Below are positions 1 through 64,000 of a DNA stretch of 64,000 bases, in pieces. The position numbers and the translations under genes are program-made. Source of the stretch: Rubrivivax sp. (GTDB lineage: Bacteria > Pseudomonadota > Gammaproteobacteria > Burkholderiales > Burkholderiaceae); NCBI GenBank assembly GCA_016790225.1, contig JAEUOZ010000033.1, forward strand, positions 1-64,000, in the 5' to 3' direction. The stretch's first letter is position 1, and each line of letters begins with the position of its first letter. Below the pieces are notes generated by a model that saw only the letters and a program-made list of their open reading frames with translations, did not search any database and was not told where the DNA came from.

Positions 1-110
1 ACCTCAAAGTCGATGCGCTTGGACGGCACATCCAGCTTGACGTCCTCAACCACCCACGGCGGCTGCAACCCCAGCGCGCTGGTGAACAGCGCCTCCACTC
101 CAACGCTCAA
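1..110 (-). CDS. ISL3 family transposase, N-terminal 36 residues (cut by window edge)
   Basis: Reading leftward from a TTG codon at 108-110, the frame encodes LSVGVEALFTSALGL, then QPPWVVEDV and KLDVPSKRIDF. This is the characteristic N-terminus of ISL3-family DDE transposases, which open with a short helix followed by the 'VxLD...KRIDF' strand ahead of a zinc-binding region. TTG is chosen because AGGAG sits seven bases upstream. The rest of the gene lies beyond the window, so intactness cannot be judged. Family assignment is from recognised sequence; activity is unknown. Confidence 0.6.
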   Translation of the reverse strand, partial: MSVGVEALFTSALGLQPPWVVEDVKLDVPSKRIDFE

Positions 111-139
111 TTCCGTGCTCCTGGCAGCCGCCCCGTGGA

Positions 140-174
140 CATGTGGACAGGCTCAAAGGCAGCCTGCCCACATG
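140..174. repeat. 14-bp inverted repeat inside the IS leader
   Basis: Arms at 140-153 (CATGTGGACAGGCT) and 161-174 (AGCCTGCCCACATG) pair with a single mismatch around a 7-nt loop. It lies between the presumed IS terminus and the transposase start, so it could be an operator for the transposase or a structure in its leader mRNA. Confidence 0.6.
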
Positions 175-239
175 CCCACCGGGCTCGACGACGACCATCG
201 ATTCTGACTGTTGGGTTCCACACGAAACGACGAGGGGCC

Positions 240-413
240 ACGGGCACTTGTTTTGCCCTCGTAGCGCGTTTTGCAGAATTTGGCTTTGTCAGTCGTCCCT
301 GCGCTATCCACAAGTGATTGTTTCAAGAAGCATATCGGGTCAATTCCGATTGCCCTATCCCCTGGGGGCCCTTCAATCTAGCCCAATTCCTGAGAGATTG
401 AGGAGTTCCGTTG
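240..413. other. gene-free stretch between two IS remnants
   Basis: No supported reading frame. This DNA is less GC-rich than the rest of the window and joins the ISL3 end to the leader of an IS5-like transposase remnant. The last ~45 bp, from about 366 (GGGGGCCCTTCAATC), may be the terminal repeat and ribosome-binding region of that second element (GAGGAG at 399-404). Nothing else is recognisable. Confidence 0.4.
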
Positions 414-1358
414 ATGGCCACCGACGACATCTTTCGCGCCCGGCTCGATCGGATGATTGACCTGAAACCCCCGCTGGCGTTGCTGGCCACCCGGATGCAC
501 TAGGCGGGCCTGGCCACGCAGCTGCCGGAAGGCGCGCGGCGACAGGCCGTGTCTGCGCCTGAATTGCTCGCCGAAGTTCGACAGCGTCAGGAAGCCACAA
601 CCGTGCGCGATCTGGGCCACCGGCTCCTGGCTTTCCAGCAGGCGCAGCGCTGCCCAGCTGCAGCGCGCGTCGTTCACATATTCGATGAAGCTGCGGCCCA
701 TTTCGCGCCGGAAGAAGCGCGCAAAGGCCGCCGGCGTCACATGCGCCAGGGACGCGGCCTCATGGACGGTCAGCACCTCGCTCAGGTGATCTTCGATCCA
801 GCTCAGCACGCGATCGATGCGCCTGGCGCCCTGCCCCACCGCGTCGGCCGCCGGGCCCGGCTCGGCGGCCAGCACGCGCAGATCCGCGGCACCGTCCATC
901 AAGACGCCCAGGGCCTCGATGAAAGCGGCCAGCCGCTGCACCCCTGGTGACGATCTGGCCCGCACCAGGCATTGCTGCACACGATCGCGTGCACTCCCCT
1001 GCACCTGCAGCCCGCGGCGCGCCTGCAGCAACAGCGGCGCCACGCCGGCGAGCTCCGGCAAGCCGGTGCGCGCGGCCCAGTCGCAAGGGAACTGCAGCAC
1101 CGTGGCCTGGCAACCGCCTTCGCGCGGCTCGCCCTGGCTGGCCCAGCCGTGCACCAGCTCACCGCCCAGCAATACCAGGTCGCCATCGAAGAAGGGCTCC
1201 ACGCTGTCGCCCACCCAGCGCAGCCCCTGCCCCCGCTCGATCCAGGTCAATTCCGCATGGGCGTGGCGGTGCAGCCCGCCGCGGAAGGCGGCCTGCTGCA
1301 GCGTCAGGCAGCGCAGCGACTCGCTGGGGTGAAGCACGGTTTCGCGGCTGATCCGCAT
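378..1358 (-). CDS. AraC family transcriptional regulator, 3' end altered by IS remnant
   Basis: Cytoplasmic DNA-binding regulator of 326 residues. An N-terminal cupin-like sensing domain (about 20-100, including LHRHAHAELTW and a PFFDGDLVLLGG stretch) precedes a linker and a double helix-turn-helix AraC domain at roughly 178-275 (SLAHVTPAAFARFFRREMG; then IAHGCGFLTLSNFGEQFRR). The start MRISRETVLHP is chosen because the cupin fold begins there; the frame stays open upstream without homology. It is divergent from the alpha-glucosidase gene at 1518, which is its likely target. The protein should end near residue 280, but the last ~40 residues are read from the antisense of an IS5-like remnant, so the natural stop has been lost. 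Confidence 0.85.
   Translation of the reverse strand: MRISRETVLHPSESLRCLTLQQAAFRGGLHRHAHAELTWIERGQGLRWVGDSVEPFFDGDLVLLGGELVHGWASQGEPREGGCQATVLQFPCDWAARTGLPELAGVAPLLLQARRGLQVQGSARDRVQQCLVRARSSPGVQRLAAFIEALGVLMDGAADLRVLAAEPGPAADAVGQGARRIDRVLSWIEDHLSEVLTVHEAASLAHVTPAAFARFFRREMGRSFIEYVNDARCSWAALRLLESQEPVAQIAHGCGFLTLSNFGEQFRRRHGLSPRAFRQLRGQARLVHPGGQQRQRGFQVNHPIEPGAKDVVGGHQRNSSISQELG
414..503 (+). pseudogene. IS5-like transposase, N-terminal remnant (29 codons)
   Basis: An ATG with a GAGGAG site nine bases upstream starts MATDDIFRARLDRMIDL, then KPPLALLATRMH and a TAG at 501-503. 'FRARLDxMIDLxxPLxxLAxRM' is the typical N-terminus of IS5-type (IS4-superfamily) transposases, which normally run past 300 residues. 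Only the first 29 codons remain; beyond them the DNA belongs to the araC-type gene on the other strand. It is therefore a remnant left by deletion or one-ended insertion. The IS subgroup is uncertain. Confidence 0.55.
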
Positions 1359-1517
1359 GGCGCTCTCCGGGTTGGCCTCAACACAAGCCGGTTGCAAAAC
1401 CGTCAGTATTGGCCAGCCTGCGGGCTGCACCGGCCTCGCCCAGGCGACAAACTGAGCGTTCTCGACGGATCCTGCCCGGGCCGCTGGCATCCGAACCACG
1501 TCAACGCTCACACGACC
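1359..1517. promoter_or_regulatory. divergent araC / alpha-glucosidase control region
   Basis: The 159 bp between the two divergent starts must carry both promoters. The only clear symmetry is CAGCC-TGCG-GGCTG at 1414-1427, a possible operator for the AraC protein or a small hairpin. No convincing -35/-10 pair is visible. Confidence 0.35.
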
Positions 1518-3155
1518 ATGAACAGCGACTGGTGGCGCGGCGCCACCCTCTACCAGATCTACCCACGCAGCTTCGCCGACGACAACGGCGACGGCATCGG
1601 CGATCTGGCGGGCATCACACGCCGGCTGCCCTATGTGGCCTCGCTCGGCGTGGATGGCATCTGGCTCTCGCCCTTCTTCCCGAGCCCGATGCGTGACTTC
1701 GGCTACGACGTGTCCGACCACTGCGGCATCGACCCGAGCTTCGGCACGCTGGCCGACTTCGATGCCCTGCTCGCCACGGCCCATGCGCTGGGGCTGAAGC
1801 TGATCATCGACCAGGTCTTCAGCCATACCGCTGCAGAGCACCCGTGGTTCCAGGAGAGCCGCGCGAGCCGTGACAATCCCAAGGCCGACTGGTATGTGTG
1901 GGCGGACCCTCGGCCGGACGGCAGCCCGCCCAACAACTGGCTCAGCTGGATGGGCGGGCCGGCCTGGCGCTGGGAGCCTCGGCGGCGGCAGTACCACCTG
2001 CACCACTTCCTGCCGCAGATGCCGGACCTGAACTTCCATTGCCCCGCGGTGCAGGACGCGGTGCTGGCCATCGCGCGTTTCTGGCTGGACCGCGGCGTGG
2101 ATGGCTTCCGGCTGGACACGGCCAACCTGTACGCCCACGACCGGCTGCTGCGCGACAACCCGCCGGCCCCAGCGGAACAACGCGGCGACAGCCCCGTGCT
2201 GATGCAGCAGCACCTGCACACCATGGATCAGCCGGAATCGCTGGCCTTCCTGCGACGCCTGCGCAGCCTGATGGAGGCCTACGGCGATCGCATGACCGTG
2301 GGCGAGATCGGCGGCGCCCAGGCGCTGGCCACGATGCAGGCCTACACCTGCGATGGCGATGCGCTGCACACCGCCTACTCATTCGCCTTCCTCGGCGCGC
2401 GGCCGGACGCCGCCACGGTGGCCCGCCAGCTGGCGCCCTGGGGCCAGAGCACCGGCTGGCCCGCCTGGGCCTTTTCCAACCACGATGCTCCACGTGTGGC
2501 CACGCGCTGGGGCAGCGGCGCAGCGGGCAGCTTCGGCTTCGGCGGGAGCGATCGCGGCGCGGCCGCGCAAGGCGCCGGGCCGCTCACCTGGATGGCCTTG
2601 CTGATGGCGCTGCGGGGAACGGTCTTCGTCTACCAGGGAGAGGAACTCGGCCTGCCGCAGAGCGAGGTGCCCTTTGAACACCTGCGCGATCCCTACGGCC
2701 TGGCCAACTGGCCGCTGATCCCGGGCCGCGACGGCTGCCGCACGCCGATGCCCTGGGCGCAGCGCGCGCCGCATGCCGGCTTCGGCAGCGCCGCACCCTG
2801 GCTGCCGGCCGACCCGGCGCATGCCACACGGGCCGTGGACCTGCAGGAGAAGACACCAAACTCACTGCTTCAGCAGACGCGCGCCTTGATCGCATTGCGG
2901 CGCTCGCAGCCGGCTCTGCGTAAGGGCGACTGCACGGTGCTCGCCGCCCGCGACGAGGTGCTGGCGCTTCGGCGCGGCGTCGGCCCAGGCGCGATCACGG
3001 CGATCTTCAACCTGGGCAGCCAGCCGGCTGCGTGGCCCGCCGCAGCGCACGATGAGCTGGCTGGCCAGCAGCTGCTGTGGCCCGCGCCCGATGCCGCGCC
3101 ACGGCCCGACCAGGCCCTGGCCGGCGGGGCCGCAGCCTTCTACCGGCGTCCTTGA
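1518..3155 (+). CDS. alpha-glucosidase, GH13 family
   Basis: Predicted cytoplasmic glycoside hydrolase of 545 residues that releases glucose from the non-reducing end of alpha-linked sugars. The (beta/alpha)8 barrel opens with WWRGATLYQIYPRSFADDNG, the hallmark of the oligo-1,6-glucosidase/alpha-glucosidase branch. The GH13 catalytic triad is present: nucleophile D200 (GFRLDTAN), acid/base E263 (TVGEIGG) and D323 (SNHDAPR). Length fits the family and no signal peptide is seen. The ATG at 1518 starts just before the first barrel motif; the longer open frame upstream is antisense to the araC-type gene. A phytanoyl-CoA dioxygenase gene follows after 21 bp, probably co-transcribed. The exact sugar cannot be deduced from sequence. 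Confidence 0.9.
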   Translation: MNSDWWRGATLYQIYPRSFADDNGDGIGDLAGITRRLPYVASLGVDGIWLSPFFPSPMRDFGYDVSDHCGIDPSFGTLADFDALLATAHALGLKLIIDQVFSHTAAEHPWFQESRASRDNPKADWYVWADPRPDGSPPNNWLSWMGGPAWRWEPRRRQYHLHHFLPQMPDLNFHCPAVQDAVLAIARFWLDRGVDGFRLDTANLYAHDRLLRDNPPAPAEQRGDSPVLMQQHLHTMDQPESLAFLRRLRSLMEAYGDRMTVGEIGGAQALATMQAYTCDGDALHTAYSFAFLGARPDAATVARQLAPWGQSTGWPAWAFSNHDAPRVATRWGSGAAGSFGFGGSDRGAAAQGAGPLTWMALLMALRGTVFVYQGEELGLPQSEVPFEHLRDPYGLANWPLIPGRDGCRTPMPWAQRAPHAGFGSAAPWLPADPAHATRAVDLQEKTPNSLLQQTRALIALRRSQPALRKGDCTVLAARDEVLALRRGVGPGAITAIFNLGSQPAAWPAAAHDELAGQQLLWPAPDAAPRPDQALAGGAAAFYRRP

Positions 3156-3176
3156 GCCTCAACCACCTCGTCCACG

Positions 3177-3983
3177 ATGACCGACCTCGACACACCCTAC
3201 ACCCTTGGCGCCGAGCAGATTGCCCGGTTCCGCCGCGACGGCTTCATCAAGCTCAAGCAGGTGCTGAGCCCGCAGGCGCTGACGCACTTCGGCCGCGACA
3301 TCACCCGGCTGACGCTCGAGCTCCATACGCAAAGCCGGCCGCTGGCCGAGCGCAGCACCTATGACCGCGCGTTCCTGCAGGTGATGAACCTCTGGGAGCA
3401 GAGCCCGCAGGTCGGCCGCTTCGTGATGGGGCGGCGCCTGGGCCGGCTGGCGGCCGAGCTGCTGGAAGTGGCCGGTGTGCGCCTCTACCACGACCAGTCG
3501 CTGTACAAGGAGCCCGGCGGCGGCATCACTCCCGCGCACGCCGACCAGTACTACTGGCCCTTGGCCTCGGACCGCACGATCACGGCCTGGATTCCCCTGC
3601 AGGCCGTGCCGGCCGAGATGGGCCCGCTGGGCTTCTATGCCGGCAGCCAGGGCGTCGCCTTCGGGCGCGAGCTGGGCATCTCCGACGAGAGCGAGGCGAA
3701 GATCAGCGCGAACATGGCGCGCCACGGACTGGAGTTCGTCGTCAGCCCCTTCGATCTGGGCGAGGTGAGCTTCCACCTGGGCTGGACCTTCCACAAGGCC
3801 GGTGCCAACGCCAGCGACCGCCCGCGCTCGGTCATGACCATCATCTACATGGATGCCGCGATGCGCCTGCTACCGGCACTCAACGCGGTGCAGGCCAACG
3901 ACCGCGATCAGTGGTGCCCCGGTGCGCGCGAAGGCCAGGTGATCGACACGCGCAAGAACCCGGTGATCTGGTCAGCCGACTGA
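3177..3983 (+). CDS. phytanoyl-CoA dioxygenase (PhyH) family protein
   Basis: 268-residue Fe(II)/2-oxoglutarate dioxygenase-like protein. The metal site is visible as HxD at H121/D123 (THADQYYW context with PAHADQYYWPL) and a distal His at about 206 (GWTFHKAG), followed by an Arg-rich strand RPRSVMTIIYMD that would hold 2-oxoglutarate. It starts 21 bp after the alpha-glucosidase stop, so the two are probably one transcript. PhyH proteins hydroxylate diverse small molecules and the substrate here is unknown; co-transcription suggests a link to a sugar-derived or glycosylated compound, but that is inference. Confidence 0.85.
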   Translation: MTDLDTPYTLGAEQIARFRRDGFIKLKQVLSPQALTHFGRDITRLTLELHTQSRPLAERSTYDRAFLQVMNLWEQSPQVGRFVMGRRLGRLAAELLEVAGVRLYHDQSLYKEPGGGITPAHADQYYWPLASDRTITAWIPLQAVPAEMGPLGFYAGSQGVAFGRELGISDESEAKISANMARHGLEFVVSPFDLGEVSFHLGWTFHKAGANASDRPRSVMTIIYMDAAMRLLPALNAVQANDRDQWCPGAREGQVIDTRKNPVIWSAD

Positions 3984-4036
3984 ACGCCAGGCCGCGCAGA
4001 GCGCTGGCGGCAGGCGCGCTCGTCGCGGCTCACCCC

Positions 4037-4402
4037 TCATCGCGGCACATCGTCCCCATGCGCCAGCGCATGCCGCGTCCACAGCGCACCGGCGACATCG
4101 ATGACGCCGAAGAGCAGCAGCTGCCATGGCGCGCCGAAGGCAGCGACCAGCAGCACGCACAGGGCCGCGAAGCCCAGGCGGCCGAGCACGCTGGCCTGGA
4201 AGAAGTGCCGGTCATTGCGCATGGCGCAGTGGATGTAGTAGTAGCCGACCACAATTGCCAGTGCGCCCAGCACTCGCACCCAGATGTCTGCGGGCGCGGT
4301 CATGCCCAGCAGGCCCAGCACCAGCGCCGGCGCCAGCAGCAGGCCGATGCCGGTAAACAGCACGTAGTAGCCGAAGAGGTTGACGGTGGCGGCGGCGGGC
4401 AT
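4037..4402 (-). CDS. small four-helix integral membrane protein
   Basis: 121 residues with four hydrophobic segments: NLFGYYVLFTGIGLLLAPAL (about 8-27), WVRVLGALAIVVGYYYIHCA (41-60), LGRLGFAALCVLLVAAF (72-89) and WQLLLFGVIDVAGALW (92-108). The start MPAAATV immediately precedes the first helix; an upstream in-frame extension lacks membrane character. It converges on the PhyH gene and diverges from a TauD-type gene. I do not recognise a named family with certainty; the layout resembles small DoxX-like or other uncharacterised inner-membrane proteins. No function is assigned. Confidence 0.7.
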   Translation of the reverse strand: MPAAATVNLFGYYVLFTGIGLLLAPALVLGLLGMTAPADIWVRVLGALAIVVGYYYIHCAMRNDRHFFQASVLGRLGFAALCVLLVAAFGAPWQLLLFGVIDVAGALWTRHALAHGDDVPR

Positions 4403-4571
4403 AGGGTCCGGACGGTGAGCGCCAAGCCTGCCTGAAGCCGGCGCGCAGGGCAACGCTTTCCCGGCCCCGGAAAACCCTGGCCTGCTGCGCACGTTGCCAG
4501 TCCGTTCGGGGTATCAGCCGCCTGCCATCGGACCGCACAATGCGGCCACCCTTCAGCTCTCCCGCCATCCC

Positions 4572-5411
4572 ATGAAGATCGAAGCCCTCAGCCCGGCGAT
4601 TGGTGCACGCGTCAGCGGCTTTGCTTTGCACGCCAGGCTCACCGATGCCGAACGCGACCAGCTGCTGGCCGCGATGTTGAAGCACCACGTGCTGTTCTTC
4701 GAAGGCCAGGATCTCACGCCGACCGTTCAGCGCGCGGTCGCGGCCCGCTTCGGGCCGCTGCACATCCACCCGATCTACCCGCATGTGCCCGAGGTGCCGG
4801 AGATCATCGTGCTGGACACCAGCATGGATAACCCGCCAGACAATGACAACTGGCACACCGATGTCACCTTCCTGGCCGAGCCCGCCATGGGCGCGCTGCT
4901 GGCTGCCAAGCAGCTGCCGCCCAGCGGCGGCGACACGCTCTGGGCCAGCGGCATCGCCGCCTGGAATGCGCTGTCCAGGCCCTGGCAGACGATGCTGGCC
5001 GGGCTGCAGGCCGAGCACGACATCCTGAAGAGTTTTCCCGCCTGGCGCTTTGCCCGCACGCCCGAAGAGAAGCTGCGCTGGGACAAGGCCCGCGCCGATC
5101 ACCCGCCGCGCCTGCACCCGGTCGTGCGAACCCATCCGGTCAGCGGCCAGCAAGGCCTGTTCGTCAACGAAGGCTTCACCACGCGCATCGTCGAACTCCA
5201 TGCCACGGAGAGCGAAGCGGTGCTCAAGCAGCTGTTCGCGCACCTGAGCAAGCCTGAATTCACCGTGCGCTGGCGCTGGAAACTGGGCGACGTGGCCTTC
5301 TGGGACAACCGCCTGACGCAGCACTACGCCACGTCAGACTACCTGCCGGCCCGCCGCGTGATGCACCGCGCCACGGTGATGGGCGACGCGCCCTACTACC
5401 GCGCCGGCTGA
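4572..5411 (+). CDS. TauD/TfdA family 2-oxoglutarate dioxygenase
   Basis: 279-residue Fe(II)/2-oxoglutarate-dependent dioxygenase. Family landmarks occur in order: N-terminal IEALSPAIGARVSGF, HHVLFFEGQDLTP, the iron ligands H95xD97 in NWHTDVTF, and the distal His H251 in DNRLTQHYA, followed by the Arg-bearing MHRATV strand that binds 2-oxoglutarate. Taurine dioxygenase (TauD) itself has this architecture, but sulfonate, ether and other substrates occur in the family and no tau transport genes lie nearby. The start at MKIEAL fits the family; an earlier ATG at 4494 would add an unconserved 26 residues. Confidence 0.88.
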   Translation: MKIEALSPAIGARVSGFALHARLTDAERDQLLAAMLKHHVLFFEGQDLTPTVQRAVAARFGPLHIHPIYPHVPEVPEIIVLDTSMDNPPDNDNWHTDVTFLAEPAMGALLAAKQLPPSGGDTLWASGIAAWNALSRPWQTMLAGLQAEHDILKSFPAWRFARTPEEKLRWDKARADHPPRLHPVVRTHPVSGQQGLFVNEGFTTRIVELHATESEAVLKQLFAHLSKPEFTVRWRWKLGDVAFWDNRLTQHYATSDYLPARRVMHRATVMGDAPYYRAG

Positions 5412-5498
5412 GGGTGCGGCCAGGCCGGCCTGCTGTCCGACACTCGATCGGCGCACGTGGATAAAGTCCGCGCCACTGCGCAGCCATGAAGGAGCCCC

Positions 5499-5777
5499 AT
5501 GAAAGCCAGCTGGAACGGCGTGACCATCGCCGAGAGTGAGGACACGGTCGTCGTCGAGGGCAATCACTACTTTCCGGAAGCCAGCCTGAAGCGCGAGTAC
5601 GTGAGCTTCAGCAACCACCGCACGAGCTGCCCTTGGAAGGGCCAGGCGCATTACTACAGCCTGTTCGTGAACGGCGATCTCAACGAGAACGCCGTCTGGT
5701 ACTACCCGGATCCCAGTCCGGCGGCGGCGCAGATCAAGGGCCGCGTGGCGTTCTGGAAGGGCGTGAAGATCGAGTGA
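5499..5777 (+). CDS. DUF427 family protein
   Basis: 92-residue single-domain protein. It has the DUF427 signature: VVVEGNHYFP, then a conserved TSCPWKGQAHYYSL core and AVWYYPDPSPAA, ending IKGRVAFWKGVKIE. An AAGGAG ribosome-binding site stands just ahead of the ATG. Members are small cytoplasmic beta-rich proteins found widely in bacteria and fungi, with no settled biochemical role. It follows the TauD-type gene by 87 bp on the same strand and may share its transcript. Confidence 0.9.
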   Translation: MKASWNGVTIAESEDTVVVEGNHYFPEASLKREYVSFSNHRTSCPWKGQAHYYSLFVNGDLNENAVWYYPDPSPAAAQIKGRVAFWKGVKIE

Positions 5778-5888
5778 GGCCGTTTGCGCGGACGATCAGC
5801 CGCCCGAGGTCGGCTGGCCGATGCCCGCGAAGCGGTACACCGCCTGAGGTGCTGCTGCCCGTGGGCCGCAAAACGACCCCGCTCTGCG

Positions 5889-6215
5889 CTACCAGGCGGC
5901 GCCGAAAACCCGCCGCAGTTCGTCCAGCCGGGCCTCGTCCAGCGGCTCAAGTTGCCGCTGGCCCATCAGCGACAGCGTCGCGGCGGCTGTCAGCGTGTCG
6001 TCGCCGCGCTGTTCAAAGGGCAGCATGCCGATGCAGCAGCCCCGTCGCGCCAGCGACCCGCCGTGAGTGCCGGACGTCGGCGCGTTGCCGACCGCGGGTC
6101 GATCAGACTTGGCAGAGGGCTGCGCACAGACGTCCAATGCTGTCTTCCGCGCTCCGGGTACCGCCCGGGCGGCGCTCTCCGCAGGCGCCGGCGATGGCGC
6201 CAGCGACACCGTCAA
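5889..6215 (-). CDS. hypothetical protein, 108 residues
   Basis: An open frame in the otherwise empty 458-bp gap between the DUF427 and GST genes. The predicted product has a low-complexity Ala/Pro/Ser N-terminal half and a more protein-like C-terminal part containing RRGCCIGMLPFEQRGD and LDEARLDELRRVFGAAW, which could form two helices. I recognise no family. The ATG at 6213-6215 lies 20 bp from the divergent GST start. It could be a spurious frame in GC-rich DNA; the evidence is its position in a gap and the sensible C-terminus only. Confidence 0.35.
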   Translation of the reverse strand: MTVSLAPSPAPAESAARAVPGARKTALDVCAQPSAKSDRPAVGNAPTSGTHGGSLARRGCCIGMLPFEQRGDDTLTAAATLSLMGQRQLEPLDEARLDELRRVFGAAW

Positions 6216-6235
6216 CCCAAGCAGTTCACCAACAC

Positions 6236-6874
6236 ATGACCCCCTTCATCCTTCACGGCCAGCCCGGCTGGGGCTCGGCCATCGTCGAGGCTCAACTGGC
6301 TTGTTATGGCCTGCCGTTCGAGTTTCAGCCCGCGGGCGATCTGCTGGGCTCCGAAGAGGCGCGCCAGCGCCTGGCGCCGCTGAATCCGCTGGCCCAGGTG
6401 CCGGTGCTGGAGCTGCCGGATGGCCGGGTGCTGACCGAAAGCGCCGCCATCACGCTGCATCTGGCCGATCTGACCGGCCGCGATGATCTGGTTCCCGGGC
6501 CGCAGGCGCCCGAGCGGGCGGCCTTCCTGCGCTGGCTGGTGTTCCTGGTGGCAAACGTCTACCCCACCTTCACCTACGCGGACATCCCGGAACGCTTCGT
6601 CAAGACCGAAGGCGCGGCAGCGCCCTTCCGCACCGAGGTGGACGCCTACGCGCGGCGCCTGTGGACCCTCGTGGAAGGCGCCTGCGGCGCACCCTGGTTC
6701 CTGGGCGAACGTTTCAGTGCACTGGATCTGTACCTGGCGGTGATGACGCGCTGGCGCCCTGGGCGCGCCTGGTTTGCGGAATGCACGCCGCTGGTGGCCA
6801 CCGCCGCCGCGCGCGCCGCCGCCGATCCGCGCTGCGCCGCGGTCTTCGACCGCAACTTCCCTCCCCAGGATTGA
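6236..6874 (+). CDS. glutathione S-transferase family protein
   Basis: 212-residue cytoplasmic protein. The N-terminal thioredoxin-fold domain (1-80) includes FILHGQPGWGSAIVEAQLA and the cis-Pro/glutathione-contact region NPLAQVPVLELPDG with LTESAAITLHLA (the Glu-Ser pair that binds the gamma-glutamyl group). The C-terminal all-helical domain contains FSALDLYLAVMTRWRPG, the N-capping motif of GSTs. The active-site position early in the protein holds Ser/Gly-rich residues rather than Cys. Substrate cannot be told from sequence. The start is the first ATG with an intact thioredoxin fold. Confidence 0.88.
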   Translation: MTPFILHGQPGWGSAIVEAQLACYGLPFEFQPAGDLLGSEEARQRLAPLNPLAQVPVLELPDGRVLTESAAITLHLADLTGRDDLVPGPQAPERAAFLRWLVFLVANVYPTFTYADIPERFVKTEGAAAPFRTEVDAYARRLWTLVEGACGAPWFLGERFSALDLYLAVMTRWRPGRAWFAECTPLVATAAARAAADPRCAAVFDRNFPPQD

Positions 6875-7020
6875 CGATCCGGGGCGGCTGCTGGAACGCC
6901 GCGGCTCATCAGCCTTGATGAGCCCGCGGCCCGCGGCCATTGACCCGGGCAGGTGGCAGGCGCAAGCTGATCTCACAGGCGGGCGGAATCGAATCTTTCG
7001 CCCCCAGGAGGAGACAGACC

Positions 7021-8946
7021 ATGCCGCTGAACATGACCTATGGCGATGTGCGCAGGCTCATCGCCGCCGAGACCCTGGGCTGGCAGCCGCGCGCCAGCAT
7101 CGGCGATGCGGTGCGCCTGCCGGCCTACCCGGTGGGTGCGAGCGAAGACGGGCTGACGCCCGACGCACGCACGCCGCAGCAGGACTTCCGCAGCCTGGGC
7201 GTGAGCCTCAATCCACAGCTGAGCCTGCGCCGCCTGCAGCGCGGCTATGCCCCGGCCGACGAGGTGCTGCGCGTGCACACGCCGCAGGTGCTGCAGCGCA
7301 TGGGCCTGGACCCGGCCCGTGCCGTGCGCCAGACCGCTGCCGATGCGATCCCGCCCGAAGGCGGCGCACCGCCCGCTGCGCTGGACTGGCGCAACCGCTG
7401 GGGCCAGAACTGGATCACCACAGTGCGCGATCAGAACCCCTGCAACGCCTGCTGGGCCTTCGCCGGCACGGCGCTGATCGAGGCGATGCTGCGCATCGAT
7501 CACGCGATGTGGGCGCGGCTGTCCGAAGGCGATGTGCACCGCGGCGTGGGCAAGAGCTGCCCCGATCTGGGCAACCTGGGCGAGGTCTCGGCCTTCTTTG
7601 CCGCCAAGGGGCTGTGCGATCCGGGCAGCTGGCCCTGGCAGACCGGCAACCCGCCCTATGCCCCCACGCCGGACCGCAACGGCCGCAGCGTGCGCGGGCC
7701 AGCCTTCGAGCTGGTCTCGGTGGCCGATTCGCGCAACTGGCTGGATACCGTCGGCCCGCTGGTGACCTGGATCGACATCTACAACGACTTCAGCGCCGTG
7801 GGCAGCACGGTCTACCGCCGCAGCACCGATCCGGCCAACGCGCTGCGCGGCGGCCACTTCATGCTCATCGTCGGCTACAGTGACGCGTTGGGGGCCTGGC
7901 TGTGCAAGAACTCCTGGGGCACCGGCTGGGGCATGGCCGGCTATGGCTGGATCGCCTACGGCGACAGCCGCATCGACGCCTTCGGCCGCTACGGCCTGCG
8001 CAAGACCAACCCCGATCCCTGGACCAAGCGCCGACTGCACAACGGCAACCTCTACGAAAGCGGCAACGGCGCGCTGCACCGCAACCTGGAAGTGGCCGGC
8101 TCCAACGGGCGCCGCGTGCTGCACCGCTGGCGCGAGGGCGGCCACCCGTTCACCTGGAACAGCGCGCGCTCCTTTGCCCGCGATGCCGCGGCTTGCCCCA
8201 GCCTGATCGGCAGCACCATCAACCGCAACATGGAGATGGTCTACCTCACCAACAGCGGGCGTCTGCGCCACTGGTGGACGGATGGCGGCGGCGGCAATGC
8301 CTGGTCCGACGGCGGTGTCTTCGGCCCCACGGGCTGCACCGGCACGCCCGGCTTCGTGCAGGGCAGCCACGGCGCGCCGGGCAACTTCGAGGTCGTGGTG
8401 TCGGTACGCGGCGGACGGCTGCAGCATGTGTGGCGCGATGGCGCCGGCTGGCACAACGGCGCGCTCTTCGGCAGCTCCATCGCGCGATCCGGCGCCTCGC
8501 TGGTGCAGAGCAGCTACGGCAGCCCGCACGGCAACCTGGAGTGCGTGGCCGTGCGCACCGACGGCTGCCTCCAGCACTTCTGGCGCGACGAGGCGCGCTT
8601 CGCATGGAACGAAGGCGCCATCTTCGGCCGCGGCATCAGCAGCCCGCCGGTGATGATCCAGGGCCAGTACGGCATGCGTGACGAAAGCGGCCCGCACGGC
8701 AACTTCGAGCTGTGCGTCGCCGTGGGCGGCAGCGTGCAGCACTGGTGGCGCTCCAACGCCGGCGGCGATGGCCTGTGGCGCCACAGCGCCACCTTCGGCC
8801 GCGACATCGCCGCCGTCGCCGGCCTGTGCCAGAGTTCCTGGGGCATGAACCTGGAGCTCATCGTGCTGCGCACCGACAACCAGCTGCAGCACCTGTGGCG
8901 TGATCAGGCCGGGTGGCACGCCGGCCCGATCATCGGGCCGGCTTGA
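7021..8946 (+). CDS. C1 papain-like cysteine protease fused to a PLL-type lectin beta-propeller
   Basis: 641 residues. A ~110-residue N-terminal pro-like region precedes a papain-fold domain at about 118-330. The catalytic set is visible: oxyanion Gln in RDQNPCNACWAF, C144 (ACW), H279 (GGHFMLIVGYSD) and N297 (CKNSWGTGWGMAGYGWI). From about 340 to the end the protein consists of repeated blades bearing LQHxWRD-type motifs (LRHWWTD, LQHVWRD, LQHFWRD, VQHWWRS, LQHLWRD), as in the PLL/PHL family of fucose-binding seven-bladed lectin propellers. AGGAGGAG stands just ahead of the ATG. No Sec signal is seen, so export, if any, uses another route. The fusion suggests a protease targeted to glycans. 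The following 114-residue gene may belong with it. Confidence 0.85.
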   Translation: MPLNMTYGDVRRLIAAETLGWQPRASIGDAVRLPAYPVGASEDGLTPDARTPQQDFRSLGVSLNPQLSLRRLQRGYAPADEVLRVHTPQVLQRMGLDPARAVRQTAADAIPPEGGAPPAALDWRNRWGQNWITTVRDQNPCNACWAFAGTALIEAMLRIDHAMWARLSEGDVHRGVGKSCPDLGNLGEVSAFFAAKGLCDPGSWPWQTGNPPYAPTPDRNGRSVRGPAFELVSVADSRNWLDTVGPLVTWIDIYNDFSAVGSTVYRRSTDPANALRGGHFMLIVGYSDALGAWLCKNSWGTGWGMAGYGWIAYGDSRIDAFGRYGLRKTNPDPWTKRRLHNGNLYESGNGALHRNLEVAGSNGRRVLHRWREGGHPFTWNSARSFARDAAACPSLIGSTINRNMEMVYLTNSGRLRHWWTDGGGGNAWSDGGVFGPTGCTGTPGFVQGSHGAPGNFEVVVSVRGGRLQHVWRDGAGWHNGALFGSSIARSGASLVQSSYGSPHGNLECVAVRTDGCLQHFWRDEARFAWNEGAIFGRGISSPPVMIQGQYGMRDESGPHGNFELCVAVGGSVQHWWRSNAGGDGLWRHSATFGRDIAAVAGLCQSSWGMNLELIVLRTDNQLQHLWRDQAGWHAGPIIGPA

Positions 8947-8979
8947 AACGTCCTGGCCCGATCATCGGGCCGGCTTGAA
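8920..8979. repeat. tandem 25-bp palindromic repeat over the protease stop codon
   Basis: An exact 25-bp segment occurs at 8923-8947 and again at 8955-8979 (32-bp offset). The first copy lies in an 11-bp-arm palindrome (GCCGGCCCGAT-C-ATCGGGCCGGC, 8920-8942) that overlaps the end of the protease gene; the second ends two bases before the next ATG. Both can form strong hairpins in mRNA, so they may attenuate or stabilise the transcript between the two genes. Confidence 0.8.
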
Positions 8980-8981
8980 CC

Positions 8982-9326
8982 ATGATCATCGATCTCTCCG
9001 CCCTGCCCGCCCGCCTGCTGTTGCAGCCCGAAGAAGCGCGCCAGCTGCCGCTGCCGGGCTTTCTGGGCTCGGGCAACGCCTGGAGCGTGGCCGTGGAGGG
9101 CACGCACGGCGTGGTGGAGGCGCGCGTGCGGCTGGACCCGCTGCCGCGCCCGGCGCCACCCTCCAGCACCGGCACGGACGCGCCGCCGGATCCACAGCAG
9201 GCCGCCGAAATCCTGCAGCTGCTGGCGCGCAGGCGCGGGCGCGCCGTGCTGCACCTGGTGCTGGCGCGCGCCTTCGGGCCGCGCAGCACGCTGGCCGAGC
9301 ACTGGATCGAGATCGAGGTGCGATGA
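8982..9326 (+). CDS. hypothetical protein downstream of the protease-lectin
   Basis: 114 residues, starting 35 bp after the papain-lectin stop. The N-terminal part (LPARLLLQPEEARQLPLPGF, then SGNAWSVAVEGTHGVVEARVRL) looks like a short beta-sheet domain; a Pro-rich linker leads to a second part ending LARAFGPRSTLAEHWIEIEVR. I recognise no family. Position directly behind the protease, with hairpins in between, makes it a candidate inhibitor or chaperone of that enzyme, in the way papain-fold proteases are sometimes paired with small beta-rich inhibitors of the chagasin type. That role is inference only. Confidence 0.6.
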   Translation: MIIDLSALPARLLLQPEEARQLPLPGFLGSGNAWSVAVEGTHGVVEARVRLDPLPRPAPPSSTGTDAPPDPQQAAEILQLLARRRGRAVLHLVLARAFGPRSTLAEHWIEIEVR

Positions 9327-9365
9327 GCGATGCTCAGAAGCAAATGTGCCTTTGCCACTTTGCTT

Positions 9366-9410
9366 GACCCCCACGGGGGGCGGGCTGGGCGCAGCCCGGC
9401 CCTGGGGGCC
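9366..9410. terminator. nested hairpin between convergent genes
   Basis: In the 85-bp gap between two convergent genes, an outer CCCCC (9368-9372) can pair with GGGGG (9404-9408), enclosing GGGCTG-GGCG-CAGCCC (9382-9397). No T-run follows on either side. Position and symmetry suggest a bidirectional transcription stop. Confidence 0.5.
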
Positions 9411-9411
9411 G

Positions 9412-10554
9412 TCAGAACCCGAGCGTCAGGCTCAGATCCGCGGTCGGGCTCACGCGGTCCTTGTGCAGCGTCATCACCGGATGGGCGTAGACCGCGGCGT
9501 CCACCGCCCACGCGCCCTGGCGCCATCCCAGCCCCAGGGTGGGCGCCAGCGGTGCGGGCAGCTTCAGGCGACCCGTGTCGGCTGAAGAGACGCGCAGCGG
9601 CACCAGGGCGCCGGCCCGCCAGACCCAGGCGCCCTGCGTGCGCTCCCAGCCGGCGCGCAGGATCTGGATGTCCAGCGAGTTGTCGCCATAGGCGCCGCGC
9701 ATCACCTCGTAGCCGACCGCCCAGCGGACCTGACTGCTGAATTGATGCGACAGCTCCAGCGCCAGCTTGCGCGGAAACTGCGCGCGCCACAGCCGCGTGC
9801 GCGTGCCGGCGGCATCGGTGCTGATCGTGCTGACATCCAGCTCGGTGCGCAGGTCGCTGATGGCCAGGGCCGCTGTCCAGGCATCGGCCGGCTGCCAGCG
9901 CAGCCCCAGTCCATAACCCAGCGCCGTGGCATCGGTGGAGCTCTCGGTATAGCCGTTGGAGGTGGCGTGCACGCCGCAGAAGCGCGATTGGCAGTCGATG
10001 CGCTCCAGGTAGGCGCCCACCGCCCAGCGCCGCTTGGCCGAAGGCGCCACGCCCAAGGCGATGCGGTAGGACTTGGTCTTGGAATCGATGTCGCCATCGA
10101 AGGTGCCGTTGATGCCGGGCAGCAGAAAGCGAAGGAAGATGCTCTCGACCTCGTTGCGCTCGAAGGCCCCGCTGGCGCGCGCGTGGATGCGCGGGTAGAA
10201 GGCCGCGGCCACCGTGGCATCCAGCCCCCAGCTCGGCGCCAGCGGCAGCTGCCAGGCAGCGCCCACGAAGCTGAAGGGGTGCATCCGGGCATCCAGCTGC
10301 CGCGTCACGGACAGCTGCAGGCCCTTGACGCCGGCCAGCCCCGCCGGGTTGTAGTAGAGCGCGTACACGTCGTCGGCAAAGGCCACGCCCGTGCCGCCCT
10401 GGGCCACATAGCGCGCGCCCAACCCCACGCCGGCATCCACGCCTTCGGCCCGGAAGTCGCGCGCCAGCGCGGCGGTCGAACAGGCACTGGCCAAGGCTGC
10501 CAGGGCCAGCGTGACGGCGGGTCGAACCAGGAATCGAAGGATCCGGACGGTCAT
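9412..10554 (-). CDS. FadL/OmpP1-like outer membrane beta-barrel protein
   Basis: 380 residues beginning MTVRILRFLVRPAV and a hydrophobic stretch ending STAALARDF, a Sec signal peptide (a Cys in ALASAC makes a lipoprotein form possible but the lipobox is poor). The mature part opens with GARYVAQGGTGVAFADD and YYNPAGLAGVKG, the 'NPA' N-terminus of FadL/OmpP1 transporters of hydrophobic compounds. Alternating amphipathic strands follow and the chain ends in Phe (LSLTLGF), as BAM-assembled barrels do. The start chosen has GAGAG upstream; the frame is open further up without signal character. The enoyl-CoA hydratase gene lies upstream on the same strand, so uptake of fatty or aromatic acids and their beta-oxidation may be linked. 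Confidence 0.75.
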   Translation of the reverse strand: MTVRILRFLVRPAVTLALAALASACSTAALARDFRAEGVDAGVGLGARYVAQGGTGVAFADDVYALYYNPAGLAGVKGLQLSVTRQLDARMHPFSFVGAAWQLPLAPSWGLDATVAAAFYPRIHARASGAFERNEVESIFLRFLLPGINGTFDGDIDSKTKSYRIALGVAPSAKRRWAVGAYLERIDCQSRFCGVHATSNGYTESSTDATALGYGLGLRWQPADAWTAALAISDLRTELDVSTISTDAAGTRTRLWRAQFPRKLALELSHQFSSQVRWAVGYEVMRGAYGDNSLDIQILRAGWERTQGAWVWRAGALVPLRVSSADTGRLKLPAPLAPTLGLGWRQGAWAVDAAVYAHPVMTLHKDRVSPTADLSLTLGF

Positions 10555-10657
10555 CAAGGCTCTCCGAAAACAAAGCAGGACAACACAGATCGGGCAGGCT
10601 GAAACGCAAGCTGGCGGCAGGCAGCCCGCACCCGGCCACGCCGCACCGCGCCGCGCC

Positions 10658-11542
10658 TCATTCGAACGGCGGCTCATCACGCCAGCCGAAGAAGCCTGGC
10701 AGATCCTGGCTGACACGGTCAGGCCATTGCGGCTCGCGCTTGGCGAGGAAGGCACCGACACCCTCGCGCGCATCGGCTGACTGCCCACGTGACTGGATCG
10801 CCCGGCTGTCCAGGCGGTGCGCGTCCATGGGATGCGCGGCACCCGCCATGCGCCACAGCATCTGGCGCGTCATCGCCACCGAGACCGGCGCGCTGTGGGC
10901 CGTCATCTCCTGCGCCAGCCGGCGCGCGGCCGGCAGCAGATCCTCGGGCTCATGCACCGCATGCACCAGACCCCGCTGCAGGGCTTCGGCCGCGCCGAAG
11001 ACGCGGCCGCTGATGCACCACTCCAGCGCGGTCTGCAGCCCCACCAGCCGCGGCAGAAACCAGCTGGAGGCGGCTTCCGGCGTGATGCCGCGCCGCGCGA
11101 AGACAAAGCCGAAGCGCGCCTGCGTGGAAGCCAGCCGCAGGTCCATCGGCAGCTGCACCGTCATGCCGATGCCCACGGCAGCGCCGTTGATGGCGCCGAT
11201 CACCGGCTTGAGGCTGCGGAAGATGCGCAGCGTCACCTGCCCGCCGCCATCGCGGTAGACATCGCCCACGCGCGTGGCTTCGCGCCGCGCATCGCCGCGC
11301 TTCGCATAGTCGAAGGTCTTGCCGCCTTCGGAGAGATCGGCCCCGGCGCAGAAGGCGCGCCCGGCACCGGTGACGATGACTGCGCGCACGCCGTCGTCTG
11401 CATCGCTGGCATCGAAGGCTGCGATCAGCTCGTCACGCATCTGCGCCGTGAAGGCATTGAGCTTGTCCGGCCGGTTCAGCGTCACGGTCGCCAGGCCCTC
11501 CTGCACCTCGTAGCGCAGGGTCTCGAAGCTCGCGGGGTGCAT
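10658..11542 (-). CDS. enoyl-CoA hydratase/isomerase family protein
   Basis: 294-residue crotonase-fold enzyme acting on CoA thioesters. The N-terminus VTLNRPDKLNAFTAQMRDEL, the first oxyanion-hole segment TGAGRAFCAGADL and the second, INGAAVGIGMTVQLPMDLRLA, are canonical. The Glu pair of classical hydratases is not both evident: the 'RRGITPEAASSWFLPRLVG' segment carries one Glu. This fits the broad crotonase/hydratase group rather than a specific assignment. An AGGAG site precedes the ATG at 11540-11542. It is divergent from a second hydratase gene across a hexanucleotide repeat and lies 103 bp upstream of the FadL-like gene on the same strand. Confidence 0.88.
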   Translation of the reverse strand: MHPASFETLRYEVQEGLATVTLNRPDKLNAFTAQMRDELIAAFDASDADDGVRAVIVTGAGRAFCAGADLSEGGKTFDYAKRGDARREATRVGDVYRDGGGQVTLRIFRSLKPVIGAINGAAVGIGMTVQLPMDLRLASTQARFGFVFARRGITPEAASSWFLPRLVGLQTALEWCISGRVFGAAEALQRGLVHAVHEPEDLLPAARRLAQEMTAHSAPVSVAMTRQMLWRMAGAAHPMDAHRLDSRAIQSRGQSADAREGVGAFLAKREPQWPDRVSQDLPGFFGWRDEPPFE

Positions 11543-11593
11543 CGGTGGGGTCTCCTCTTGATCGTCCGGGCGCGGGCACTGCGTGACGCAGCG

Positions 11594-11642
<49 letters not shown>

Positions 11643-11709
11643 TCTGGCGCCGCGAAGCGCCAGCCCGGACGACACCATGGCCGCGCCTTCGCAGCTTCCG
11701 GAGACAGCC

Positions 11710-12624
11710 ATGCCAAGCTACCAGACCCTGCTCATCGAGCCCGATCCCGATCACCCGGCCATCGCCCGGCTGCTGCTCAACCGCCCCGAGCGCCTGAACG
11801 CCATCAACGATGACACGCCGCGCGAGATCCGGGCCGCCGTGGAATGGGCGAACGCGCAGCCGCAGATCCACGTGATCGTGGTGGAAGGTGCGGGCAAGGG
11901 CTTCTGCGGCGGCTATGACCTCAGCCAGTTCGGCGAAGGTCGGCTGGAGCACCCCTGCCAGCAGGAAGCCGCGCCCTGGGACCCGATGGTCGACTATGCC
12001 TTCATGAAGCGCAACACCGAAGACTTCATGAGCCTGTGGCGCAGCGCCAAGCCGACCATCGCCAAGGTGCATGGCGCGGCCGTGGCGGGCGGCAGCGACA
12101 TCGCGCTGTGCTGCGATCTGCTGGTGATGGCCGAGGATGCGCGCATCGGCTACATGCCCACTCGCGTCTGGGGCTGCCCGACCACGGCGATGTGGACCTA
12201 CCGGCTCGGGCCCGCGCGCGCCAAGCAGCTGATGTTCACCGGCGATCTGATCGATGGCCGAACGGCCGCCGCCTGGGGGCTGGCGAACGAGGCCGTGCCG
12301 GCCGATCAGCTCGAGGCCGCCACCCTGAAACTGGCCACGCGCATCGCCGGCGTGCCCGCCGGGCACCTGGCGATGCACAAGATGGTCGTCAACCAGGTGC
12401 TGCTCGGCATGGGGCTGGAGCAGACCCAGATGATGGCCACGGTCTTCGACGGCATCACGCGCCACAACCCGGAAGGCCTGTGGTTCAGGCGCTTTGCGCA
12501 GGCCAACGGCTTCAAGGCGGCGGTGGAATGGCGTGACAGCGGCCGGCCGATCCCGGAAGGGGATGAGGCCCGCGCCCGCATCCAGGCGCTGGAAGCCGAG
12601 CTGGCGCGCCGCGGCACCCCCTAA
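11710..12624 (+). CDS. enoyl-CoA hydratase/crotonase family protein
   Basis: 304-residue crotonase-superfamily enzyme. Key segments are [20 protein letters not shown], the oxyanion-hole pair [16 protein letters not shown] and [20 protein letters not shown], and [19 protein letters not shown], where the catalytic Glu of true hydratases would normally lie but is not seen. The longer middle segment ([20 protein letters not shown]) and C-terminal extension distinguish it from its divergent neighbour, so they are not a recent duplication. GGAGA stands before the ATG at 11710; an in-frame ATG 33 bp upstream is less likely. The substrate is unknown. Confidence 0.88.
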
Positions 12625-12721
12625 GCTCTGGGGAACTTGGTTCCTGCCGGCTGTTGCGGCGCTGGGCGGGGTGGCGGGGTGCATAAACTCCTCGGGTTGT
12701 CCCCAAGGTGTTTCCTGCCCC

Positions 12722-14542
12722 ATGCTGATCGATGCCCGTACCCTGCCCGCCGGCCAGGCGCTTGATGCCGATGTCGTGATCGTCGGCGCCGGCCCGGGCG
12801 GCATCACTGCGGCACGGGAGTTCCTGGGCACCGGCATCCGCGTGGCGCTGCTGGAAACCGGCGGCTTCGATCCCGACGACGCGATCCAGGAACTCGCGGC
12901 CGATTGCGGCCCGGCCATCGGCGATCTCTACCCGGGCGCGCAGTGGATGCGCTCGCGCCAGTACGCCGGCACGGCGCAGCAATGGGGGATCGACATGAGC
13001 GGCCGCCAGCCCAAGCTGAAGGCGCCCGTCTCTTCCGTGGCCGTGGCGCATGTGCAGAACCTGAGCGAAGGGCAGGACAAGCAGGGCGTGCGCTATGTGC
13101 CGCTGGATCCGATCGATTTCGAGCAGCGCGACTGGCTGCCCCACAGCGGCTGGCCCATCACGCGCGCCGATCTGGATCCGTACTACGCCCGCGCCCATGT
13201 GGTCGGACAGAGCGCCGCCTACGACTACGAGCCCGGGCACTGGGCAGACGAGAACGCCAAGCCCTTCCGCTTCGACAACGGCCGGCTGGACAGCCACATG
13301 TTCCACTTCGGCCTGCGCGATGTCTTCATCGTGGAGTACCGCCGCGCGCTGGAGCAATCCGACAACGTCACGCTCTACCTCAACGCCACGGTCGTGGGCC
13401 TGGAGACCGGCAGCAGCGGCCAGCAGGTGGAGCAGGCCCGCATCCGACACTTCGATGGCCGCGAGCAGACCTTCCGCGCCAGGCGCTTCATCCTGGCCGT
13501 GGGCGGGCTGGAGACCCCGCGGCTTCTGCTGCTGAGCAACCAGACGCACAAGACCGGCCTGGGCAACCAGCACGATGTGGTGGGCCGCTTTCTCATGGAC
13601 CACCCGGTGATCCGCTCCGGCTTCTTCGTGCCGCCCGATCGCGGCATCTTCCGCCGCATGGCCTTCTACGACACGCGCTGGATCGGCGACAAGATGGTCG
13701 TGGCCAAGCCGGTGATCAGCGAAGCCCTGATGCGAAGCGAGCAGTTGATGAACACGACCGCGGTGCTGTTCCCGCGCGTGGGCACCAAGGGCTCCGATCC
13801 GGTGCGCTGGTTCTTCCCCAAGGGCCCGCGCTTCCGCTCGCCCGCCGTCACATCAGCTCGAACATTGGCCATGTCGATCAAGCGCCGCCGGCTGCCGCCG
13901 GGCTTTGCGGGCCACGTGGCCACGATGCTGGGCGGGCTGGACGACATGCTCTTCTACTGGTGGCGCAAGAACCAGGCCGTGGTGCACCACCACTGCCCCT
14001 GCGCGCACTGGAAGAACCGCGGCGTGCTGCACCAGTACGGGCTGGATCACGGCGGCTGGTCCCGCCTGGACAATCTGGAAACGCAGTACGGCTGCATCGA
14101 GATGCTGCACATGACCGAGCAGGCGCCCGATCCGGACAACCGCATCGTGCTGGGCGAGGAGCAGGATCGCCTGGGCAAGCGCCGCATGCAGATCCACTGG
14201 AAGTGGAACGACATCGACGTGCGCAGCACACGCCGTGCGCAGGAAATCTACGCCGAGGAACTCAGCCGCCAGGGCCTGGGGCCCTTCACGCTGCAGCGCG
14301 ACCGCGACGTGCCCACCATCCTGCTGCCCAGCGTGCACCACCACATGGGCACGGCGCGCATGCACGCCGATCCGCGCCAGGGCGTGGTGGACAGCGAATG
14401 CCGCATCCACGGCGTCAGCAACGTCTCCATCGCCAGCAGCGCGGTCTTCACCACCGGCGGCTACGCCAACTGCACGCTCACCATCATGGCCTTCGCGATC
14501 CGCATCGCGGATCGCCTCAAGCGCGAACTGGCAGCTGCCTGA
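12722..14542 (+). CDS. GMC family FAD-dependent oxidoreductase
   Basis: 606-residue glucose-methanol-choline oxidoreductase-type flavoprotein. The FAD dinucleotide motif GAGPGG is at residues 22-27 with the ribose-binding Glu in LLETGGF. The C-terminal catalytic region has HHHMGTARM (around 539-547) and GGYANCTLTIMAFAIRIAD, giving the His-Asn pair of the family. No signal peptide. Members oxidise alcohols, sugars or sterols; the substrate here is open. A Pro/Arg-rich middle insert (KRRRLPPGFAG) is notable. It converges on the large CHAT gene; nothing upstream within 97 bp identifies its regulation. Confidence 0.88.
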   Translation: MLIDARTLPAGQALDADVVIVGAGPGGITAAREFLGTGIRVALLETGGFDPDDAIQELAADCGPAIGDLYPGAQWMRSRQYAGTAQQWGIDMSGRQPKLKAPVSSVAVAHVQNLSEGQDKQGVRYVPLDPIDFEQRDWLPHSGWPITRADLDPYYARAHVVGQSAAYDYEPGHWADENAKPFRFDNGRLDSHMFHFGLRDVFIVEYRRALEQSDNVTLYLNATVVGLETGSSGQQVEQARIRHFDGREQTFRARRFILAVGGLETPRLLLLSNQTHKTGLGNQHDVVGRFLMDHPVIRSGFFVPPDRGIFRRMAFYDTRWIGDKMVVAKPVISEALMRSEQLMNTTAVLFPRVGTKGSDPVRWFFPKGPRFRSPAVTSARTLAMSIKRRRLPPGFAGHVATMLGGLDDMLFYWWRKNQAVVHHHCPCAHWKNRGVLHQYGLDHGGWSRLDNLETQYGCIEMLHMTEQAPDPDNRIVLGEEQDRLGKRRMQIHWKWNDIDVRSTRRAQEIYAEELSRQGLGPFTLQRDRDVPTILLPSVHHHMGTARMHADPRQGVVDSECRIHGVSNVSIASSAVFTTGGYANCTLTIMAFAIRIADRLKRELAAA

Positions 14543-14610
14543 GGGCGCGCGCGGCGGCGCGGCCCGTTCAGCGGCTGCCCGGCCCATTCAGCGGGCGCGC
14601 GCGACGCCGG

Positions 14611-17600
14611 TCAGGTGGCCGGCTTGTCCCAGAGGTCAGCCGCCTTGATCAAGGCATCGATCGCGTCGCGCGACGCCGAAGACCAGGGGTGCGTGGCAGC
14701 GGCCATCAGATCGCGCAGGAACATCAGGTGCAGCCGCGCCGACTGCACGTTGCGCTGCGTGCCGGCGCGATCAAACGCGTGACGGTACTTGGTCTCTGCC
14801 TGCTCCCTCAGGTCACGCACACGCTCCGCGTCCTCGGCCTCGGCCAGCAGCCGCGTGACGAGCAGATCGCCCTGGCCAACAGCGCGCCAGGTCTCGTGCG
14901 TGGCGGCCAGGCGCTCTTGGTCGGCCTGCTGCAAGGCCCTCAGCTGCTGGATGGCGTCGGGGCGCCAGGCCTGGATGGCTTCTCGGTCGGTACCGCTCCA
15001 GACGCCTTCTTCGTGACCCAGCAGCAGGGCCCCGGCGAAGCCATTGGACACCGGGTAGTAGTCGTCGCCGCCGGCGCATTCCTGGGCCTTCTTGTAGGCC
15101 TGGGCCATGTCGAACAAGGCCTGGGACCGTCCCGCAGGATCGTCGCGCGACAGCAAGGCGCGGCGCTTGTGCGCGCTGCCCAGCAGCGCCCAGGTCTCGC
15201 GCTTGTGGCTGTTCGGCGCCAGCTCGGCCAGCAGCCGGGTGGCCGAGGCCAGCTCCTCGCGCAGGCTCTGACGTTTTTCTTCAGTGGCGACGGCCTTGGC
15301 CTTCGCTGTGTCGGCCTTGGCGCTTGCATCGGCTTCGTCGATGCGACGCCACTCCTTTTCCACCTGCCGAACGCGGCGGTTGGCCAGCTGCTCCAGCGCC
15401 GCCAATGGCGCCTGGTCATCACCGGCCGACACCGCGGTCTTCAGCCAGGCCTGCGCCTCGTCGCTGAGCTCGGCCTCCACATAGAGCTGGCCAATGGCAC
15501 CGGCCACGTCGCCGCGGCGCAGCCAGGCCTCGCCCGCCGGCCCCGGCGGCACCCGCGCGCAGCGGGCCTGCACATCGGCCAGCAGGCGCTTGCGTCGATC
15601 TTCGTCCAGTTTCTCGCGCTGCTCGCCGTTGTAGAGACCGGCGCGGAGGTTGTCGACGTCCACCACCAGCTCGCGCGGGGATACATAGCGGGGCGCGCTG
15701 CCGCCTGAGCCGCCGCCCTGGTTGATCACCAGCCGCCAGCCGGGCTCTCCGTAGCACTGGTAGGCGCCCCAGGTGTTGCGCTGCGGGTGGCGGCGGTAGG
15801 TCTCCTGCCGCGCCTCGTGCACCGCGTCGCGGAAATTGGCACCGCCCAGCAGACGGCGGTAGAAGGTCTGCGCAAAGGTGACGCCGGCCTCGTCATCGAC
15901 GGCCCAGCCCGAGGCAATCACCGCACGCACGCCCATGCGGATCAGCGCCACGGCCACATTGGCCGCCAGCCGGTTGGTCTGCGGGTTGGCGACCGTGGTG
16001 CGCCCCAGCTCGCAGCAGTTGATGAAGACCAGCTCCGGCACGTGGCGCAACTGCTCGAAGTCACCCGGCTGCAGGAAGACCCGCTTGCCGATGATCATGC
16101 CGCTGCGCTCAGGCTGCTCGTCGTTTTCCTTCCAGCGGTGCACGCCGTGGGCGGCCAGGTGCATCACGCGCCAGGGCCTCAGGTGCAGCGCGCCGGTGAT
16201 CGCCCGCGTGGACGCCTGCGTCGCGCCCAGCAAGGCATGCACCGCCGGGGCGCCCAGTTCCTCCTCGAAGATCCGCGCCACCTGGCGCGCCTCTTCTTCG
16301 GCACCGGGCAGTTGCTCGAAGGCGCCCCAACCGGACAGCTGCGGATCGCCGATCACCAGCACCGCGTTCTCGGCCGCCATGCGCGGCGCGCCCCGGTACT
16401 CCACCGTCTTGAGCTGCCGCACCAACGCGGTCTCCACCGCCAGCGGCCGGCGGTTGGGGCCCCAGCGGTCTTCCAGCAGCTCCCAGGGGAAGCGCGCCGA
16501 GCGCTCGTCCAGCAGCAGCACCAGGCCGCGCGAATCGGGCGCCGCGAGGCGGAAGTCCACCGGCAGCAGCATCTCGTAGAGCGTCTTGCCGATCTCTTCG
16601 TTGTTGTCGGTGCTGCCGATGGCCTCTTCGATGAAGTTCTCCACCAGCGCCACCTGGCCGGTGTTGATGGCCTGCTCTGCTCGCGCACGCTGGCCCGCCG
16701 TGGAGTAGCGCAGCTGGCCGGCCGTTTCGTCCTCGAGGATCTCGACCCGCAGATCCCAGCCGCGGTCGCTGTCGAAGACGCTGCGTCGCCGTCCGCCCAG
16801 CGCGGTGGCGATGTCCACTTCGGCCGGATCCCACTCGGTGGCGGCGGCCAGATCGTCGGCCAGGCGCAGCTCATGCAGCGCGTGACCCGTGGCCACCGCA
16901 ACGTCCTCGAACAGCTCGACAAACTCCAGCTCCTCGATGAGCACCCGGTCCTGCAGCTCAGCCTCCCCCAGCTTGAGGTTGGCGTCCAGCGCGCCGCGCA
17001 GCAGCGCTTCGAGCGACTCGCGCACCGAGAGACCTGCACCCGCACTGCCCACCAGCAGGCAGGACAGCCCGATGCCACCCTGGGCTGAGCGTGCGCCCGG
17101 TCGCTGCAGGCACTGGCGCGCGTGATCCAGCATCGCATCGCGCGCGGCCGCGCGCAGGCGCCCGGCCGTCAACTCGCCCACCTGCCCCAGGCCGATGACC
17201 AGCGCCCCCTGCACGCCGCGGGTGGCCCGGCCATCGGGCACGGCATCGGCAAAGAAGCTCATGCGCGTATCGCTGCGCCCGGGGTAGATGCCCAGGCGCA
17301 GCGCCTTCTGCAGAGCCTGGTTCAGGGCCTTGTCCAGCGCGCGTTCGGCGCTGACCAGCAGGTCGCCCTGGTAGTGGCCCACCACCACCGGGTGGCGCGC
17401 CGCCACCCGCAGATCGCCGTGGCGCACGCTCAGGCGCAGACTGCGCTGGCGCGTGGGTGCCGCCGCGCGACGCCGCCGGCGCGCCTGGCCCAGGCCCAGC
17501 TGGCGCAGCTCGTCTTCCGAAGGCATGGCATCGGCCGGCGGCTGCACCAGCTTGAAGCTGGTTCGTTCACCCCGCTGGCGTGCCGGCGGTGCGTCCGGCA

Positions 17601-20247
17601 GCTTCTGCGTGTGCCCGGTGTTGATGAGCTCGACATAGGCCGCAAAGATCCGCGGATCGTCTTCGTTGTTGCACAGCTCATCGTGTGCGGTGTCAGGGGC
17701 ATACCAGGTCGGCACCTCCGGCAGCCGGCCGGATTCCCAGCTGACGGTGCCATCGCCTTCGCGCGTGGCCAGCCAGCCCAGGCTGCGAAAGCCCGTGTGC
17801 TCGTCGGTGACGACCTCGCTGCCGATGACGGTGGCGCTTGCGCTGCCCGCCACATAGCGCATGCGCGCCTTGTCCACCGGCGCCTCGCGCAGCAGCTTCC
17901 AGACCTCGCGCGCCTGCTGCAGCAAGGCCGGCTCGACGAGCGGGAAATCCACCCCGCACAGCTTGCCCCGCTCGGCCCAGACCTTGGGGTCGCAGCTGGC
18001 CTGCTCCTGTTCCACCGTTCCGAAGGGCAGCAACTGCACCAGGCCAGGAAAGTGGCGCACGATCTCCATCAAGCCGTTGACGCCGCGCGTGAAATCCAGA
18101 AACGCCAGTTTGGCCTGCGAGGGGTTGTGTCCCGTGAGCCAGCGCACCGCCTCCATCGAACCCTGGTTGGGCGTGCCCAGCATCAGCAGGCGGCCGGGGC
18201 CGGCCTTCAGCGCACCCAGGCGTTCCCAGAGCTGGCTGCCGCCGTTCGCAGCATCGGCAAAGAGGCAGCGCGCCACCAGCCCGCCCATCGAATGGGCGAC
18301 CACGTGCACGGCCACGCCTTCGCTTTCGGCACGCTGCAGGCAGGCTTCCAGCCGCGGGCGCAGCGCCTGGGCGTTGTCGCGCAGGGACAGGCGCCAGTCA
18401 TAGGGCACGGCCTCCACGCGGAAGCTGCGCGAGAGGTGGTCGATCAGCGGCCCGTAGAAGCCTTCCAGCGGCTCGGTGGCGACCACGGCGCCCTTGGGGA
18501 GGTCTGCCCGCGGGTCCAGCAGCTCGATGCCACCGCCCAGCAGCTTGAGGTAGGCCAGCCACACCGGCTCTCCGGACACCTGCAGCGCCGAGCCCATGGC
18601 GCCCGGCAGGAAGACGACGATCGGCCGCGCGCGGGTATCGGCCGCGCTGCGCGCCAATGCGCTGCGCGCGCGCGGCTGCTCCTGGCGCGCCTGGCGGATA
18701 TCGGCAAAGGCGCCGGTTTCGTGGTCCTGCCGCAGCAGGCCCTGCTGCAGCCAGGCCAGGCTGCCCGGATTGAGGAAGTAGCGGCTGTGGCTCACCTGCG
18801 GCCCGCGATCCTCCAGCGCGCGGGCCCGCCCTTCCAGGCGCAGAAGGCCGCCGTTCATCGAGCCGGTATTCACGACCAGGTCGTTGTCGGCGCCGTAGAA
18901 CCAGTCGGCCACGAAGGACTTGAGCCGGTTGAACAAGCCGCTGCCCTGCGTATCGCCGGCAATCACCGAGAGATCCGCGCCGGTGACCAGGCCCGCATTG
19001 AGCAGGCGCGTGAGCGCCGAGCCCGGCATCATGGCTTCCACGCCGGGCATCACCCGCGCATCGGTGCGCTCCTTGAGCACCGCGAGCAGGAAATCCAGCG
19101 CATCGCCGACGAAGCTGTCCGGCACCACGCTGTGCAGCAGCCCCAGCCAACGGTCCAATCGAGCGGACGCCAGCGTGGTGCCGCGCGCCGGGCAGGCCAC
19201 CCGCACGAAGCGCGTCACCGTGATGCGCTTGGCCGCGAGGCTCTGCACCAGCTGGCGCAGCCGCTTCGCATCGGCCGCATAAGCCTCCTTCAGCGCCTTG
19301 GCCTCGGCCGGCGCCAGCGGCGGCAGGCCGGCCGGCCGCAGGCGCTGCGGATCCTCGGCCTCGAAGAGCTGGACGATCAGCGCTTCCAGACGCTCAGCGC
19401 TCTTGTCGAGCTGGGCCAGCGCCAGCAGTTCGCCCACCAGCCCGCCGCGCGAGTGAGATACCAGGTGCAGCTGCGCGCCATCCGGCAAGGCATCCACCAG
19501 GTTCTGCGCATTCTCGATCGGGCTGCGCGTGAGCGTCTGGTGCTCGAAGGCAAAGATGCCGTCCCCATAACGCTTCACCAGCGCCTGCCGCAGCTCGGCC
19601 GCCGGCCGTGCACCCTCATCGCTGCGCGGATCCACCAGACCACCGTAGGCCGCCTTGAAGTGGGAGAAGGTGCCGTGGATGAAGATCAGCAGCGGCCGCG
19701 AGGGTGCGGCCAGGGGCGCGTCCAGCGCCAGCAGCGGTGCCTGCGGCGACTGCAGATCGCAGCGGAACAGCGCTTCGCGTCCCATCAGCAGCCGCTTGCG
19801 ATCCACCACGCCCGCCAGCAGCCCGGCCGTGCTCTGCTTCAGATCGACGCCGAAGAATTCCAGCACCTTGATGCCGACCGAGAGCACCCCGCGCTCTGCG
19901 GTGCCGGGCGAATCCAGATCCAGCTCCACCAGATCCTCATCACCCGGCATCCGCGTGCCGCGGTCCGCCGCCGCCGAGCGCTCACGCAAGGCCCGCAGCT
20001 CGTCCGCCCGCAACCAGAGCTGCTGGCCCCCTTCAAAGACCACCCGCACCAGCTCGTCGTTGCCCACCTTGAGCTTCTCGGCGGCTGGCGAAGCGCTGCG
20101 CGAGGCCGCATCGATCATCACGCGCCGTGCGGAGACGATGCCGAGGTTGCGGCTGCTCAGCTCGGGAACCTGGGTGTCCAGGACGGCGCGGATGGCGTAG
20201 GCGCCGCTGGAGCTGGACGAAGCATTGGATGCATTGTTCTGGGCCAT
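14611..20247 (-). CDS. giant CHAT-domain protease with two alpha/beta-hydrolase domains
   Basis: 1878 residues. An N-terminal ~150-residue region is followed by a first alpha/beta-hydrolase domain (LLIFIHGTFSHF; nucleophile S266 in VSHSRGG) and a second, LCAT-like one (IVVFLPGAMGSAL; S653 in VAHSMGG; MLGTPNQGS). A ~300-residue region with repeated 'ALVIGLGQVGELTAGRL'-type motifs leads to a CHAT (caspase-like) protease domain at about 1240-1470 with H1367 (HLAAHGVH) and C1412 (NCCELG). The last ~400 residues are helical and TPR-like. No membrane segment. AGGAG precedes the ATG. It lies 246 bp behind the nSTAND gene on the same strand, with a hairpin between, so it may have its own promoter. 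Context suggests it is the executor activated by the TIR/STAND genes; its target is unknown. Confidence 0.85.
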   Translation of the reverse strand: MAQNNASNASSSSSGAYAIRAVLDTQVPELSSRNLGIVSARRVMIDAASRSASPAAEKLKVGNDELVRVVFEGGQQLWLRADELRALRERSAAADRGTRMPGDEDLVELDLDSPGTAERGVLSVGIKVLEFFGVDLKQSTAGLLAGVVDRKRLLMGREALFRCDLQSPQAPLLALDAPLAAPSRPLLIFIHGTFSHFKAAYGGLVDPRSDEGARPAAELRQALVKRYGDGIFAFEHQTLTRSPIENAQNLVDALPDGAQLHLVSHSRGGLVGELLALAQLDKSAERLEALIVQLFEAEDPQRLRPAGLPPLAPAEAKALKEAYAADAKRLRQLVQSLAAKRITVTRFVRVACPARGTTLASARLDRWLGLLHSVVPDSFVGDALDFLLAVLKERTDARVMPGVEAMMPGSALTRLLNAGLVTGADLSVIAGDTQGSGLFNRLKSFVADWFYGADNDLVVNTGSMNGGLLRLEGRARALEDRGPQVSHSRYFLNPGSLAWLQQGLLRQDHETGAFADIRQARQEQPRARSALARSAADTRARPIVVFLPGAMGSALQVSGEPVWLAYLKLLGGGIELLDPRADLPKGAVVATEPLEGFYGPLIDHLSRSFRVEAVPYDWRLSLRDNAQALRPRLEACLQRAESEGVAVHVVAHSMGGLVARCLFADAANGGSQLWERLGALKAGPGRLLMLGTPNQGSMEAVRWLTGHNPSQAKLAFLDFTRGVNGLMEIVRHFPGLVQLLPFGTVEQEQASCDPKVWAERGKLCGVDFPLVEPALLQQAREVWKLLREAPVDKARMRYVAGSASATVIGSEVVTDEHTGFRSLGWLATREGDGTVSWESGRLPEVPTWYAPDTAHDELCNNEDDPRIFAAYVELINTGHTQKLPDAPPARQRGERTSFKLVQPPADAMPSEDELRQLGLGQARRRRRAAAPTRQRSLRLSVRHGDLRVAARHPVVVGHYQGDLLVSAERALDKALNQALQKALRLGIYPGRSDTRMSFFADAVPDGRATRGVQGALVIGLGQVGELTAGRLRAAARDAMLDHARQCLQRPGARSAQGGIGLSCLLVGSAGAGLSVRESLEALLRGALDANLKLGEAELQDRVLIEELEFVELFEDVAVATGHALHELRLADDLAAATEWDPAEVDIATALGGRRRSVFDSDRGWDLRVEILEDETAGQLRYSTAGQRARAEQAINTGQVALVENFIEEAIGSTDNNEEIGKTLYEMLLPVDFRLAAPDSRGLVLLLDERSARFPWELLEDRWGPNRRPLAVETALVRQLKTVEYRGAPRMAAENAVLVIGDPQLSGWGAFEQLPGAEEEARQVARIFEEELGAPAVHALLGATQASTRAITGALHLRPWRVMHLAAHGVHRWKENDEQPERSGMIIGKRVFLQPGDFEQLRHVPELVFINCCELGRTTVANPQTNRLAANVAVALIRMGVRAVIASGWAVDDEAGVTFAQTFYRRLLGGANFRDAVHEARQETYRRHPQRNTWGAYQCYGEPGWRLVINQGGGSGGSAPRYVSPRELVVDVDNLRAGLYNGEQREKLDEDRRKRLLADVQARCARVPPGPAGEAWLRRGDVAGAIGQLYVEAELSDEAQAWLKTAVSAGDDQAPLAALEQLANRRVRQVEKEWRRIDEADASAKADTAKAKAVATEEKRQSLREELASATRLLAELAPNSHKRETWALLGSAHKRRALLSRDDPAGRSQALFDMAQAYKKAQECAGGDDYYPVSNGFAGALLLGHEEGVWSGTDREAIQAWRPDAIQQLRALQQADQERLAATHETWRAVGQGDLLVTRLLAEAEDAERVRDLREQAETKYRHAFDRAGTQRNVQSARLHLMFLRDLMAAATHPWSSASRDAIDALIKAADLWDKPAT

Positions 20248-20403
20248 GACTGCTCCTGCACGATGGCTCTCTCAAAGGCTTCCCGCTGATGGCTCAAGGG
20301 GCTTCAGACGCGGCGGCCACGCACCCGCCGATGGCCAGCCGCTCTGACGCCCTGCCCAGTCTTGCCCACACCCGCAGCGCGAAGGGAGCGGGAGGGTACT
20401 GCG

Positions 20404-20422
20404 GATGCGGGTGGCCCGCATC
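20404..20422 (-). terminator. perfect hairpin between the nSTAND and CHAT genes
   Basis: GATGCGGG-TGG-CCCGCATC: 8-bp perfect arms with a 3-nt loop, about 70 bases past the nSTAND stop. There is no T-run, so termination would be weak; it may instead protect or partly separate the two messages. Confidence 0.45.
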
Positions 20423-20493
20423 AGGAACATTGACGATGAACCCTGCGAGTGCCGAGACAGGCCTGGTCGCCTCTTCTCGACGCCCAGCAGCCC

Positions 20494-23400
20494 TCAGCGA
20501 CCGCGGCTCTGTGACGCCGCGGGTGCGGTGGACGATGCAGCCGATGAAGTCGATGCGAGCTTGGGCGACGACTCGGCCTTGGCCGTCAGCTGCGGGCTGT
20601 TCGCCAGAATCTCCTGGCTGAGCTTCTGCAAGGCAAGCAGACTGAACGGCGATGCCACCGGCACAGCGTCAGCGGCACCGACCACGCGGGAGGCGAGCCA
20701 TCCGTCGAAGGCACCCCCCTTGGTTCCGATCCACCACTCGCGCTGCGTGCCCGGTTTCTGAGTGGCGAAGGTCCAGCTGACCAGCGGCCGGAGCTCTGCC
20801 TCAGGATGCATGGCCTTGGTGGCGGCGATCAGGTCACGGCTGTAGATCCGCGCTTGCAGAAGCTCGGTGCGCGCGTCGGGATGGTCCGCGATGCCGGGAT
20901 GCGAGGTGCCCGTGTACTGAACCACGGCCACACACAGATCGCTGCCAGCGACATCGAACATGTTCGCCTTGACGGCCTCGTTGCCCCTTCCTGCGGGAGC
21001 CAGCTTCTCCTCGGCCTCGAGTTGTCCATTGACCGCCGCCTCGAGCGGTGCGCAATCCGTCGCTTGGGAACGCTTTCGAAGCGGCGCCCAAGTGGCTGCC
21101 TGGTCTAGCGCTGCGCTGCGCAGCGGCTGCGCTTCGCTGAACAAGACCCGCCAGTGATGGGGCTTGGCTGGCGTTCCGACCGCGACATCCAGACCGCCTG
21201 GCATCCCGCTTGCGGGCAAGATCTTCGCTGGCGTGAAGGCCTCGTTCTTGAGCCAGGGCTTTCCGATCTCAGCCAGCACATCGTTCAGGCGCGGATCCTT
21301 GATGAAGCGCCTCTGCTCGAAGCGTGAACCCACTTGCCTGGTCCCGGGGTCCCAACCCCAACTGGCGTTGAACAGGGTGATGCCCGGCGAGGGCTCGGTA
21401 TTGACCAGGGCCATGAGTTGACCCGTTTCCTCGAACAGAAGAAACGGCTGGATATGTTTGGGAAACGTCTGGACAAAACGCAGGATGCGGCAAGAGGGCG
21501 TGCTTGACGCTCCGCCAGGCACAGGGGTGAGAGATGCCTCAAAGATGACGAGATCTGACTCCGCGCCCGGATCAGCTTGCGGAATGAAGAATCCTCGCCT
21601 GGGCTCCTGGGTCTTGACGATCCTTCCGGGTTGAGGGCCTCGGTCTGCCTGTTCGCAGGAGTCAGGGTCAGCCCGAGCCGGGGTGGAGCGGCCCGCTGCA
21701 CCCTGCTTCGCGCCGCCTTGACTCCACACGGCTGAAACGAGCAAGCGACGCGTCTCACTCAAGACCGAAGGCTCAGAGCTCGAAGCCCTTGCATTCAGGA
21801 GAATGTCCTTGATCAAGGGAAGTCCCGTCCAGATGGCCTCGGACTGATTGCTGCCCTTGGTGACGGACCGAGCGGCTTGCAAGAGCTCCTGCAGTTCACG
21901 TTCGGCGTGGCCTTCGTTTTGACTGCCTTCCGACAGCGTTCGCGACTCTGTCTGCATTCGCGCCTTGCTGAACAGCACCATGCTGTCCAGCGAAGGCCAC
22001 AGCACCTGGTTGACGAAGAGGTACAAGACAGCCGACGGCACCGCGACCAGCCCCACGATGCCCAGGCCCATCGTCAGATTGCGGCGCGCAAGCGCAGCCG
22101 CCTGAGCCTGCTCGACCTGGAGCAAGGCGACCCGCTCTTTGGCCAGTGCTGCCTCCGCGGCGACATGCTGCTGCTCCGCGCGCAACTCGGCTTCACGCTG
22201 CGCCACCTTGGCCTGCTGTTCACGCTCTCGCGATTCCCGCTGCACCGCTTCAAGGCGACGGCGCTCGGCTTCTTGCCGTTGCTCTTCCTTGATGCGCTCA
22301 AACTCGGCAGCGCGCAGGCGCTCCGCTTCTTCAAGCGACTGCGCCCGTTCGCGGGAACCCTGGAGAAACTCGAGCAGCAGCGACTCGAGCGCTTTCTCGC
22401 CCAAGGCATCGCCCGACCTGAATTTTCTGAGGGTCTTGAACCACCTGCGCCGCTGTCGGCCGTCCTGCAAGGATGCCTCCAGGCCCGCTGCGTCCAGCTT
22501 GATCAGCTCTTTTTCGCTCAAGAGCAAGGATTCCGCGGACGGCGAGTTGATTCGCCTGGCCACGCCCCACTCCCGGCAGCTGCGCATCAGGCTGACAAAC
22601 GCTTCGAACCGCTCCGCGTCCTTGTCTATCAGCCCGCGAAAACGAGACCAGCCCCGAATGAAAGCCTCATGCGAGACCTTCAAGGTGATGGCATCCGGGT
22701 TTTCCTTGTCCCAGTACAGATAGTTGACCGTATCGAGAAATCCCTGCTTCAGCAGCTTCTCAAGTCGCGCGGCGGGATCGCCAGCGCCGGGCAGGACATC
22801 CTTGTCGTCAACCCGGATCCGCTCCTGAAAATACAATCCATTGTTGGGATCCTTGAACGCCAGCAAGCGCAACAAGGTCTCCACTTGGGAGCGCTCAAAT
22901 TCGTCCCGAAAACTCAACAAATACTCTGGCCAATTCTCCAGGCACAATCTCAGCGTATTCTCGCCTTCACGTCTCTCCAACCAGCCCTGTTCCAGCCGGC
23001 CAGCCGGATCCACCGCACGTTCAAGATCTTCGTCCACGATCCGCGAAGGAAAGCGGTCACGAAGGGGCAGACCCTCCCGCTCCAAAGCAGCGCCCCACAC
23101 GCGCGCCAGAAGATGCTGCAAGAGTGGCAGATGATCGGGATCTTCCGAGATCGCCCTCACGTCGCGGAGGATCCGCGCAACAACCCGCCTGGAAAACTGC
23201 ACCGGCTCCACGGGCGGCGAATCCGGTGTCATCAAGGCCAGCTGCAGTTCGCGAGCCGGCTCTTCGATCACGGCCAGCAGCTCGATCTGGTTCAGGCGCC
23301 GCACCAGATACGAAGAGCTGTTGATGGCATCCGGCAATTGCAGATAGCCCGCACAATCAGCGAGCCGCTCGCTGCGCATGGTCATGACGACATACGCACT

Positions 23401-24045
23401 ATCCGAAGGCTCCAGAAAATGCTCGATCACCGCTTCCACGATGCGTTGCGCATCGTGATTCTCAGCATTGTTGCTGTGGAAAAGTTCTTCGAACTGATCG
23501 ATCACGAACAAGAAGCGTGCTCTCGATGAATCCGGTCCCCGGTGCGCCAGATGGTGGTGGTAACTCTGGACGAGATCTCCAAATCCGGCGCCTTGGCGGA
23601 TATAGGCCGCCACTTCATCGCGAAGGGCCAGATCCACCTTCTGGCCGTCGGGTTCTCCCAACAGTGCCTGGGCAAACTTCCACGCCAGACGCAGCACGGG
23701 TGTTTCCGAATTCTGAGGCGGCAACACAAGGTCTGATCCGGTTTCCTGGCCGCCAATGGTTCCAGGCGTAAAAACTACCGGTATCCAGAAATCGCCCGCC
23801 TCCGGGATACCCTGTGCCCGCAAGCGAGGCACGAGGCCGGCACGAATCAGCGAGGATTTGCCAGAGCCCGATCCGCCGATCACGGCGACAAAGTGCGTGC
23901 GCTTCAGTCGCTCCAGAATGCTGTCGATCTGGCTGTCCCGCCCCTTGAGCAGAACACTTTCGTGATCCAGAAATGGGCGCAAGCCCGGATAGGGCTCTCT
24001 GATCCGCCGTCGCTCCCACCAATCTGACGCAAGGCCTTGGTTCAT
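20494..24045 (-). CDS. nSTAND-type P-loop ATPase with coiled coil and transmembrane segment
   Basis: 1183 residues. The N-terminus PYPGLRPFLDHESVLLKGRD leads into a STAND-class NTPase: Walker A GGSGSGKSS (57-65, Lys63), Walker B LFVIDQFEELF (Asp about 183) and the sensor-like VVMTMRSERL. This is the nSTAND1 type, a nucleotide-switch platform that normally ends in WD40 repeats. Here it continues instead into a long Glu/Arg/Gln coiled coil (about 555-655), one membrane helix (about 660-682, MGLGIVGLVAVPSAVLYLF) and a ~500-residue C-terminal region with no recognised repeat. The ATG at 24043-24045 follows GAGGAGAGG; an upstream in-frame TTG is less likely. It starts 23 bp after the TIR gene, so the two are co-transcribed. 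Likely role: sensor/scaffold of a signalling or defence complex. Confidence 0.85.
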   Translation of the reverse strand: MNQGLASDWWERRRIREPYPGLRPFLDHESVLLKGRDSQIDSILERLKRTHFVAVIGGSGSGKSSLIRAGLVPRLRAQGIPEAGDFWIPVVFTPGTIGGQETGSDLVLPPQNSETPVLRLAWKFAQALLGEPDGQKVDLALRDEVAAYIRQGAGFGDLVQSYHHHLAHRGPDSSRARFLFVIDQFEELFHSNNAENHDAQRIVEAVIEHFLEPSDSAYVVMTMRSERLADCAGYLQLPDAINSSSYLVRRLNQIELLAVIEEPARELQLALMTPDSPPVEPVQFSRRVVARILRDVRAISEDPDHLPLLQHLLARVWGAALEREGLPLRDRFPSRIVDEDLERAVDPAGRLEQGWLERREGENTLRLCLENWPEYLLSFRDEFERSQVETLLRLLAFKDPNNGLYFQERIRVDDKDVLPGAGDPAARLEKLLKQGFLDTVNYLYWDKENPDAITLKVSHEAFIRGWSRFRGLIDKDAERFEAFVSLMRSCREWGVARRINSPSAESLLLSEKELIKLDAAGLEASLQDGRQRRRWFKTLRKFRSGDALGEKALESLLLEFLQGSRERAQSLEEAERLRAAEFERIKEEQRQEAERRRLEAVQRESREREQQAKVAQREAELRAEQQHVAAEAALAKERVALLQVEQAQAAALARRNLTMGLGIVGLVAVPSAVLYLFVNQVLWPSLDSMVLFSKARMQTESRTLSEGSQNEGHAERELQELLQAARSVTKGSNQSEAIWTGLPLIKDILLNARASSSEPSVLSETRRLLVSAVWSQGGAKQGAAGRSTPARADPDSCEQADRGPQPGRIVKTQEPRRGFFIPQADPGAESDLVIFEASLTPVPGGASSTPSCRILRFVQTFPKHIQPFLLFEETGQLMALVNTEPSPGITLFNASWGWDPGTRQVGSRFEQRRFIKDPRLNDVLAEIGKPWLKNEAFTPAKILPASGMPGGLDVAVGTPAKPHHWRVLFSEAQPLRSAALDQAATWAPLRKRSQATDCAPLEAAVNGQLEAEEKLAPAGRGNEAVKANMFDVAGSDLCVAVVQYTGTSHPGIADHPDARTELLQARIYSRDLIAATKAMHPEAELRPLVSWTFATQKPGTQREWWIGTKGGAFDGWLASRVVGAADAVPVASPFSLLALQKLSQEILANSPQLTAKAESSPKLASTSSAASSTAPAASQSRGR

Positions 24046-24068
24046 GACCCTCTCCTCGTGATGGCGTC

Positions 24069-25217
24069 TCAATGGCCGAGTAGTTGACGCTTGTGCTCCA
24101 ACGTTCTTCGCAGAAACACGGCGAGATCCCGCGCATCGTCGGCAACGATGCGCAGCGTATCCGGCTCGTCATGCCGAATGCTCAACCTCACCACGGGCCA
24201 TCGCTGTATGTTTCTAGGGACATCCTCGTTAGGTTCTTCAGCACGCATGACGTACATGATCAAACCGGGAATCGGTGACTTCTGGGTCAGCATGGGCTCC
24301 AGGCGTCGCATCTGATCGATCACGGAATCGCGGGCCTTCTTGTCCCAAATCAGGACCACGCCGTTGGCACCGTCAAGACGCGGTCGTGCACTAAGGTCCT
24401 GAAGCGGCAAACCGGTGGGCCGCAAGATGAATGGAGGTTCTCTGGGCTCCAGGGCCATCACCTGCTCCCACGCGCTCTTGATCTGCTGTGCAAGAGGTTC
24501 CCACAAGGCTTTGCGATCCGGCTCGCTCTCAATGTAAGTCAGCACATCCGAAGGATCCTGCTCCGATTCACGAGGCTCCGACGGGCCCTTGTGAATTTCC
24601 CGCTCCTTGAAGAGCCATTGATTGTGATCGTAGGCATCCCAGGCATATTCAAAGAGCTTCTCGCGGAAGCGTGTGAACGGCTCGGTAAACTCCGTTGAAA
24701 TGACGGCATTGCTGCCTTGTTTCTTCTTGAGATAAATTCCGATCGGCTCGTTCGGATTGCCTTCCTCACGTTGATGAAAGGGTATCCAGACTGGATCCGG
24801 CTTGGGGAAATGCAGCTTCCACTCATCCTTCCTCGTCAGACGGAGCATCGCCCGCTGCGACATGGCAACAATGAAAAGCCTGGTCTTGTAGGCTTCGGCG
24901 CCGTGGATTTCCCTGAAATACTCCAGCTCCTTGAGGCACCATTCCGACCCGACATAACCATCGTGCACGAAGATGATCATGGAGAATGATTGCCGGATGG
25001 CGAGCCTGAGCTCGTCGCTGAGCGCACCGTTGATCGGCCCATTCTTGCTGCTCATGAAGGTCTTGGGCGGCTCGAGTTCGCGAAGCCTGGACTTGATGCC
25101 GATATTCAGTTCATTGTCGAAGTTGGTTATCCAGTCATACCAGCCCGTATCATCATCATGCGCATAACTGACGAAAGAGAAATACTTGTAATGATCTTCA
25201 TGATACTGCTTCAGCAT
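24069..25217 (-). CDS. TIR domain protein
   Basis: 382 residues. The first ~170 form a TIR domain: FSFVSYAHDDD (strand A/box 1), SFSMIIFVHDGYVGSEWCLKE with the SxWCxxEL motif, whose E97 is the position of the NADase catalytic glutamate in enzymatic TIRs. The remaining 200 residues contain a second alpha/beta-looking domain (GVVLIWDKKARDSV). It could cleave NAD+ or act as an adaptor; sequence alone does not decide. Its ATG directly follows the TAA of the radical SAM gene (no gap), implying translational coupling. TIR proteins (FxsC) accompany rSAM cyclophane maturases in actinobacterial FxSxx systems, which is the closest known parallel. GC content is clearly below the window average. Confidence 0.85.
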   Translation of the reverse strand: MLKQYHEDHYKYFSFVSYAHDDDTGWYDWITNFDNELNIGIKSRLRELEPPKTFMSSKNGPINGALSDELRLAIRQSFSMIIFVHDGYVGSEWCLKELEYFREIHGAEAYKTRLFIVAMSQRAMLRLTRKDEWKLHFPKPDPVWIPFHQREEGNPNEPIGIYLKKKQGSNAVISTEFTEPFTRFREKLFEYAWDAYDHNQWLFKEREIHKGPSEPRESEQDPSDVLTYIESEPDRKALWEPLAQQIKSAWEQVMALEPREPPFILRPTGLPLQDLSARPRLDGANGVVLIWDKKARDSVIDQMRRLEPMLTQKSPIPGLIMYVMRAEEPNEDVPRNIQRWPVVRLSIRHDEPDTLRIVADDARDLAVFLRRTLEHKRQLLGH

Positions 25218-26483
25218 TTATTCTACTCCCGCCGCTGCAACGGCATCGGGTCGCTGTGCTTTCGCGGACTCCAAGGCCTCAAGGACGATCCGAAAAGGCC
25301 GCTTCACGACCGATCGACAATACAGCGTTTCTGCGCCATCCATGCCGCCCAGCTCGTAGAGCTTGTTTGCCGGAGACCCGCCGCCACAATAAGAAAAGTA
25401 CGCGCAGGATCTTTCACAGTTCTGGATACCCCGCGCGATCGCATGCCAGGTTCTGCGAAAGGCTTCGCCAGCCGTGGCCGCCAGCAATGCCTGGTCATGC
25501 ACATTTCCAAACACGAAGTCCGAATGAGCCACTGAGGCCTGGCCAAGCAACTCGGGTGAAAAAGTGCTCCATCGCCCGTCATGAGCCACGTTGAGCATGG
25601 CAAAGGGCAGCGCCTGCGTATTCAGGGGCCACTCGTGGCCCTGCCATCGGACCTTGGGAAGCGGCCTGGCGATCAAGTTCAAGGCGGTGCTGAGCTCACG
25701 AACCCTCAATCGGCTGCCGGGCACCTGGCTGCGCACCAGAAGCTGCTTGAGCAATTCCGCATGCTCATCTTCATGGCCTACCAGGCTGGACTCTTCATGG
25801 GTGCCTTCGGCCTCGTCGAAATTGCACCCGAGTTCGGTGAACGGATGGCTCTCGAAGAATTCGATGAAGCGCTCTTTGGCTCTCAGGGTTTCTTCGGTGA
25901 CGACTGCAATGGCATGGCATTCGATACCGTGCTCCCTCAGTTTTTCCATGCCCGACAGCACGCGCCGGTGCGTTCCCTTGCCAGTCCGCGTCTTGCGGTG
26001 CACGTCATGCAACTCCGCTGGCCCGTCCACACTCACCCCCACGCGCACAGCGTGCCGGCGGAACAGGGTGCACCACTCGTCGTTGATCAGCAGTGCATTG
26101 GTCTGCATGGCATGCCCGAGCTTGGTTTGCGCTCCAAGCTCTTCTGCCAGCACGGCAAAGGCCTGCTCGTACCACGACACATCCACCGTGAGGGGTTCCC
26201 CGGCATGCCACACCACCGTCAGCTCCTGCGGCAGCAGTGAAGCTTCAACCAGGCGCCGGGCCGCCATGCGAACGGTTTCCAGGCTCATGCGAGCTGTCGA
26301 CTGCCGGTCAGGCAAGTAGCAGTAGTCGCAATCGATGTTGCAGAACGGCGTCGGCTGAAGGATCAACAGCCGAGTCTGCAGCGCGGGAGAAAAGTCAGAC
26401 GCATGGAAGCCAGGAACGACTTCTCGGGAAAAGGCCAGGTTCTTGCGCGCGAACCAGTGCATCACCGACAGATGGGGCTTCAT
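25218..26483 (-). CDS. radical SAM/SPASM peptide maturase, GrrM/FxsB-like
   Basis: 421 residues. The radical-SAM cluster motif CNIDCDYC supplies C48, C52 and C55, followed by the SAM-binding GEP-type motif VVWHAGEPLT and GVSVDGP. The C-terminal SPASM-type domain has NCERSCAYFSYCGGGSPANK (about 352-371) and a late Cys (LYCRS, ~389) for auxiliary Fe-S clusters. The 'SCxYFxxCGGGxPxNKLxE' signature is typical of cyclophane-forming maturases (GrrM/OscB, FxsB). These join an aromatic ring carbon to the beta-carbon of a residue two positions on. The precursor lies 67 bp upstream. A hairpin directly abuts the ATG. Predicted job: three-residue Trp-Asn cyclophanes on the WxN array. The reaction is inferred from family. 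Confidence 0.88.
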   Translation of the reverse strand: MKPHLSVMHWFARKNLAFSREVVPGFHASDFSPALQTRLLILQPTPFCNIDCDYCYLPDRQSTARMSLETVRMAARRLVEASLLPQELTVVWHAGEPLTVDVSWYEQAFAVLAEELGAQTKLGHAMQTNALLINDEWCTLFRRHAVRVGVSVDGPAELHDVHRKTRTGKGTHRRVLSGMEKLREHGIECHAIAVVTEETLRAKERFIEFFESHPFTELGCNFDEAEGTHEESSLVGHEDEHAELLKQLLVRSQVPGSRLRVRELSTALNLIARPLPKVRWQGHEWPLNTQALPFAMLNVAHDGRWSTFSPELLGQASVAHSDFVFGNVHDQALLAATAGEAFRRTWHAIARGIQNCERSCAYFSYCGGGSPANKLYELGGMDGAETLYCRSVVKRPFRIVLEALESAKAQRPDAVAAAGVE

Positions 26484-26504
26484 GATGACGTACCGGCCGT
26501 CATC
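26484..26504 (-). promoter_or_regulatory. hairpin abutting the radical SAM start codon
   Basis: In the mRNA, GATGACG and CGTCATC (7-bp arms, 7-nt loop) end exactly one base before the maturase ATG. No good Shine-Dalgarno is visible outside it, so the structure would cover the initiation region. This could keep maturase output below that of the precursor. Confidence 0.45.
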
Positions 26505-26550
26505 GTGATGGGATGCCTGTGCGGCTGGCGCCTGGGACAGGAACGGGCGA

Positions 26551-26874
26551 TCAGCGATTCAGCCAGTTCACCCAGTTGTTCCAGTTCTTCCAGTTGTTCC
26601 AGTTGTTCCAGTTGGCCCAGTTCGGCCAATTGAGCCACTGGTCGGCGCTGGGCGCCTGCGCATCACCTGAATCGGACGCCAGCAAATCTGCACGAACCAT
26701 CTCGACACGGGCCTCCAGCGCCGCCCGCTCAGTGTCCACCAGGCTCGCAGCAACAGCCTGCCCTGGGCCAGCAGCAGTGCCTGCCAATCCGGCCAGGCCG
26801 ATCAGCACAAGCAGCTTGCGCGCCGCCGACTTGATCGACCATCGACGATTCAATTCGTTGAATTGTGGATTCAT
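26551..26874 (-). CDS. RiPP precursor peptide with nine tandem Trp-x-Asn triplets
   Basis: 107 residues. MNPQFNELNRRWSIKSAARK precedes a hydrophobic stretch (LLVLIGLAGLAG) and an AVA-AS site after residue 42, a Sec-type signal peptide. A charged helix (SLVDTERAALEARVEMVRAD) resembles the leader of GrrA-type 'rSAM-associated' precursors. After a DAQAPSADQ linker, residues 80-106 are nine uninterrupted WxN triplets with x = L, P, A, N, N, K, N, V, L, then a terminal Arg. WxN is the substrate pattern of three-residue cyclophane maturases. The ATG at 26872-26874 is preferred: GGGGAG lies eight bases upstream. First gene of the cassette. Expected product: a rigid, exported, Trp-rich cyclophane peptide. 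The chemistry is inferred. Confidence 0.85.
   Translation of the reverse strand: MNPQFNELNRRWSIKSAARKLLVLIGLAGLAGTAAGPGQAVAASLVDTERAALEARVEMVRADLLASDSGDAQAPSADQWLNWPNWANWNNWNNWKNWNNWVNWLNR
26557..26637 (-). repeat. nine 9-bp units encoding WxN triplets
   Basis: 81 bp of tandem degenerate 9-mers (consensus TGGAACAAC on the coding strand). Trp is always TGG and the third codon is AAC except in the first and last units (AAT); the middle codon varies. The repeat is in frame with the precursor gene and ends one codon before its stop. Confidence 0.95.
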
Positions 26875-26917
26875 GCCCATTACTCCCCATTTGTGACGGG
26901 AGTTTGGCGTCAATTCT

Positions 26918-26946
26918 GTGATACGGCAACCGACCTACGTCGACAA
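26918..26946 (-). promoter_or_regulatory. candidate sigma-70 promoter of the peptide cassette
   Basis: On the minus strand TTGTCG (26941-26946) and TATCAC (26918-26923) are separated by exactly 17 bp, each matching the consensus at four of six positions. The -10 box ends 43 bp before the precursor ATG. It is the best pair in the short upstream gap. Confidence 0.4.
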
Positions 26947-27029
26947 AGACACGGGACGCCCTAAGGGTTTTCGCTGATTTGCCCCGGCTTATCCCCAACT
27001 TGAATGATGCGGCCCGCGCCTCGCCGCCC

Positions 27030-28046
27030 TTAACGCGGCCCCCGCTCCACCACCCCCAGCCCGAACAAAGCCCGGATCACCCGCGGCAATTCCTGCCGCC
27101 AGGCCGTTTCGTTGTGCTCGGCGCCGGCCACGCGGTGCCAGTGGATGGCGCCCGGCTCGGGGCGCTGGTTGCGCAGGGTGGCCAGCATGCGTTCGGCGCG
27201 TTGCACCGTGCCTTCGCCTTCGCGCTCGCCCACACTCAGGTAGACGCGGCTGCCCGCAGGCAACGGGTGCTGGCGGGCGAAATCGAAGATCGCAGGATCG
27301 GCGACCCAGTAGGCCGGGGAGAGGATGCCGGCGCGGCCGAAGCTCTGCGGGTGCAGGCGGATCACGCGCTCGGTGATCAGCGCGCTGAGCGAGCTGCCGA
27401 TCAGCGCGGTCTGCTCCGGTGCAGCCAGCGTGCGGTACTGCGCGTCGATCCAGGGCTTGAGCGTGTGCACGATGAAGGCCGTGTAGGCCAGACCCTCGCC
27501 GCGGCCGAAGCGGGGATGATCCCAGGGGTTCATCTCGGTCACACGCTGCGCCCCGCCGTGATCGATGCCCACGACGATGGCCTCGAAGCCTTCGCGCCGC
27601 GCCAGTTCATCCAGCGTCTCGTCCACGCCCCACTCGCCGGCAAAGGCGCTCGCCTCGTCAAAGAGGTTCTGCGCATCGTGCATGTAGATCACCGGATAGC
27701 GGCGATCGCCGAGCGCGTAGCTGGGCGGCAGGTAGATGCGCAGCCAGCGGGGGCCTGACGTCGGCCCCAGGCCGAAGGGCGGCGTGACGATGCTGACGCG
27801 CGGCCCGGCGGTGGATGGACGAAGGCCGGGCTTGCCGGGCGCTTCAGCGGGTCGCCCATCGGCTGCGGCTGCGATCGGCTGCGCGGCCGCCGTCTGAACC
27901 GCGCCCGCCGGGGCAGCCTGCGCGCGGGCCTCGGGCAGCGTGCCGGCGCCGAATGCCAGCAGCCAGCCGGTGATGGCGAGGCTGCCAAGCCGAAGCCCGA
28001 TGCCGCGGGCGATCAGGTCAAGGCCGGCGGGCTGCTCATCAGCCAA
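27030..28046 (-). CDS. exported esterase, alpha/beta-hydrolase of the esterase D / IroE type
   Basis: 338 residues. A hydrophobic N-terminal segment (LGSLAITGWLLAFGAG ending ARAQA) acts as a Sec signal; an Ala/Pro linker leads to the hydrolase (RWLRIYLPPSY, YPVIYMHDAQNLFD, IVVGIDHGG). This is the PF00756 putative esterase family (esterase D, enterobactin esterase, antigen 85). The nucleophile elbow reads GSSLS (S219), where members usually have GSSMGG; the catalytic His is in GAEHNETAW. The frame begins at TTG with AGGTGA upstream, since no in-frame ATG precedes the signal. It is transcribed toward the peptide cassette, 155 bp away, but is much richer in GC and probably separate. Substrate unknown. 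Confidence 0.8.
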   Translation of the reverse strand: MADEQPAGLDLIARGIGLRLGSLAITGWLLAFGAGTLPEARAQAAPAGAVQTAAAQPIAAAADGRPAEAPGKPGLRPSTAGPRVSIVTPPFGLGPTSGPRWLRIYLPPSYALGDRRYPVIYMHDAQNLFDEASAFAGEWGVDETLDELARREGFEAIVVGIDHGGAQRVTEMNPWDHPRFGRGEGLAYTAFIVHTLKPWIDAQYRTLAAPEQTALIGSSLSALITERVIRLHPQSFGRAGILSPAYWVADPAIFDFARQHPLPAGSRVYLSVGEREGEGTVQRAERMLATLRNQRPEPGAIHWHRVAGAEHNETAWRQELPRVIRALFGLGVVERGPR

Positions 28047-28161
28047 CGCTTCACCTCACTGAACATCAACATCGGGCGCGGCGGAATCAGGCTCGGGGGC
28101 GACAGTGGCGTCAGCGTCCATCGGCCTACCGATCCCTGAGCGCCTTCACGCGGCCGGCGCT

Positions 28162-28545
28162 TCAGGCCTTGGGCAGCCGGTGCAGCGCGCAGATCTTGTT
28201 GCCATCCGGATCGCGCAGGTAGGCCAGGTAGAGCTTGCCGCTGGCGCCTTCGCGGATGCCGGGCGGGTCTTCGCAGGAGCTGCCGCCAGCGGCCAGCCCG
28301 GCGGCATGCCAGGCCTGCACCTGCTCGGCGTTCTGGCACAGGAAGCCGAAGGTGCTGCCATTGCCCACGGTCGCCGCTTCGCCATTGATCGGCAGCGAGG
28401 TGGAAAACACGCCCGTGGGCGTGCGCCAGAACGTACGGTGCCGATCCACGACACCCGGGGCCACGCCCAGCGTGCCGAGCACGGCGTCGTAGAACGCCTT
28501 GGAGCGCTCGAGGTGGTTGGTGCCCAGCATGACGTGGGAAAACAT
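28162..28545 (-). CDS. VOC superfamily (glyoxalase-like) protein
   Basis: 127 residues with the vicinal-oxygen-chelate fold: MFSHVMLGTNHLERSKAFYD at the N-terminus, TFWRTPTGVFSTSLPING, a second beta-alpha-beta half with GSTFGFLCQNAEQVQAWH and the closing LYLAYLRDPDGNKICALHR. The metal-ligand positions of glyoxalase enzymes are partly kept (His in the first strand; the 'DPDGN' end motif). Such stand-alone proteins include glyoxalases, dioxygenases and antibiotic-resistance proteins; no choice is possible here. The start is the only Met just before the first strand. A 303-bp gap separates it from the divergent peptidase gene. Confidence 0.85.
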   Translation of the reverse strand: MFSHVMLGTNHLERSKAFYDAVLGTLGVAPGVVDRHRTFWRTPTGVFSTSLPINGEAATVGNGSTFGFLCQNAEQVQAWHAAGLAAGGSSCEDPPGIREGASGKLYLAYLRDPDGNKICALHRLPKA

Positions 28546-28848
28546 GGCGGCGGGTCTCCGGTGTTTGTTGAAGCCAGCGGCCTGAGCAGCCGCATCGGGC
28601 CGGCAGGCGGGAGCCGGATCATAGACAGGCCGGCTGCACGCGCGCCTTCGTGCGCGCCGCCAGCACATCGTCGCAGCCTGCCGCCAACGCGGGCCTGGGG
28701 CCGTACCGATGAAGCGGTGCTCGCGCGGCTGACGCCGCAGCGTCAGGAAGCGCGCCGATCCCTCATGAAGACCCCGAGCAAGCGCCTGCAGCGGCCCGGC
28801 CGACAATGCGCCCCCGGACCGCAAGGCCCTTGCTCCGCAGGACCCGCC
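28546..28848. other. divergent intergenic region, no gene seen
   Basis: 303 bp between the VOC gene and the prolyl oligopeptidase gene. Open frames here are extensions of neighbouring frames with no protein-like composition. A GGCTGACGCC-GCAGCGTCAG stretch at about 28726-28745 can fold back on itself. Promoters for both genes must lie here but no clear box is visible. Confidence 0.5.
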
Positions 28849-31155
28849 ATGAATACACGCTCCCCGATCGAGATGGCTGCCACCCGCTTGACGGCCAACG
28901 ACGCCGCCCGCCCGGGCGCCGGTACCCCGCCCGCCTCAGCCGGCGCGCCAGACGCCAGCGCCGCGCCCACGCGCCGCGGTGTGCTGAAGCAGGCGGGCCT
29001 GGCCGCGGCGCTCAGTCTGCCGGCCTGGCCCTTGCACGCCGTGGCCGCCGCGGCGCGCACGTCTGCGCCCAAGGCACCCCCGGTGGCGCGTGTGCAGCCG
29101 GTGAGCGAAACCTTTTTCGGCCAGACCGTGGTCGACAACTACCGCTGGATGGAAGACCCGAAGGACAAGGACTGGGAGCCCTTCATGCGCGGGCAGGACA
29201 ACTTTGCGCGCGCCACGCTGAACGGCATCCCGGGGCGCGAGGCGCTGAAGCAGCGCATCGGCGCACTCTCGGGCGGCAGCACGGTGGCCTATGGCGCGCA
29301 GCGTGCCGGCGATCGGCTCTTCTACCAGGTGCGGCCGGCCGGCACCAACACCTTCCAGCTGGCCGTGCGCCAGGGCGCGGGCGGCGCGGAGCGCATCCTC
29401 ATCGACCCGGGCTCGATGAAGGGCGATGGTGGCGTGCACGTGTCTCTGGACTGGTGGCAGCCCTCGCCGGACGGGCGGCTCGTCGTCTATGGCCTCTCGC
29501 CGGCCGGCAGCGAGGATTCCGTGCTCCATGTGATGGAGGTGGACAGCGGGCGGATCCTGCCGGAGCGCATCGCCGGCACGCAGTACGCCTCGCCTTCGTG
29601 GCTGCCCGATGGCAGCGGCTTCTTCTACGGCCGCGTGCAGGATCCCGCACGCAAGGGCAGCATCGATTACTACAAGCGCTCGCCGGCGCTGCTGCACCGG
29701 CTGGGCAGCGAGGTAAAGGACGATCTGCTGCTGGCGGCCCACGGGCGCGATCCGGCCCTGCCGCTGACGGAGATCGAATTCCCGGTGATCAGCTGCGATC
29801 CCGCTTCGGAATGGGCGCTGCTGACGCTGTATGGCGGCGTGCGCCGCGAGAACCCGCGCTTTGTCGCCCGACTGAGCGAGGTGATCGCCGGCCGCGCCGC
29901 CTGGCGCCCGGTGTGCAGCATCGAGGACGAGATCACCGGCGCGGCGCTGGACGGCCCGAACCTCTACCTGCTGACCACACGCGCCGCCGAGAACGGCAAG
30001 GTGCTGCGCGTGGCCTGCGCCGATGGCCGTGCCGCCGGCGCGCCCACCGTGGTGCCCGAGGGCCCGCTGGTGCTGGAAGGCCTGGCGCAGGCACGCGACG
30101 GCCTGTACCTGCTCAACCTGGATGGCGGCTACCACAGCCTGCGCAAGCTCGGACGCGATGGCCAGCTGGTCGACGTGGCCCTGCCCTTCGAGGGTTCGAT
30201 CGATGGCTTCTCGGCCTCCACCGGGCAGGACGGCTGCCACTTCGATGCCACCGGCTGGCTGCTGCCCCTCACGAGCTACCGACACGATCCTGCGGGCGGC
30301 CGCACCGAACGCACGGGCATCGCACCGCCCTCTTCGCTGGACCTGTCCGGCTACGAAGCCATCCGCAGCTTCGCCACGGCGCGCGATGGCACGCGGGTGC
30401 CCTTGTCCATCGTGGCGCGCAAGGGCCTGGCCCGCAACGGCCGCAACCCGACGCTGGTGCAGGCCTACGGCGCCTACCAGATCAGCAGCAACCCCTTCTT
30501 CAGCCCGCGCACGCTGGCGCTGCTGGAGCGGGGCGGCGTCTTTGCCACCGCCCATGTGCGCGGAGGTGGAGAGTACGGCAAGCGCTGGTGGCGCGGGGGC
30601 TTCAAGCTCACCAAGCCCAACACCTGGCGCGATCTGATCGATTGCTGCGAGCACCTGATCCGGCAAGGCTGGACATCGCGACGCACGCTCACGATCCAGG
30701 GCGGATCGGCCGGCGGCATCACCGTGGGCCGCGCGCTGACCGAGCGGCCCGATCTCTTTGCCGGCGTCATCTCCAACGTGGGCGTATCCAACGCGCTGCG
30801 CGCCGAGTTCTCGCAGAACGGCCCGCCCAACATCGACGAGTTCGGCACCGTGACCGAGAAGGACGGATTCGTCGGCCTGCTGGCCATGGACGCGATGCAC
30901 CATGTGCGCGACGGCACCCACTACCCCGCGGTGCTGCTGACGGTGGGCATGACCGATCCGCGCGTGGATGCCTGGAACGGCGGCAAGATGGTCGCGCGCC
31001 TGCAGAAGGCCAACCGCTCGCGCCACCCCATGCTGCTGCGCGTGAGCTTCGATGCCGGCCACGGCCTGGGCAGCACGCGCAGCCAGATCGACGAGGAGCG
31101 CGCCGACGAGTTTGCCTTCGTGCTCTGGCGCGCCGGCCGCCAGAGCGTGGCCTGA
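28849..31155 (+). CDS. prolyl oligopeptidase (S9A) family serine peptidase, Tat-exported
   Basis: 768 residues. The N-terminus carries a twin-arginine signal (PTRRGVLKQAGLAAALSLPA, RR near 42-43), so export of the folded enzyme to the periplasm is expected. The beta-propeller domain starts at VSETFFGQTVVDNYRWMED, a prolyl-oligopeptidase hallmark, and the C-terminal catalytic domain has VRGGGEYGKRWW, nucleophile S620 (QGGSAGG), D703 (GMTDPRVD) and H738 (DAGHGLG). Family role: cleavage of short proline-containing peptides. The chosen ATG gives the intact Tat signal; the longer open frame upstream has no support. A FAD dehydrogenase gene follows after 45 bp. Confidence 0.9.
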   Translation: MNTRSPIEMAATRLTANDAARPGAGTPPASAGAPDASAAPTRRGVLKQAGLAAALSLPAWPLHAVAAAARTSAPKAPPVARVQPVSETFFGQTVVDNYRWMEDPKDKDWEPFMRGQDNFARATLNGIPGREALKQRIGALSGGSTVAYGAQRAGDRLFYQVRPAGTNTFQLAVRQGAGGAERILIDPGSMKGDGGVHVSLDWWQPSPDGRLVVYGLSPAGSEDSVLHVMEVDSGRILPERIAGTQYASPSWLPDGSGFFYGRVQDPARKGSIDYYKRSPALLHRLGSEVKDDLLLAAHGRDPALPLTEIEFPVISCDPASEWALLTLYGGVRRENPRFVARLSEVIAGRAAWRPVCSIEDEITGAALDGPNLYLLTTRAAENGKVLRVACADGRAAGAPTVVPEGPLVLEGLAQARDGLYLLNLDGGYHSLRKLGRDGQLVDVALPFEGSIDGFSASTGQDGCHFDATGWLLPLTSYRHDPAGGRTERTGIAPPSSLDLSGYEAIRSFATARDGTRVPLSIVARKGLARNGRNPTLVQAYGAYQISSNPFFSPRTLALLERGGVFATAHVRGGGEYGKRWWRGGFKLTKPNTWRDLIDCCEHLIRQGWTSRRTLTIQGGSAGGITVGRALTERPDLFAGVISNVGVSNALRAEFSQNGPPNIDEFGTVTEKDGFVGLLAMDAMHHVRDGTHYPAVLLTVGMTDPRVDAWNGGKMVARLQKANRSRHPMLLRVSFDAGHGLGSTRSQIDEERADEFAFVLWRAGRQSVA

Positions 31156-31200
31156 GCCGCGGCCGAGCATCCGCCTGCCCCCAGGAGCCCTGTCGCCCCC

Positions 31201-32895
31201 ATGCTGCGCATCACCGAACTGCGGCTGCCGCTGGACCACCCGAGCGAAGCGCTGGAGGCGGCGGTGCTGACCCGCCTGCAGCTGCAGCCGGCGCAGCTGC
31301 AGGCCGTCAGCGTCTTCCGGCGCGGCTACGACGCGCGCCGCAAGTCGGCCATCGAGCTGGTCTATACGGTCGATGTCACGCTCGCACCCGGCGTGGATGC
31401 CGCCGCCTGGCTGCAGCGGTTTGAAGGCGATGCCCACGTGCGCCCCAGCCCGGACACGCGCTACCGCTTCCTGGGCCACGCGCCGGCCGACTACCGCGCC
31501 CAGGGGCAGCCGCGGCCGGTGGTGGTGGGCTTCGGGCCCTGCGGGCTGTTTGCTGCGCTGATCCTGGCACAGATGGGTCTGCAGCCGCTGGTGCTGGAGC
31601 GGGGCCGCGCCGTGCGCGAGCGCACGCAGGACACCTGGGGCCTGTGGCGCCGCGGCGAGCTGCAGCCGGAATCCAACGTGCAGTTCGGCGAGGGCGGCGC
31701 GGGCACCTTTTCGGACGGCAAGCTCTGGAGCCAGATCAGCGATCCGCGCCACCTCACGCGCAAGGTGCTGACCGAGTTTGTCAAGGCGGGCGCGCCGGAT
31801 GAGATTCTGTATGTCTCCAAGCCGCACATCGGCACCTTCCGCCTGGTGAGCATGATCGAGAAGATGCGCGCCGAGATCGAATCGCTGGGCGGCGAAGTCC
31901 GCTTCGGCCAGCGCGTGGCCGATCTGCACCTGGCCCCGATCGCGGGTGATGCGCAGGGGCGGCGGCGCGTCACCGGCCTCACGCTGGCCGATGGCCAGCA
32001 GATCGCGGCCGATCAGGTGGTGCTGGCGCTGGGCCACAGCGCGCGCGACACCTTTGCCATGCTGCACGCGCGCGGCGTGCACCTGGAGGCCAAGCCCTTC
32101 TCCATCGGCGTGCGCATCGAACACCCGCAGGGCGTGATCGACCGGGCCCGCTTCGGCACCCAGGCAGGGCACCCGTTGCTGGGCGCGGCGGATTACCGGC
32201 TGGTGCATCACGCCCGCAACGGCCGCGCGGTCTACAGCTTCTGCATGTGCCCGGGCGGCACCGTGGTGGCCGCCACCTCGGAGCCCGGCCGCGTGGTGAC
32301 CAACGGCATGAGCCAGTATTCGCGCAACGAGCGCAATGCCAACGCCGGCATGGTGGTGGGCATCTCGCCGCAGGATTACCGGCAGGACGGCCTGCACGAG
32401 GGCCCGGTCAATCCGCTGGACGGCATCGCCTTCCAGCGCTTCTGGGAGTCGCGCGCCTTCGAGCTCGGCGGCGGCGGCTACCAGGCTCCGGGCCAGCGTC
32501 TGGCGGACTTCGTCAAGGGCCAGGCCTCCACCGCATTCGACACGGTGCAGCCGTCCTACAAACCCGGCGTGCGGCCGACTCGCCTGGATGATCCGCAGCG
32601 GCCCGCCCTGCCCGACTATGTGCTGGCCGCGCTGCGCGAAGCGCTGCCCGCCTTCGACCGCCAGATCAAGGGCTTCGGCATGCCCGACGCCGTGCTCACC
32701 GGCGTGGAGACGCGCACCTCCTCGCCGCTGCGCATCACCCGCGGGCGCGATCTGCAGAGCCTGAACGTGCGCGGCCTCTACCCCGCCGGTGAAGGCGCGG
32801 GTTATGCCGGCGGCATCATGTCGGCCGCGGTGGACGGCATCGAAGTCGCCGAGGCCCTGGCCACCGAACAGCTGGCGCGCCTGGCCGCTGCGTGA
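31201..32895 (+). CDS. NAD(P)/FAD-dependent oxidoreductase (COG2509-like)
   Basis: 564 residues. An N-terminal ~100-residue domain (LRITELRLPLDHPSEALEAA) of the kind that precedes the flavin fold in this family is followed by the FAD motif GFGPCG (110-115) with the Glu of VLERG. Then come SNVQFGEGGAGTFSDGKLWS and, near the end, LYPAGEGAGYAGGIMSAAVD, the second flavin-binding motif of glutathione-reductase-like proteins. No signal peptide. COG2509 members are called uncharacterised FAD-dependent dehydrogenases; reaction and partner are unknown. It lies 45 bp after the peptidase gene and just ahead of the UPF0149 gene; all may be one transcript. Confidence 0.88.
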   Translation: MLRITELRLPLDHPSEALEAAVLTRLQLQPAQLQAVSVFRRGYDARRKSAIELVYTVDVTLAPGVDAAAWLQRFEGDAHVRPSPDTRYRFLGHAPADYRAQGQPRPVVVGFGPCGLFAALILAQMGLQPLVLERGRAVRERTQDTWGLWRRGELQPESNVQFGEGGAGTFSDGKLWSQISDPRHLTRKVLTEFVKAGAPDEILYVSKPHIGTFRLVSMIEKMRAEIESLGGEVRFGQRVADLHLAPIAGDAQGRRRVTGLTLADGQQIAADQVVLALGHSARDTFAMLHARGVHLEAKPFSIGVRIEHPQGVIDRARFGTQAGHPLLGAADYRLVHHARNGRAVYSFCMCPGGTVVAATSEPGRVVTNGMSQYSRNERNANAGMVVGISPQDYRQDGLHEGPVNPLDGIAFQRFWESRAFELGGGGYQAPGQRLADFVKGQASTAFDTVQPSYKPGVRPTRLDDPQRPALPDYVLAALREALPAFDRQIKGFGMPDAVLTGVETRTSSPLRITRGRDLQSLNVRGLYPAGEGAGYAGGIMSAAVDGIEVAEALATEQLARLAAA

Positions 32896-32980
32896 AGCGC
32901 CGCGAACGATCGGATTCCCTTCGGCCAGGCTTCGCCACACCCGACATCTCAACCCCTGCACCGCCACACCGAGGCCGAAC

Positions 32981-33655
32981 TTGCAATATCCCGACTACCA
33001 GCCCGCCCTGCCGAGCCCGCCACTCACGGATGCCGAACTGCAGGCGCTGGACGCGTTGCTCGCGCAGGCCGGCGAACGCGCTGCCGAGCCGCCGATGAAC
33101 GTGGAGATGCTGGATGGCTACCTGACGGCGCTGCTGGTCGGGCCCACGCCGCTGGCACAAAAGCCCAGTGCGCAGTGGATGCCTGCACTCTGGGGCGGTG
33201 ACCGTGCCGAATCGGCTGCCGGCGGCGCCGGCCAGGCGGCCTTCCCCTTCGGCAGCGGCAAGCAGAAGAAGCAGGTGATCGTGATGGTGCTGCGCCACCT
33301 GCACGCGATCGATGTCGCGCTGCGGCAGGATGCCGAGCACTGGGAGCCGGTCTTCAGCGTGGCCGAGACCGCCGACCGCGAATGGGCCGATGCCGAGGAC
33401 TGGTGCATCGGCTTTCTGCAGGCCGTGGCCGATGAGCCCGAAGCCTGGGGCACGCTCTTCGATGACCCGCAGCTTGGCCCGCGGCTGCTGCCCATCGGCC
33501 TGCTGGGTGGCGACGAAGCTCAGCTGCCCGAAGCCGAGCGTCAGCGGCTGGCAGACCCCGAACACCGCGATGCGCTGAGCCGCCAGGTGCCCGAGGCCGT
33601 GCTGGCACTGGTGGCGCGGCGCACCGCCGCTGCGGGCAGCGGGACGCCGGCCTGA
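32981..33655 (+). CDS. UPF0149 / YecA family protein
   Basis: 224 residues. The family motifs are NVEMLDGYLTALLVGP near the N-terminus, WMPALWGGD, a central HLHAIDVAL / WADAEDWCIGFLQAV (the conserved Trp-Cys-x-Gly-Phe) and LLPIGLLGGDE. The C-terminal SEC-C zinc motif found in some YecA proteins is absent. I take the TTG at 32981, nine bases after GAGG, because homology begins right there (LQYPDYQPALP); no ATG is available in frame. Molecular function in the family is not settled. Confidence 0.8.
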   Translation: MQYPDYQPALPSPPLTDAELQALDALLAQAGERAAEPPMNVEMLDGYLTALLVGPTPLAQKPSAQWMPALWGGDRAESAAGGAGQAAFPFGSGKQKKQVIVMVLRHLHAIDVALRQDAEHWEPVFSVAETADREWADAEDWCIGFLQAVADEPEAWGTLFDDPQLGPRLLPIGLLGGDEAQLPEAERQRLADPEHRDALSRQVPEAVLALVARRTAAAGSGTPA

Positions 33656-33697
33656 TCACCGGCCCGAACATCGGCCTGTTCACCAGCCTGCGTCGCC

Positions 33698-34705
33698 ATG
33701 TCGAGCCCATCTCTGCCCGTCCATCTCAGCGAACCCGAATTCGACACGCTGCACGACGATGTGCCGCGCTGGCGGCCGCTGGTGGAGCCGCTGGCGGCGC
33801 GCCACGCCCGGCCGGGCGAGAGCTTGCGTGCGCTGGACGAAGGCACGGTACTGGTGGTGCTGATCGGACAGCGCGCCGTCTTCAAGCTCTACCCGCCCTT
33901 CATGCAGGGCCACGCGGCTTTCGAGCGGGCCACGCTGGCGCTGCTGAGCTCGCTGGGCGCTCAGCCGCTGCCGGTGGCCACACCGCAGCTGCTGGAGGCG
34001 GGCGAGGAACAGGGCTGGCCCTGGCTGCTGATGAGCCAGTTGCCGGGCCAGGTGCTGACGCCGCTGTGGGCGGGCCTGTCCGAGCCCGATCGCTGTGCGC
34101 TGCTGCAGCACATCGGCCGCGCGATGGCCGCCGCCCATGCCCTGCCGCGCGAGCGGGTGCAGGCCCTGGCGCCGCTGGCGCTGGCGGGCGGCGACTGGGC
34201 CGCCTGGATCGCGCAGCAACGTGCCGGCTGCCGCGCTCGCCAGCAGCGAACCGGGCTGCCGACGCATCTGCTGGATCAGGTGGAAACCTTCGTGAGCGGC
34301 CCGGTGCCGATGCCGCCACCCGGCGAGACCGTGCTGCTCACCGGCGAATACACGCCGATGAACCTGCTGATCGACCCCGCACAGCCTGATCGCCTGAGCG
34401 GCATGTTCGACTTTGGCGACGGCCTGCTGGGCGCGCGCCAGATGGACTGGCTGGGCCCGCTGGTCTTCCTGGCCGCCGGCCACTCGCAGCGGGTGCGCGC
34501 GCTGCTGCAGGCGTATGGTGCTGCGGACAGCGGCACCGCGAACGCGCGCCCCGCGCCCGAGGCGGACTGGCGTCTGCCGGCCTTGCGCCTGCTGCTGCTG
34601 CACCGCTACAGCAACCTCCAGGCGCAACTGCGCCTGCCGGGCTGGCAGACATCGGCGAGCTTCGAAGCGCTCGCACACCGGCTCTGGCCGCTCGAACCGG
34701 CCTGA
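33698..34705 (+). CDS. aminoglycoside phosphotransferase-fold (APH/kinase-like) protein
   Basis: 335 residues with a protein-kinase-like small-molecule kinase fold: N-lobe GTVLVVLIGQRAVFKLYPP (Lys for ATP), hinge WPWLLMSQLPGQVL, and C-lobe. The catalytic loop, usually HGDxxxxN, reads TGEYTPMN (E217, N222), so the catalytic Asp is replaced by Glu; the metal-binding segment MFDFGDGLLG (D238, D241) is intact. It may be a divergent kinase or an inactive relative. No resistance context is seen. It starts 42 bp after the UPF0149 gene. Substrate unknown. Confidence 0.8.
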   Translation: MSSPSLPVHLSEPEFDTLHDDVPRWRPLVEPLAARHARPGESLRALDEGTVLVVLIGQRAVFKLYPPFMQGHAAFERATLALLSSLGAQPLPVATPQLLEAGEEQGWPWLLMSQLPGQVLTPLWAGLSEPDRCALLQHIGRAMAAAHALPRERVQALAPLALAGGDWAAWIAQQRAGCRARQQRTGLPTHLLDQVETFVSGPVPMPPPGETVLLTGEYTPMNLLIDPAQPDRLSGMFDFGDGLLGARQMDWLGPLVFLAAGHSQRVRALLQAYGAADSGTANARPAPEADWRLPALRLLLLHRYSNLQAQLRLPGWQTSASFEALAHRLWPLEPA

Positions 34706-34970
34706 GCCTGCCCGCAAGCCTGCAACGATTCCCCAGCGACGGCCGCCTCTGATCCTGCGCAGGCCTCGTCAATAGGGTCATCCCTGGTGACAGCGTCGTC
34801 GGCACAACCCACGATCCGCGCTCGGCGAGAAACAGGGAAGGCCGGGCTGCGTGTGTCAAGCCGGACTCCCCCTTCGGATCCGCCGGGATCGAGACTTCCA
34901 TCACACAGTGGATGACGTACCGGCCGCGAGGCGGGATGCTGTTGTCCTCGGCAAGGGGATCGGAACGACC

Positions 34971-35603
34971 GTGGCAACGACGCGTGGGAACGAAGCACTG
35001 CGCCAGCTTGCGAAGCAGCAGCTGTTCGTGATGGACCTCGGCGAGGCCGAAGCCGGCCCGCTGCTGGCCGCCCAGCTGGGTGGTGACGGCCGCGGCCCGG
35101 TGATCTGGCGCGAAGCCGAAAGCGAACTGATGGTCCTGCCGGCGCGCACCCGGGTGAAGCTGGCGCCGGGCTTCGTCTTCGTCGAGCTGTGGGCCCAGTG
35201 TGACCAGACCGGCCTGCAGCCCCTGGTCTTCTCCTTCAAGATCGGCGCGTCGCCAAACGAGGCCACGCTGGTGGCCGCCACCGAGCCGATGCCGCGCGGC
35301 CATGCCACGCTGGCCACGCGCTGGGCCGAACCGGCCACCACCATCGTCTGGCATGCCGTGCTGCGCGCAGGCCAGTCGCTGCTGGCGCGCCGTCGCCAGC
35401 GCACGCCGCTGGAGCTGGGCGGCGTCTACACCCTGGGCCGCGTGCTGAGCTTCATCAGCGCCGAGCCAGTGGATGGCGCGCAACTGCAGGGCTATTACGA
35501 GGCGGTTCGCGGCGGAGAGCAGCCGCTGGATCTGTCCGTCCTGAACCGCCGCTTCCTGGGCAGCGTGCCGCTCAAGCGGCGCACGCCGGTCCGGCCACGC
35601 TGA
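34971..35603 (+). CDS. hypothetical protein leading the Hcp/giant-protein cluster
   Basis: About 210 residues; unrecognised. A short helix (EALRQLAKQQLFVMDLGEAE) is followed by beta-rich sequence (PARTRVKLAPGFVFVELWAQ; LQPLVFSFKIGASPNEATLV) and a helical C-terminus ending SVPLKRRTPVRPR, very basic. The start is uncertain: GTG at 34971 is chosen because protein-like sequence begins there; GTG at 34851 would add 40 residues. The 265-bp gap upstream holds a small GTCA...TGAC symmetry at 34777-34791 and nothing else clear. The next gene, an Hcp-like protein, starts 47 bp later on the same strand, so it probably belongs to that operon. Confidence 0.6.
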   Translation: MATTRGNEALRQLAKQQLFVMDLGEAEAGPLLAAQLGGDGRGPVIWREAESELMVLPARTRVKLAPGFVFVELWAQCDQTGLQPLVFSFKIGASPNEATLVAATEPMPRGHATLATRWAEPATTIVWHAVLRAGQSLLARRRQRTPLELGGVYTLGRVLSFISAEPVDGAQLQGYYEAVRGGEQPLDLSVLNRRFLGSVPLKRRTPVRPR

Positions 35604-35650
35604 GCATCCGGCCACATCCACATCCAACCGTCCACCTCACGAGGCCCGAC

Positions 35651-36142
35651 ATGGCGGAAACCGTTCACCTGACCCTCACCATCGATGGCGTCGCCGTCCT
35701 CGGCGAGAGCACGCAGACCAGTCTTGGACGCACAGACACGATCGAGTGCACCTCCTGGCGCCAGGAACTCTTCGCCCCCATCGACCGCGCCAGCCTGCAG
35801 CCAACCGGGCGCCGCATCTATGTTCCGATCACCTTCACCAAGCGCATCGACCGGTCCACGCCCTTGCTGCGCGAGGCCCTCGCGCGGAACAAGACCTGCG
35901 CAGGCACCTTCCGGTTCTATCGGCCCAACCCCGTGGGCGATGGCACGACCGAGTCCCATCTCAGCTTCGCCTTCACCAACGGCCGCGTGATCCGCCACAT
36001 CCTGAACTCCCCGGACGTCCTGAATCCGGACACCGCCTCGCTGCCGACCACGGAGACGGTGGAAATGAGCTTCGACACGCTGACGCTGACCTATACCACT
36101 GGCGGCGTCAGCTACACGGACAGCGTGATCCCATCGACCTGA
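35651..36142 (+). CDS. Hcp-like (type VI secretion tube) protein
   Basis: 163 residues. The sequence follows the Hcp pattern: beta-strand HLTLTIDGVAVLGES, IECTSWRQEL, YVPITFTKRIDRSTPLLREA (the 'kpitvtKriDkaSPlL' signature), TCAGTFRFYRP, and a C-terminal ETVEMSFDTLTLTYTTGGV (the conserved 'E.vsf.y..i.....' strand). Hcp proteins stack as hexameric rings forming the inner tube of type VI secretion systems and related tails. No sheath, VgrG, ClpV or baseplate gene lies in the window. It is followed at 61 bp by a 3589-residue protein. Either an orphan tube/carrier for cluster products or a structural relative with another role. Confidence 0.65.
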   Translation: MAETVHLTLTIDGVAVLGESTQTSLGRTDTIECTSWRQELFAPIDRASLQPTGRRIYVPITFTKRIDRSTPLLREALARNKTCAGTFRFYRPNPVGDGTTESHLSFAFTNGRVIRHILNSPDVLNPDTASLPTTETVEMSFDTLTLTYTTGGVSYTDSVIPST

Positions 36143-36203
36143 TCGACCGCGAACCACCCGGCCCACGCACCGTCGCAGCCCCAGCCGCCCGCCGCCCGCC
36201 GCC

Positions 36204-39200
36204 ATGTCGATTTCCCTGCCGTCCGACTCGCTCGATCCTGTCGCGCGCAAGTTCGGTGAAGTCGCCGGGCTGCTCAGCAGCGCGGCGGGCGATCAGATCA
36301 TCGTCAACGACGGGTTCGTGCGCGATCCCGCGGCGGAGTTCGCCAAGGCCCTGTCGCAGCGCCAGGATGAGCTGATCGAGCTGCTGGGCCTGCTGCTCGG
36401 CCAGACCGACGGCGAGGTGCTGGGCCTGCCGGCCGCCGGTGAGGATGACCGTTGGATACCGATCCGCGGGCCGGACGGTGACACCGGCCTGTACCTCGTG
36501 ATGCGCAGCGCCAGCGGGCGCCTCTACGTGGGCGTAGGCTGGCGCTGGGCCATCGAGATCGATGATCTGAACATCGCGCTGTGGGCGCATGTGCCGCTGA
36601 TCTCCACCACCGGCACCGGGCCGGGTACTCGGGTGGAGATCGCCTCGCCCACGGCGCCGATGCGCCTGGCGGCGGAGGTCACGCTGGATGGTGGCTTTGG
36701 CGCATCGGGCCTTCAATTCCGCGGCGTGCGCGGCAGCATCGCCATCCAGGGCTTCAGCGAGCCGCCCGCCGTGGCGCTGGTGCTGCTGGGCCTGCGCCTG
36801 CCGGGTGATGCCAGCGCGCGGGATCGCTCGCTGGCCGATCTGCTCAACCTGCCGGCCGCCGCCTGGATCGAGACCGCCGCCGCGCTCTTCACGGCGCAGC
36901 TGCAGGCGCTGGGCAGCCCGCAAGCCACCGCCATCGTCGGGCATCTGCTGCCCCTGCTGGGCATCACCGCACCGGCCGGAGGGCCGCGCCTGCGCTGGGA
37001 GACCCTGCCCGAACGCGGAACCGCGGTCTTTGACGACTGGTTCCTGGCGCTGGTGGCCGATGGCGCGGCGCTGCGCGGCTGGCTGGGCCACTGGCAGGGC
37101 CTGCTGCTGGCCGGCGCGGGCGGGCCGCTGCCGCTGGCCGTGGAAGGCGCGGGCACGCGGGCCGACCCCTGGCGCGTGGGCGTGCGCACCGGCGGCATCG
37201 CGGTGCTGGCCACCGCCGCCACCGAGACCGCCGCCGATGGCGTGCGCCGCCTGCTGCTGGGGCTGCGCGCCGGCTCGGCCGATATCCCGCTGGCCGGGCC
37301 GCTGCGCCTGGTCTGCGGCGGCTCGGCGGAGATCGTCTCCATCCCCATCGGCGGGCCGGGTGCCGTGCGCGCGCTGCCTTCGCTCTCGGTGGGTCTCACG
37401 CTCAAGGCCGCGGCGGGCGATCTGGTGGATCACAGCTTTGCGGCCGGCGATCCCCTGGCGGCGCTGGCGCGGCTGCGCGTGCGCAGCCTGGAAGCCGGCT
37501 TCGGCCTGAACGCCGCTGGGCAGCCGGTGCCCCAGCTGCGCCTGCTGGGCGTGGATTGCGCGCGCGGCAGCTGGCCGGTGCTGGATCTCTCGTCGGCCGA
37601 TGCGGTGATGGATGGCCTGGGCGCTGTCGCCAGCAACCTGATCCAGCAGCAGCTCGAACAGGGCCTGGGCCTGCTGGATGGCGGCACGCATGCCGGGCGC
37701 CGCGTGGCCGCGCTGCTGGGCCTGGTGGCACCGCAGGCCGGCGGCGCGCCGGCCATCTGGCCGCTGACCCTGCCCACACACGCCAGCCGCATCGCGGATT
37801 TCCTGGGCGATCCGCTGGGCGCCATCGGCCGGTACCACGCGCAGTGCCTGACCACGCCCGTGGGCGGGGCGCCGGCCTGGCGCTTCCTGCTGGCCGAGCT
37901 GGGCGCGCTGCTGCAGTCCACCGGCAGCCCGCTGCCGGCGGTGCGAGGTGCCGGCACGGCGGCCGCGCCCTGGCGCCTGGCGCTGGCGTCCACGCCCGCC
38001 GGCCAGCTGCTGCTGCAGGCGCAGGCCGGCAGCGTGGGCGCGCGGCCGCAGCTGGGGCTGAGCCTGGCGCTGGAGCCGCGCCCGCTGGTCGTGGATGCCG
38101 TGCAGCTTTCGCTGGCGGCGCGGCTGCAGTTGCTGGCCCTGGACCTGGGCGATCCGGCCACGCGCGATGCGGCGCGCGGCAGCTGGCTGGCTTCGGCCGA
38201 TCTGGATCTGCGCTTGCACGGCGATCTGCGCACGCCGCGCCTGGGCGAGCTGGAACTCAGTGCCGAGGCGCTCAGCGCCGGGCTGCGCTGGCAAGCCAGC
38301 GGCGGCGCGGGCTGGCGCATCGCGCTCACGCAGCCGCGCGCGGCCTGGGCCGGGCGCGCCAGCCGCGCGCTGCCCGATCTGCTGCTGGATGCTTCGGGCA
38401 TCAGCAGCTGGAACCTGGCCGCGCCGGATCTGGGCGGTGCGCTCGGCGCCGGCATGGCCAACGCGCGCGACGCCGTGTCCGAGCTGGTGCAGTATCTGAC
38501 CGGCCACCTGATGCTCGAGCACGGTGGCCCGGCCGGCTTTGCGGCGGCTGCCTTGCTGGGCCTGTTGCCGGCCGATCCCGGCATCGAGCTGCCGCGCGTG
38601 CCTGGCGGCGGTGAGGCATTGCGCCTGCCGGCGGACTTTCCGCGCCTGCAGCCGGCCAGCTGGGGCAGCTTCTTCGCCGATCCGCGGCCGGCGCTGCAGG
38701 CGCAGCTGCGCGCCGTGCTGTCCAACCCCCGACATGCGCTGCCGCTGCTGCGCTGGCTGGGGCTGGCCTTGCAAGGGCTCTTCCCGCGGCGCTCGCGCGC
38801 CGGCGAGCGGCTGCGCTTCGACGAGGCGCTCGGCGATCGCGGCCGCTTCCCCGTGGATGGGGCCGGCCTCGCGCCCCAGGCCGACGACGCGGCGCCCGAG
38901 CCGCTCTCGCTGCCCTCGCTGGAGAGCTTTCCGTTCACGCTGGAAGGCGCCGGCCGCTACGAACAGCCCTATGCGCTGTCGCTGCGCGCACCGGCGGCGC
39001 GCGCCGTGCGCGGCCTGGTCTGGCTGGATCCCGAAGGCCCGCCCAGCGGCGATGCGCTGGCCGTGGCGCTCTCGGTGCTCGGCCCTGCGCTGCGCGACAC
39101 CGGCGCACTCGCCGGCCGTTCAGCCGCCGAGCTGGCGCAGGTGCTGCAGGTACTGAGCGGGCTGGACGAAGGCCTGGCCGGCGCGTTGCAGGGCGGCCTG

Positions 39201-42200
39201 CCCGCCAGCCTGGGCAGCGCGCTGCAGGCGCTGGAAGACTTCCTGCGCACCAGCGATGGCCTGCTGCTGACGGCCAGCCAGCTGCCGGGCAGCGGTTCCG
39301 GCTGGAGCGCCCCGGCGGCGGCGCTGGAGGCCGCGCACACCGGCGCGCTGGCCCAGCCCGCGGTGATCGCCGAGATCCGCAGCCGCCTGCTGCTGTGGGA
39401 TGCCGCGGGCACGGCGCCCGCGCTGCTGCTGGCCGCCCCGTTTGGCGGCCAGGGCGATGCCACGGCTCTGGCCACCGCGCTGGGCGGCAGCGTCGCGCCC
39501 TTCAGCTTCCGCAGTGCGGGCGTCGCGCCCGAAGCCGTGAGCACGGCCACGCTGGCCGGCACGCCGCGCATCGTCAACGCCGAGCTGGCCGTCTTCAATC
39601 CGGCGCCCGGGCTGGCACCCACCGCACGCCTGGTGCCGCTGGACGGCGCCGCCGGCAGCGCCACGCAGGCCGAGCAGGTGGCGCGTCTCATCCAGCGCCT
39701 GGCCGCGCTGCACCCGGGCCGCCGCGTGCTGGTGGTGGCGCACTCGGCCAGCGGCCTGGCGGCGCGTGCCGCCGTGCAGCGCGCCGGGATCGCGCCCCTG
39801 GTGCGCGGCCTGCTCACGGTGGGCACGCCGCACCTGGGCACGCCGGCGCCCTGGCTGGCCAACCCGCCGCTGGCCGAAGGCCTGGGGCTGCTGCAACGCC
39901 TGGCCGCCAACCTGCCCTTGCCACCCCTGCTGGCAGGCGCGCTGGAGTCGCTCTGGGGCTTCGTGCGCGAACGCACGCCCGGCGGCGCTGCCAGCCCCTG
40001 GCCGCAGCACGCCTTTGCGCCGGCCGGTGCGGCCACCCTGCCGGCCGGCACCGAGGGCCACGCCGTCGCGCTGCGCCTGCCCGGGCAGACGCTGGCGCAG
40101 GCCCTGGGCACGGCGCTGGCCACCCGCGCCACGCAGCTGCGCACGGCCCTGGCGGCGCGGGCGCCGGTCTCGCACATCGGTTTCGGGCTGGAGCTGCCGC
40201 CGCAGGCGCGCTCCGGCGAAGGCGCGCTGAAGCTGCGCACCTCGCTGCGCCTGGATCTGGCGCGCCTGCGGGTGGCGCCCGGCACTGCCGCCCGCGCGCT
40301 GCCGCGCCTGCAGCTGGAAGCCCGCCTGCAGCGGGACGAGGGCTGGCTGGTGGGCAGCGCCTCGGCACGGGTGCGCGTGCGCAGCGCCCGCATGGCAGCG
40401 CAGATCACGTCGGCCGGCATCGTGCCCGTGGTGCAGCTCCTGGATGTGTCGGTGGAGGGCGTGCAGGCGCCGCTGGCCACGCTGCGCCGCGCCATCGATA
40501 CCGATTCCTGGCTGCCCGACGACCTGCTGGTGCCGGCCCTGGATGCGCTGCTGGCCCAGCTGAGCGCGGGCAGCTCGGCCTCTGCCGATGTGCTGGCGCT
40601 GTGCCGGCTGCTGGCCGGGCTGGACATCCTGCAGCGCCGCGATCCCGCGGCCGCTACGGATGTCGATGGTTATGCCCTGCACCCCGATGGCTGGGCCTCG
40701 CTGCTGGCCGATGCGCCGGCCTATCTGCAGCGCATCCTGGCCAACGTGGCAGCCGATGCGACGCGGCGCGCCGATCTGATCGGCCGGCTGCGCACGCTCT
40801 TCGGCCTGGCCGCCGACGATCTCTCGCGCCTGCTGCTGCAGACCGACAGCGACGACGCCGCCTGGCGCGCCCTGCGCCAGCTGCTGCGCGCACTGGAACT
40901 GCTGCAGGCGCCGGAGCGCGGATCGCTGCCGCAGATCGCGCGCTGGCTGGAACTGCTTCAGGATCCCGCCGCCTGGCTGCTGGCGCGTGTGCGGCCGCTG
41001 CTGGCCGATGCAACACGCCGCGGCGCGCTGCTGGCGGCGCTGCGCGATGAACTGGGCGTGCGCGACATCGGCAGCCCGGTGGTGGAGCTGCCGCTGGGCG
41101 CCGGGCTGTCCCTGCGCGTGGAATCCACCGGGCGCGTGGCGCTGAACGCTGACGGCAGCGCCTGCCGCCTGGGCCCGGCCTTGTCGCTGGCCGGCGCTGC
41201 GCGGCTGGATCTGGCCGCCGGCTCGGCGAGCCTGGACCTGCGCCTGCAGCCGCAAGGCATCGCCACCGGCCTGCGGCTTTCGCTGGCGCTGCCGGCCGGC
41301 GGCGGCGCACCCAGCTGGCAGCTGGCGCTCGATTTCAGCGACGGCGCGCGCCACGCACCCTATGACGCACTGCCCCTGCTGCCGGTGCCTGCCGATCTGC
41401 CCACGCGCCTGGGCGCGCTGCTGCCGAGGCTGACGGTCACCACGCTGGCCACGGCCCTGCTGGACAGCGTGCTGCTGCCGCGCGTGCCGGCCATCGCCCC
41501 GGCGCTGCAGGCCCTGGGCCTGGCGACGGCAGCCACCGCCACGGAGCGGGCACGCATCCGCAACCTGGCACGCGTGGTGGCCGATCCGCTGGGCTGGCTG
41601 CAGTCTTCGGACACGCTCTTCCGCCCGCGTGCCGCGGGCGCCGGGCTGGAGCTCGATCCCACGCGGGTGGTCTCGCTGCTGCGCGCGCTGTTCGGCAGTT
41701 TGGGCCTGGTGGATGGCGATGGCCAGGTGGCGCTGCCGATGGGTCTGCGGCTGCGGCTGCTGGCCGCGCCCGCTGCGTCCTTGCAGGTGGCCACCAGCAG
41801 CCCGCTGGCGCTGGCCGGCGGCGTCTCGCTGGGCGGCAGCTTCCAGCTGGGCTGGACACCCGCCGGCAGCCTGGGCGCAGGCGGCGCGCTGGAGCTGGGC
41901 GCCGCGCTGCCGGCCGGCAGCCCCTGGAGCCGGCTGGTGGTGCAGACCGGCGTGAGTGACGGCCAGTTCCGCCTCGCGCTGGGGCCCGAAGGCTCGCCCT
42001 TCACGCTGCTGCCGTTTGCCGGCTTCGACGCCCAGGCGCTGGGCGCGCAGGCCCTGCGCCTGCTGCCCACGCTGCTGGATGCGCTGCTGCGGGCACTCTC
42101 GGACAGCGGGGACGCCGCCGTCGCCAGCTTCATCACGCAGCTGCGCGCGGCGGCCGCCACGCTGCAGCTCGATACCGTTGCGCGGCTCGATGCGCTGGTG

Positions 42201-45200
42201 CAGGATCCACTGGCCTGGCTGCGCCAGCGTTTCTCCGCCGCCCAGGCGCCGGCCTCGGTGACCGCGATCCGCGGCCTGATCCCCGATGCCGCCACGCACG
42301 GGTTTGCGGCCGGCGGCGCTGCGCTGCGCTTCGCACCCGCCGGCTCGCCCATTGCGCTGGAGCTGGGCCGCCCCGGCGCGGGCATCGGCCTGGGCATCGA
42401 TCTCACGGGCATCGATCTGGGCCCCGTGACGCTGACGGGCGAACTCAGCATCGGCGTCAATGACAGCGGCGCGCCCGCCGTGGTGCTGGCCTGCGAGGTC
42501 GATGTCTCGGTCGACGAGGGCGTGATCGCGCCGGCCGGGGTGTCGATCCGCCCCAGCGCCGCGCTGCGCATCGGCAGCAGCGGCCCGGCCTTCTGGCTGT
42601 ATCCCATCGGCGACGAGCCGGGCTCGCCGGATTTCCGGCTCGACATCCTGCCCAGCTTCCAGTTTGCGGTGGAAGGCGGCAGCCTGGAAGACGGGCTGCT
42701 GGCCCTGGCGCGGCGCGTGCTGGTGCCGGTGGCGGTGGAGGCCGTGCTGGACACGCCAGAGGTCACCGGCTGGCTCAACACCCCGCTCGTCGATGGCCAG
42801 GTCAGACCCGGGCCCATCCTGCAGGCCGCCGGCCTGGTGGTGGCCGATGGCGCGCCAGGCCCGCAGGGGCAGCGCTGGAACCTGGGCTCGCTGGACAGCT
42901 TCACTGATCCGCTGCGCCTGAGCCAGGCGCTGATCGGCGCCACGCTGAATGCGCTGACCGCGGCTTTCGAGGACGACCCGGTCGTCGATTTCGGCGTGCC
43001 GGGCTCGGGCCTGTTCATGGCGGCAGACAAGGCCGCCGGCAGCTTCCCTCGCAGCTTCGGCGTGCGCGTGGCGATGCCCGAACTGCGCCTGGGCGACGAC
43101 CCCGAGATCCTGGTGCGCCTGGGCGGCGAGACCGACTGGATCGCGCAGGCCAGCAACGCCGGCGCGGCGGTGGCCAAGCCCGGCTTCTCGCTGCTGCTGC
43201 TGCGCGACAGCGGCTCGGGCAGCAACCGCTTTTCCATCGCGCCGCTGTTCGAGCTGGCGGGCGTGGGCCTGAAGGTCAGCGGCCGCGGCGACGAGCCGCT
43301 GTTCGACATCGGCGGCTTCCAGCTGGGCGGCGTGGAATCGCTGCTCTACCTGAAGCTGGATCTCAACCTCAGCAGCACGCCGCAGCTGACATTCGGCGTC
43401 TACGGCGATCTGGAGCACATCGCCATCCCGCTGGGCAGCTCCGACAGCAACCCGGTGGCGCAGTCGCTGATGAGCGGCGGCGGCGGCGATGCGGCGCCCG
43501 TCAACCCGCGCTTTTCGGTGCGCGCGGCCTATGTCGACAAGTTCTGGCTGGAGCTGGGCGATACGCCGGGCCGCAACGAGGTGTGGTTCCCGATCCAGCG
43601 CACCTTCGGGCCCGTCAGCGTGCAGCAGGTGGGCATCCGCTGGATCGGCGGGCCGCAGCTGCAGGGCGCGATCCTGCTGGATGGCGGGGTCTCGCTGGCC
43701 GGGCTCTCGGTGGGCGTGGACGATCTGTCGCTGACCATCCCCTTCGCGCAGATCGGCGATCTTTCGCAGTGGCAGCTGGGCCTGCGCGGCCTGGCCGTCG
43801 CCTACGACGGCGGTGGCGTGCGCATCGGCGGCGGCCTGCTGCAGGCCAGCGACGAGATCCGCTACGACGGCTTCCTGCTGGTGGAAGTGGGCGGCAAGAG
43901 CTTCGTCGCGCTGGGCTCCTATGGCGTGGTCGGCAACGACCCGTCGATGTTTGTCTTCGTCATCATCGGCATCCCCATCGGCGGGCCGCCCTACTTCTTC
44001 ATCACCGGGCTGGCGGGCGGCTTCGGCTACAACCGCGGGCTGGTGGTGCCGCCCATCGAGGGCCTGCCGCAGTTTCCGCTGATCCAGGCCATGGGCGATG
44101 CCTCGGCGGTGACCGAGCAGCCGATGCAGTTCCTGCAGCGCATGGGCCCGATGGCGCCCATGGAGCGCGGCAGCTACTGGTTTGCCGCGGGGCTGACCTT
44201 CACCTCGTTCTCGCTGCTCAATTCGCAGGCGCTGCTGTACGTGCTGCTCAACCGCGGGCTGGAGATCGGCCTGCTGGGCATGTCGCGCTTCGAGCTGCCG
44301 CCCGCCGTGCCGCTGGTCAGCGTGGAACTGGCGCTGAAGGCGCGCTTCTCCACGATCGAAGGTGTGGTCTCGGTCGAGGCGCGGCTGACCGACAACTCCT
44401 GGGTGCTCTCGCGCGATTGCCGCCTGACGGGCGGCTTCGCCTTCTACCTGTGGTTTGGCGGCGAGCACGCGGGCGACTTTGTCATCACCATCGGCGGCTA
44501 CCACCCGCGCTACACGCCCCCGGCGCACTACCCCGTCGTGCCGCGGCTGGGCTTCAACTGGCGCGTCTCCAGCCAGATCTCCATCAAGGGCGAGGCCTAC
44601 TTTGCGCTGACCCCGCGCGAGGTCATGGCCGGCGGCCTGCTGGAAGCCGTCTACGACAGCGGCGACGTGAGGGCCTGGTTCCGCGCCTGGGCCAACATGT
44701 ATATCCAGTGGCGGCCGTTCTGGTTCGAGGTGGAGATCGGCATCTCCATCGGCGTGGCCGTGGACACCTTCCTCGGCACGGCCAAGGTGGAGTGCGGCGC
44801 CTCGCTGATCGTCTGGGGCCCGGAGATCGGCGGCGAGGTCACGGTCGATGTCTGGATCATCAGCATCACCATCCCCTTCGGTGCCGATCGCGTGATCCCG
44901 CAGCAGAAGCAGAGCTGGGATCAGTTCCGCACGCAGCTGCTGCCGCCGGAAGACAGCAAGCTCTTTGCCGGCGGCATCGAGCGCGGGCTGATCAGCGGCA
45001 GCCCGGCCACCGGCCCCTGGGTGGTGCTGCCGGAATTCGTGATCCGCACCGAGACGCTGATCGGCGCCAGCGATGTGCGCCTGGGCCTGGGCACGGTGGC
45101 CACCGCGGGCCGGCAGGCGCAGCCCTTCGACATCGACGTCCGCCCGATGCAGGAAGCCGGCGTGCAGAGCCTGCATGTGCTGGCGGTATTCGATCGGCTG

Positions 45201-46973
45201 GGCAACGATGTCACGTCGCGCTTCCAGGTGCGCGAGCTGCTCAGCGGCAATGTGCCGCGTGCCCTGTGGGATACCGACAACGCCGCGCCCGAGCGCAGCG
45301 TGATCCCGGCCTACACCGGCGCGCGCCTGGTGGCCGAGATCGACCGCCGCCCCGCCACGCTGGATTCCACCGGCGCCATTCCCTGGGCGCGGCTGTTCGA
45401 TTTCGGCGACGAGCACCCGCTGCCCTTTGCGCGCGAGCTGGACCTGCGGGTCACCGTGGGCGTGCTGGCGCAGCAATCCAAGCTGCTGGACGTCTACGCC
45501 CAGCTCGGCAGCGGGCCGGCCTGGCAGGCGCAGTTCCAGGTGCTGGGCGGCGCGGCCTGGCAGCAGCGGCGCGAAGCCACGCTGGGCGCGCTGAAGGCCG
45601 AAGGGGTGCGCATCGAGCCCTCGGGCCGCCGCGGCGATGTCACGCCGCGCGGCGCCTTCCGGCGTGGCCGGCGCAGCGCGCCGGCCCTGATCCGCAGTCT
45701 GCATGAAGGCCTGGCCGCGGAAGCGGTGCTGACGGTCGAGACCGAGACCGTGGCGCCACCCGATCCGCCGCAGCGCCCCCGCGTGCGCATCCGTCCGCGG
45801 CTGCAAGCCGTGCTGCGCCTGCGGCCCGAGCCCACCAGCGGCAGCGCGGGCGCGATCCGCACCACCGTCTCGCAGCGCGCCGAAGCGCGGGTGCTGGATG
45901 CCACGCAGATGCAATCGCTGATCGTGGCGCCGGTGGCGGGCGCCGCGCTGCTGCGGAGCAAGGCGGCGCCGCAGCCCCGTGCCACCTCGCTGGCCAGCAG
46001 CGGCCAGCACATCGTGCGCGAGGCCGCTCAGACCAGCCTTCGCGAACGTGCGGCGCTGGATCAGATCGGCCTGGCGGCGCTGGGCGGCGGCCAGCGTTTC
46101 GGGCGCAGCGCGAGCGTCCTGGAAGATGCCACGCTGATCGGGCAGCCGCTGGGCACGCCCGTCGATCCCGGCGCCACGCTGCGCTTCGAGCTGCCTTCGC
46201 GCGATGTGGAGGGCAGCCCGCCCTCGGCGCTGATCAGCGGGCCGGGCGCGGCGCGTGTGACGGTGCTGGATCGCGCCGGCGCGCCGCTGGCCGATGTGGA
46301 ACTCTCCGGCGCTGCGACGGTGGCCCTGCCGACCGGCGCGGCCACGGTGGCGGTCACCGGCCTCGGGCTTTCGCGGCAGGACATGACGGGGCCGCCGGCG
46401 CTGGGTGCCGTGACGCTCACGCAGGCCACGCAGGCCGTGCCGGCCGTGGGCTGGCAGGCGCATTCGCAGCTGATCGCGCTGAGCGACACCACCCTGATGG
46501 CGCGCGGCGCGCTGCTGCGCCTGGGTGCCGCCAGTGCCGCCCTGGCGCGGCGCGGCACGGTGCGCGCGCACGAGGCCGTGGAGGGCCAGACCGGCCTGGA
46601 GACCTGGCTGCCCGTGCAGACCGGCACCGTCGTGATCGTGCTCGACGACGGGCCCGATGAGACACCCGGCGATCTCACCCGTTCGGTGCAGTTGGGCTCG
46701 CAGCACGCCGTGCTGTCCGAGGCGCCAGTGGTCATCACCGCCGGTTCGCGCGTGATGCTGGTGCACGAGGTGCTGAAGGCCGATCCGCAGGCGCCCTGGA
46801 TGCTGATCTCGCTGGCGCTCACCTCGGCCTGGATCCCGGTGGGTGTGATCGGCCTGCAGGGCCCGGCGGCGGATTGGGTCTCCATCCTCTCCAGCAGCGA
46901 TCTGGACACCCTGGTCGAAGACGGCCCGCTCACCGCCACCGGCAGCGCGCGGCTGCTGTTTGCCGAAGATTGA
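36204..46973 (+). CDS. giant protein (3589 residues) with embedded lipase-like segment and DUF6603-like region
   Basis: One uninterrupted frame of 10.8 kb. The first ~1100 residues are repeated modules sharing motifs such as PLAVEGAGTRADPWR / PAVRGAGTAAAPWR. At about 1120-1300 there is an alpha/beta-hydrolase-like segment with VVAHSASGLAARAA (S1181) and TVGTPHLGTPAPWL. The middle (1400-2100) has recurring 'DPxxWLxxR...LLxxL' modules. Residues ~2400-2900 are beta-rich and hydrophobic (PPYFFITGLAGGFGYNRGL, WGPEIGGEVTVDVW), resembling DUF6603 proteins as I recall them. The C-terminal ~700 residues are Ala/Arg-rich with beta repeats. No signal peptide or clear membrane helix. Gene 27 bp upstream of the next one. 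Function unknown; possibly a surface, secreted or structural giant. Confidence 0.75.
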   Translation: MSISLPSDSLDPVARKFGEVAGLLSSAAGDQIIVNDGFVRDPAAEFAKALSQRQDELIELLGLLLGQTDGEVLGLPAAGEDDRWIPIRGPDGDTGLYLVMRSASGRLYVGVGWRWAIEIDDLNIALWAHVPLISTTGTGPGTRVEIASPTAPMRLAAEVTLDGGFGASGLQFRGVRGSIAIQGFSEPPAVALVLLGLRLPGDASARDRSLADLLNLPAAAWIETAAALFTAQLQALGSPQATAIVGHLLPLLGITAPAGGPRLRWETLPERGTAVFDDWFLALVADGAALRGWLGHWQGLLLAGAGGPLPLAVEGAGTRADPWRVGVRTGGIAVLATAATETAADGVRRLLLGLRAGSADIPLAGPLRLVCGGSAEIVSIPIGGPGAVRALPSLSVGLTLKAAAGDLVDHSFAAGDPLAALARLRVRSLEAGFGLNAAGQPVPQLRLLGVDCARGSWPVLDLSSADAVMDGLGAVASNLIQQQLEQGLGLLDGGTHAGRRVAALLGLVAPQAGGAPAIWPLTLPTHASRIADFLGDPLGAIGRYHAQCLTTPVGGAPAWRFLLAELGALLQSTGSPLPAVRGAGTAAAPWRLALASTPAGQLLLQAQAGSVGARPQLGLSLALEPRPLVVDAVQLSLAARLQLLALDLGDPATRDAARGSWLASADLDLRLHGDLRTPRLGELELSAEALSAGLRWQASGGAGWRIALTQPRAAWAGRASRALPDLLLDASGISSWNLAAPDLGGALGAGMANARDAVSELVQYLTGHLMLEHGGPAGFAAAALLGLLPADPGIELPRVPGGGEALRLPADFPRLQPASWGSFFADPRPALQAQLRAVLSNPRHALPLLRWLGLALQGLFPRRSRAGERLRFDEALGDRGRFPVDGAGLAPQADDAAPEPLSLPSLESFPFTLEGAGRYEQPYALSLRAPAARAVRGLVWLDPEGPPSGDALAVALSVLGPALRDTGALAGRSAAELAQVLQVLSGLDEGLAGALQGGLPASLGSALQALEDFLRTSDGLLLTASQLPGSGSGWSAPAAALEAAHTGALAQPAVIAEIRSRLLLWDAAGTAPALLLAAPFGGQGDATALATALGGSVAPFSFRSAGVAPEAVSTATLAGTPRIVNAELAVFNPAPGLAPTARLVPLDGAAGSATQAEQVARLIQRLAALHPGRRVLVVAHSASGLAARAAVQRAGIAPLVRGLLTVGTPHLGTPAPWLANPPLAEGLGLLQRLAANLPLPPLLAGALESLWGFVRERTPGGAASPWPQHAFAPAGAATLPAGTEGHAVALRLPGQTLAQALGTALATRATQLRTALAARAPVSHIGFGLELPPQARSGEGALKLRTSLRLDLARLRVAPGTAARALPRLQLEARLQRDEGWLVGSASARVRVRSARMAAQITSAGIVPVVQLLDVSVEGVQAPLATLRRAIDTDSWLPDDLLVPALDALLAQLSAGSSASADVLALCRLLAGLDILQRRDPAAATDVDGYALHPDGWASLLADAPAYLQRILANVAADATRRADLIGRLRTLFGLAADDLSRLLLQTDSDDAAWRALRQLLRALELLQAPERGSLPQIARWLELLQDPAAWLLARVRPLLADATRRGALLAALRDELGVRDIGSPVVELPLGAGLSLRVESTGRVALNADGSACRLGPALSLAGAARLDLAAGSASLDLRLQPQGIATGLRLSLALPAGGGAPSWQLALDFSDGARHAPYDALPLLPVPADLPTRLGALLPRLTVTTLATALLDSVLLPRVPAIAPALQALGLATAATATERARIRNLARVVADPLGWLQSSDTLFRPRAAGAGLELDPTRVVSLLRALFGSLGLVDGDGQVALPMGLRLRLLAAPAASLQVATSSPLALAGGVSLGGSFQLGWTPAGSLGAGGALELGAALPAGSPWSRLVVQTGVSDGQFRLALGPEGSPFTLLPFAGFDAQALGAQALRLLPTLLDALLRALSDSGDAAVASFITQLRAAAATLQLDTVARLDALVQDPLAWLRQRFSAAQAPASVTAIRGLIPDAATHGFAAGGAALRFAPAGSPIALELGRPGAGIGLGIDLTGIDLGPVTLTGELSIGVNDSGAPAVVLACEVDVSVDEGVIAPAGVSIRPSAALRIGSSGPAFWLYPIGDEPGSPDFRLDILPSFQFAVEGGSLEDGLLALARRVLVPVAVEAVLDTPEVTGWLNTPLVDGQVRPGPILQAAGLVVADGAPGPQGQRWNLGSLDSFTDPLRLSQALIGATLNALTAAFEDDPVVDFGVPGSGLFMAADKAAGSFPRSFGVRVAMPELRLGDDPEILVRLGGETDWIAQASNAGAAVAKPGFSLLLLRDSGSGSNRFSIAPLFELAGVGLKVSGRGDEPLFDIGGFQLGGVESLLYLKLDLNLSSTPQLTFGVYGDLEHIAIPLGSSDSNPVAQSLMSGGGGDAAPVNPRFSVRAAYVDKFWLELGDTPGRNEVWFPIQRTFGPVSVQQVGIRWIGGPQLQGAILLDGGVSLAGLSVGVDDLSLTIPFAQIGDLSQWQLGLRGLAVAYDGGGVRIGGGLLQASDEIRYDGFLLVEVGGKSFVALGSYGVVGNDPSMFVFVIIGIPIGGPPYFFITGLAGGFGYNRGLVVPPIEGLPQFPLIQAMGDASAVTEQPMQFLQRMGPMAPMERGSYWFAAGLTFTSFSLLNSQALLYVLLNRGLEIGLLGMSRFELPPAVPLVSVELALKARFSTIEGVVSVEARLTDNSWVLSRDCRLTGGFAFYLWFGGEHAGDFVITIGGYHPRYTPPAHYPVVPRLGFNWRVSSQISIKGEAYFALTPREVMAGGLLEAVYDSGDVRAWFRAWANMYIQWRPFWFEVEIGISIGVAVDTFLGTAKVECGASLIVWGPEIGGEVTVDVWIISITIPFGADRVIPQQKQSWDQFRTQLLPPEDSKLFAGGIERGLISGSPATGPWVVLPEFVIRTETLIGASDVRLGLGTVATAGRQAQPFDIDVRPMQEAGVQSLHVLAVFDRLGNDVTSRFQVRELLSGNVPRALWDTDNAAPERSVIPAYTGARLVAEIDRRPATLDSTGAIPWARLFDFGDEHPLPFARELDLRVTVGVLAQQSKLLDVYAQLGSGPAWQAQFQVLGGAAWQQRREATLGALKAEGVRIEPSGRRGDVTPRGAFRRGRRSAPALIRSLHEGLAAEAVLTVETETVAPPDPPQRPRVRIRPRLQAVLRLRPEPTSGSAGAIRTTVSQRAEARVLDATQMQSLIVAPVAGAALLRSKAAPQPRATSLASSGQHIVREAAQTSLRERAALDQIGLAALGGGQRFGRSASVLEDATLIGQPLGTPVDPGATLRFELPSRDVEGSPPSALISGPGAARVTVLDRAGAPLADVELSGAATVALPTGAATVAVTGLGLSRQDMTGPPALGAVTLTQATQAVPAVGWQAHSQLIALSDTTLMARGALLRLGAASAALARRGTVRAHEAVEGQTGLETWLPVQTGTVVIVLDDGPDETPGDLTRSVQLGSQHAVLSEAPVVITAGSRVMLVHEVLKADPQAPWMLISLALTSAWIPVGVIGLQGPAADWVSILSSSDLDTLVEDGPLTATGSARLLFAED

Positions 46974-47000
46974 CGCCCGGAACCCCGAAGGCAAGCGCCC

Positions 47001-48977
47001 ATGGCCGATGAACTCCCCACCCCAGCCCGCGGCGAGGTGATCTTTCACGCCCGCTGCCTGCCGGCACTGCAGGCCGGCGACTATGCGCTGCACGTGGGCC
47101 ACAGCCTGCAACGCGGCGGCCAGCGCCTGGATGTGGGCAGCAAGCCGCTGCCTGCCAATCGCGTCTACCCGATCACGGTGGATGGCCCGCGCTTCACGCT
47201 GGATCCCTCGCTGATCCACGCGGTCTTTCCGCCCACCAATGGCGTTGGAAGCTATGTGACGCGGCTGCCGATGATCGTGCTGCGTCGCCGCACCCTGCCC
47301 TGGGAGCGCTCGCTCGCGCCGGGCAGCGATTCACCCTGGCTGGCGGTGCTGCTGTTCGAGGAGGGCGAAGCCACCACGCTCTCGCCCTGCAAGGTGCGCG
47401 ATGTGCTGGACGGCGCGCCGGGGCTGCAATCGCCGCGCCTGAACCTGCCGGATGTGCCGGCCGCCGCGCTGGATCAGCCCTGCCTGGGCCTGGAGCTTCC
47501 GCTGGAGCTGTTCCAGGAGATCGCGCCCATGGCCAGCGAGGTGCCGCTGCTGACCCATGTGCGCCAGGTGAATACCGAAGACAAGGAACTGCTGGGCATG
47601 GACGAGGACGGCTGGTTTGCCGTCGTCATGGGCAACCGCATCCCCGAGCCCGGCACGCCGGGCCAGCCGCGCAAATACCACGCCTGCCTCGTCTCGCTGG
47701 AAGGTGCGCAGGCCTTCCTGCCCACGGAAGCGCAGTGCCCGGCGCTCACCGGCGCTGATCTGAACCGTTTGCCCGTGCTGGACTTTGCGGAGAAGATCGG
47801 TGCCTGGAAGAACCTGATGGTCAGCGCCGATCCGCAGGTTTCGGTGGACAGCATCGCCGGCCAGGTGCTGAAGGACATGGAAGACAGCGGCTCGGCCTGG
47901 CGCTGGATGGGCAAGGCCAGCGCGACGGGCACGTCCGCCGAGGCGGCCCGATCGGCCGCCAAGGCCAGCGCCCACGGCAACAGCCAGCCCGCCGGCCGCA
48001 GCGAGTGGACGAAGATCGCGCTGGCCAGCGAAGGCCAGGCCACGCCAGTCAAGCCGGTGGCCGTGCGCCTGCTGGTGCCCAAGGTGCGGCTGTTCATGCT
48101 GGCGCAATGGAGCTTCGAGTGCCGCGAAGGCGGCGACTTCGAAGCCATCATGCAGGCCCTGCCGCGCAACGGCGGCGTGGCCATGCTGGGCATGCCGCCC
48201 TCGCTGGCGCAGAGCGCCGGCAGCCCCGTGCCCACGGCCACCTGGCGCGCGGCGCTGGATACCGGCCACGTGCCGCTGCAGCACCTCACGCGCGAAGGCG
48301 AGCAGACCATCGCCTGGTACCGCGGGCCGCTCACGTCCGTGGGCGTGGCGCGCGAGGCCAACGGCCCCTACCACCATGCCGATCAGGCGCGCCGCGTCGA
48401 TCCGGCCACCGGCCTGGAAAACCTGGGCTATGCCGCTGCCTTCGAGATCGGCCGCCTGCTGGCGCTGGCCGATCCGCGCTTTGCGCTGGAGCTGCTGCAC
48501 TGGCGGCGCGATGGCCGGCTGACGCTGGATGGCGCGCTGATCGACCGGATCCTGAAGACCCGCCTGCCACCGGCCTACCGCCCCCGCCTGCCCAACCTGC
48601 TGGATCCGCGCAGCCTGAACCAGCTGCCCCGCGTGCTGGGCGCGCTGACCGCGGGCTCGGTGGATTCGCTGATGCAGGCGCAGCGCCTGGGCGTGCTGCG
48701 CGATCCCACCGGGCTGCAGGCCCTGCGCAGCCGGCTGCCGGGCCTGGATGGCGCCGTGGTGGCCGAGGCCAAGGGCCTGCGGCTGGAGGTGACGCAATCC
48801 ATCCTGGGCAGCGTGGCGCTGGGCGGCTCGGTGCTGGATACGCTGGGCTTTGCCGAGGTGGCGCCGATGGAATCGCGCCTGGAGGTGCTGGCCGCCGAAC
48901 CGCAGTGGCACTTCGGCACGCTGCGCGAGGCCTTCGATCTGCAACTGAACAGCGCCGTCAGGGGGATGAAGCGATGA
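47001..48977 (+). CDS. large hypothetical protein of the giant-protein cluster
   Basis: 658 residues, unrecognised. Beta-rich N-terminus (PTPARGEVIFHARCLPALQA; VGSYVTRLPMIVLRRRTLPW), a middle with IGAWKNLMVSADPQVSVDSI, a Ser/Ala-rich linker (~315-335), then WSFECREGGDFEAIMQALP and a conserved-looking NLGYAAAFEIGRLLALADP followed by FALELLHWRRDG. The last feature, a helical stretch, repeats the style of domains in the neighbouring genes. No signal or membrane segment. The ATG lies 27 bp after the giant gene; its stop overlaps the next ATG (ATGA), so these are translationally coupled. No function assigned. Confidence 0.8.
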   Translation: MADELPTPARGEVIFHARCLPALQAGDYALHVGHSLQRGGQRLDVGSKPLPANRVYPITVDGPRFTLDPSLIHAVFPPTNGVGSYVTRLPMIVLRRRTLPWERSLAPGSDSPWLAVLLFEEGEATTLSPCKVRDVLDGAPGLQSPRLNLPDVPAAALDQPCLGLELPLELFQEIAPMASEVPLLTHVRQVNTEDKELLGMDEDGWFAVVMGNRIPEPGTPGQPRKYHACLVSLEGAQAFLPTEAQCPALTGADLNRLPVLDFAEKIGAWKNLMVSADPQVSVDSIAGQVLKDMEDSGSAWRWMGKASATGTSAEAARSAAKASAHGNSQPAGRSEWTKIALASEGQATPVKPVAVRLLVPKVRLFMLAQWSFECREGGDFEAIMQALPRNGGVAMLGMPPSLAQSAGSPVPTATWRAALDTGHVPLQHLTREGEQTIAWYRGPLTSVGVAREANGPYHHADQARRVDPATGLENLGYAAAFEIGRLLALADPRFALELLHWRRDGRLTLDGALIDRILKTRLPPAYRPRLPNLLDPRSLNQLPRVLGALTAGSVDSLMQAQRLGVLRDPTGLQALRSRLPGLDGAVVAEAKGLRLEVTQSILGSVALGGSVLDTLGFAEVAPMESRLEVLAAEPQWHFGTLREAFDLQLNSAVRGMKR

Positions 48978-50032
48978 GCAGCAGCTGGCTGGGCTCCACG
49001 GCCTACCTGCAGGGCCTGCGGCAGGAGGAAGCCGGCGCCTTCGCCGCGGCCGCCGGGCGCATGCCGCAGGAGCTGTCCAACTGGCTGGCGCGGCTGCGCC
49101 TCCTGTATGGCGTGCCCTTCCACTACCTGGTGCCCGATGCGCGGCTGCTGCCGGTGGAATCCATCCGCTTCTTCTACATCGACCGCAACTTCACCGATCG
49201 GCTGGTGGACGGGGCGCTGAGCGTGGGCAAGACCACGACGCGCGAATTTGCGCAGGCGCAGAGCGCCCACACGACGGTGAAGACGCGCGTGGACGATGAA
49301 GAGCGCGTGCTGCGCAACCAGCTGCGCCGCGCGCCGGTGCTGAAGATCGTGGCGCCACGCGCTGCGGATCTGACTGGTTTGCTGCTGCGCTCGCGCGCGG
49401 TCTCCGGCTGGCCGGGGCTGGAGGTCAAGGCCTACCGCGATCTGCGCAGCCAGAACGGGGAAGGCCGACGCCTGCCGCTGCTGCGCATGGACCGTCTCGC
49501 GCCCGATGTGCTGCTGTGCCTGTTCGAAGGTGTGCCGCAGCGTGTGGACATCGAGGAGCCGCGCGAAGGCATCCAGTTCGGCATCGACCCCAAGGATGCC
49601 AATGGCGACGGCATCGTCGAGCCCAGCACCGCCGTGCCAAGCGGCTTCACCGTCAAGCTGCGCTACCTGCGGGCTGGCGCGGGCCAGCAGGCCGGCGAGG
49701 CCATCCTGGACAACGACAGGGCCGTCTCGGTGCCTGTGCCGGTGCGCCGCGGCAACCGCCGCGTGGTGCATGTGCGCGCGCTGCGCGACGCCTTGAAGCA
49801 GGCGCTGGAAAACCGCCCCGAGGCGCACGCCGATCCGCAGGGCACGCTGGGCAGCGCCGAACTCGCGCTGCAGATGTTCCAGCCGCCCTTCCGCCAGCGC
49901 TTCGAGGGCGAGGGCCGGCAGCGCACCACGACCTCGCAGTATGCGGATGCGGTGCTGAAGGTCTCGGTGATGGCCGAGGCGCTGAAGCGCGACGAGCTGA
50001 AGACACTCTTCCCGCTGGCGGACTTTGATTGA
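48974..50032 (+). CDS. hypothetical protein of the giant-protein cluster, with Ca-loop-like motif
   Basis: 352 residues. Its ATG overlaps the preceding stop codon (ATGA). The N-terminal ~60 residues are helical (LRQEEAGAFAAAAGRMPQEL), then LLYGVPFHYLVPDARLLPVE and SIRFFYIDRNFTDRLVDGAL. A DANGDGIVEPS stretch (about 202-212) resembles a calcium-binding EF/dockerin-type loop. The C-terminus is helical and basic (ADAVLKVSVMAEALKRDELK). No family recognised, no export signal. Only nine bases separate it from the next gene. It probably forms one complex with its neighbours, which is inference from coupling only. Confidence 0.8.
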   Translation: MSSSWLGSTAYLQGLRQEEAGAFAAAAGRMPQELSNWLARLRLLYGVPFHYLVPDARLLPVESIRFFYIDRNFTDRLVDGALSVGKTTTREFAQAQSAHTTVKTRVDDEERVLRNQLRRAPVLKIVAPRAADLTGLLLRSRAVSGWPGLEVKAYRDLRSQNGEGRRLPLLRMDRLAPDVLLCLFEGVPQRVDIEEPREGIQFGIDPKDANGDGIVEPSTAVPSGFTVKLRYLRAGAGQQAGEAILDNDRAVSVPVPVRRGNRRVVHVRALRDALKQALENRPEAHADPQGTLGSAELALQMFQPPFRQRFEGEGRQRTTTSQYADAVLKVSVMAEALKRDELKTLFPLADFD

Positions 50033-50041
50033 GGGCGGGCC

Positions 50042-53000
50042 ATGGTCACGCGCAGCTTCCAGACTGAACTCAAGGCCCGCAACCTGGCGATGGCGCATGG
50101 CATCGTGCCGTCCAGCGTCATCGATTGGGATGCCGGCGCCTGGCGCGGCCCGCGCGTGCTGGTGCCCATCGTGGTGGAAGCGCTGCCGGTCTCGGCCGCG
50201 GCCGCAGCCGGCGCCAGCTGGGCCGCCGTGGGCATCGATCCGCTCAACCCTGCTGCACCGCGGCCCGGGCCCTTCGACACCACGACGGGCACGCGCCCGG
50301 CCGGGGTGCACCTGCACTGGGCCCTGCCCGATGGGCTGACGCGCGGCGAGCGCCCCGCAGCCGCCAGCGATGCAGCGCTGCCGGCCTCGGCCAACCCGCG
50401 CGACGAGCAGCCTGAGTCGCGCGAGGCGCCGCGCACCCGCTTCACACCCGTACCGGACCGCTGGCTGGTGGTGCGCGTCCAGGCCGGCGCCACGGCATCG
50501 GCGCCCCGGCGCGCCAGTGCCTGGGTCATCAGCGGTGCGCTGGATCCGGCGCGCCGCAGCGCCGTGCCGCTGTCGCAGTGGAAGGAGACGCGCCCGTCGG
50601 CCAGCGAAGTGCCGCCCGTCACGGCCATGGGCCCGGGCGAACCCACCTTCGCCGTCTACTACGACAACACGCGCCAGCTGCTGGCCTTTCACGATCCGCT
50701 GACGGATGCGGCGCAGGGGCCGCTGACCTACCTGGTCTGCGGCTGGTACGGCCGCCTGGAAGACGACCCGCTGTATGCACCGGGGCGCGAGCGCGAATTC
50801 CTCGCGCTGCTCAAGCGCCTGGGCTGGTCGCTGGACGCGGCGGCGCTGCAGTCTTTGCACCGCAGCACGCGAGACGAGTTGCTGAAACAGACGCTGCTGG
50901 GCGACGGCGGCGCACAGGCGCAGAAGATGATGAGCGTGCAGCCGAAGGCCCGCACCGCGCCGGCTTTCGGCCTCAGCCCCGGGGCTGCGGCGGCAGAAGC
51001 ACCGGCGCCGGTGAACGTGAACGTTGGCCGTGGCGCCGCCCGGTGGCTGCAGTTCGGCGAGGAGAGCCGGGTCGACCCCACGGTGTCGAAGGTGGTCTAC
51101 GCCACGCCCTCTTATTTCGACCGTTACTGGCCGCGCCAGATGCTGTGCCACGGCGCGGTCTTCGATGTCGCCTGGAATGGCCGCGGCGGCGGCTTCGATC
51201 TCCCTGAGGCCGGCGTGCCGCCGCCGGGCGCGGTGAGCGTGGCGGTCGGCCAGACCAGCGCACAGGCCCTGGCGGCGCTGGCCGCGCGCGAATCGGGCGA
51301 CGCCTCGCAGGAGCGCTTGCTGGATGCCTTTGCCTGCGGCGCCATGTCCGATCTGTCGCAGCCCAGCGGGCTGGCCAGGCTGGAGTCTCAGCTGCATGCC
51401 GAGGACTTTTCTTCGCGCCCGGGCGGCTTCGTGGTGGATACGCTGGAACAGGGCGACGCCTTTGTCACCAGCTCGGGGGCCGAATCGCCACCCGCCCCGC
51501 GCGCCAGCGGCGGTGGCGGCCAGGCGAGCCTGAATCCGGCGGCGAAGGGCTTGAGCGATGTCGCAGGGGTGAAGGTCCGCACGCGCTTCTACCGCGCCGA
51601 CAGCACGCTGCAGATGCTGCACGACGCGATGGGCGGCCCTTCCGGCCCGTCCGGCCCTTCCAGCGCTGATCGGCCGGCACCGGCCGGCAGCGCGCCCGCC
51701 AGCGCACCGCGCACCCGGGAGACCGTGCGCCGGGCCATGCCGCGCTGGTACCAGCCACGCGATCCGGTGCTGCTGCTGCGCGCCGCGCGGCGCGCCTACA
51801 AGCACGGCGAGGATGCGCTGCTGGATGGCACTCTGGGCTGCCGGCTGAGCGGGCAGACCATCCGCCAGCTCAGCGTCAACCCCTGGGCCCAGGCCGGCCA
51901 GGGCAACCAGCCGCTGCCGCTGGTGGATGTGGTTGGCGCCGACCTGAGCACCGACGATCTGAAGAGCGGCCAGATCCCGGCCGAATGCGGTGCGCTGTTC
52001 CATGAGACCTTGCTGCTGGACCCCACCGTGGTGACGCGAGCCCGAGAGCTGGTGGTGCAGCGCAGCGCCCGGCTGAAGGCGCCACCCGGCACCGAAACCC
52101 GCGCCGTGAGCGCCGCCGTCGCCGGCCAGCGCGTGCTCGCCGAGCAGACCCTGCTCTTCGCCGCCACGCTGGATCCGACGCTGGACACCCAGGCCCTGGC
52201 TGCGCTGTCCACGCTGGAAGGCACGATGCCGCGCGCGCTGGCGCTGCAGTTCTGGCGCCGCCCCTGGACGCCCATCGAACTGGCCTGGGAAGTGGAGTGG
52301 TATCCCTCGCCCGGCGCGGAGCGCGACTGGCTGCTCACCGGCACCGATCTGGCGCTGCGCGGCAGCATCCCCACCGGCACCGAGGGCGCGCCCGCGCTGA
52401 CGCTGCGCGGCCGCAGCATCCTGACACCGGCCATCGCCCGCACCCTGGAAAAGCAGCTCAAGCGCTTTCTCGATGACGAAGCCTCGGGCGCGCGCGACGA
52501 TGCCAGCCCCGACGAAGAAGCCGATCTGGCGCGCGTGATGAGGAGCTTTGCCTCGCTGGATGTGCTGGGCGCCTCGCTGGCCGGGCTGCACGACACCCTG
52601 ATGGCCCGCGCGCCCGTGCCCGGCGTGGCCGGCGCCCCCGCGCCCGACGCCTGGCAGCCGATCAGCGGCCAGAGCGCGCTGTGGCTGCTGCGTGCCGGCC
52701 ATTTGCGCCTGCGCCGCGCGCGCATCGTCGATGCCTTCGGGCAATTCCACGATGTCGCCCCCTCGGTGCTGGACACCCCGGTGCGCGCCGTGGATCTGGT
52801 CAGCCGCGCGGGGCCGGCCTTCCTGGGGCTGCCGCCGCGGCTGCAGGAGCCTTCGCGGCTGATGTTCCGCCTGCTGGATGCCGCCGACGATGCGCGCGAA
52901 GCCACGCGCCAGAAGAGCCCCGTGTGCGGCTGGCTGGTGCCCGATCACCTGGACGAGGCCATCGAGGTCTTCGATCAGCAGGGCCAGCCGCAGGGGCAGC

Positions 53001-53983
53001 TGCAGCCGGCCGAAGACGGCCGCACGCTGGAATGGCAGGGCGTGCCCGGGCTGGCGGAGGCCCTGGGCGCACCGCCCGTTCTGGCCAACCCGGCGCTGGG
53101 CGGCTTCGTGCAGGGGCTGCTGCAGCACGGGCTGCGCGACAAGGCGCGTCTGGCCGGGCCTGGCGCACCCACCGAGACCGCGCTGGCCGCGCTGCTGCGC
53201 ATGATCGACGCCACGCTGTGGACCACCGATCCTGTGGGCCGCGAAGGCAACGAGCACCTCAGCCTGCTGGTGGGCCACCCGCTGGCCCTGGTGCGCGCCG
53301 AGCTGCGCCTGGAGGTGCAGGCCGAGCCCGCTGCCGCCGCGCTGCAGGCCGCCAGCTATCTGCCGGCCCGCGCGGAGCTGGAACGCACGCCGCTCACCGT
53401 GCGCCTGGGTGAGCTGCTGGCGCTGGACGACGGGCTGATGGGCTACTTCGTCAACGACGACTACAGCCGCTTCTTCCCGGTGCACGAAGCGCTGGCGCCG
53501 CAGGCCCGCCCGGCCGGCCCCGGCGAAGGCTACCTGGGCTCCATGGCGCTGCCGCCGCAGACCGCCGCGCGCCCGCTGGAGCACCCGTATGTGGACCGCA
53601 CGCCCTTCGTGGAGATCCGCCCCGGCCAGCGCCTGCGGCTGACCCTGGTGCTGGATCCGCGCGGTGCCGTGCACGCCACCTGCGGCTTCCTGCCGCGCAA
53701 GAAGATCGAGCTGATGCGCGAGCACGTGGCACCGGCGCTGGAGGCCCTGGCCTTCACCTTCCGCATCGGCCCGGTGCTGGTGGATCCCGACGCCGTGCGC
53801 ATGCCCGTGCCGGCCGAGATCGCCGGCGGCTGGAGCTGGGTGCGCCGCGTCAACGTGACCACCTGGCAGGAAGACAAGGTGGTCAAGGCCTCGCAGGATG
53901 CCCTGCTGGGCGATGCCCCTGCGATGCTGCAGGAGGGTTGGTTGAAGCTGAGCGGTTCGCTGAAACCCTCCACGCCCGGCTGA
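50042..53983 (+). CDS. large hypothetical protein (1313 residues) of the giant-protein cluster
   Basis: Starts nine bases after the previous stop. The N-terminal region has VLVPIVVEALPVSA, AGVHLHWALPDGLTRGERPA and TYLVCGWYGRLEDDPLYAPG; the middle contains a low-complexity GGPSGPSGPSSADRPAP linker (~535) between globular parts; later segments include MPRALALQFWRRPWTPIELA, LWLLRAGHLRLRRARIVDAF and HLSLLVGHPLALVRAELRLE; the end is beta-rich. No signal peptide, catalytic motif or membrane helix can be named. Size and coupling to the two preceding genes suggest a structural or carrier component. I do not recognise the family. Confidence 0.8.
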   Translation: MVTRSFQTELKARNLAMAHGIVPSSVIDWDAGAWRGPRVLVPIVVEALPVSAAAAAGASWAAVGIDPLNPAAPRPGPFDTTTGTRPAGVHLHWALPDGLTRGERPAAASDAALPASANPRDEQPESREAPRTRFTPVPDRWLVVRVQAGATASAPRRASAWVISGALDPARRSAVPLSQWKETRPSASEVPPVTAMGPGEPTFAVYYDNTRQLLAFHDPLTDAAQGPLTYLVCGWYGRLEDDPLYAPGREREFLALLKRLGWSLDAAALQSLHRSTRDELLKQTLLGDGGAQAQKMMSVQPKARTAPAFGLSPGAAAAEAPAPVNVNVGRGAARWLQFGEESRVDPTVSKVVYATPSYFDRYWPRQMLCHGAVFDVAWNGRGGGFDLPEAGVPPPGAVSVAVGQTSAQALAALAARESGDASQERLLDAFACGAMSDLSQPSGLARLESQLHAEDFSSRPGGFVVDTLEQGDAFVTSSGAESPPAPRASGGGGQASLNPAAKGLSDVAGVKVRTRFYRADSTLQMLHDAMGGPSGPSGPSSADRPAPAGSAPASAPRTRETVRRAMPRWYQPRDPVLLLRAARRAYKHGEDALLDGTLGCRLSGQTIRQLSVNPWAQAGQGNQPLPLVDVVGADLSTDDLKSGQIPAECGALFHETLLLDPTVVTRARELVVQRSARLKAPPGTETRAVSAAVAGQRVLAEQTLLFAATLDPTLDTQALAALSTLEGTMPRALALQFWRRPWTPIELAWEVEWYPSPGAERDWLLTGTDLALRGSIPTGTEGAPALTLRGRSILTPAIARTLEKQLKRFLDDEASGARDDASPDEEADLARVMRSFASLDVLGASLAGLHDTLMARAPVPGVAGAPAPDAWQPISGQSALWLLRAGHLRLRRARIVDAFGQFHDVAPSVLDTPVRAVDLVSRAGPAFLGLPPRLQEPSRLMFRLLDAADDAREATRQKSPVCGWLVPDHLDEAIEVFDQQGQPQGQLQPAEDGRTLEWQGVPGLAEALGAPPVLANPALGGFVQGLLQHGLRDKARLAGPGAPTETALAALLRMIDATLWTTDPVGREGNEHLSLLVGHPLALVRAELRLEVQAEPAAAALQAASYLPARAELERTPLTVRLGELLALDDGLMGYFVNDDYSRFFPVHEALAPQARPAGPGEGYLGSMALPPQTAARPLEHPYVDRTPFVEIRPGQRLRLTLVLDPRGAVHATCGFLPRKKIELMREHVAPALEALAFTFRIGPVLVDPDAVRMPVPAEIAGGWSWVRRVNVTTWQEDKVVKASQDALLGDAPAMLQEGWLKLSGSLKPSTPG

Positions 53984-54049
53984 GCGTCTCGCGGTCGCGC
54001 TTGCCGTGACAATCGGTGGCCGTTCTCCAGCCCACCGGACCCCAGCGCC

Positions 54050-56002
54050 ATGCCTTCCATTTCCCTGATCCATCCCGTTCCCCCGGTTCGCCGCGCTGCC
54101 CCCCTCACGGCCCTGGCCGCTGCGGCAGCCGCTGCCCTGCTGGCCACGGGCTGTGCGACGGCACCGGCGTCCTCCACCGCAGGCTCGGCACCCGCGGCTG
54201 CTGCGGCGCCGGCCGCCACCGGCGCTGCGGCGCGCCAGCTCATCACCAGCGGCAACCAGCTGCCGCGCACCAGCGTCGCGCTGCCGGTGCTGCCCAGCGA
54301 GCTCTTCCGCCTGCCCGCGCCGCAGCTGGCCGGCCTGTTGGCCAGCCTGGACGCCGAGATGCGCGGCGAGCTGCAGCGCTTCGAGATCCGCGACCGCAGC
54401 ACGCTGGACGGCTACAGCAGCGCGCAGGTCACGCTGGCCCTGCTGCGCGGCGAGCACTCGGCCATTCCCGCCACCGTCCGCGCATGGCGGGCGCGCCAGG
54501 AAAAACCCGCCGCTGCCGCGACCACGGCCATGCTTACCGAAGCCGCGGCAGCCGCGCGTGCCGCGGGCGGTGACATCGCCGCGCAGAAGCGTGTCTTCCG
54601 CGAACGCTTCGCGGCTCATGTCAATGGCTTGAGCTGGGAGCAGACCGCCAACACCGTGCGCGCGCAGAAGGGCAGCCTGGAGATCAACAACCCGGTCGTC
54701 ACCATCGCCGGCGTGCAGGCGCGGCTGGACCCTGCGGCGCGCAATGCCGGCATGAAGCTGGACCGCGGCAGCGTGCTGGGCGTGCTGCAGCAGCGCGCCT
54801 TCATCGAGAACGTGCTGCCCTTCCGCGACGAAGCGGTGGCCGTGCTGGGCGCCTACATCGATCGCCACCAGAAACCCATCGCCGACACCTGGACGCCGCG
54901 CACCTTTGCGCTGCGCCCCGATGCACCGGCCAAGCCCGTGGTGATCGCCATCTGGGACAGCGGCGTCGATCCCGCGCTGTTCCCGATGGCCGCGCCCGTG
55001 CCCGGCATCGGATTCGATCTCGAATCCCGCCCGGAGCCCGGCCAGCTGCAACCGCTGCGCGCCTGGGCCGCACAGTGGCCACAGGTGCAGCAGTGGCTGC
55101 GTGGCGCACGCGATGTGCAGGCGCAGGTGGATTCGCCCGAGGCCAGCGCCTACCGGCGCCACTTCGCCGGCCTCAAGGCCGAGGAGGTGAAGGACTTCAC
55201 CGAATCGATGCGCCTGGCCGGCAACTACTACCACGGCACGCACGTGGCCGGCATCGCGGTGGACGGCAACCCGTTTGCACGCGTCTTTGCCGCGCGCATC
55301 ACCTTCGGCTGGAAGACCGAGCCCCTGCCCGTGACGGACGAGCGCCGCGAGCGCGCCAAGGCCGCCGCCTGGGCCACCGTGAAAGCCATCCGCGAGAGCG
55401 GCGCGCGCGTCGTCAACATGAGCTTCGGCGGCTCGCAGCGCGGCTGGGAAGCCACGCTGCAGTACCACGGCATCGGCAAGGACGGCGAAGAACGCCGGGC
55501 GCTGGCGCGCCGCTATTTCACCGAAGCCCGCGACAACTTCCGCGACGCCATGGCCTCCGCGCCGGAGATCCTGTTCATCACCACCTCCGGCAACAGCGAC
55601 AGCGATTCCGGCTTCGAGGAAACCTCACCCGCCGACATCCAGCTGCCCAACCTGATGACCATCGGCGCTGTCGATTCGGCCGGCCAGGAGACCTCGTTCT
55701 CCAGCTTCGGCCGAACCACCGTGGCGCATGCAAATGGCTACATGGTGAACAGCTTCATTCCGGGTGGCGGGCGCCTGCGTGCATCGGGTACCTCGATGGC
55801 CGCGCCGCAGGTGGCTAACTTGGCGGCCAAGCTGTGGGCCTTGTATCCGGAATTGACGGTGGCGCAGGTGAAGCAGTTGATTCTGGACGGGGCGGAGCGG
55901 CAAGGCCGGGTGAACCTGATTCATCCGCGCAGGACCTTGGAGATTGCGGTGCAGAGGATGGGGCGGGGGAAGGCGGGGGATGTGGTTGCGGTGGGGGGCT
56001 GA
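54050..56002 (+). CDS. subtilisin-like (S8) serine protease, predicted lipoprotein
   Basis: 650 residues. After a signal peptide ending LLATGCATAP the Cys could be lipidated (the lipobox is not strict), anchoring the enzyme to a membrane. A ~240-residue Ala-rich pro-region precedes the S8 fold, with catalytic D303 (IWDSGVD), H398 (YHGTHVAGIA) and S582 (SGTSMAAPQVA); the oxyanion Asn is in TTSGNSDSDSGF. It starts 66 bp after the giant-cluster genes on the same strand and may process them. The last ~60 codons change abruptly to TTG/GGG/ATT-type usage with G-rich DNA, unlike the rest of the gene. Confidence 0.85.
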   Translation: MPSISLIHPVPPVRRAAPLTALAAAAAAALLATGCATAPASSTAGSAPAAAAAPAATGAAARQLITSGNQLPRTSVALPVLPSELFRLPAPQLAGLLASLDAEMRGELQRFEIRDRSTLDGYSSAQVTLALLRGEHSAIPATVRAWRARQEKPAAAATTAMLTEAAAAARAAGGDIAAQKRVFRERFAAHVNGLSWEQTANTVRAQKGSLEINNPVVTIAGVQARLDPAARNAGMKLDRGSVLGVLQQRAFIENVLPFRDEAVAVLGAYIDRHQKPIADTWTPRTFALRPDAPAKPVVIAIWDSGVDPALFPMAAPVPGIGFDLESRPEPGQLQPLRAWAAQWPQVQQWLRGARDVQAQVDSPEASAYRRHFAGLKAEEVKDFTESMRLAGNYYHGTHVAGIAVDGNPFARVFAARITFGWKTEPLPVTDERRERAKAAAWATVKAIRESGARVVNMSFGGSQRGWEATLQYHGIGKDGEERRALARRYFTEARDNFRDAMASAPEILFITTSGNSDSDSGFEETSPADIQLPNLMTIGAVDSAGQETSFSSFGRTTVAHANGYMVNSFIPGGGRLRASGTSMAAPQVANLAAKLWALYPELTVAQVKQLILDGAERQGRVNLIHPRRTLEIAVQRMGRGKAGDVVAVGG

Positions 56003-56040
56003 GGGCCGCTGCCCTTGGGGCCCGCTGCGAGTAGGCTGGA

Positions 56041-57696
56041 CTAGGCCGCGGACTTCAGAGCAACTCGAAAGCCCAGGGCAGGGTCCCGGACGTCGCGCCG
56101 GTAGGGGTAGCGGAACGCCGAACGTACGAGCCTGGCGCCGGAGTCCCACGAGCCGCCCCGTATGGCGCGGGCGGCTCCCGTCCCTGCCAATGCAGCCCCT
56201 TTCGGGTTCTCGACGGCTTGGCCCGTATAAGCCCGCCGGTCGTCCGAGCACCACTCCCAGACATTGCCGTGCATCTGGTGCAACCCCCAGGCATTCGCAG
56301 GCAAGGCTTTGACCGGTACGGTCTTCTCTCGATAGAGGCCCTTCGGGGCGTCGGCGTAGGGGTGGTTGCCGTTGTAGTTGACCTGCTGCGGCGTGATCTG
56401 TGCGCCAAAGCTGAACGGCTTGTTCGTGCCGGCGCGACAGGCGTATTCCCACTCTGCTTCGGTCGGCAAATGCGCCGCCGCGCCAGCGGGTAGTTGCCTT
56501 TGCAGCTTCTTCAGAAAGGCCTCAACATCGAGGTGGCTCACCTGCTCGACCGGGTTCTGCAGGTCCGCCGAGAAACGGGCGGGGTTCTTGCCTCCCATCA
56601 CCGCCAGCCACAGGGCTTGCGTGCAGGCCGTATCGGCCAACCATAATCCGGGGCTGATGCTCACTCTGTGCTGTGGGCCTTCGTCGTCGCTGCGCAGTTC
56701 TTCAAGCGAGGGCGAGCCCATAAGGAATTCACCTGCCACGATCCAGCGCATGCGCTGCACGACCTTGCCGACGGTCAGATCGGCCCATCGGCCGAAACTG
56801 TCCGTACCTGCGTCGCTGGCCCATGCCGGTTTGGCAACAGTAACGGACGTGGGCGGCGGCGGCGCTGCCGCCGGCGCGGCCGCGGTCCGTACCCGTGGCG
56901 ACGGCGCGGGGCCCGCATCAGAAAACAGCTTCCACGCGCCGCCCGCCAAGAGCGCGGCACCGCCCAGTAGCAAACCGCGTTTGGTATTGGCGTTCGCGCC
57001 ATCGCTGTTGTCGGCCGCCGTGTCGACGGGCTCTGCCGAGCCCTCTGAACTGGAGTTCCTGGCCACTGACGGCGTGGGCTCAGGGATTGCTTGTAAAGGC
57101 CGCGCCGGAGGCACTGGCGCCCTTTCCACGCCCGAGACGGGCTCAGGCTGAACGGCCGGGACAGGTGGAGGTGATCGCGGCGTCGGCGGTTGCGGTTGCG
57201 GTTGCGGTTGCGGTTGCGGTTGCGGTTGCGGCGCCTCCAGCATGCGACGCAGACTCTTCACCAACTCCCCCATCCCCGCATCAAACCGGCTGATCTGCAG
57301 TTCCAGCGCATGCCGTCGCAGCATCGGCCGCACGGCCTCAGGCAAATCCACGGATCGCGGCAGCAAAGTGTTGTCCAGCAAGACCGGCACCACGCGGATG
57401 CCGCGGTTCAGCGCCGTCACCAGCTCCAGCCGCACAAAGTCGTTTTCATCGTCCAGCCGCCGCTGGCCGTGGCCGTCGCGGGCGTCTGCCCATTGCGGGC
57501 CGATCAGGGCCAGCAGCACGCGGCACTGGGCGAGCTGCCTTTCCAGCGAGACGACAAAGTCTTCGCCGTAGTCCAGCCCTTCCAGATCGATGAAGACCTC
57601 ACCCGCGCCAAACTCCGCCCGCAGCCGCTCGTAGATGGCCCGTGCGTGGACGGCGCTGTCTTGTCGGCGGTAGTTGATGAAGATGCCGGCGGCCAT
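56041..57696 (-). CDS. membrane-anchored TIR / formylglycine-generating-enzyme-like (SUMF1) protein
   Basis: 551 residues, three parts. Residues 1-140 form a bacterial-type TIR/TIR-like domain (GIFINYRRQDSAVHARAIYE; FIDLEGLDYGEDFVVSLERQ). A Pro-Gln repeat linker (about 154-170) and Pro-rich stretch lead to one membrane helix (RGLLLGGAALLAGGAWKLF, ~240-258). The C-terminal ~250 residues are an FGE-sulfatase domain: GEFLMGSPS, LPTEAEWEYACRAGT, HGNVWEWCSD, AIRGGSWDSGARLVRSAFR. The active-site Cys pair of true FGE is not evident, so it may be a binding domain. Same-fold fusions occur in bacterial conflict/signalling systems. Convergent with the S8 protease gene. The TIR resembles, but is clearly distinct from, the one at 24 kb. 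Confidence 0.85.
   Translation of the reverse strand: MAAGIFINYRRQDSAVHARAIYERLRAEFGAGEVFIDLEGLDYGEDFVVSLERQLAQCRVLLALIGPQWADARDGHGQRRLDDENDFVRLELVTALNRGIRVVPVLLDNTLLPRSVDLPEAVRPMLRRHALELQISRFDAGMGELVKSLRRMLEAPQPQPQPQPQPQPQPPTPRSPPPVPAVQPEPVSGVERAPVPPARPLQAIPEPTPSVARNSSSEGSAEPVDTAADNSDGANANTKRGLLLGGAALLAGGAWKLFSDAGPAPSPRVRTAAAPAAAPPPPTSVTVAKPAWASDAGTDSFGRWADLTVGKVVQRMRWIVAGEFLMGSPSLEELRSDDEGPQHRVSISPGLWLADTACTQALWLAVMGGKNPARFSADLQNPVEQVSHLDVEAFLKKLQRQLPAGAAAHLPTEAEWEYACRAGTNKPFSFGAQITPQQVNYNGNHPYADAPKGLYREKTVPVKALPANAWGLHQMHGNVWEWCSDDRRAYTGQAVENPKGAALAGTGAARAIRGGSWDSGARLVRSAFRYPYRRDVRDPALGFRVALKSAA
57188..57229 (-). repeat. seven GGTTGC units encoding a Pro-Gln linker
   Basis: Seven exact hexanucleotide copies (GGTTGC on the plus strand) in frame with the TIR/FGE gene, translating to alternating Pro and Gln. 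Unit number may vary by slippage, changing linker length without frameshift. Confidence 0.95.
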
Positions 57697-58022
57697 GGGA
57701 CTGGGGCGTTATGGGGGGCCGATTCTAGGCACCATGCGCGCGCCGCCATCCCTGGCTGGACCCAGCTTCGCCCTCACCCGCCTTGATCCCAGAGGGCACC
57801 GGCAGCAGCGGCAATGGCGTCAGGTCTTGCAGCACTGGGGTCAGGTCCTGAACCTTGAATCGTCACCTGCCGGCGCCCCGGCCCGGACGGCGCCTGCCGG
57901 CCGAACCAGCCACCACCGGCCGCTTGCGGTACGACACCACGGCCCGCTTGCCAAGCAGCCAGCTTGACGCCAAAGTCACGCCCCCGGCACCACCCCGGCC
58001 GCAGTCCGCTGAGCAATCCCTG
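57697..58022. other. divergent intergenic region with GGGGTCAGG-type repeats
   Basis: 326 bp between the TIR/FGE and PaiB starts, without a supported gene. It holds two copies of a GG(C/G)GTCAGGTC(T/C)TG motif, given as a separate entry. The remainder is Pro/Arg-coding-like GC-rich DNA; no promoter box stands out. Confidence 0.5.
57816..57852. repeat. pair of GGNGTCAGGTC repeats (REP/RAYT-associated type)
   Basis: Two 16-bp copies at 57816-57831 and 57837-57852, 21 bp apart, differing at three positions. Similar GGGGTCAGGTC motifs are known to flank IS200-like REP-associated transposase genes, and a relic of such a gene lies 0.8 kb away at 58690, on the other side of paiB. Confidence 0.5.
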
Positions 58023-58646
58023 ATGTACATCCCGCCGCACTTCGCCGTCACCGAGCCGCAGACCCTTCAGCGCATCATCCGCGAGCACCCGCTGGGCACA
58101 CTGGTCAGCAGCGTGGACGGCCTGCTGGACGCCGACCACATCCCCTTCGAGTACGAGCCCGGCGCGGGTCCGCTGGGCACGCTCAAGGCGCACGTGGCCC
58201 GTGCCAACCCGCTGTGGCAGCGCTGCCCCAGCGGGACGCCGGTGATGGTGATCTTTCGCGGCGCGGAGGCCTTCATCTCGCCCAACTGGTACCCCAGCAA
58301 GCACGAGCAGCACCGCCAGGTGCCCACCTGGAACTACGAGGTCGTGCACGCGCATGGCACGCTGCAGATCCACGATGACGAGCGCTTCGTGCGCGCGCTG
58401 GTGGCACGCCTGACGCGCGAGCACGAGGCCGCCGAGCCCCGGCCCTGGAAGATGGGCGACTCGGCGCCGGATTTCATCGACGGCCTGCTGCGCAACATCG
58501 TGGGCATCGAGGTCAGCGTCAGCGCCCTGGTGGGCAAGAGCAAACTGAGCCAGAACAAGGAGCGCCGCGACCGCGAGGGCGCCGCCGAGACGCTGGCCCG
58601 GCGTGGCCATGACGAACTGGCGCTGCGCATGCGACCTGAACCGTGA
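58023..58646 (+). CDS. PaiB family FMN-binding negative transcriptional regulator
   Basis: 207 residues. Typical PaiB features: MYIPPHFAVTEPQTLQRIIR at the start, HPLGTLVSSVDGLLDADHIP, LKAHVARANPLWQ, VIFRGAEAFISPNWYPSK and a C-terminal IVGIEVSVSALVGKSKLSQN, ending in an Arg-rich helix. These are the FMN-binding split-barrel motifs of the family, whose Bacillus founder represses sporulation and protease genes; in proteobacteria the function is less clear. The ATG at 58023 begins the conserved domain. A hairpin follows the stop at 58656. Confidence 0.9.
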   Translation: MYIPPHFAVTEPQTLQRIIREHPLGTLVSSVDGLLDADHIPFEYEPGAGPLGTLKAHVARANPLWQRCPSGTPVMVIFRGAEAFISPNWYPSKHEQHRQVPTWNYEVVHAHGTLQIHDDERFVRALVARLTREHEAAEPRPWKMGDSAPDFIDGLLRNIVGIEVSVSALVGKSKLSQNKERRDREGAAETLARRGHDELALRMRPEP

Positions 58647-58655
58647 TCAGGCCAT

Positions 58656-58678
58656 CCCCGCTGCATGAGGCAGCGGGG
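58656..58678 (+). terminator. perfect hairpin after paiB
   Basis: CCCCGCTGC - ATGAG - GCAGCGGGG, 9-bp perfect arms with a 5-nt loop, beginning ten bases after the paiB stop codon. No T-run. It can serve as a terminator or be a REP-type palindrome, given the transposase relic right beside it. Confidence 0.55.
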
Positions 58679-58689
58679 AAGCAAAGGCG

Positions 58690-58866
58690 TCACAGCAGGA
58701 CCAGGGCCAGGCATCGGCCCGCTCGACGAGGCCTGCGATTGAAGGCTTGCGTGTAGACGCCATTCACATGCCTCATGAGCCTGGACAGATTGCCCTGTCG
58801 CGTGTGCAGCACGCAGTGGACGTGTTGTGCATCTGGCAATAGCTCGATTCGAAGCAGTCGGGCCAT
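58690..58866 (-). pseudogene. REP-associated tyrosine transposase (IS200-like) relic with internal deletion
   Basis: The frame opens MARLLRIELLPDAQHVHCVL, then HTRQGNLSRLMRHVNGVYT and QAFNRR. MAR-LRIE is the usual N-terminus of RAYT (Y1_Tnp) proteins and NLSRLMRHVNGVYTQxFNRR the conserved segment that normally lies about 100 residues further in. Some 70 residues containing the first part of the nuclease fold are missing, and after RRPRR the frame goes out of register, losing the Tyr-bearing helix. Dead relic. It adjoins the HAD gene stop and the hairpin at 58656. Confidence 0.65.
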
Positions 58867-58881
58867 GCGGGCCCCACACAC

Positions 58882-59556
58882 TCAAGCCCAATCCACCATC
58901 CGCCACCCCCGCTCGCGGGCGACGGCCTTCAGCCGCTGATCGCCATTCACCACGACCGCTTCGTCCACGGCACTCAGCAGGGCCAGGTCGTTCATGGAGT
59001 CGGAATAGAAGACGCTGTGGTGCTGGGCCAGGCCCGGCAGGGCCTGCTGGGCCAGCCAGGCCTGCAGGCGGGCGACCTTGCCCTCGCGCATGTTGGGTAG
59101 GCCTGCCACGCGGCCGGTAAAGCGCCCTGCCTCGTCGTGCTCGGCTTCGGTGGCGATCAGGTGGGTGAAGTCCAGGACCTGCGCCGTGCGCTCGGCCAGG
59201 AAGCGGCTGGTCGCGGTGCTCATGACGAGGCGATGGCCGGCCGCGCGGTGGGCTTCGACCGCAGCGATGCCCTGGGGCAGCAGCCGCGGCTGAATCCGGG
59301 TGTGCAAACACTGCTCGCGCAGCGGCAGCCAGTGCGCCGCCGTGTGGCCCGCCAGGGTGCCGAGGAAGAATTCGCAGAACTCCAGCACACCCACGCTGCC
59401 GGCCTTGTAGCCGGCTTCGATGGCGCGGTTGCGGGCGTCGAACTCGGTGCGGTCCAGCACGCCCTGGTCCATCAGGAATTCACACCACAGCACGTCGCTG
59501 TCGCCGGCCAGCAGGGTGTGGTCCAGGTCAAAGAGGGCCAGCACGGGCCGCGTCAC
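58882..59556 (-). CDS. HAD-IB family hydrolase (phosphatase, SerB-like)
   Basis: About 224 residues. Motif I is ALFDLDHTLLAGDSD (nucleophile Asp and general acid), motif II LVMSTATSRFL, motif III Lys in NMREGKVARL and motif IV YSDSMNDLALL: the subclass IB order, as in phosphoserine phosphatase and histidinol-phosphatase-like proteins. The cap lies between motifs I and II (EFDARNRAIEAGYKAGSVGV). The start is set at the GTG of VTRPVLALF; an earlier GTG is possible. Last gene of the amine-type operon, 86 bp after the aldehyde dehydrogenase. Substrate unknown. Confidence 0.8.
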   Translation of the reverse strand: MTRPVLALFDLDHTLLAGDSDVLWCEFLMDQGVLDRTEFDARNRAIEAGYKAGSVGVLEFCEFFLGTLAGHTAAHWLPLREQCLHTRIQPRLLPQGIAAVEAHRAAGHRLVMSTATSRFLAERTAQVLDFTHLIATEAEHDEAGRFTGRVAGLPNMREGKVARLQAWLAQQALPGLAQHHSVFYSDSMNDLALLSAVDEAVVVNGDQRLKAVARERGWRMVDWA

Positions 59557-59642
59557 CTGGCGGCCCGTGCCCGGCAGGTGCACGGCGTCGCCTGCGGCGG
59601 CTTCAGGCGTCCCAGTGCCGCCCGGCGGAATGCCCGCGGCGC

Positions 59643-61010
59643 TCACGGCTGGCGCAGGTGCCAGGCCTTGGTGCGCGTGAAGGCGCGGATGCCATGGGTG
59701 GACAGGGTCAGCCCGACGCCGCTGTCGCCCACGCCGGCCCAGGGCAGACGCGGGCTGACGCGGTCGCAACAGTTCCAGTAGACGCTGCCGGCGTTGACCC
59801 GGCTCAGCAGCTGGCGGGCCGCCGCTTCGTCGCGGGTGTAGACGCCCGCCGTGAGCCCGTAGCGCGTGTCGTTCATCAGCGCGATGGCCTCGTCGTCGCC
59901 GCTGACTTTCTGGATACCGATCACGGGGCCGAAGCTCTCCTCGCGCATCAGATCCATGGAGTGGTCCACCTCGGTGAAGACGGTGGGCGCGTAGGCCTGG
60001 TTCGGCAGACGTTGGCCCCCTCGCCGCAGCGTGGCGCCCTTTTCTTGCGCATCAGCGATCTGAGCGTCCAGCACGGCCAGCTGCGGTGCACGCGCGATGG
60101 CGCCAATGTAGGTGCTGTCGTCCAGCGGGTCGCCGACCTTGAAGCCGTCCACCGTGGCGAGAAAGTGCTCCACGAAAGGCTCGTAGACCGCCTCGTGCAC
60201 GTAGATGCGCTCCACCGAGCAGCAGCTCTGGCCGCTGTTGTACATCGCCCCATCGGCCAGGGATTCGGCCGCGAGCCGGGCGTCTGCATCGGCGCGAACG
60301 TAGGTCGGATCCTTGCCGCCGAGTTCCAGCTGCAGCTTGACCAGCCGGCCCTGCAAGGCCTGGGCGATGCGCAGCCCGGTGGCATGGCTGCCGGTGAAGA
60401 AGACGCCGTCGACGGGCTGATCCAGCAGGGCTGCGCCGGTGTCCCCGGCGCCGATCACCAGGTGCAGCAGATTGGCCGGCACGCCGGCTTCGTGCAGCAG
60501 ACGCACCAGGTGCTCGCCGCTCAGGCTGGCGATCTCGCTGGGCTTGTAGAGCACCGCATTGCCCGCGATCAGCGCCGGCACGACGACGTTGCAGCTCACG
60601 AACCAGGGGTAGTTCCAGGCCGAGATGTTGGCCACCAGCCCGAGCGGCACGTGGCTGATGATCTCCTGCATGCCGCCGTCGTGGTGGACGGTCTCGTCGG
60701 CCAGCGATGCGGCGGCTTGCTCGGTGAAGAAGTCCAGCCTGCCGAGCAGGCCGTTGAGCTCGTTGCGGCTCTGCGCGATGGGCTTGCCCACCTCCAGCGT
60801 CAAGGTGCGGGCCAGCTGTTCCAGATCGCGCACGATGGCGGCACGGAAGCGGCGGATCACCTCCACCCGTTCGGCCAGCGGCCGCGCAGCCCAGGCCGGC
60901 TGCGCGCCACGGGCCGCATGAGCCTTGGCGCCGATCGCGGCGGCATCGTCGGTGGGCAGTTCGGCCAGGGTGTCGCCGGTGGCCGGGTTGGTGATGCGAA
61001 GAATGCTCAT
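59643..61010 (-). CDS. NAD(P)-dependent aldehyde dehydrogenase
   Basis: 455 residues with the ALDH core: ISAWNYPWFVSCNVVVPALI, VLYKPSEIASLSGEHLVRLL, FFTGSHATGLRIA, LQLELGGKDP with catalytic E229, and GQSCCSVERI with nucleophile C263. C-terminal SPRLPWAGVGDSGVGLTLS is typical. It is nearest in style to succinate-semialdehyde or gamma-glutamyl-aminobutyraldehyde dehydrogenases, which fits its place between PuuD-like and HAD genes. It starts seven bases after the PuuD stop. Exact aldehyde not proven by sequence. Confidence 0.9.
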   Translation of the reverse strand: MSILRITNPATGDTLAELPTDDAAAIGAKAHAARGAQPAWAARPLAERVEVIRRFRAAIVRDLEQLARTLTLEVGKPIAQSRNELNGLLGRLDFFTEQAAASLADETVHHDGGMQEIISHVPLGLVANISAWNYPWFVSCNVVVPALIAGNAVLYKPSEIASLSGEHLVRLLHEAGVPANLLHLVIGAGDTGAALLDQPVDGVFFTGSHATGLRIAQALQGRLVKLQLELGGKDPTYVRADADARLAAESLADGAMYNSGQSCCSVERIYVHEAVYEPFVEHFLATVDGFKVGDPLDDSTYIGAIARAPQLAVLDAQIADAQEKGATLRRGGQRLPNQAYAPTVFTEVDHSMDLMREESFGPVIGIQKVSGDDEAIALMNDTRYGLTAGVYTRDEAAARQLLSRVNAGSVYWNCCDRVSPRLPWAGVGDSGVGLTLSTHGIRAFTRTKAWHLRQP

Positions 61011-61017
61011 CGGGTGC

Positions 61018-61842
61018 TCAGTTGGGCAAGGCGCGCGCGGCCAGGCAGGCGGCGCGGAAGTCCGACAGCAGCGGGCCGTCGTCGATCAGCTGCGCGGGCA
61101 GACCGCCAGGCGCCGCGTCGCGCCGATCACCCGCACCCCGCACGCTGGTGTGGTGGAACTCGGGGTGCCACTGCACGGCCGCCACCCAGGCACTGCCCTG
61201 CAGGCGCACGGCCTCGATCATGCCGTCTTCCGGGCAACGGGCCTCCACCCGGAAATCGGGCGCCAGGTCCTTGATGGCCTGGTGGTGCACGCTGTTCACG
61301 GTCGCCTGCAGCCGCCCTTCGTACAGCTGCGCCAGGCGCGTGCCGGGTTCGATCTGCAGCGGGTGGTAGAGCTGATCGTAGAGACCGGCATCGCGGTGCT
61401 TCACGGCGCCGGGCTTCAGGCTGGGAATGTCCTGGATCAGCGTGCCGCCAAAGGCCACATTCAACAGTTGAAGCCCGCGGCACACGCCAAAGACCGGCTT
61501 GCCCGCCGCCACGAAGGCGCGCGCCAGGGCCATCTCGTACTCGTCACGGATGCGGTCGCCGTTCCAGCGCGGATCCAGCGCCTCTTCGCCGTAGCTGCCG
61601 GGCCAGACGTCCGATCCGCCCATCAGCACCAGGCCGTCCAGCCACTGCGCGTATTCGGCCAAGCGGTCAGCGCCCTCGGGCGAGGGGATCATGACCGCCA
61701 GATCGCCTTGCGACATCGCCCAGTGCACCACCGATTGCTCGATGTACTGCAGCGTCTTGCCGGTGAAGATGGGGCGCTTGTCGTCCGCGTGGAAGAAGCA
61801 GGCGGAGACGCCCAGCTTGAGAGGGGGTGTGGCCGCATTCAT
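61018..61842 (-). CDS. puuD: gamma-glutamyl-gamma-aminobutyrate hydrolase (PuuD-type class I amidotransferase)
   Basis: 274 residues. Catalytic C121 in FGVCRGLQLLN and the His-Glu pair H226/E228 in VQWHPEF define the class I glutamine amidotransferase / peptidase C26 triad. KLGVSACFFHADDKRPIFTG opens the fold, and TVNSVHHQAIKDLAPDF is the PuuD-type segment. It would release GABA and glutamate from gamma-glutamyl-GABA in the putrescine pathway. The start MNAATPP is preferred to an upstream extension. Neighbours (PuuA-like, ALDH) support the assignment; it overlaps none of them. Confidence 0.85.
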   Translation of the reverse strand: MNAATPPLKLGVSACFFHADDKRPIFTGKTLQYIEQSVVHWAMSQGDLAVMIPSPEGADRLAEYAQWLDGLVLMGGSDVWPGSYGEEALDPRWNGDRIRDEYEMALARAFVAAGKPVFGVCRGLQLLNVAFGGTLIQDIPSLKPGAVKHRDAGLYDQLYHPLQIEPGTRLAQLYEGRLQATVNSVHHQAIKDLAPDFRVEARCPEDGMIEAVRLQGSAWVAAVQWHPEFHHTSVRGAGDRRDAAPGGLPAQLIDDGPLLSDFRAACLAARALPN

Positions 61843-61871
61843 GCCGCCATTCTCGCTGCCTGGCCAAGGCC

Positions 61872-63005
61872 TCACATCGCGGCGCGGAAGAGGCGCTCAT
61901 AGTCCGCCGCCGTCGCGGGCCGCGGGTTGGTCTGGCCGGCAAAGTCCTTCACGGCCAGCGGCACCAGCTGCGGCAGGTGATCGGGCGTCACGCCGCGCGC
62001 CGCCAGCCCGCCGTGGATGCCGATCTGCGCCTTCAGCTGCTTCAGCCAGGGCACGAAGGCCGCGCCGCCGCCACTCAGGCCCGCGGCGTGCGCCAGTTCG
62101 TCGAAGCGCTCCGGCACGGCTTCAAAGTTCCAGGCCAGCACGGTGTCGATCATCAGCGCGTTGGCCAGGCCGTGGTGCAGATCGTTCACGGCACCCAGCG
62201 CGTGTGCGCAGGCGTGGACCGAGCCCAGGTCCTTCTGGAAGGCGATGGCACCCATCAGCGAGCTCATCATCATGTCGCTGCGTGCCGCCAGGTTGCCGGG
62301 CTCGGCCACCGCCGTGGCCAGCGCGCGCGCGCCGATGCGCAGGCCTTCCAGCGCGATGCCGTCGCACAGCGGATGGTAGGCCGGCGACAAATAACTCTCG
62401 ATGTTATGCGTCAGTGCATCCATGCCGGTGGCGGCGGTGATGGCCGGCGGCAGCGCCAGCGTGAGCTCAGGGTCTGCAAAGACCACCTTGGCCAGCAGGG
62501 GTGCGCCGAAGAGCGCGCGCTTGATGTGCGTGTCGTTCTCGGCCACCACGGCCGAGCGGCCGACCTCGCTGCCCGTGCCGCTGGTGGTGGGCAGCGCGAC
62601 GAAGTGCGGCAAGGGGTTGACCATCGGGCGCACCTGCGGGTGATCCCAGACGTACTCCATCACGTCGCCGTCGTGCACGCCCATCAGTGCCACGGCCTTG
62701 GCCACGTCCAGCGCTGCGCCGCCGCCAAAGCCGATCACGGCATCGGCAGCATGGGCGCGGAAGGCGGCTGCGCCGGCCATCACCTGTGCGGCTGTCGGGT
62801 TGCCCCAGATGCCATCGAAGACCCCGGTGGCGAGCCCCGGCAGCAGCGCGCGGAATTCCGCCATCACCGGCAGCGCGGCGAGCGCACGATCGCTCACGAT
62901 CAAGGGGCGCTGGATGCCTTGGCTCTTCAGGTGATCGGCCACCAGGCGGCGCGCGCCGGCGCCGAAGCGGATCTGCGTGGGGAAGGAGAAGCTGGTGATG
63001 CTCAT
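61872..63005 (-). CDS. iron-containing alcohol dehydrogenase
   Basis: 377 residues of the group III metal-dependent alcohol dehydrogenase family. NAD-binding GFGGGAALDVAKA near 90, then VALPTTSGTGSEVGRSAVV, and the metal-ligand region GMDALTHNIESYLSPAYHPL with VHACAHALGAVNDLHHGLAN (His residues binding iron). No signal. It lies 29 bp before puuD and 39 bp after the puuA-type gene in one operon. Its role would be interconversion of an amino-alcohol and amino-aldehyde; this departs from the classic Puu set and is inferred from position. Confidence 0.9.
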   Translation of the reverse strand: MSITSFSFPTQIRFGAGARRLVADHLKSQGIQRPLIVSDRALAALPVMAEFRALLPGLATGVFDGIWGNPTAAQVMAGAAAFRAHAADAVIGFGGGAALDVAKAVALMGVHDGDVMEYVWDHPQVRPMVNPLPHFVALPTTSGTGSEVGRSAVVAENDTHIKRALFGAPLLAKVVFADPELTLALPPAITAATGMDALTHNIESYLSPAYHPLCDGIALEGLRIGARALATAVAEPGNLAARSDMMMSSLMGAIAFQKDLGSVHACAHALGAVNDLHHGLANALMIDTVLAWNFEAVPERFDELAHAAGLSGGGAAFVPWLKQLKAQIGIHGGLAARGVTPDHLPQLVPLAVKDFAGQTNPRPATAADYERLFRAAM

Positions 63006-63044
63006 GGCAGGGTCGGCAGGTGAAGAGGCGAAGAAATCAAGAGC

Positions 63045-64000
63045 TCAGATGATCTCGAAATAGCGCTTGAGCTCCCAGTCGGTCACCGCGTCCTGCCACT
63101 GGCGCCATTCCCATTCGCGCGTGGCGGCAAAGTGGTCGACGAACAGGTCACCGAACCAGTCGCGCGCCAGATCGCTGGCCTGGAAGATGCGCGTGGTCTC
63201 GATCAGGCTGCGCGGCGCGCGCGGGATGTTCTCCGCTCCCTGGTTGGTGCCGGTGATGGGCGGCGTGCTGAGCTTCAGGCCCTTTTCCACGCCGTGCAGG
63301 CCGGCCGCGATGACCGCTGCGGTGGCCAGGTAGGGGTTCATGTCGGCGCCGGGGCAGCGGGTCTCCAGGCGCGTGCTCTTGGGGCTGCCCGCGATCACGC
63401 GAAAGCTCGCCGTGCGGTTGTCCAGGCCCCAGGTGGGCTTGACGGGTGCCCAGAAGCCATCCACCAGGCGCTTGTAGCTGTTGACGGTAGGCCAGAACAT
63501 CGGCGCAAACTGCATCAGGGCGGCCACCTGGCCGGCCAGGTAGCTCTCGAACAGCGGGCTCATGGCGCGCGGTGAATCCGCGCCGTGGAAGAGGTTGCGC
63601 TTGCCGTCCGACAGGCTCTGGTGGATGTGGCCTGAGCAGCCCGGATACTGCGCGCTCCACTTGGCCATGAAGCTGGGCATGATGCCGAAGCGCTTGCCGA
63701 TCTCCTTGGCGCCGGTCTTGAAGAGGATGGCGCGGTCAGCGGCCTCCAGTGCGCCACTGAAGGCGATGGCGGCTTCGTAGACGCCGGGGCCTGTCTCCGT
63801 GTGCAGGCCTTCGATGGGCACGCCGAAGGCACCCATCTCGTCCATCAGGGCGTTGAAGAAATCGCGCTGATCGCCCATGCGCAGCAGCGAATAGCCGAAC
63901 ATGCCCGGCGTGATCGTCTGCGGGCCCACGCCGCGCTTGTCGGCCCAGCTCTGCGGCGTCTCGGCGAAATTGAACCACTCGTACTCGTGGCCGCACATGG
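63045..64000 (-). CDS. puuA: gamma-glutamylpolyamine synthetase / glutamine synthetase-like (PuuA), C-terminal part
   Basis: Over 317 C-terminal residues are inside the window; the N-terminus is beyond it. Glutamine-synthetase active-site segments appear: GLHTETGPGVYEAAIAFSGA, PGCSGHIHQSLSDGKRNLFH, NSYKRLVDGFWAPV and SPKSTRLETRCPGADMNPYL. The 'YEWFNF' opening and this set match the PuuA (gamma-glutamylputrescine synthetase) branch rather than GlnA. It uses ATP to join glutamate to an amine. First gene seen of the minus-strand operon. The paralogue identity is supported by the adjacent puuD. Confidence 0.8.
   Translation of the reverse strand, partial: MCGHEYEWFNFAETPQSWADKRGVGPQTITPGMFGYSLLRMGDQRDFFNALMDEMGAFGVPIEGLHTETGPGVYEAAIAFSGALEAADRAILFKTGAKEIGKRFGIMPSFMAKWSAQYPGCSGHIHQSLSDGKRNLFHGADSPRAMSPLFESYLAGQVAALMQFAPMFWPTVNSYKRLVDGFWAPVKPTWGLDNRTASFRVIAGSPKSTRLETRCPGADMNPYLATAAVIAAGLHGVEKGLKLSTPPITGTNQGAENIPRAPRSLIETTRIFQASDLARDWFGDLFVDHFAATREWEWRQWQDAVTDWELKRYFEII

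Follow-up and report, generated by a model that had tools for sequence, protein, structure and literature searches.

Triceptides are, to our knowledge, known mostly as chemistry. The maturase OscB links C7 of Trp to the C-beta of Asn or Asp, and C4 of Phe to the C-beta of Asn, in both cases between positions i and i+2 (PMC11002830, in the text available to us). Peptides with Aro-Xaa-Asn or Aro-Xaa-Xaa-Asn motifs that adjoin radical SAM clusters 19, 27 and 63 are predicted to form cyclophanes (PMC9062424, in the accessible part). The actinobacterial FxSxx-COOH systems (FxsA/B/C/T) carry a radical SAM/SPASM gene and a peptide linked to a TIR-bearing AP-ATPase, and for these peptides a role as toxin or signal has been proposed (both from the accessible part of PMC7159879). 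The peptides named in section 24 of the same paper, in that part, are confined to the FxSxx, RxD, acidic and FtsH-associated kinds, and neither 'radical' nor 'maturase' occurs in the main text of PMC8195603. In the open-access literature we found no tie between GrrM and TIR/STAND proteins, FxSxx being the only precedent found there for such linkage.

Here we analyse a locus of Rubrivivax sp. in which a precursor peptide and its putative maturase are followed by TIR and nSTAND1 genes, which are reminiscent of immune receptors in bacteria, and whose predicted cross-linked peptide, to judge from the genes around it, may be part of a defence-like switch. "The window" denotes the whole 64,000-nucleotide stretch of DNA that was analysed; other loci are cited by L numbers.

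Results

A precursor with nine contiguous WxN triplets

The preliminary description of this DNA, in which the strand was left unstated, had placed nine uninterrupted Trp-x-Asn triplets at residues 80-106 of an exported-type RiPP precursor, and translation of the minus strand reproduced the run exactly (Table 1). The triplets start at residues 80, 83, 86, 89, 92, 95, 98, 101 and 104, their middle residues are in order L, P, A, N, N, K, N, V and L, and a single Arg follows the array. An in-frame TTG lies upstream of the precursor start, at 26913, and translation of the plus strand of 26551-26874 gives no ORF. In a six-frame scan the array was the sole tandem run of at least three WxN triplets within the window; the same scan for at least three tandem aromatic-x-polar triplets returned one further run, HEDHYKYFSFVS, which holds no WxN. 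A promoter and terminator scan returned 0 promoter-like and 3 terminator-like elements, against 5.4 expected of the latter.

Export was likewise supported, by eye, and a maturase gene lies next door. The putative signal peptide shows a basic start, then a hydrophobic stretch and an AVA/A site, although a 19-residue hydropathy scan with a threshold of 1.7 did not flag the region. Most precursors examined by eye have the same basic start, hydrophobic stretch and AxA-like site, the exceptions being the Desulfospira type described below and L126, where no signal was detected in the precursor ORF as called. Downstream of the signal peptide, in the alignment of 16 precursors (A3), R56 of the leader motif is invariant and R61 is conserved in at least 90%, and a loose R-phi-x-x-phi-R/A/S pattern was found in 119 of the 121 precursors assembled after the profile search described below, which contributed the best 120 of 1,236 matches. 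The leader motif is likely to be the site by which the maturase recognizes its substrate.

Table 1. Positions of the features of the locus in the window.
Feature	Position	Strand	Basis and remarks
Precursor peptide, 107 aa, MNPQFN...WLNR	26551..26874	(-)	Translation, homologues P0002-P0010, alignment A3; stop codon included
Core of nine contiguous WxN triplets, residues 80-106	26557..26637	(-)	Translation, conservation
Sec-type signal peptide, about residues 1-42	26749..26874	(-)	By eye on sequence and alignment A3; boundary uncertain
Leader motif RAALEARVEMVRADL, residues 50-64	26683..26727	(-)	Alignment of 16 precursors, loose-pattern scan
GrrM/OscB-family radical SAM/SPASM cyclophane maturase, 421 aa	25218..26483	(-)	TIGR04261, PF04055, Cys pattern
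TIR-domain protein, 382 aa, SEWCLKEL, C-terminal alpha/beta part	24069..25217	(-)	TIR_2, Foldseek, conserved Glu
nSTAND1 NTPase	20494..24072	(-)	PF20703, hydropathy; start TTG 24072, or ATG 24045 as in P0011
DUF7379/LCAT-like hydrolase with CHAT and TPR-S domains, 1878 aa	14611..20247	(-)	Pfam

The array is conserved as a protein pattern

The DNA that encodes the array is itself a repeat with a 9-bp period and an 87-90% match, and we therefore asked whether selection holds the protein pattern. A DNA scan for four tandem TGGNNNAAY units followed by TGG returned at least 118 loci. Among the 118 listed, 13 were judged by eye to be precursor-like and 105 to be repeats in other frames, noncoding DNA or other ORFs, and WxN DNA repeats alone were thus rejected as a test of family membership. 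A search with the precursor recovered 10 proteins including the query, every one with a Trp-rich tandem end. The relatives, 30-57% identical overall to the window precursor, retain both W and N around a variable middle residue, which argues that the array is more than a DNA repeat.

A profile built from the 16 precursors of alignment A3 matched 1,236 proteins at E <= 0.001, and the figures on array length and on the loose leader pattern rest on the best 120 of these. Within the resulting set of 121 precursors, 120 carry 4-11 strict tandem WxN triplets, and the commonest array length is 8 (59 of 121). Residues were counted over 174 triplets from 22 arrays, drawn from 28 precursors of mixed origin after leaving out 6 without an array of at least five triplets. 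Position 1 was W in 173 cases and F in 1, and position 3 was N (158 cases), D (9), K (6) or R (1), conservation figures that are biased upward because most of the arrays had been found by WxN similarity or pattern; position 2 was occupied by 14 different residues. Loci L123-L126 were recovered with the maturase as sole query and not by WxN. The arrays of L125 and L126 are imperfect, five triplets ending in K.

It had been suggested that loss of the WxN run in homologous loci would speak against a modified core; among close relatives, the run is kept in all five loci of this type that have the precursor on the contig (L123-L126 and L209), with K for N in some triplets. According to the same description a continuous WxN array would be a distinct product, but that it stands in isolation is not supported: the peptide is one of a large family of 1,236 relatives, and Gly-rich GrrA precursors share a like leader and spaced W/F-x-N/D motifs. 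To judge from these comparisons, the WxN tandem array is a family trait and the 107-residue precursor no one-off.

The adjoining maturase is of the GrrM/OscB family

The maturase scored 371.2 bits against TIGR04261, above the cut-off of 310, and matched Radical_SAM (PF04055). Its radical SAM CxxxCxxC motif reads CNIDCDYC, and its C-terminal Cys spacing is that of L123-L125. The preliminary description had named GrrM/FxsB-type genes as the neighbours to look for beside tandem WxN ends; the window maturase is specifically GrrM/OscB, and an assignment to FxsB was rejected (TIGR04269, 103.1 bits against a cut-off of 370). The second-best model was AmcB (NF041718), at 306.6 bits below its cut-off of 425. 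The maturases of L123, L126, L147 and L198 likewise lie above the TIGR04261 cut-off.

Because OscB links residues at i and i+2, each WxN triplet fits a substrate motif known for OscB (PMC11002830, in the text available to us). The cyclophane reading of the triplets is well supported by the sequences, and the proposal that every triplet is a potential ring gains from the GrrM/OscB-family enzyme next to it; a product with nine rings would be an extrapolation.

The precursor gave no match to TIGR04260 (GrrA/OscA1) even at E values up to 10, nor did the precursors of L123, L150 and L198. All four Gly-rich control precursors tested were above the cut-off of this model, and those of L147 and L155 gave sub-threshold scores of 19.1 and 18.6 bits against 31. 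The Gly-rich precursors beside GrrM genes of the cyanobacterial phylum carry spaced WGN, FAN and WGD motifs and a like leader; at about half of the GrrM loci in this phylum our heuristics named no precursor. Distant GrrM loci have short or Gly-rich cores and not tandem WxN. In a maturase tree of 33 rows, the window sequence groups with L123-L125 (support 100/99) and is next joined by the short-core group L147-L149 (support 96/90). At least two changes of the label "tandem WxN" are required on this tree, in which deep placements are unsure owing to long branches or unusual composition in several rows. Since the maturase lies above the GrrM cut-off, the OscB chemistry fits the triplets and the tandem-WxN family is large, the window precursor and maturase are, as far as sequence comparison goes, a tandem-core branch of the known GrrA/GrrM triceptides.

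TIR and nSTAND1 genes are contiguous with the maturase gene

The maturase, TIR and nSTAND1 genes are contiguous on the minus strand, an operon that the preliminary description lacked, and in the window the interval from precursor to nSTAND holds neither an exporter nor a protease gene. The TIR gene begins on the base next to the maturase stop (gap 0), and the nSTAND1 gene overlaps the TIR gene by 4 bases if it starts at the TTG. The TIR protein matched TIR_2 at 29.5 bits against a cut-off of 28. Its structural model (pLDDT 73) gave Foldseek matches to the plant TIR domains of RUN1, Roq1 and RPP1, the RUN1 structure among them carrying NADP+; GFAT-1 structures, which topped the list of matches, were rejected at an rmsd of about 21 and a TM-score of about 0.2. 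The Glu of the C-x-x-E motif, which we take to be the catalytic Glu, is present in all ten TIR sequences examined.

The nSTAND1 protein scored 177.9 bits against PF20703 (cut-off 27.1). Hydropathy places a hydrophobic helix at about residues 669-690, followed by a C-terminal region of about 500 residues. Such a helix after the NTPase part was detected in 9 of the 11 nSTAND proteins tested; by the same measure the nSTAND proteins of L124 and L198 have none, and in L198 an adjoining 614-aa protein has one. The model of the C-terminal region (pLDDT 53.5) was too low in confidence for use, and a capped word search with this region matched only the query itself among 7,995 candidates scored.

The CHAT/hydrolase gene lies on the same strand, 246 bp downstream of the nSTAND gene, and is possibly part of the island. 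Searches of the other loci by phmmer with the 1878-aa protein or its CHAT part returned no match, a method insensitive enough to overlook the CHAT domain found by Pfam in L155. As relatives have no close match to it, the gene was rejected as a core part. PADLOC reported no TIR-STAND defence match at the locus, its only matches being pVip with the maturase and, weakly, mads_3 with the nSTAND protein. Elsewhere in the window (6940-8946, plus strand) an ORF carries, by eye, the papain-like protease motifs NPCNACWAFAG and NSWGTGWG.

The linkage recurs within Burkholderiales

Genomes were searched with the maturase as sole query at E <= 1e-50. Matches were obtained in 4 of 399 genomes from the family of a Paucibacter genome, in 3/349 from its order (Burkholderiales) and in 1/321 from its class; the genus of one match gave 4/10, two of them found before, and the family of another gave 3/12, none new. 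The phylum of Leptolyngbya PCC 7375 yielded 15/146 and the class of a Roseobacter 2/240. Some centre genomes recur from draw to draw, and it was for their WxN loci that Leptolyngbya and Roseobacter had been picked as centres.

Besides the window, the Burkholderiales set comprises nine GrrM loci (L123-L126, L147-L149, L208 and L209), each recovered with the maturase as sole query. With HMMs built partly from loci that they then match, nSTAND was found in all eight with a long enough contig (L123-L126, L147-L149 and L208; L209 stops short) and TIR also in eight of eight (L123-L126, L148, L149, L208 and L209; L147 stops short). The TIR_2 score in L123 was below the cut-off (22.6 against 28). Precursor, maturase, TIR and nSTAND genes are contiguous in L123-L125, as in the window. 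The order in L126 is TIR, nSTAND, precursor and maturase, the linkage being kept, and in L147-L149 the nSTAND gene is tail to tail with the maturase and the core is short, of the AQWPNGSGWRNGGWRNY type. A PF20703 search of the first seven genomes of this set placed an nSTAND1 above the cut-off inside the GrrM cluster in all seven; counted from the listing, these genomes hold 13 such genes, 1-4 each, and among 14 control genomes three have one. Because L123, L124, L208 and L209 fall in one genus and L147-L149 in one family, the order represents about three or four independent events.

WxN loci beyond Burkholderiales

In Desulfospira (L065/L199), a TIR gene and an nSTAND-TPR gene lie together with those for a WxN precursor, an ABC exporter and two radical SAM enzymes (L199, 5905-14319). 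The precursor lacks a signal peptide and its leader is of another kind, and the two enzymes, which are not GrrM, are below every curated cut-off listed. Among the WxN cassettes with non-GrrM maturases (L199-L202), TIR-nSTAND occurs only in L199, L200 and L202 being short contigs. A Bacteroidetes record (L030/L198) holds a caspase-domain gene, nSTAND1, the 614-aa helix protein, a WxN precursor and GrrM; at 15817-18033 of L198, the caspase-domain gene and a gene for a 133-aa protein lie upstream of nSTAND1 and the precursor. L155, from the cyanobacterial phylum, combines a subtilase, CHAT-SIR2, nSTAND1-WD40, a GrrA-like leader with a degenerate core, and GrrM (1867-10490). Weaker matches to the nSTAND HMM were obtained in L150, L151 and L203.

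The nSTAND and TIR HMMs gave no match in 14 of 17 loci of the cyanobacterial phylum, nor in six alphaproteobacterial regions from WxN genomes (L192-L197), L205 and L204, some of these contigs being short. As many loci elsewhere thus have no nSTAND or TIR match, WxN peptides can exist without a TIR-nSTAND module. A TIR protein search of seven genomes with WxN loci or used as centres was negative in all seven at 1e-3, a search that misses distant TIRs, since Pfam sees a TIR in L065. In a crude control, the HMMs matched none of the 105 listed non-precursor repeat loci (752 kb) and 4 of the 13 listed precursor-like ones, of which two matches are weak and the two strong loci had helped to build the HMMs, both also passing Pfam. 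Beside GrrM in L197 (11016-14489) and L205 (11349-14468) lie genes for proteins of 1157 and 1039 aa, each with a hydrophobic N-terminal region by eye and no Pfam match.

Discussion

The sequences provide the array, the maturase family, a TIR protein with its Glu, an nSTAND protein with a hydrophobic helix, and a conserved linkage of these genes within one order, and inspection by eye adds a signal-like N-terminus; the cross-links, topology, interaction, trigger and outcome we infer. According to the model, GrrM would bind the leader motif in the cytoplasm and, as its family suggests, link each Trp through C7 to the Asn two positions further along, at its C-beta, so that as many as nine adjoining rings would form. 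The signal peptide would then send the cross-linked rod to the periplasm, where it could be the ligand, bait or signal for nSTAND1, which would be anchored in the membrane with its C-terminal region on the periplasmic side. Disturbance of the rod by an invader or by envelope damage would cause the nSTAND protein to oligomerize and to activate the TIR protein, which would deplete NAD+ and stop the cell. We give a probability of about 40% to the reading that a periplasmic cross-linked rod serves the TIR-nSTAND switch as ligand, bait or signal.

If the proposed topology holds, the peptide and the nSTAND tail would share one side of the membrane, which is why we favour a rod in the service of the switch over a secreted antibiotic. 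The peptide might instead be an effector, either a toxic or membrane-active rod that the TIR-nSTAND proteins release or amplify, or a signal to neighbouring cells, comparable to the proposals for FxSxx. Trp-rich tandem rods could conceivably bind membranes, and an ABC exporter adjoins the WxN cassette of Desulfospira L199; on the other hand, no exporter, peptidase or immunity gene lies between the four contiguous genes of the window and of L123-L125. In a Gram-negative cell a Sec signal alone would take the peptide no further than the periplasm. We regard an effector as rather unlikely, while noting that it stays close to the rod that serves the switch. It is also unlikely, in our estimate, that the locus makes a GrrM/GrrA-type triceptide of the ordinary kind, with a separate part to play in the envelope or in ecology, the TIR and nSTAND genes sharing the island without a functional tie. 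The many loci of the cyanobacterial phylum, together with L192-L197, L205 and L204, in which the HMMs miss the module would fit such chance company, as would the window CHAT/hydrolase gene, another neighbour without a close match in relatives. However, the same partners recur in Burkholderiales despite altered order and orientation, the GrrM cluster of every one of the seven genomes searched encloses an nSTAND1, and in the window TIR coding starts on the base after the maturase stop.

That the WxN run is an artefact of a DNA repeat, or an unmodified Trp-rich tail, appears very improbable. The 9-bp repeat, and the predominance of non-precursors (105 of the 118 WxN-repeat loci listed), would suit an artefact, but W and N are conserved at the protein level around a free middle residue, the leader is conserved, and L123-L126 and L209, all found by way of the maturase, have the run adjoining the maturase gene. 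Returning to a rod that serves the switch, we advance as a tentative generalization, which may well prove too broad, that a rigid, multiply cross-linked RiPP rod is integral, for sensing or signalling, to a membrane-anchored TIR-nSTAND immune switch in Gram-negative bacteria, and that the coupling has arisen more than once with different maturases, namely GrrM in Burkholderiales, other radical SAM enzymes in Desulfospira and FxsB in actinobacteria.

A conserved tie to TIR/STAND proteins, if true, would provide one branch of the triceptides with a biological role and extend the NLR-like systems that include a modified peptide beyond FxSxx. Contiguous WxN triplets would in addition suit a rigid polycyclophane rod as a natural design, and offer a clean substrate with which to ask whether a radical SAM enzyme is processive.

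Comparison with known systems

The closest likeness is to GrrA/GrrM (OscA/OscB; TIGR04260/TIGR04261), with which the window shares a maturase above the cut-off, a signal-like N-terminus, a leader motif and Aro-x-Asn cores; it differs in a core of contiguous WxN without Gly spacers, a precursor outside the reach of TIGR04260, and TIR and nSTAND genes contiguous with the maturase gene. For the actinobacterial AmcB cyclophane maturases (NF041718), the second-best model, whose AMC precursors bear several rings, the window enzyme stays below the cut-off. The peptides beside radical SAM clusters 19, 27 and 63 resemble the window in having aromatic-to-Asn motifs next to radical SAM genes, whereas the accessible part of PMC9062424 mentions no TIR/STAND neighbour for them. 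FxSxx systems, in the accessible part of PMC7159879, similarly tie a radical SAM/SPASM gene and a peptide to a TIR protein. The window TIR, in contrast, is not FxsC (NF040588, 22.6 bits against 130), the peptide ends in WLNR and not in an FxSxx C-terminus, and the window has nSTAND1 and a separate TIR gene; the five proteins tested matched neither vWA nor MoxR. With the TIR/STAND/CHAT/caspase conflict systems, as described in the accessible parts of PMC7159879 and PMC8195603, the window has TIR, nSTAND, CHAT and TPR-S in common. Tandem WxN cores may already be described in the primary triceptide papers. The chemistry is of a known kind, and the contiguous core together with the TIR-nSTAND operon is a variant of it.
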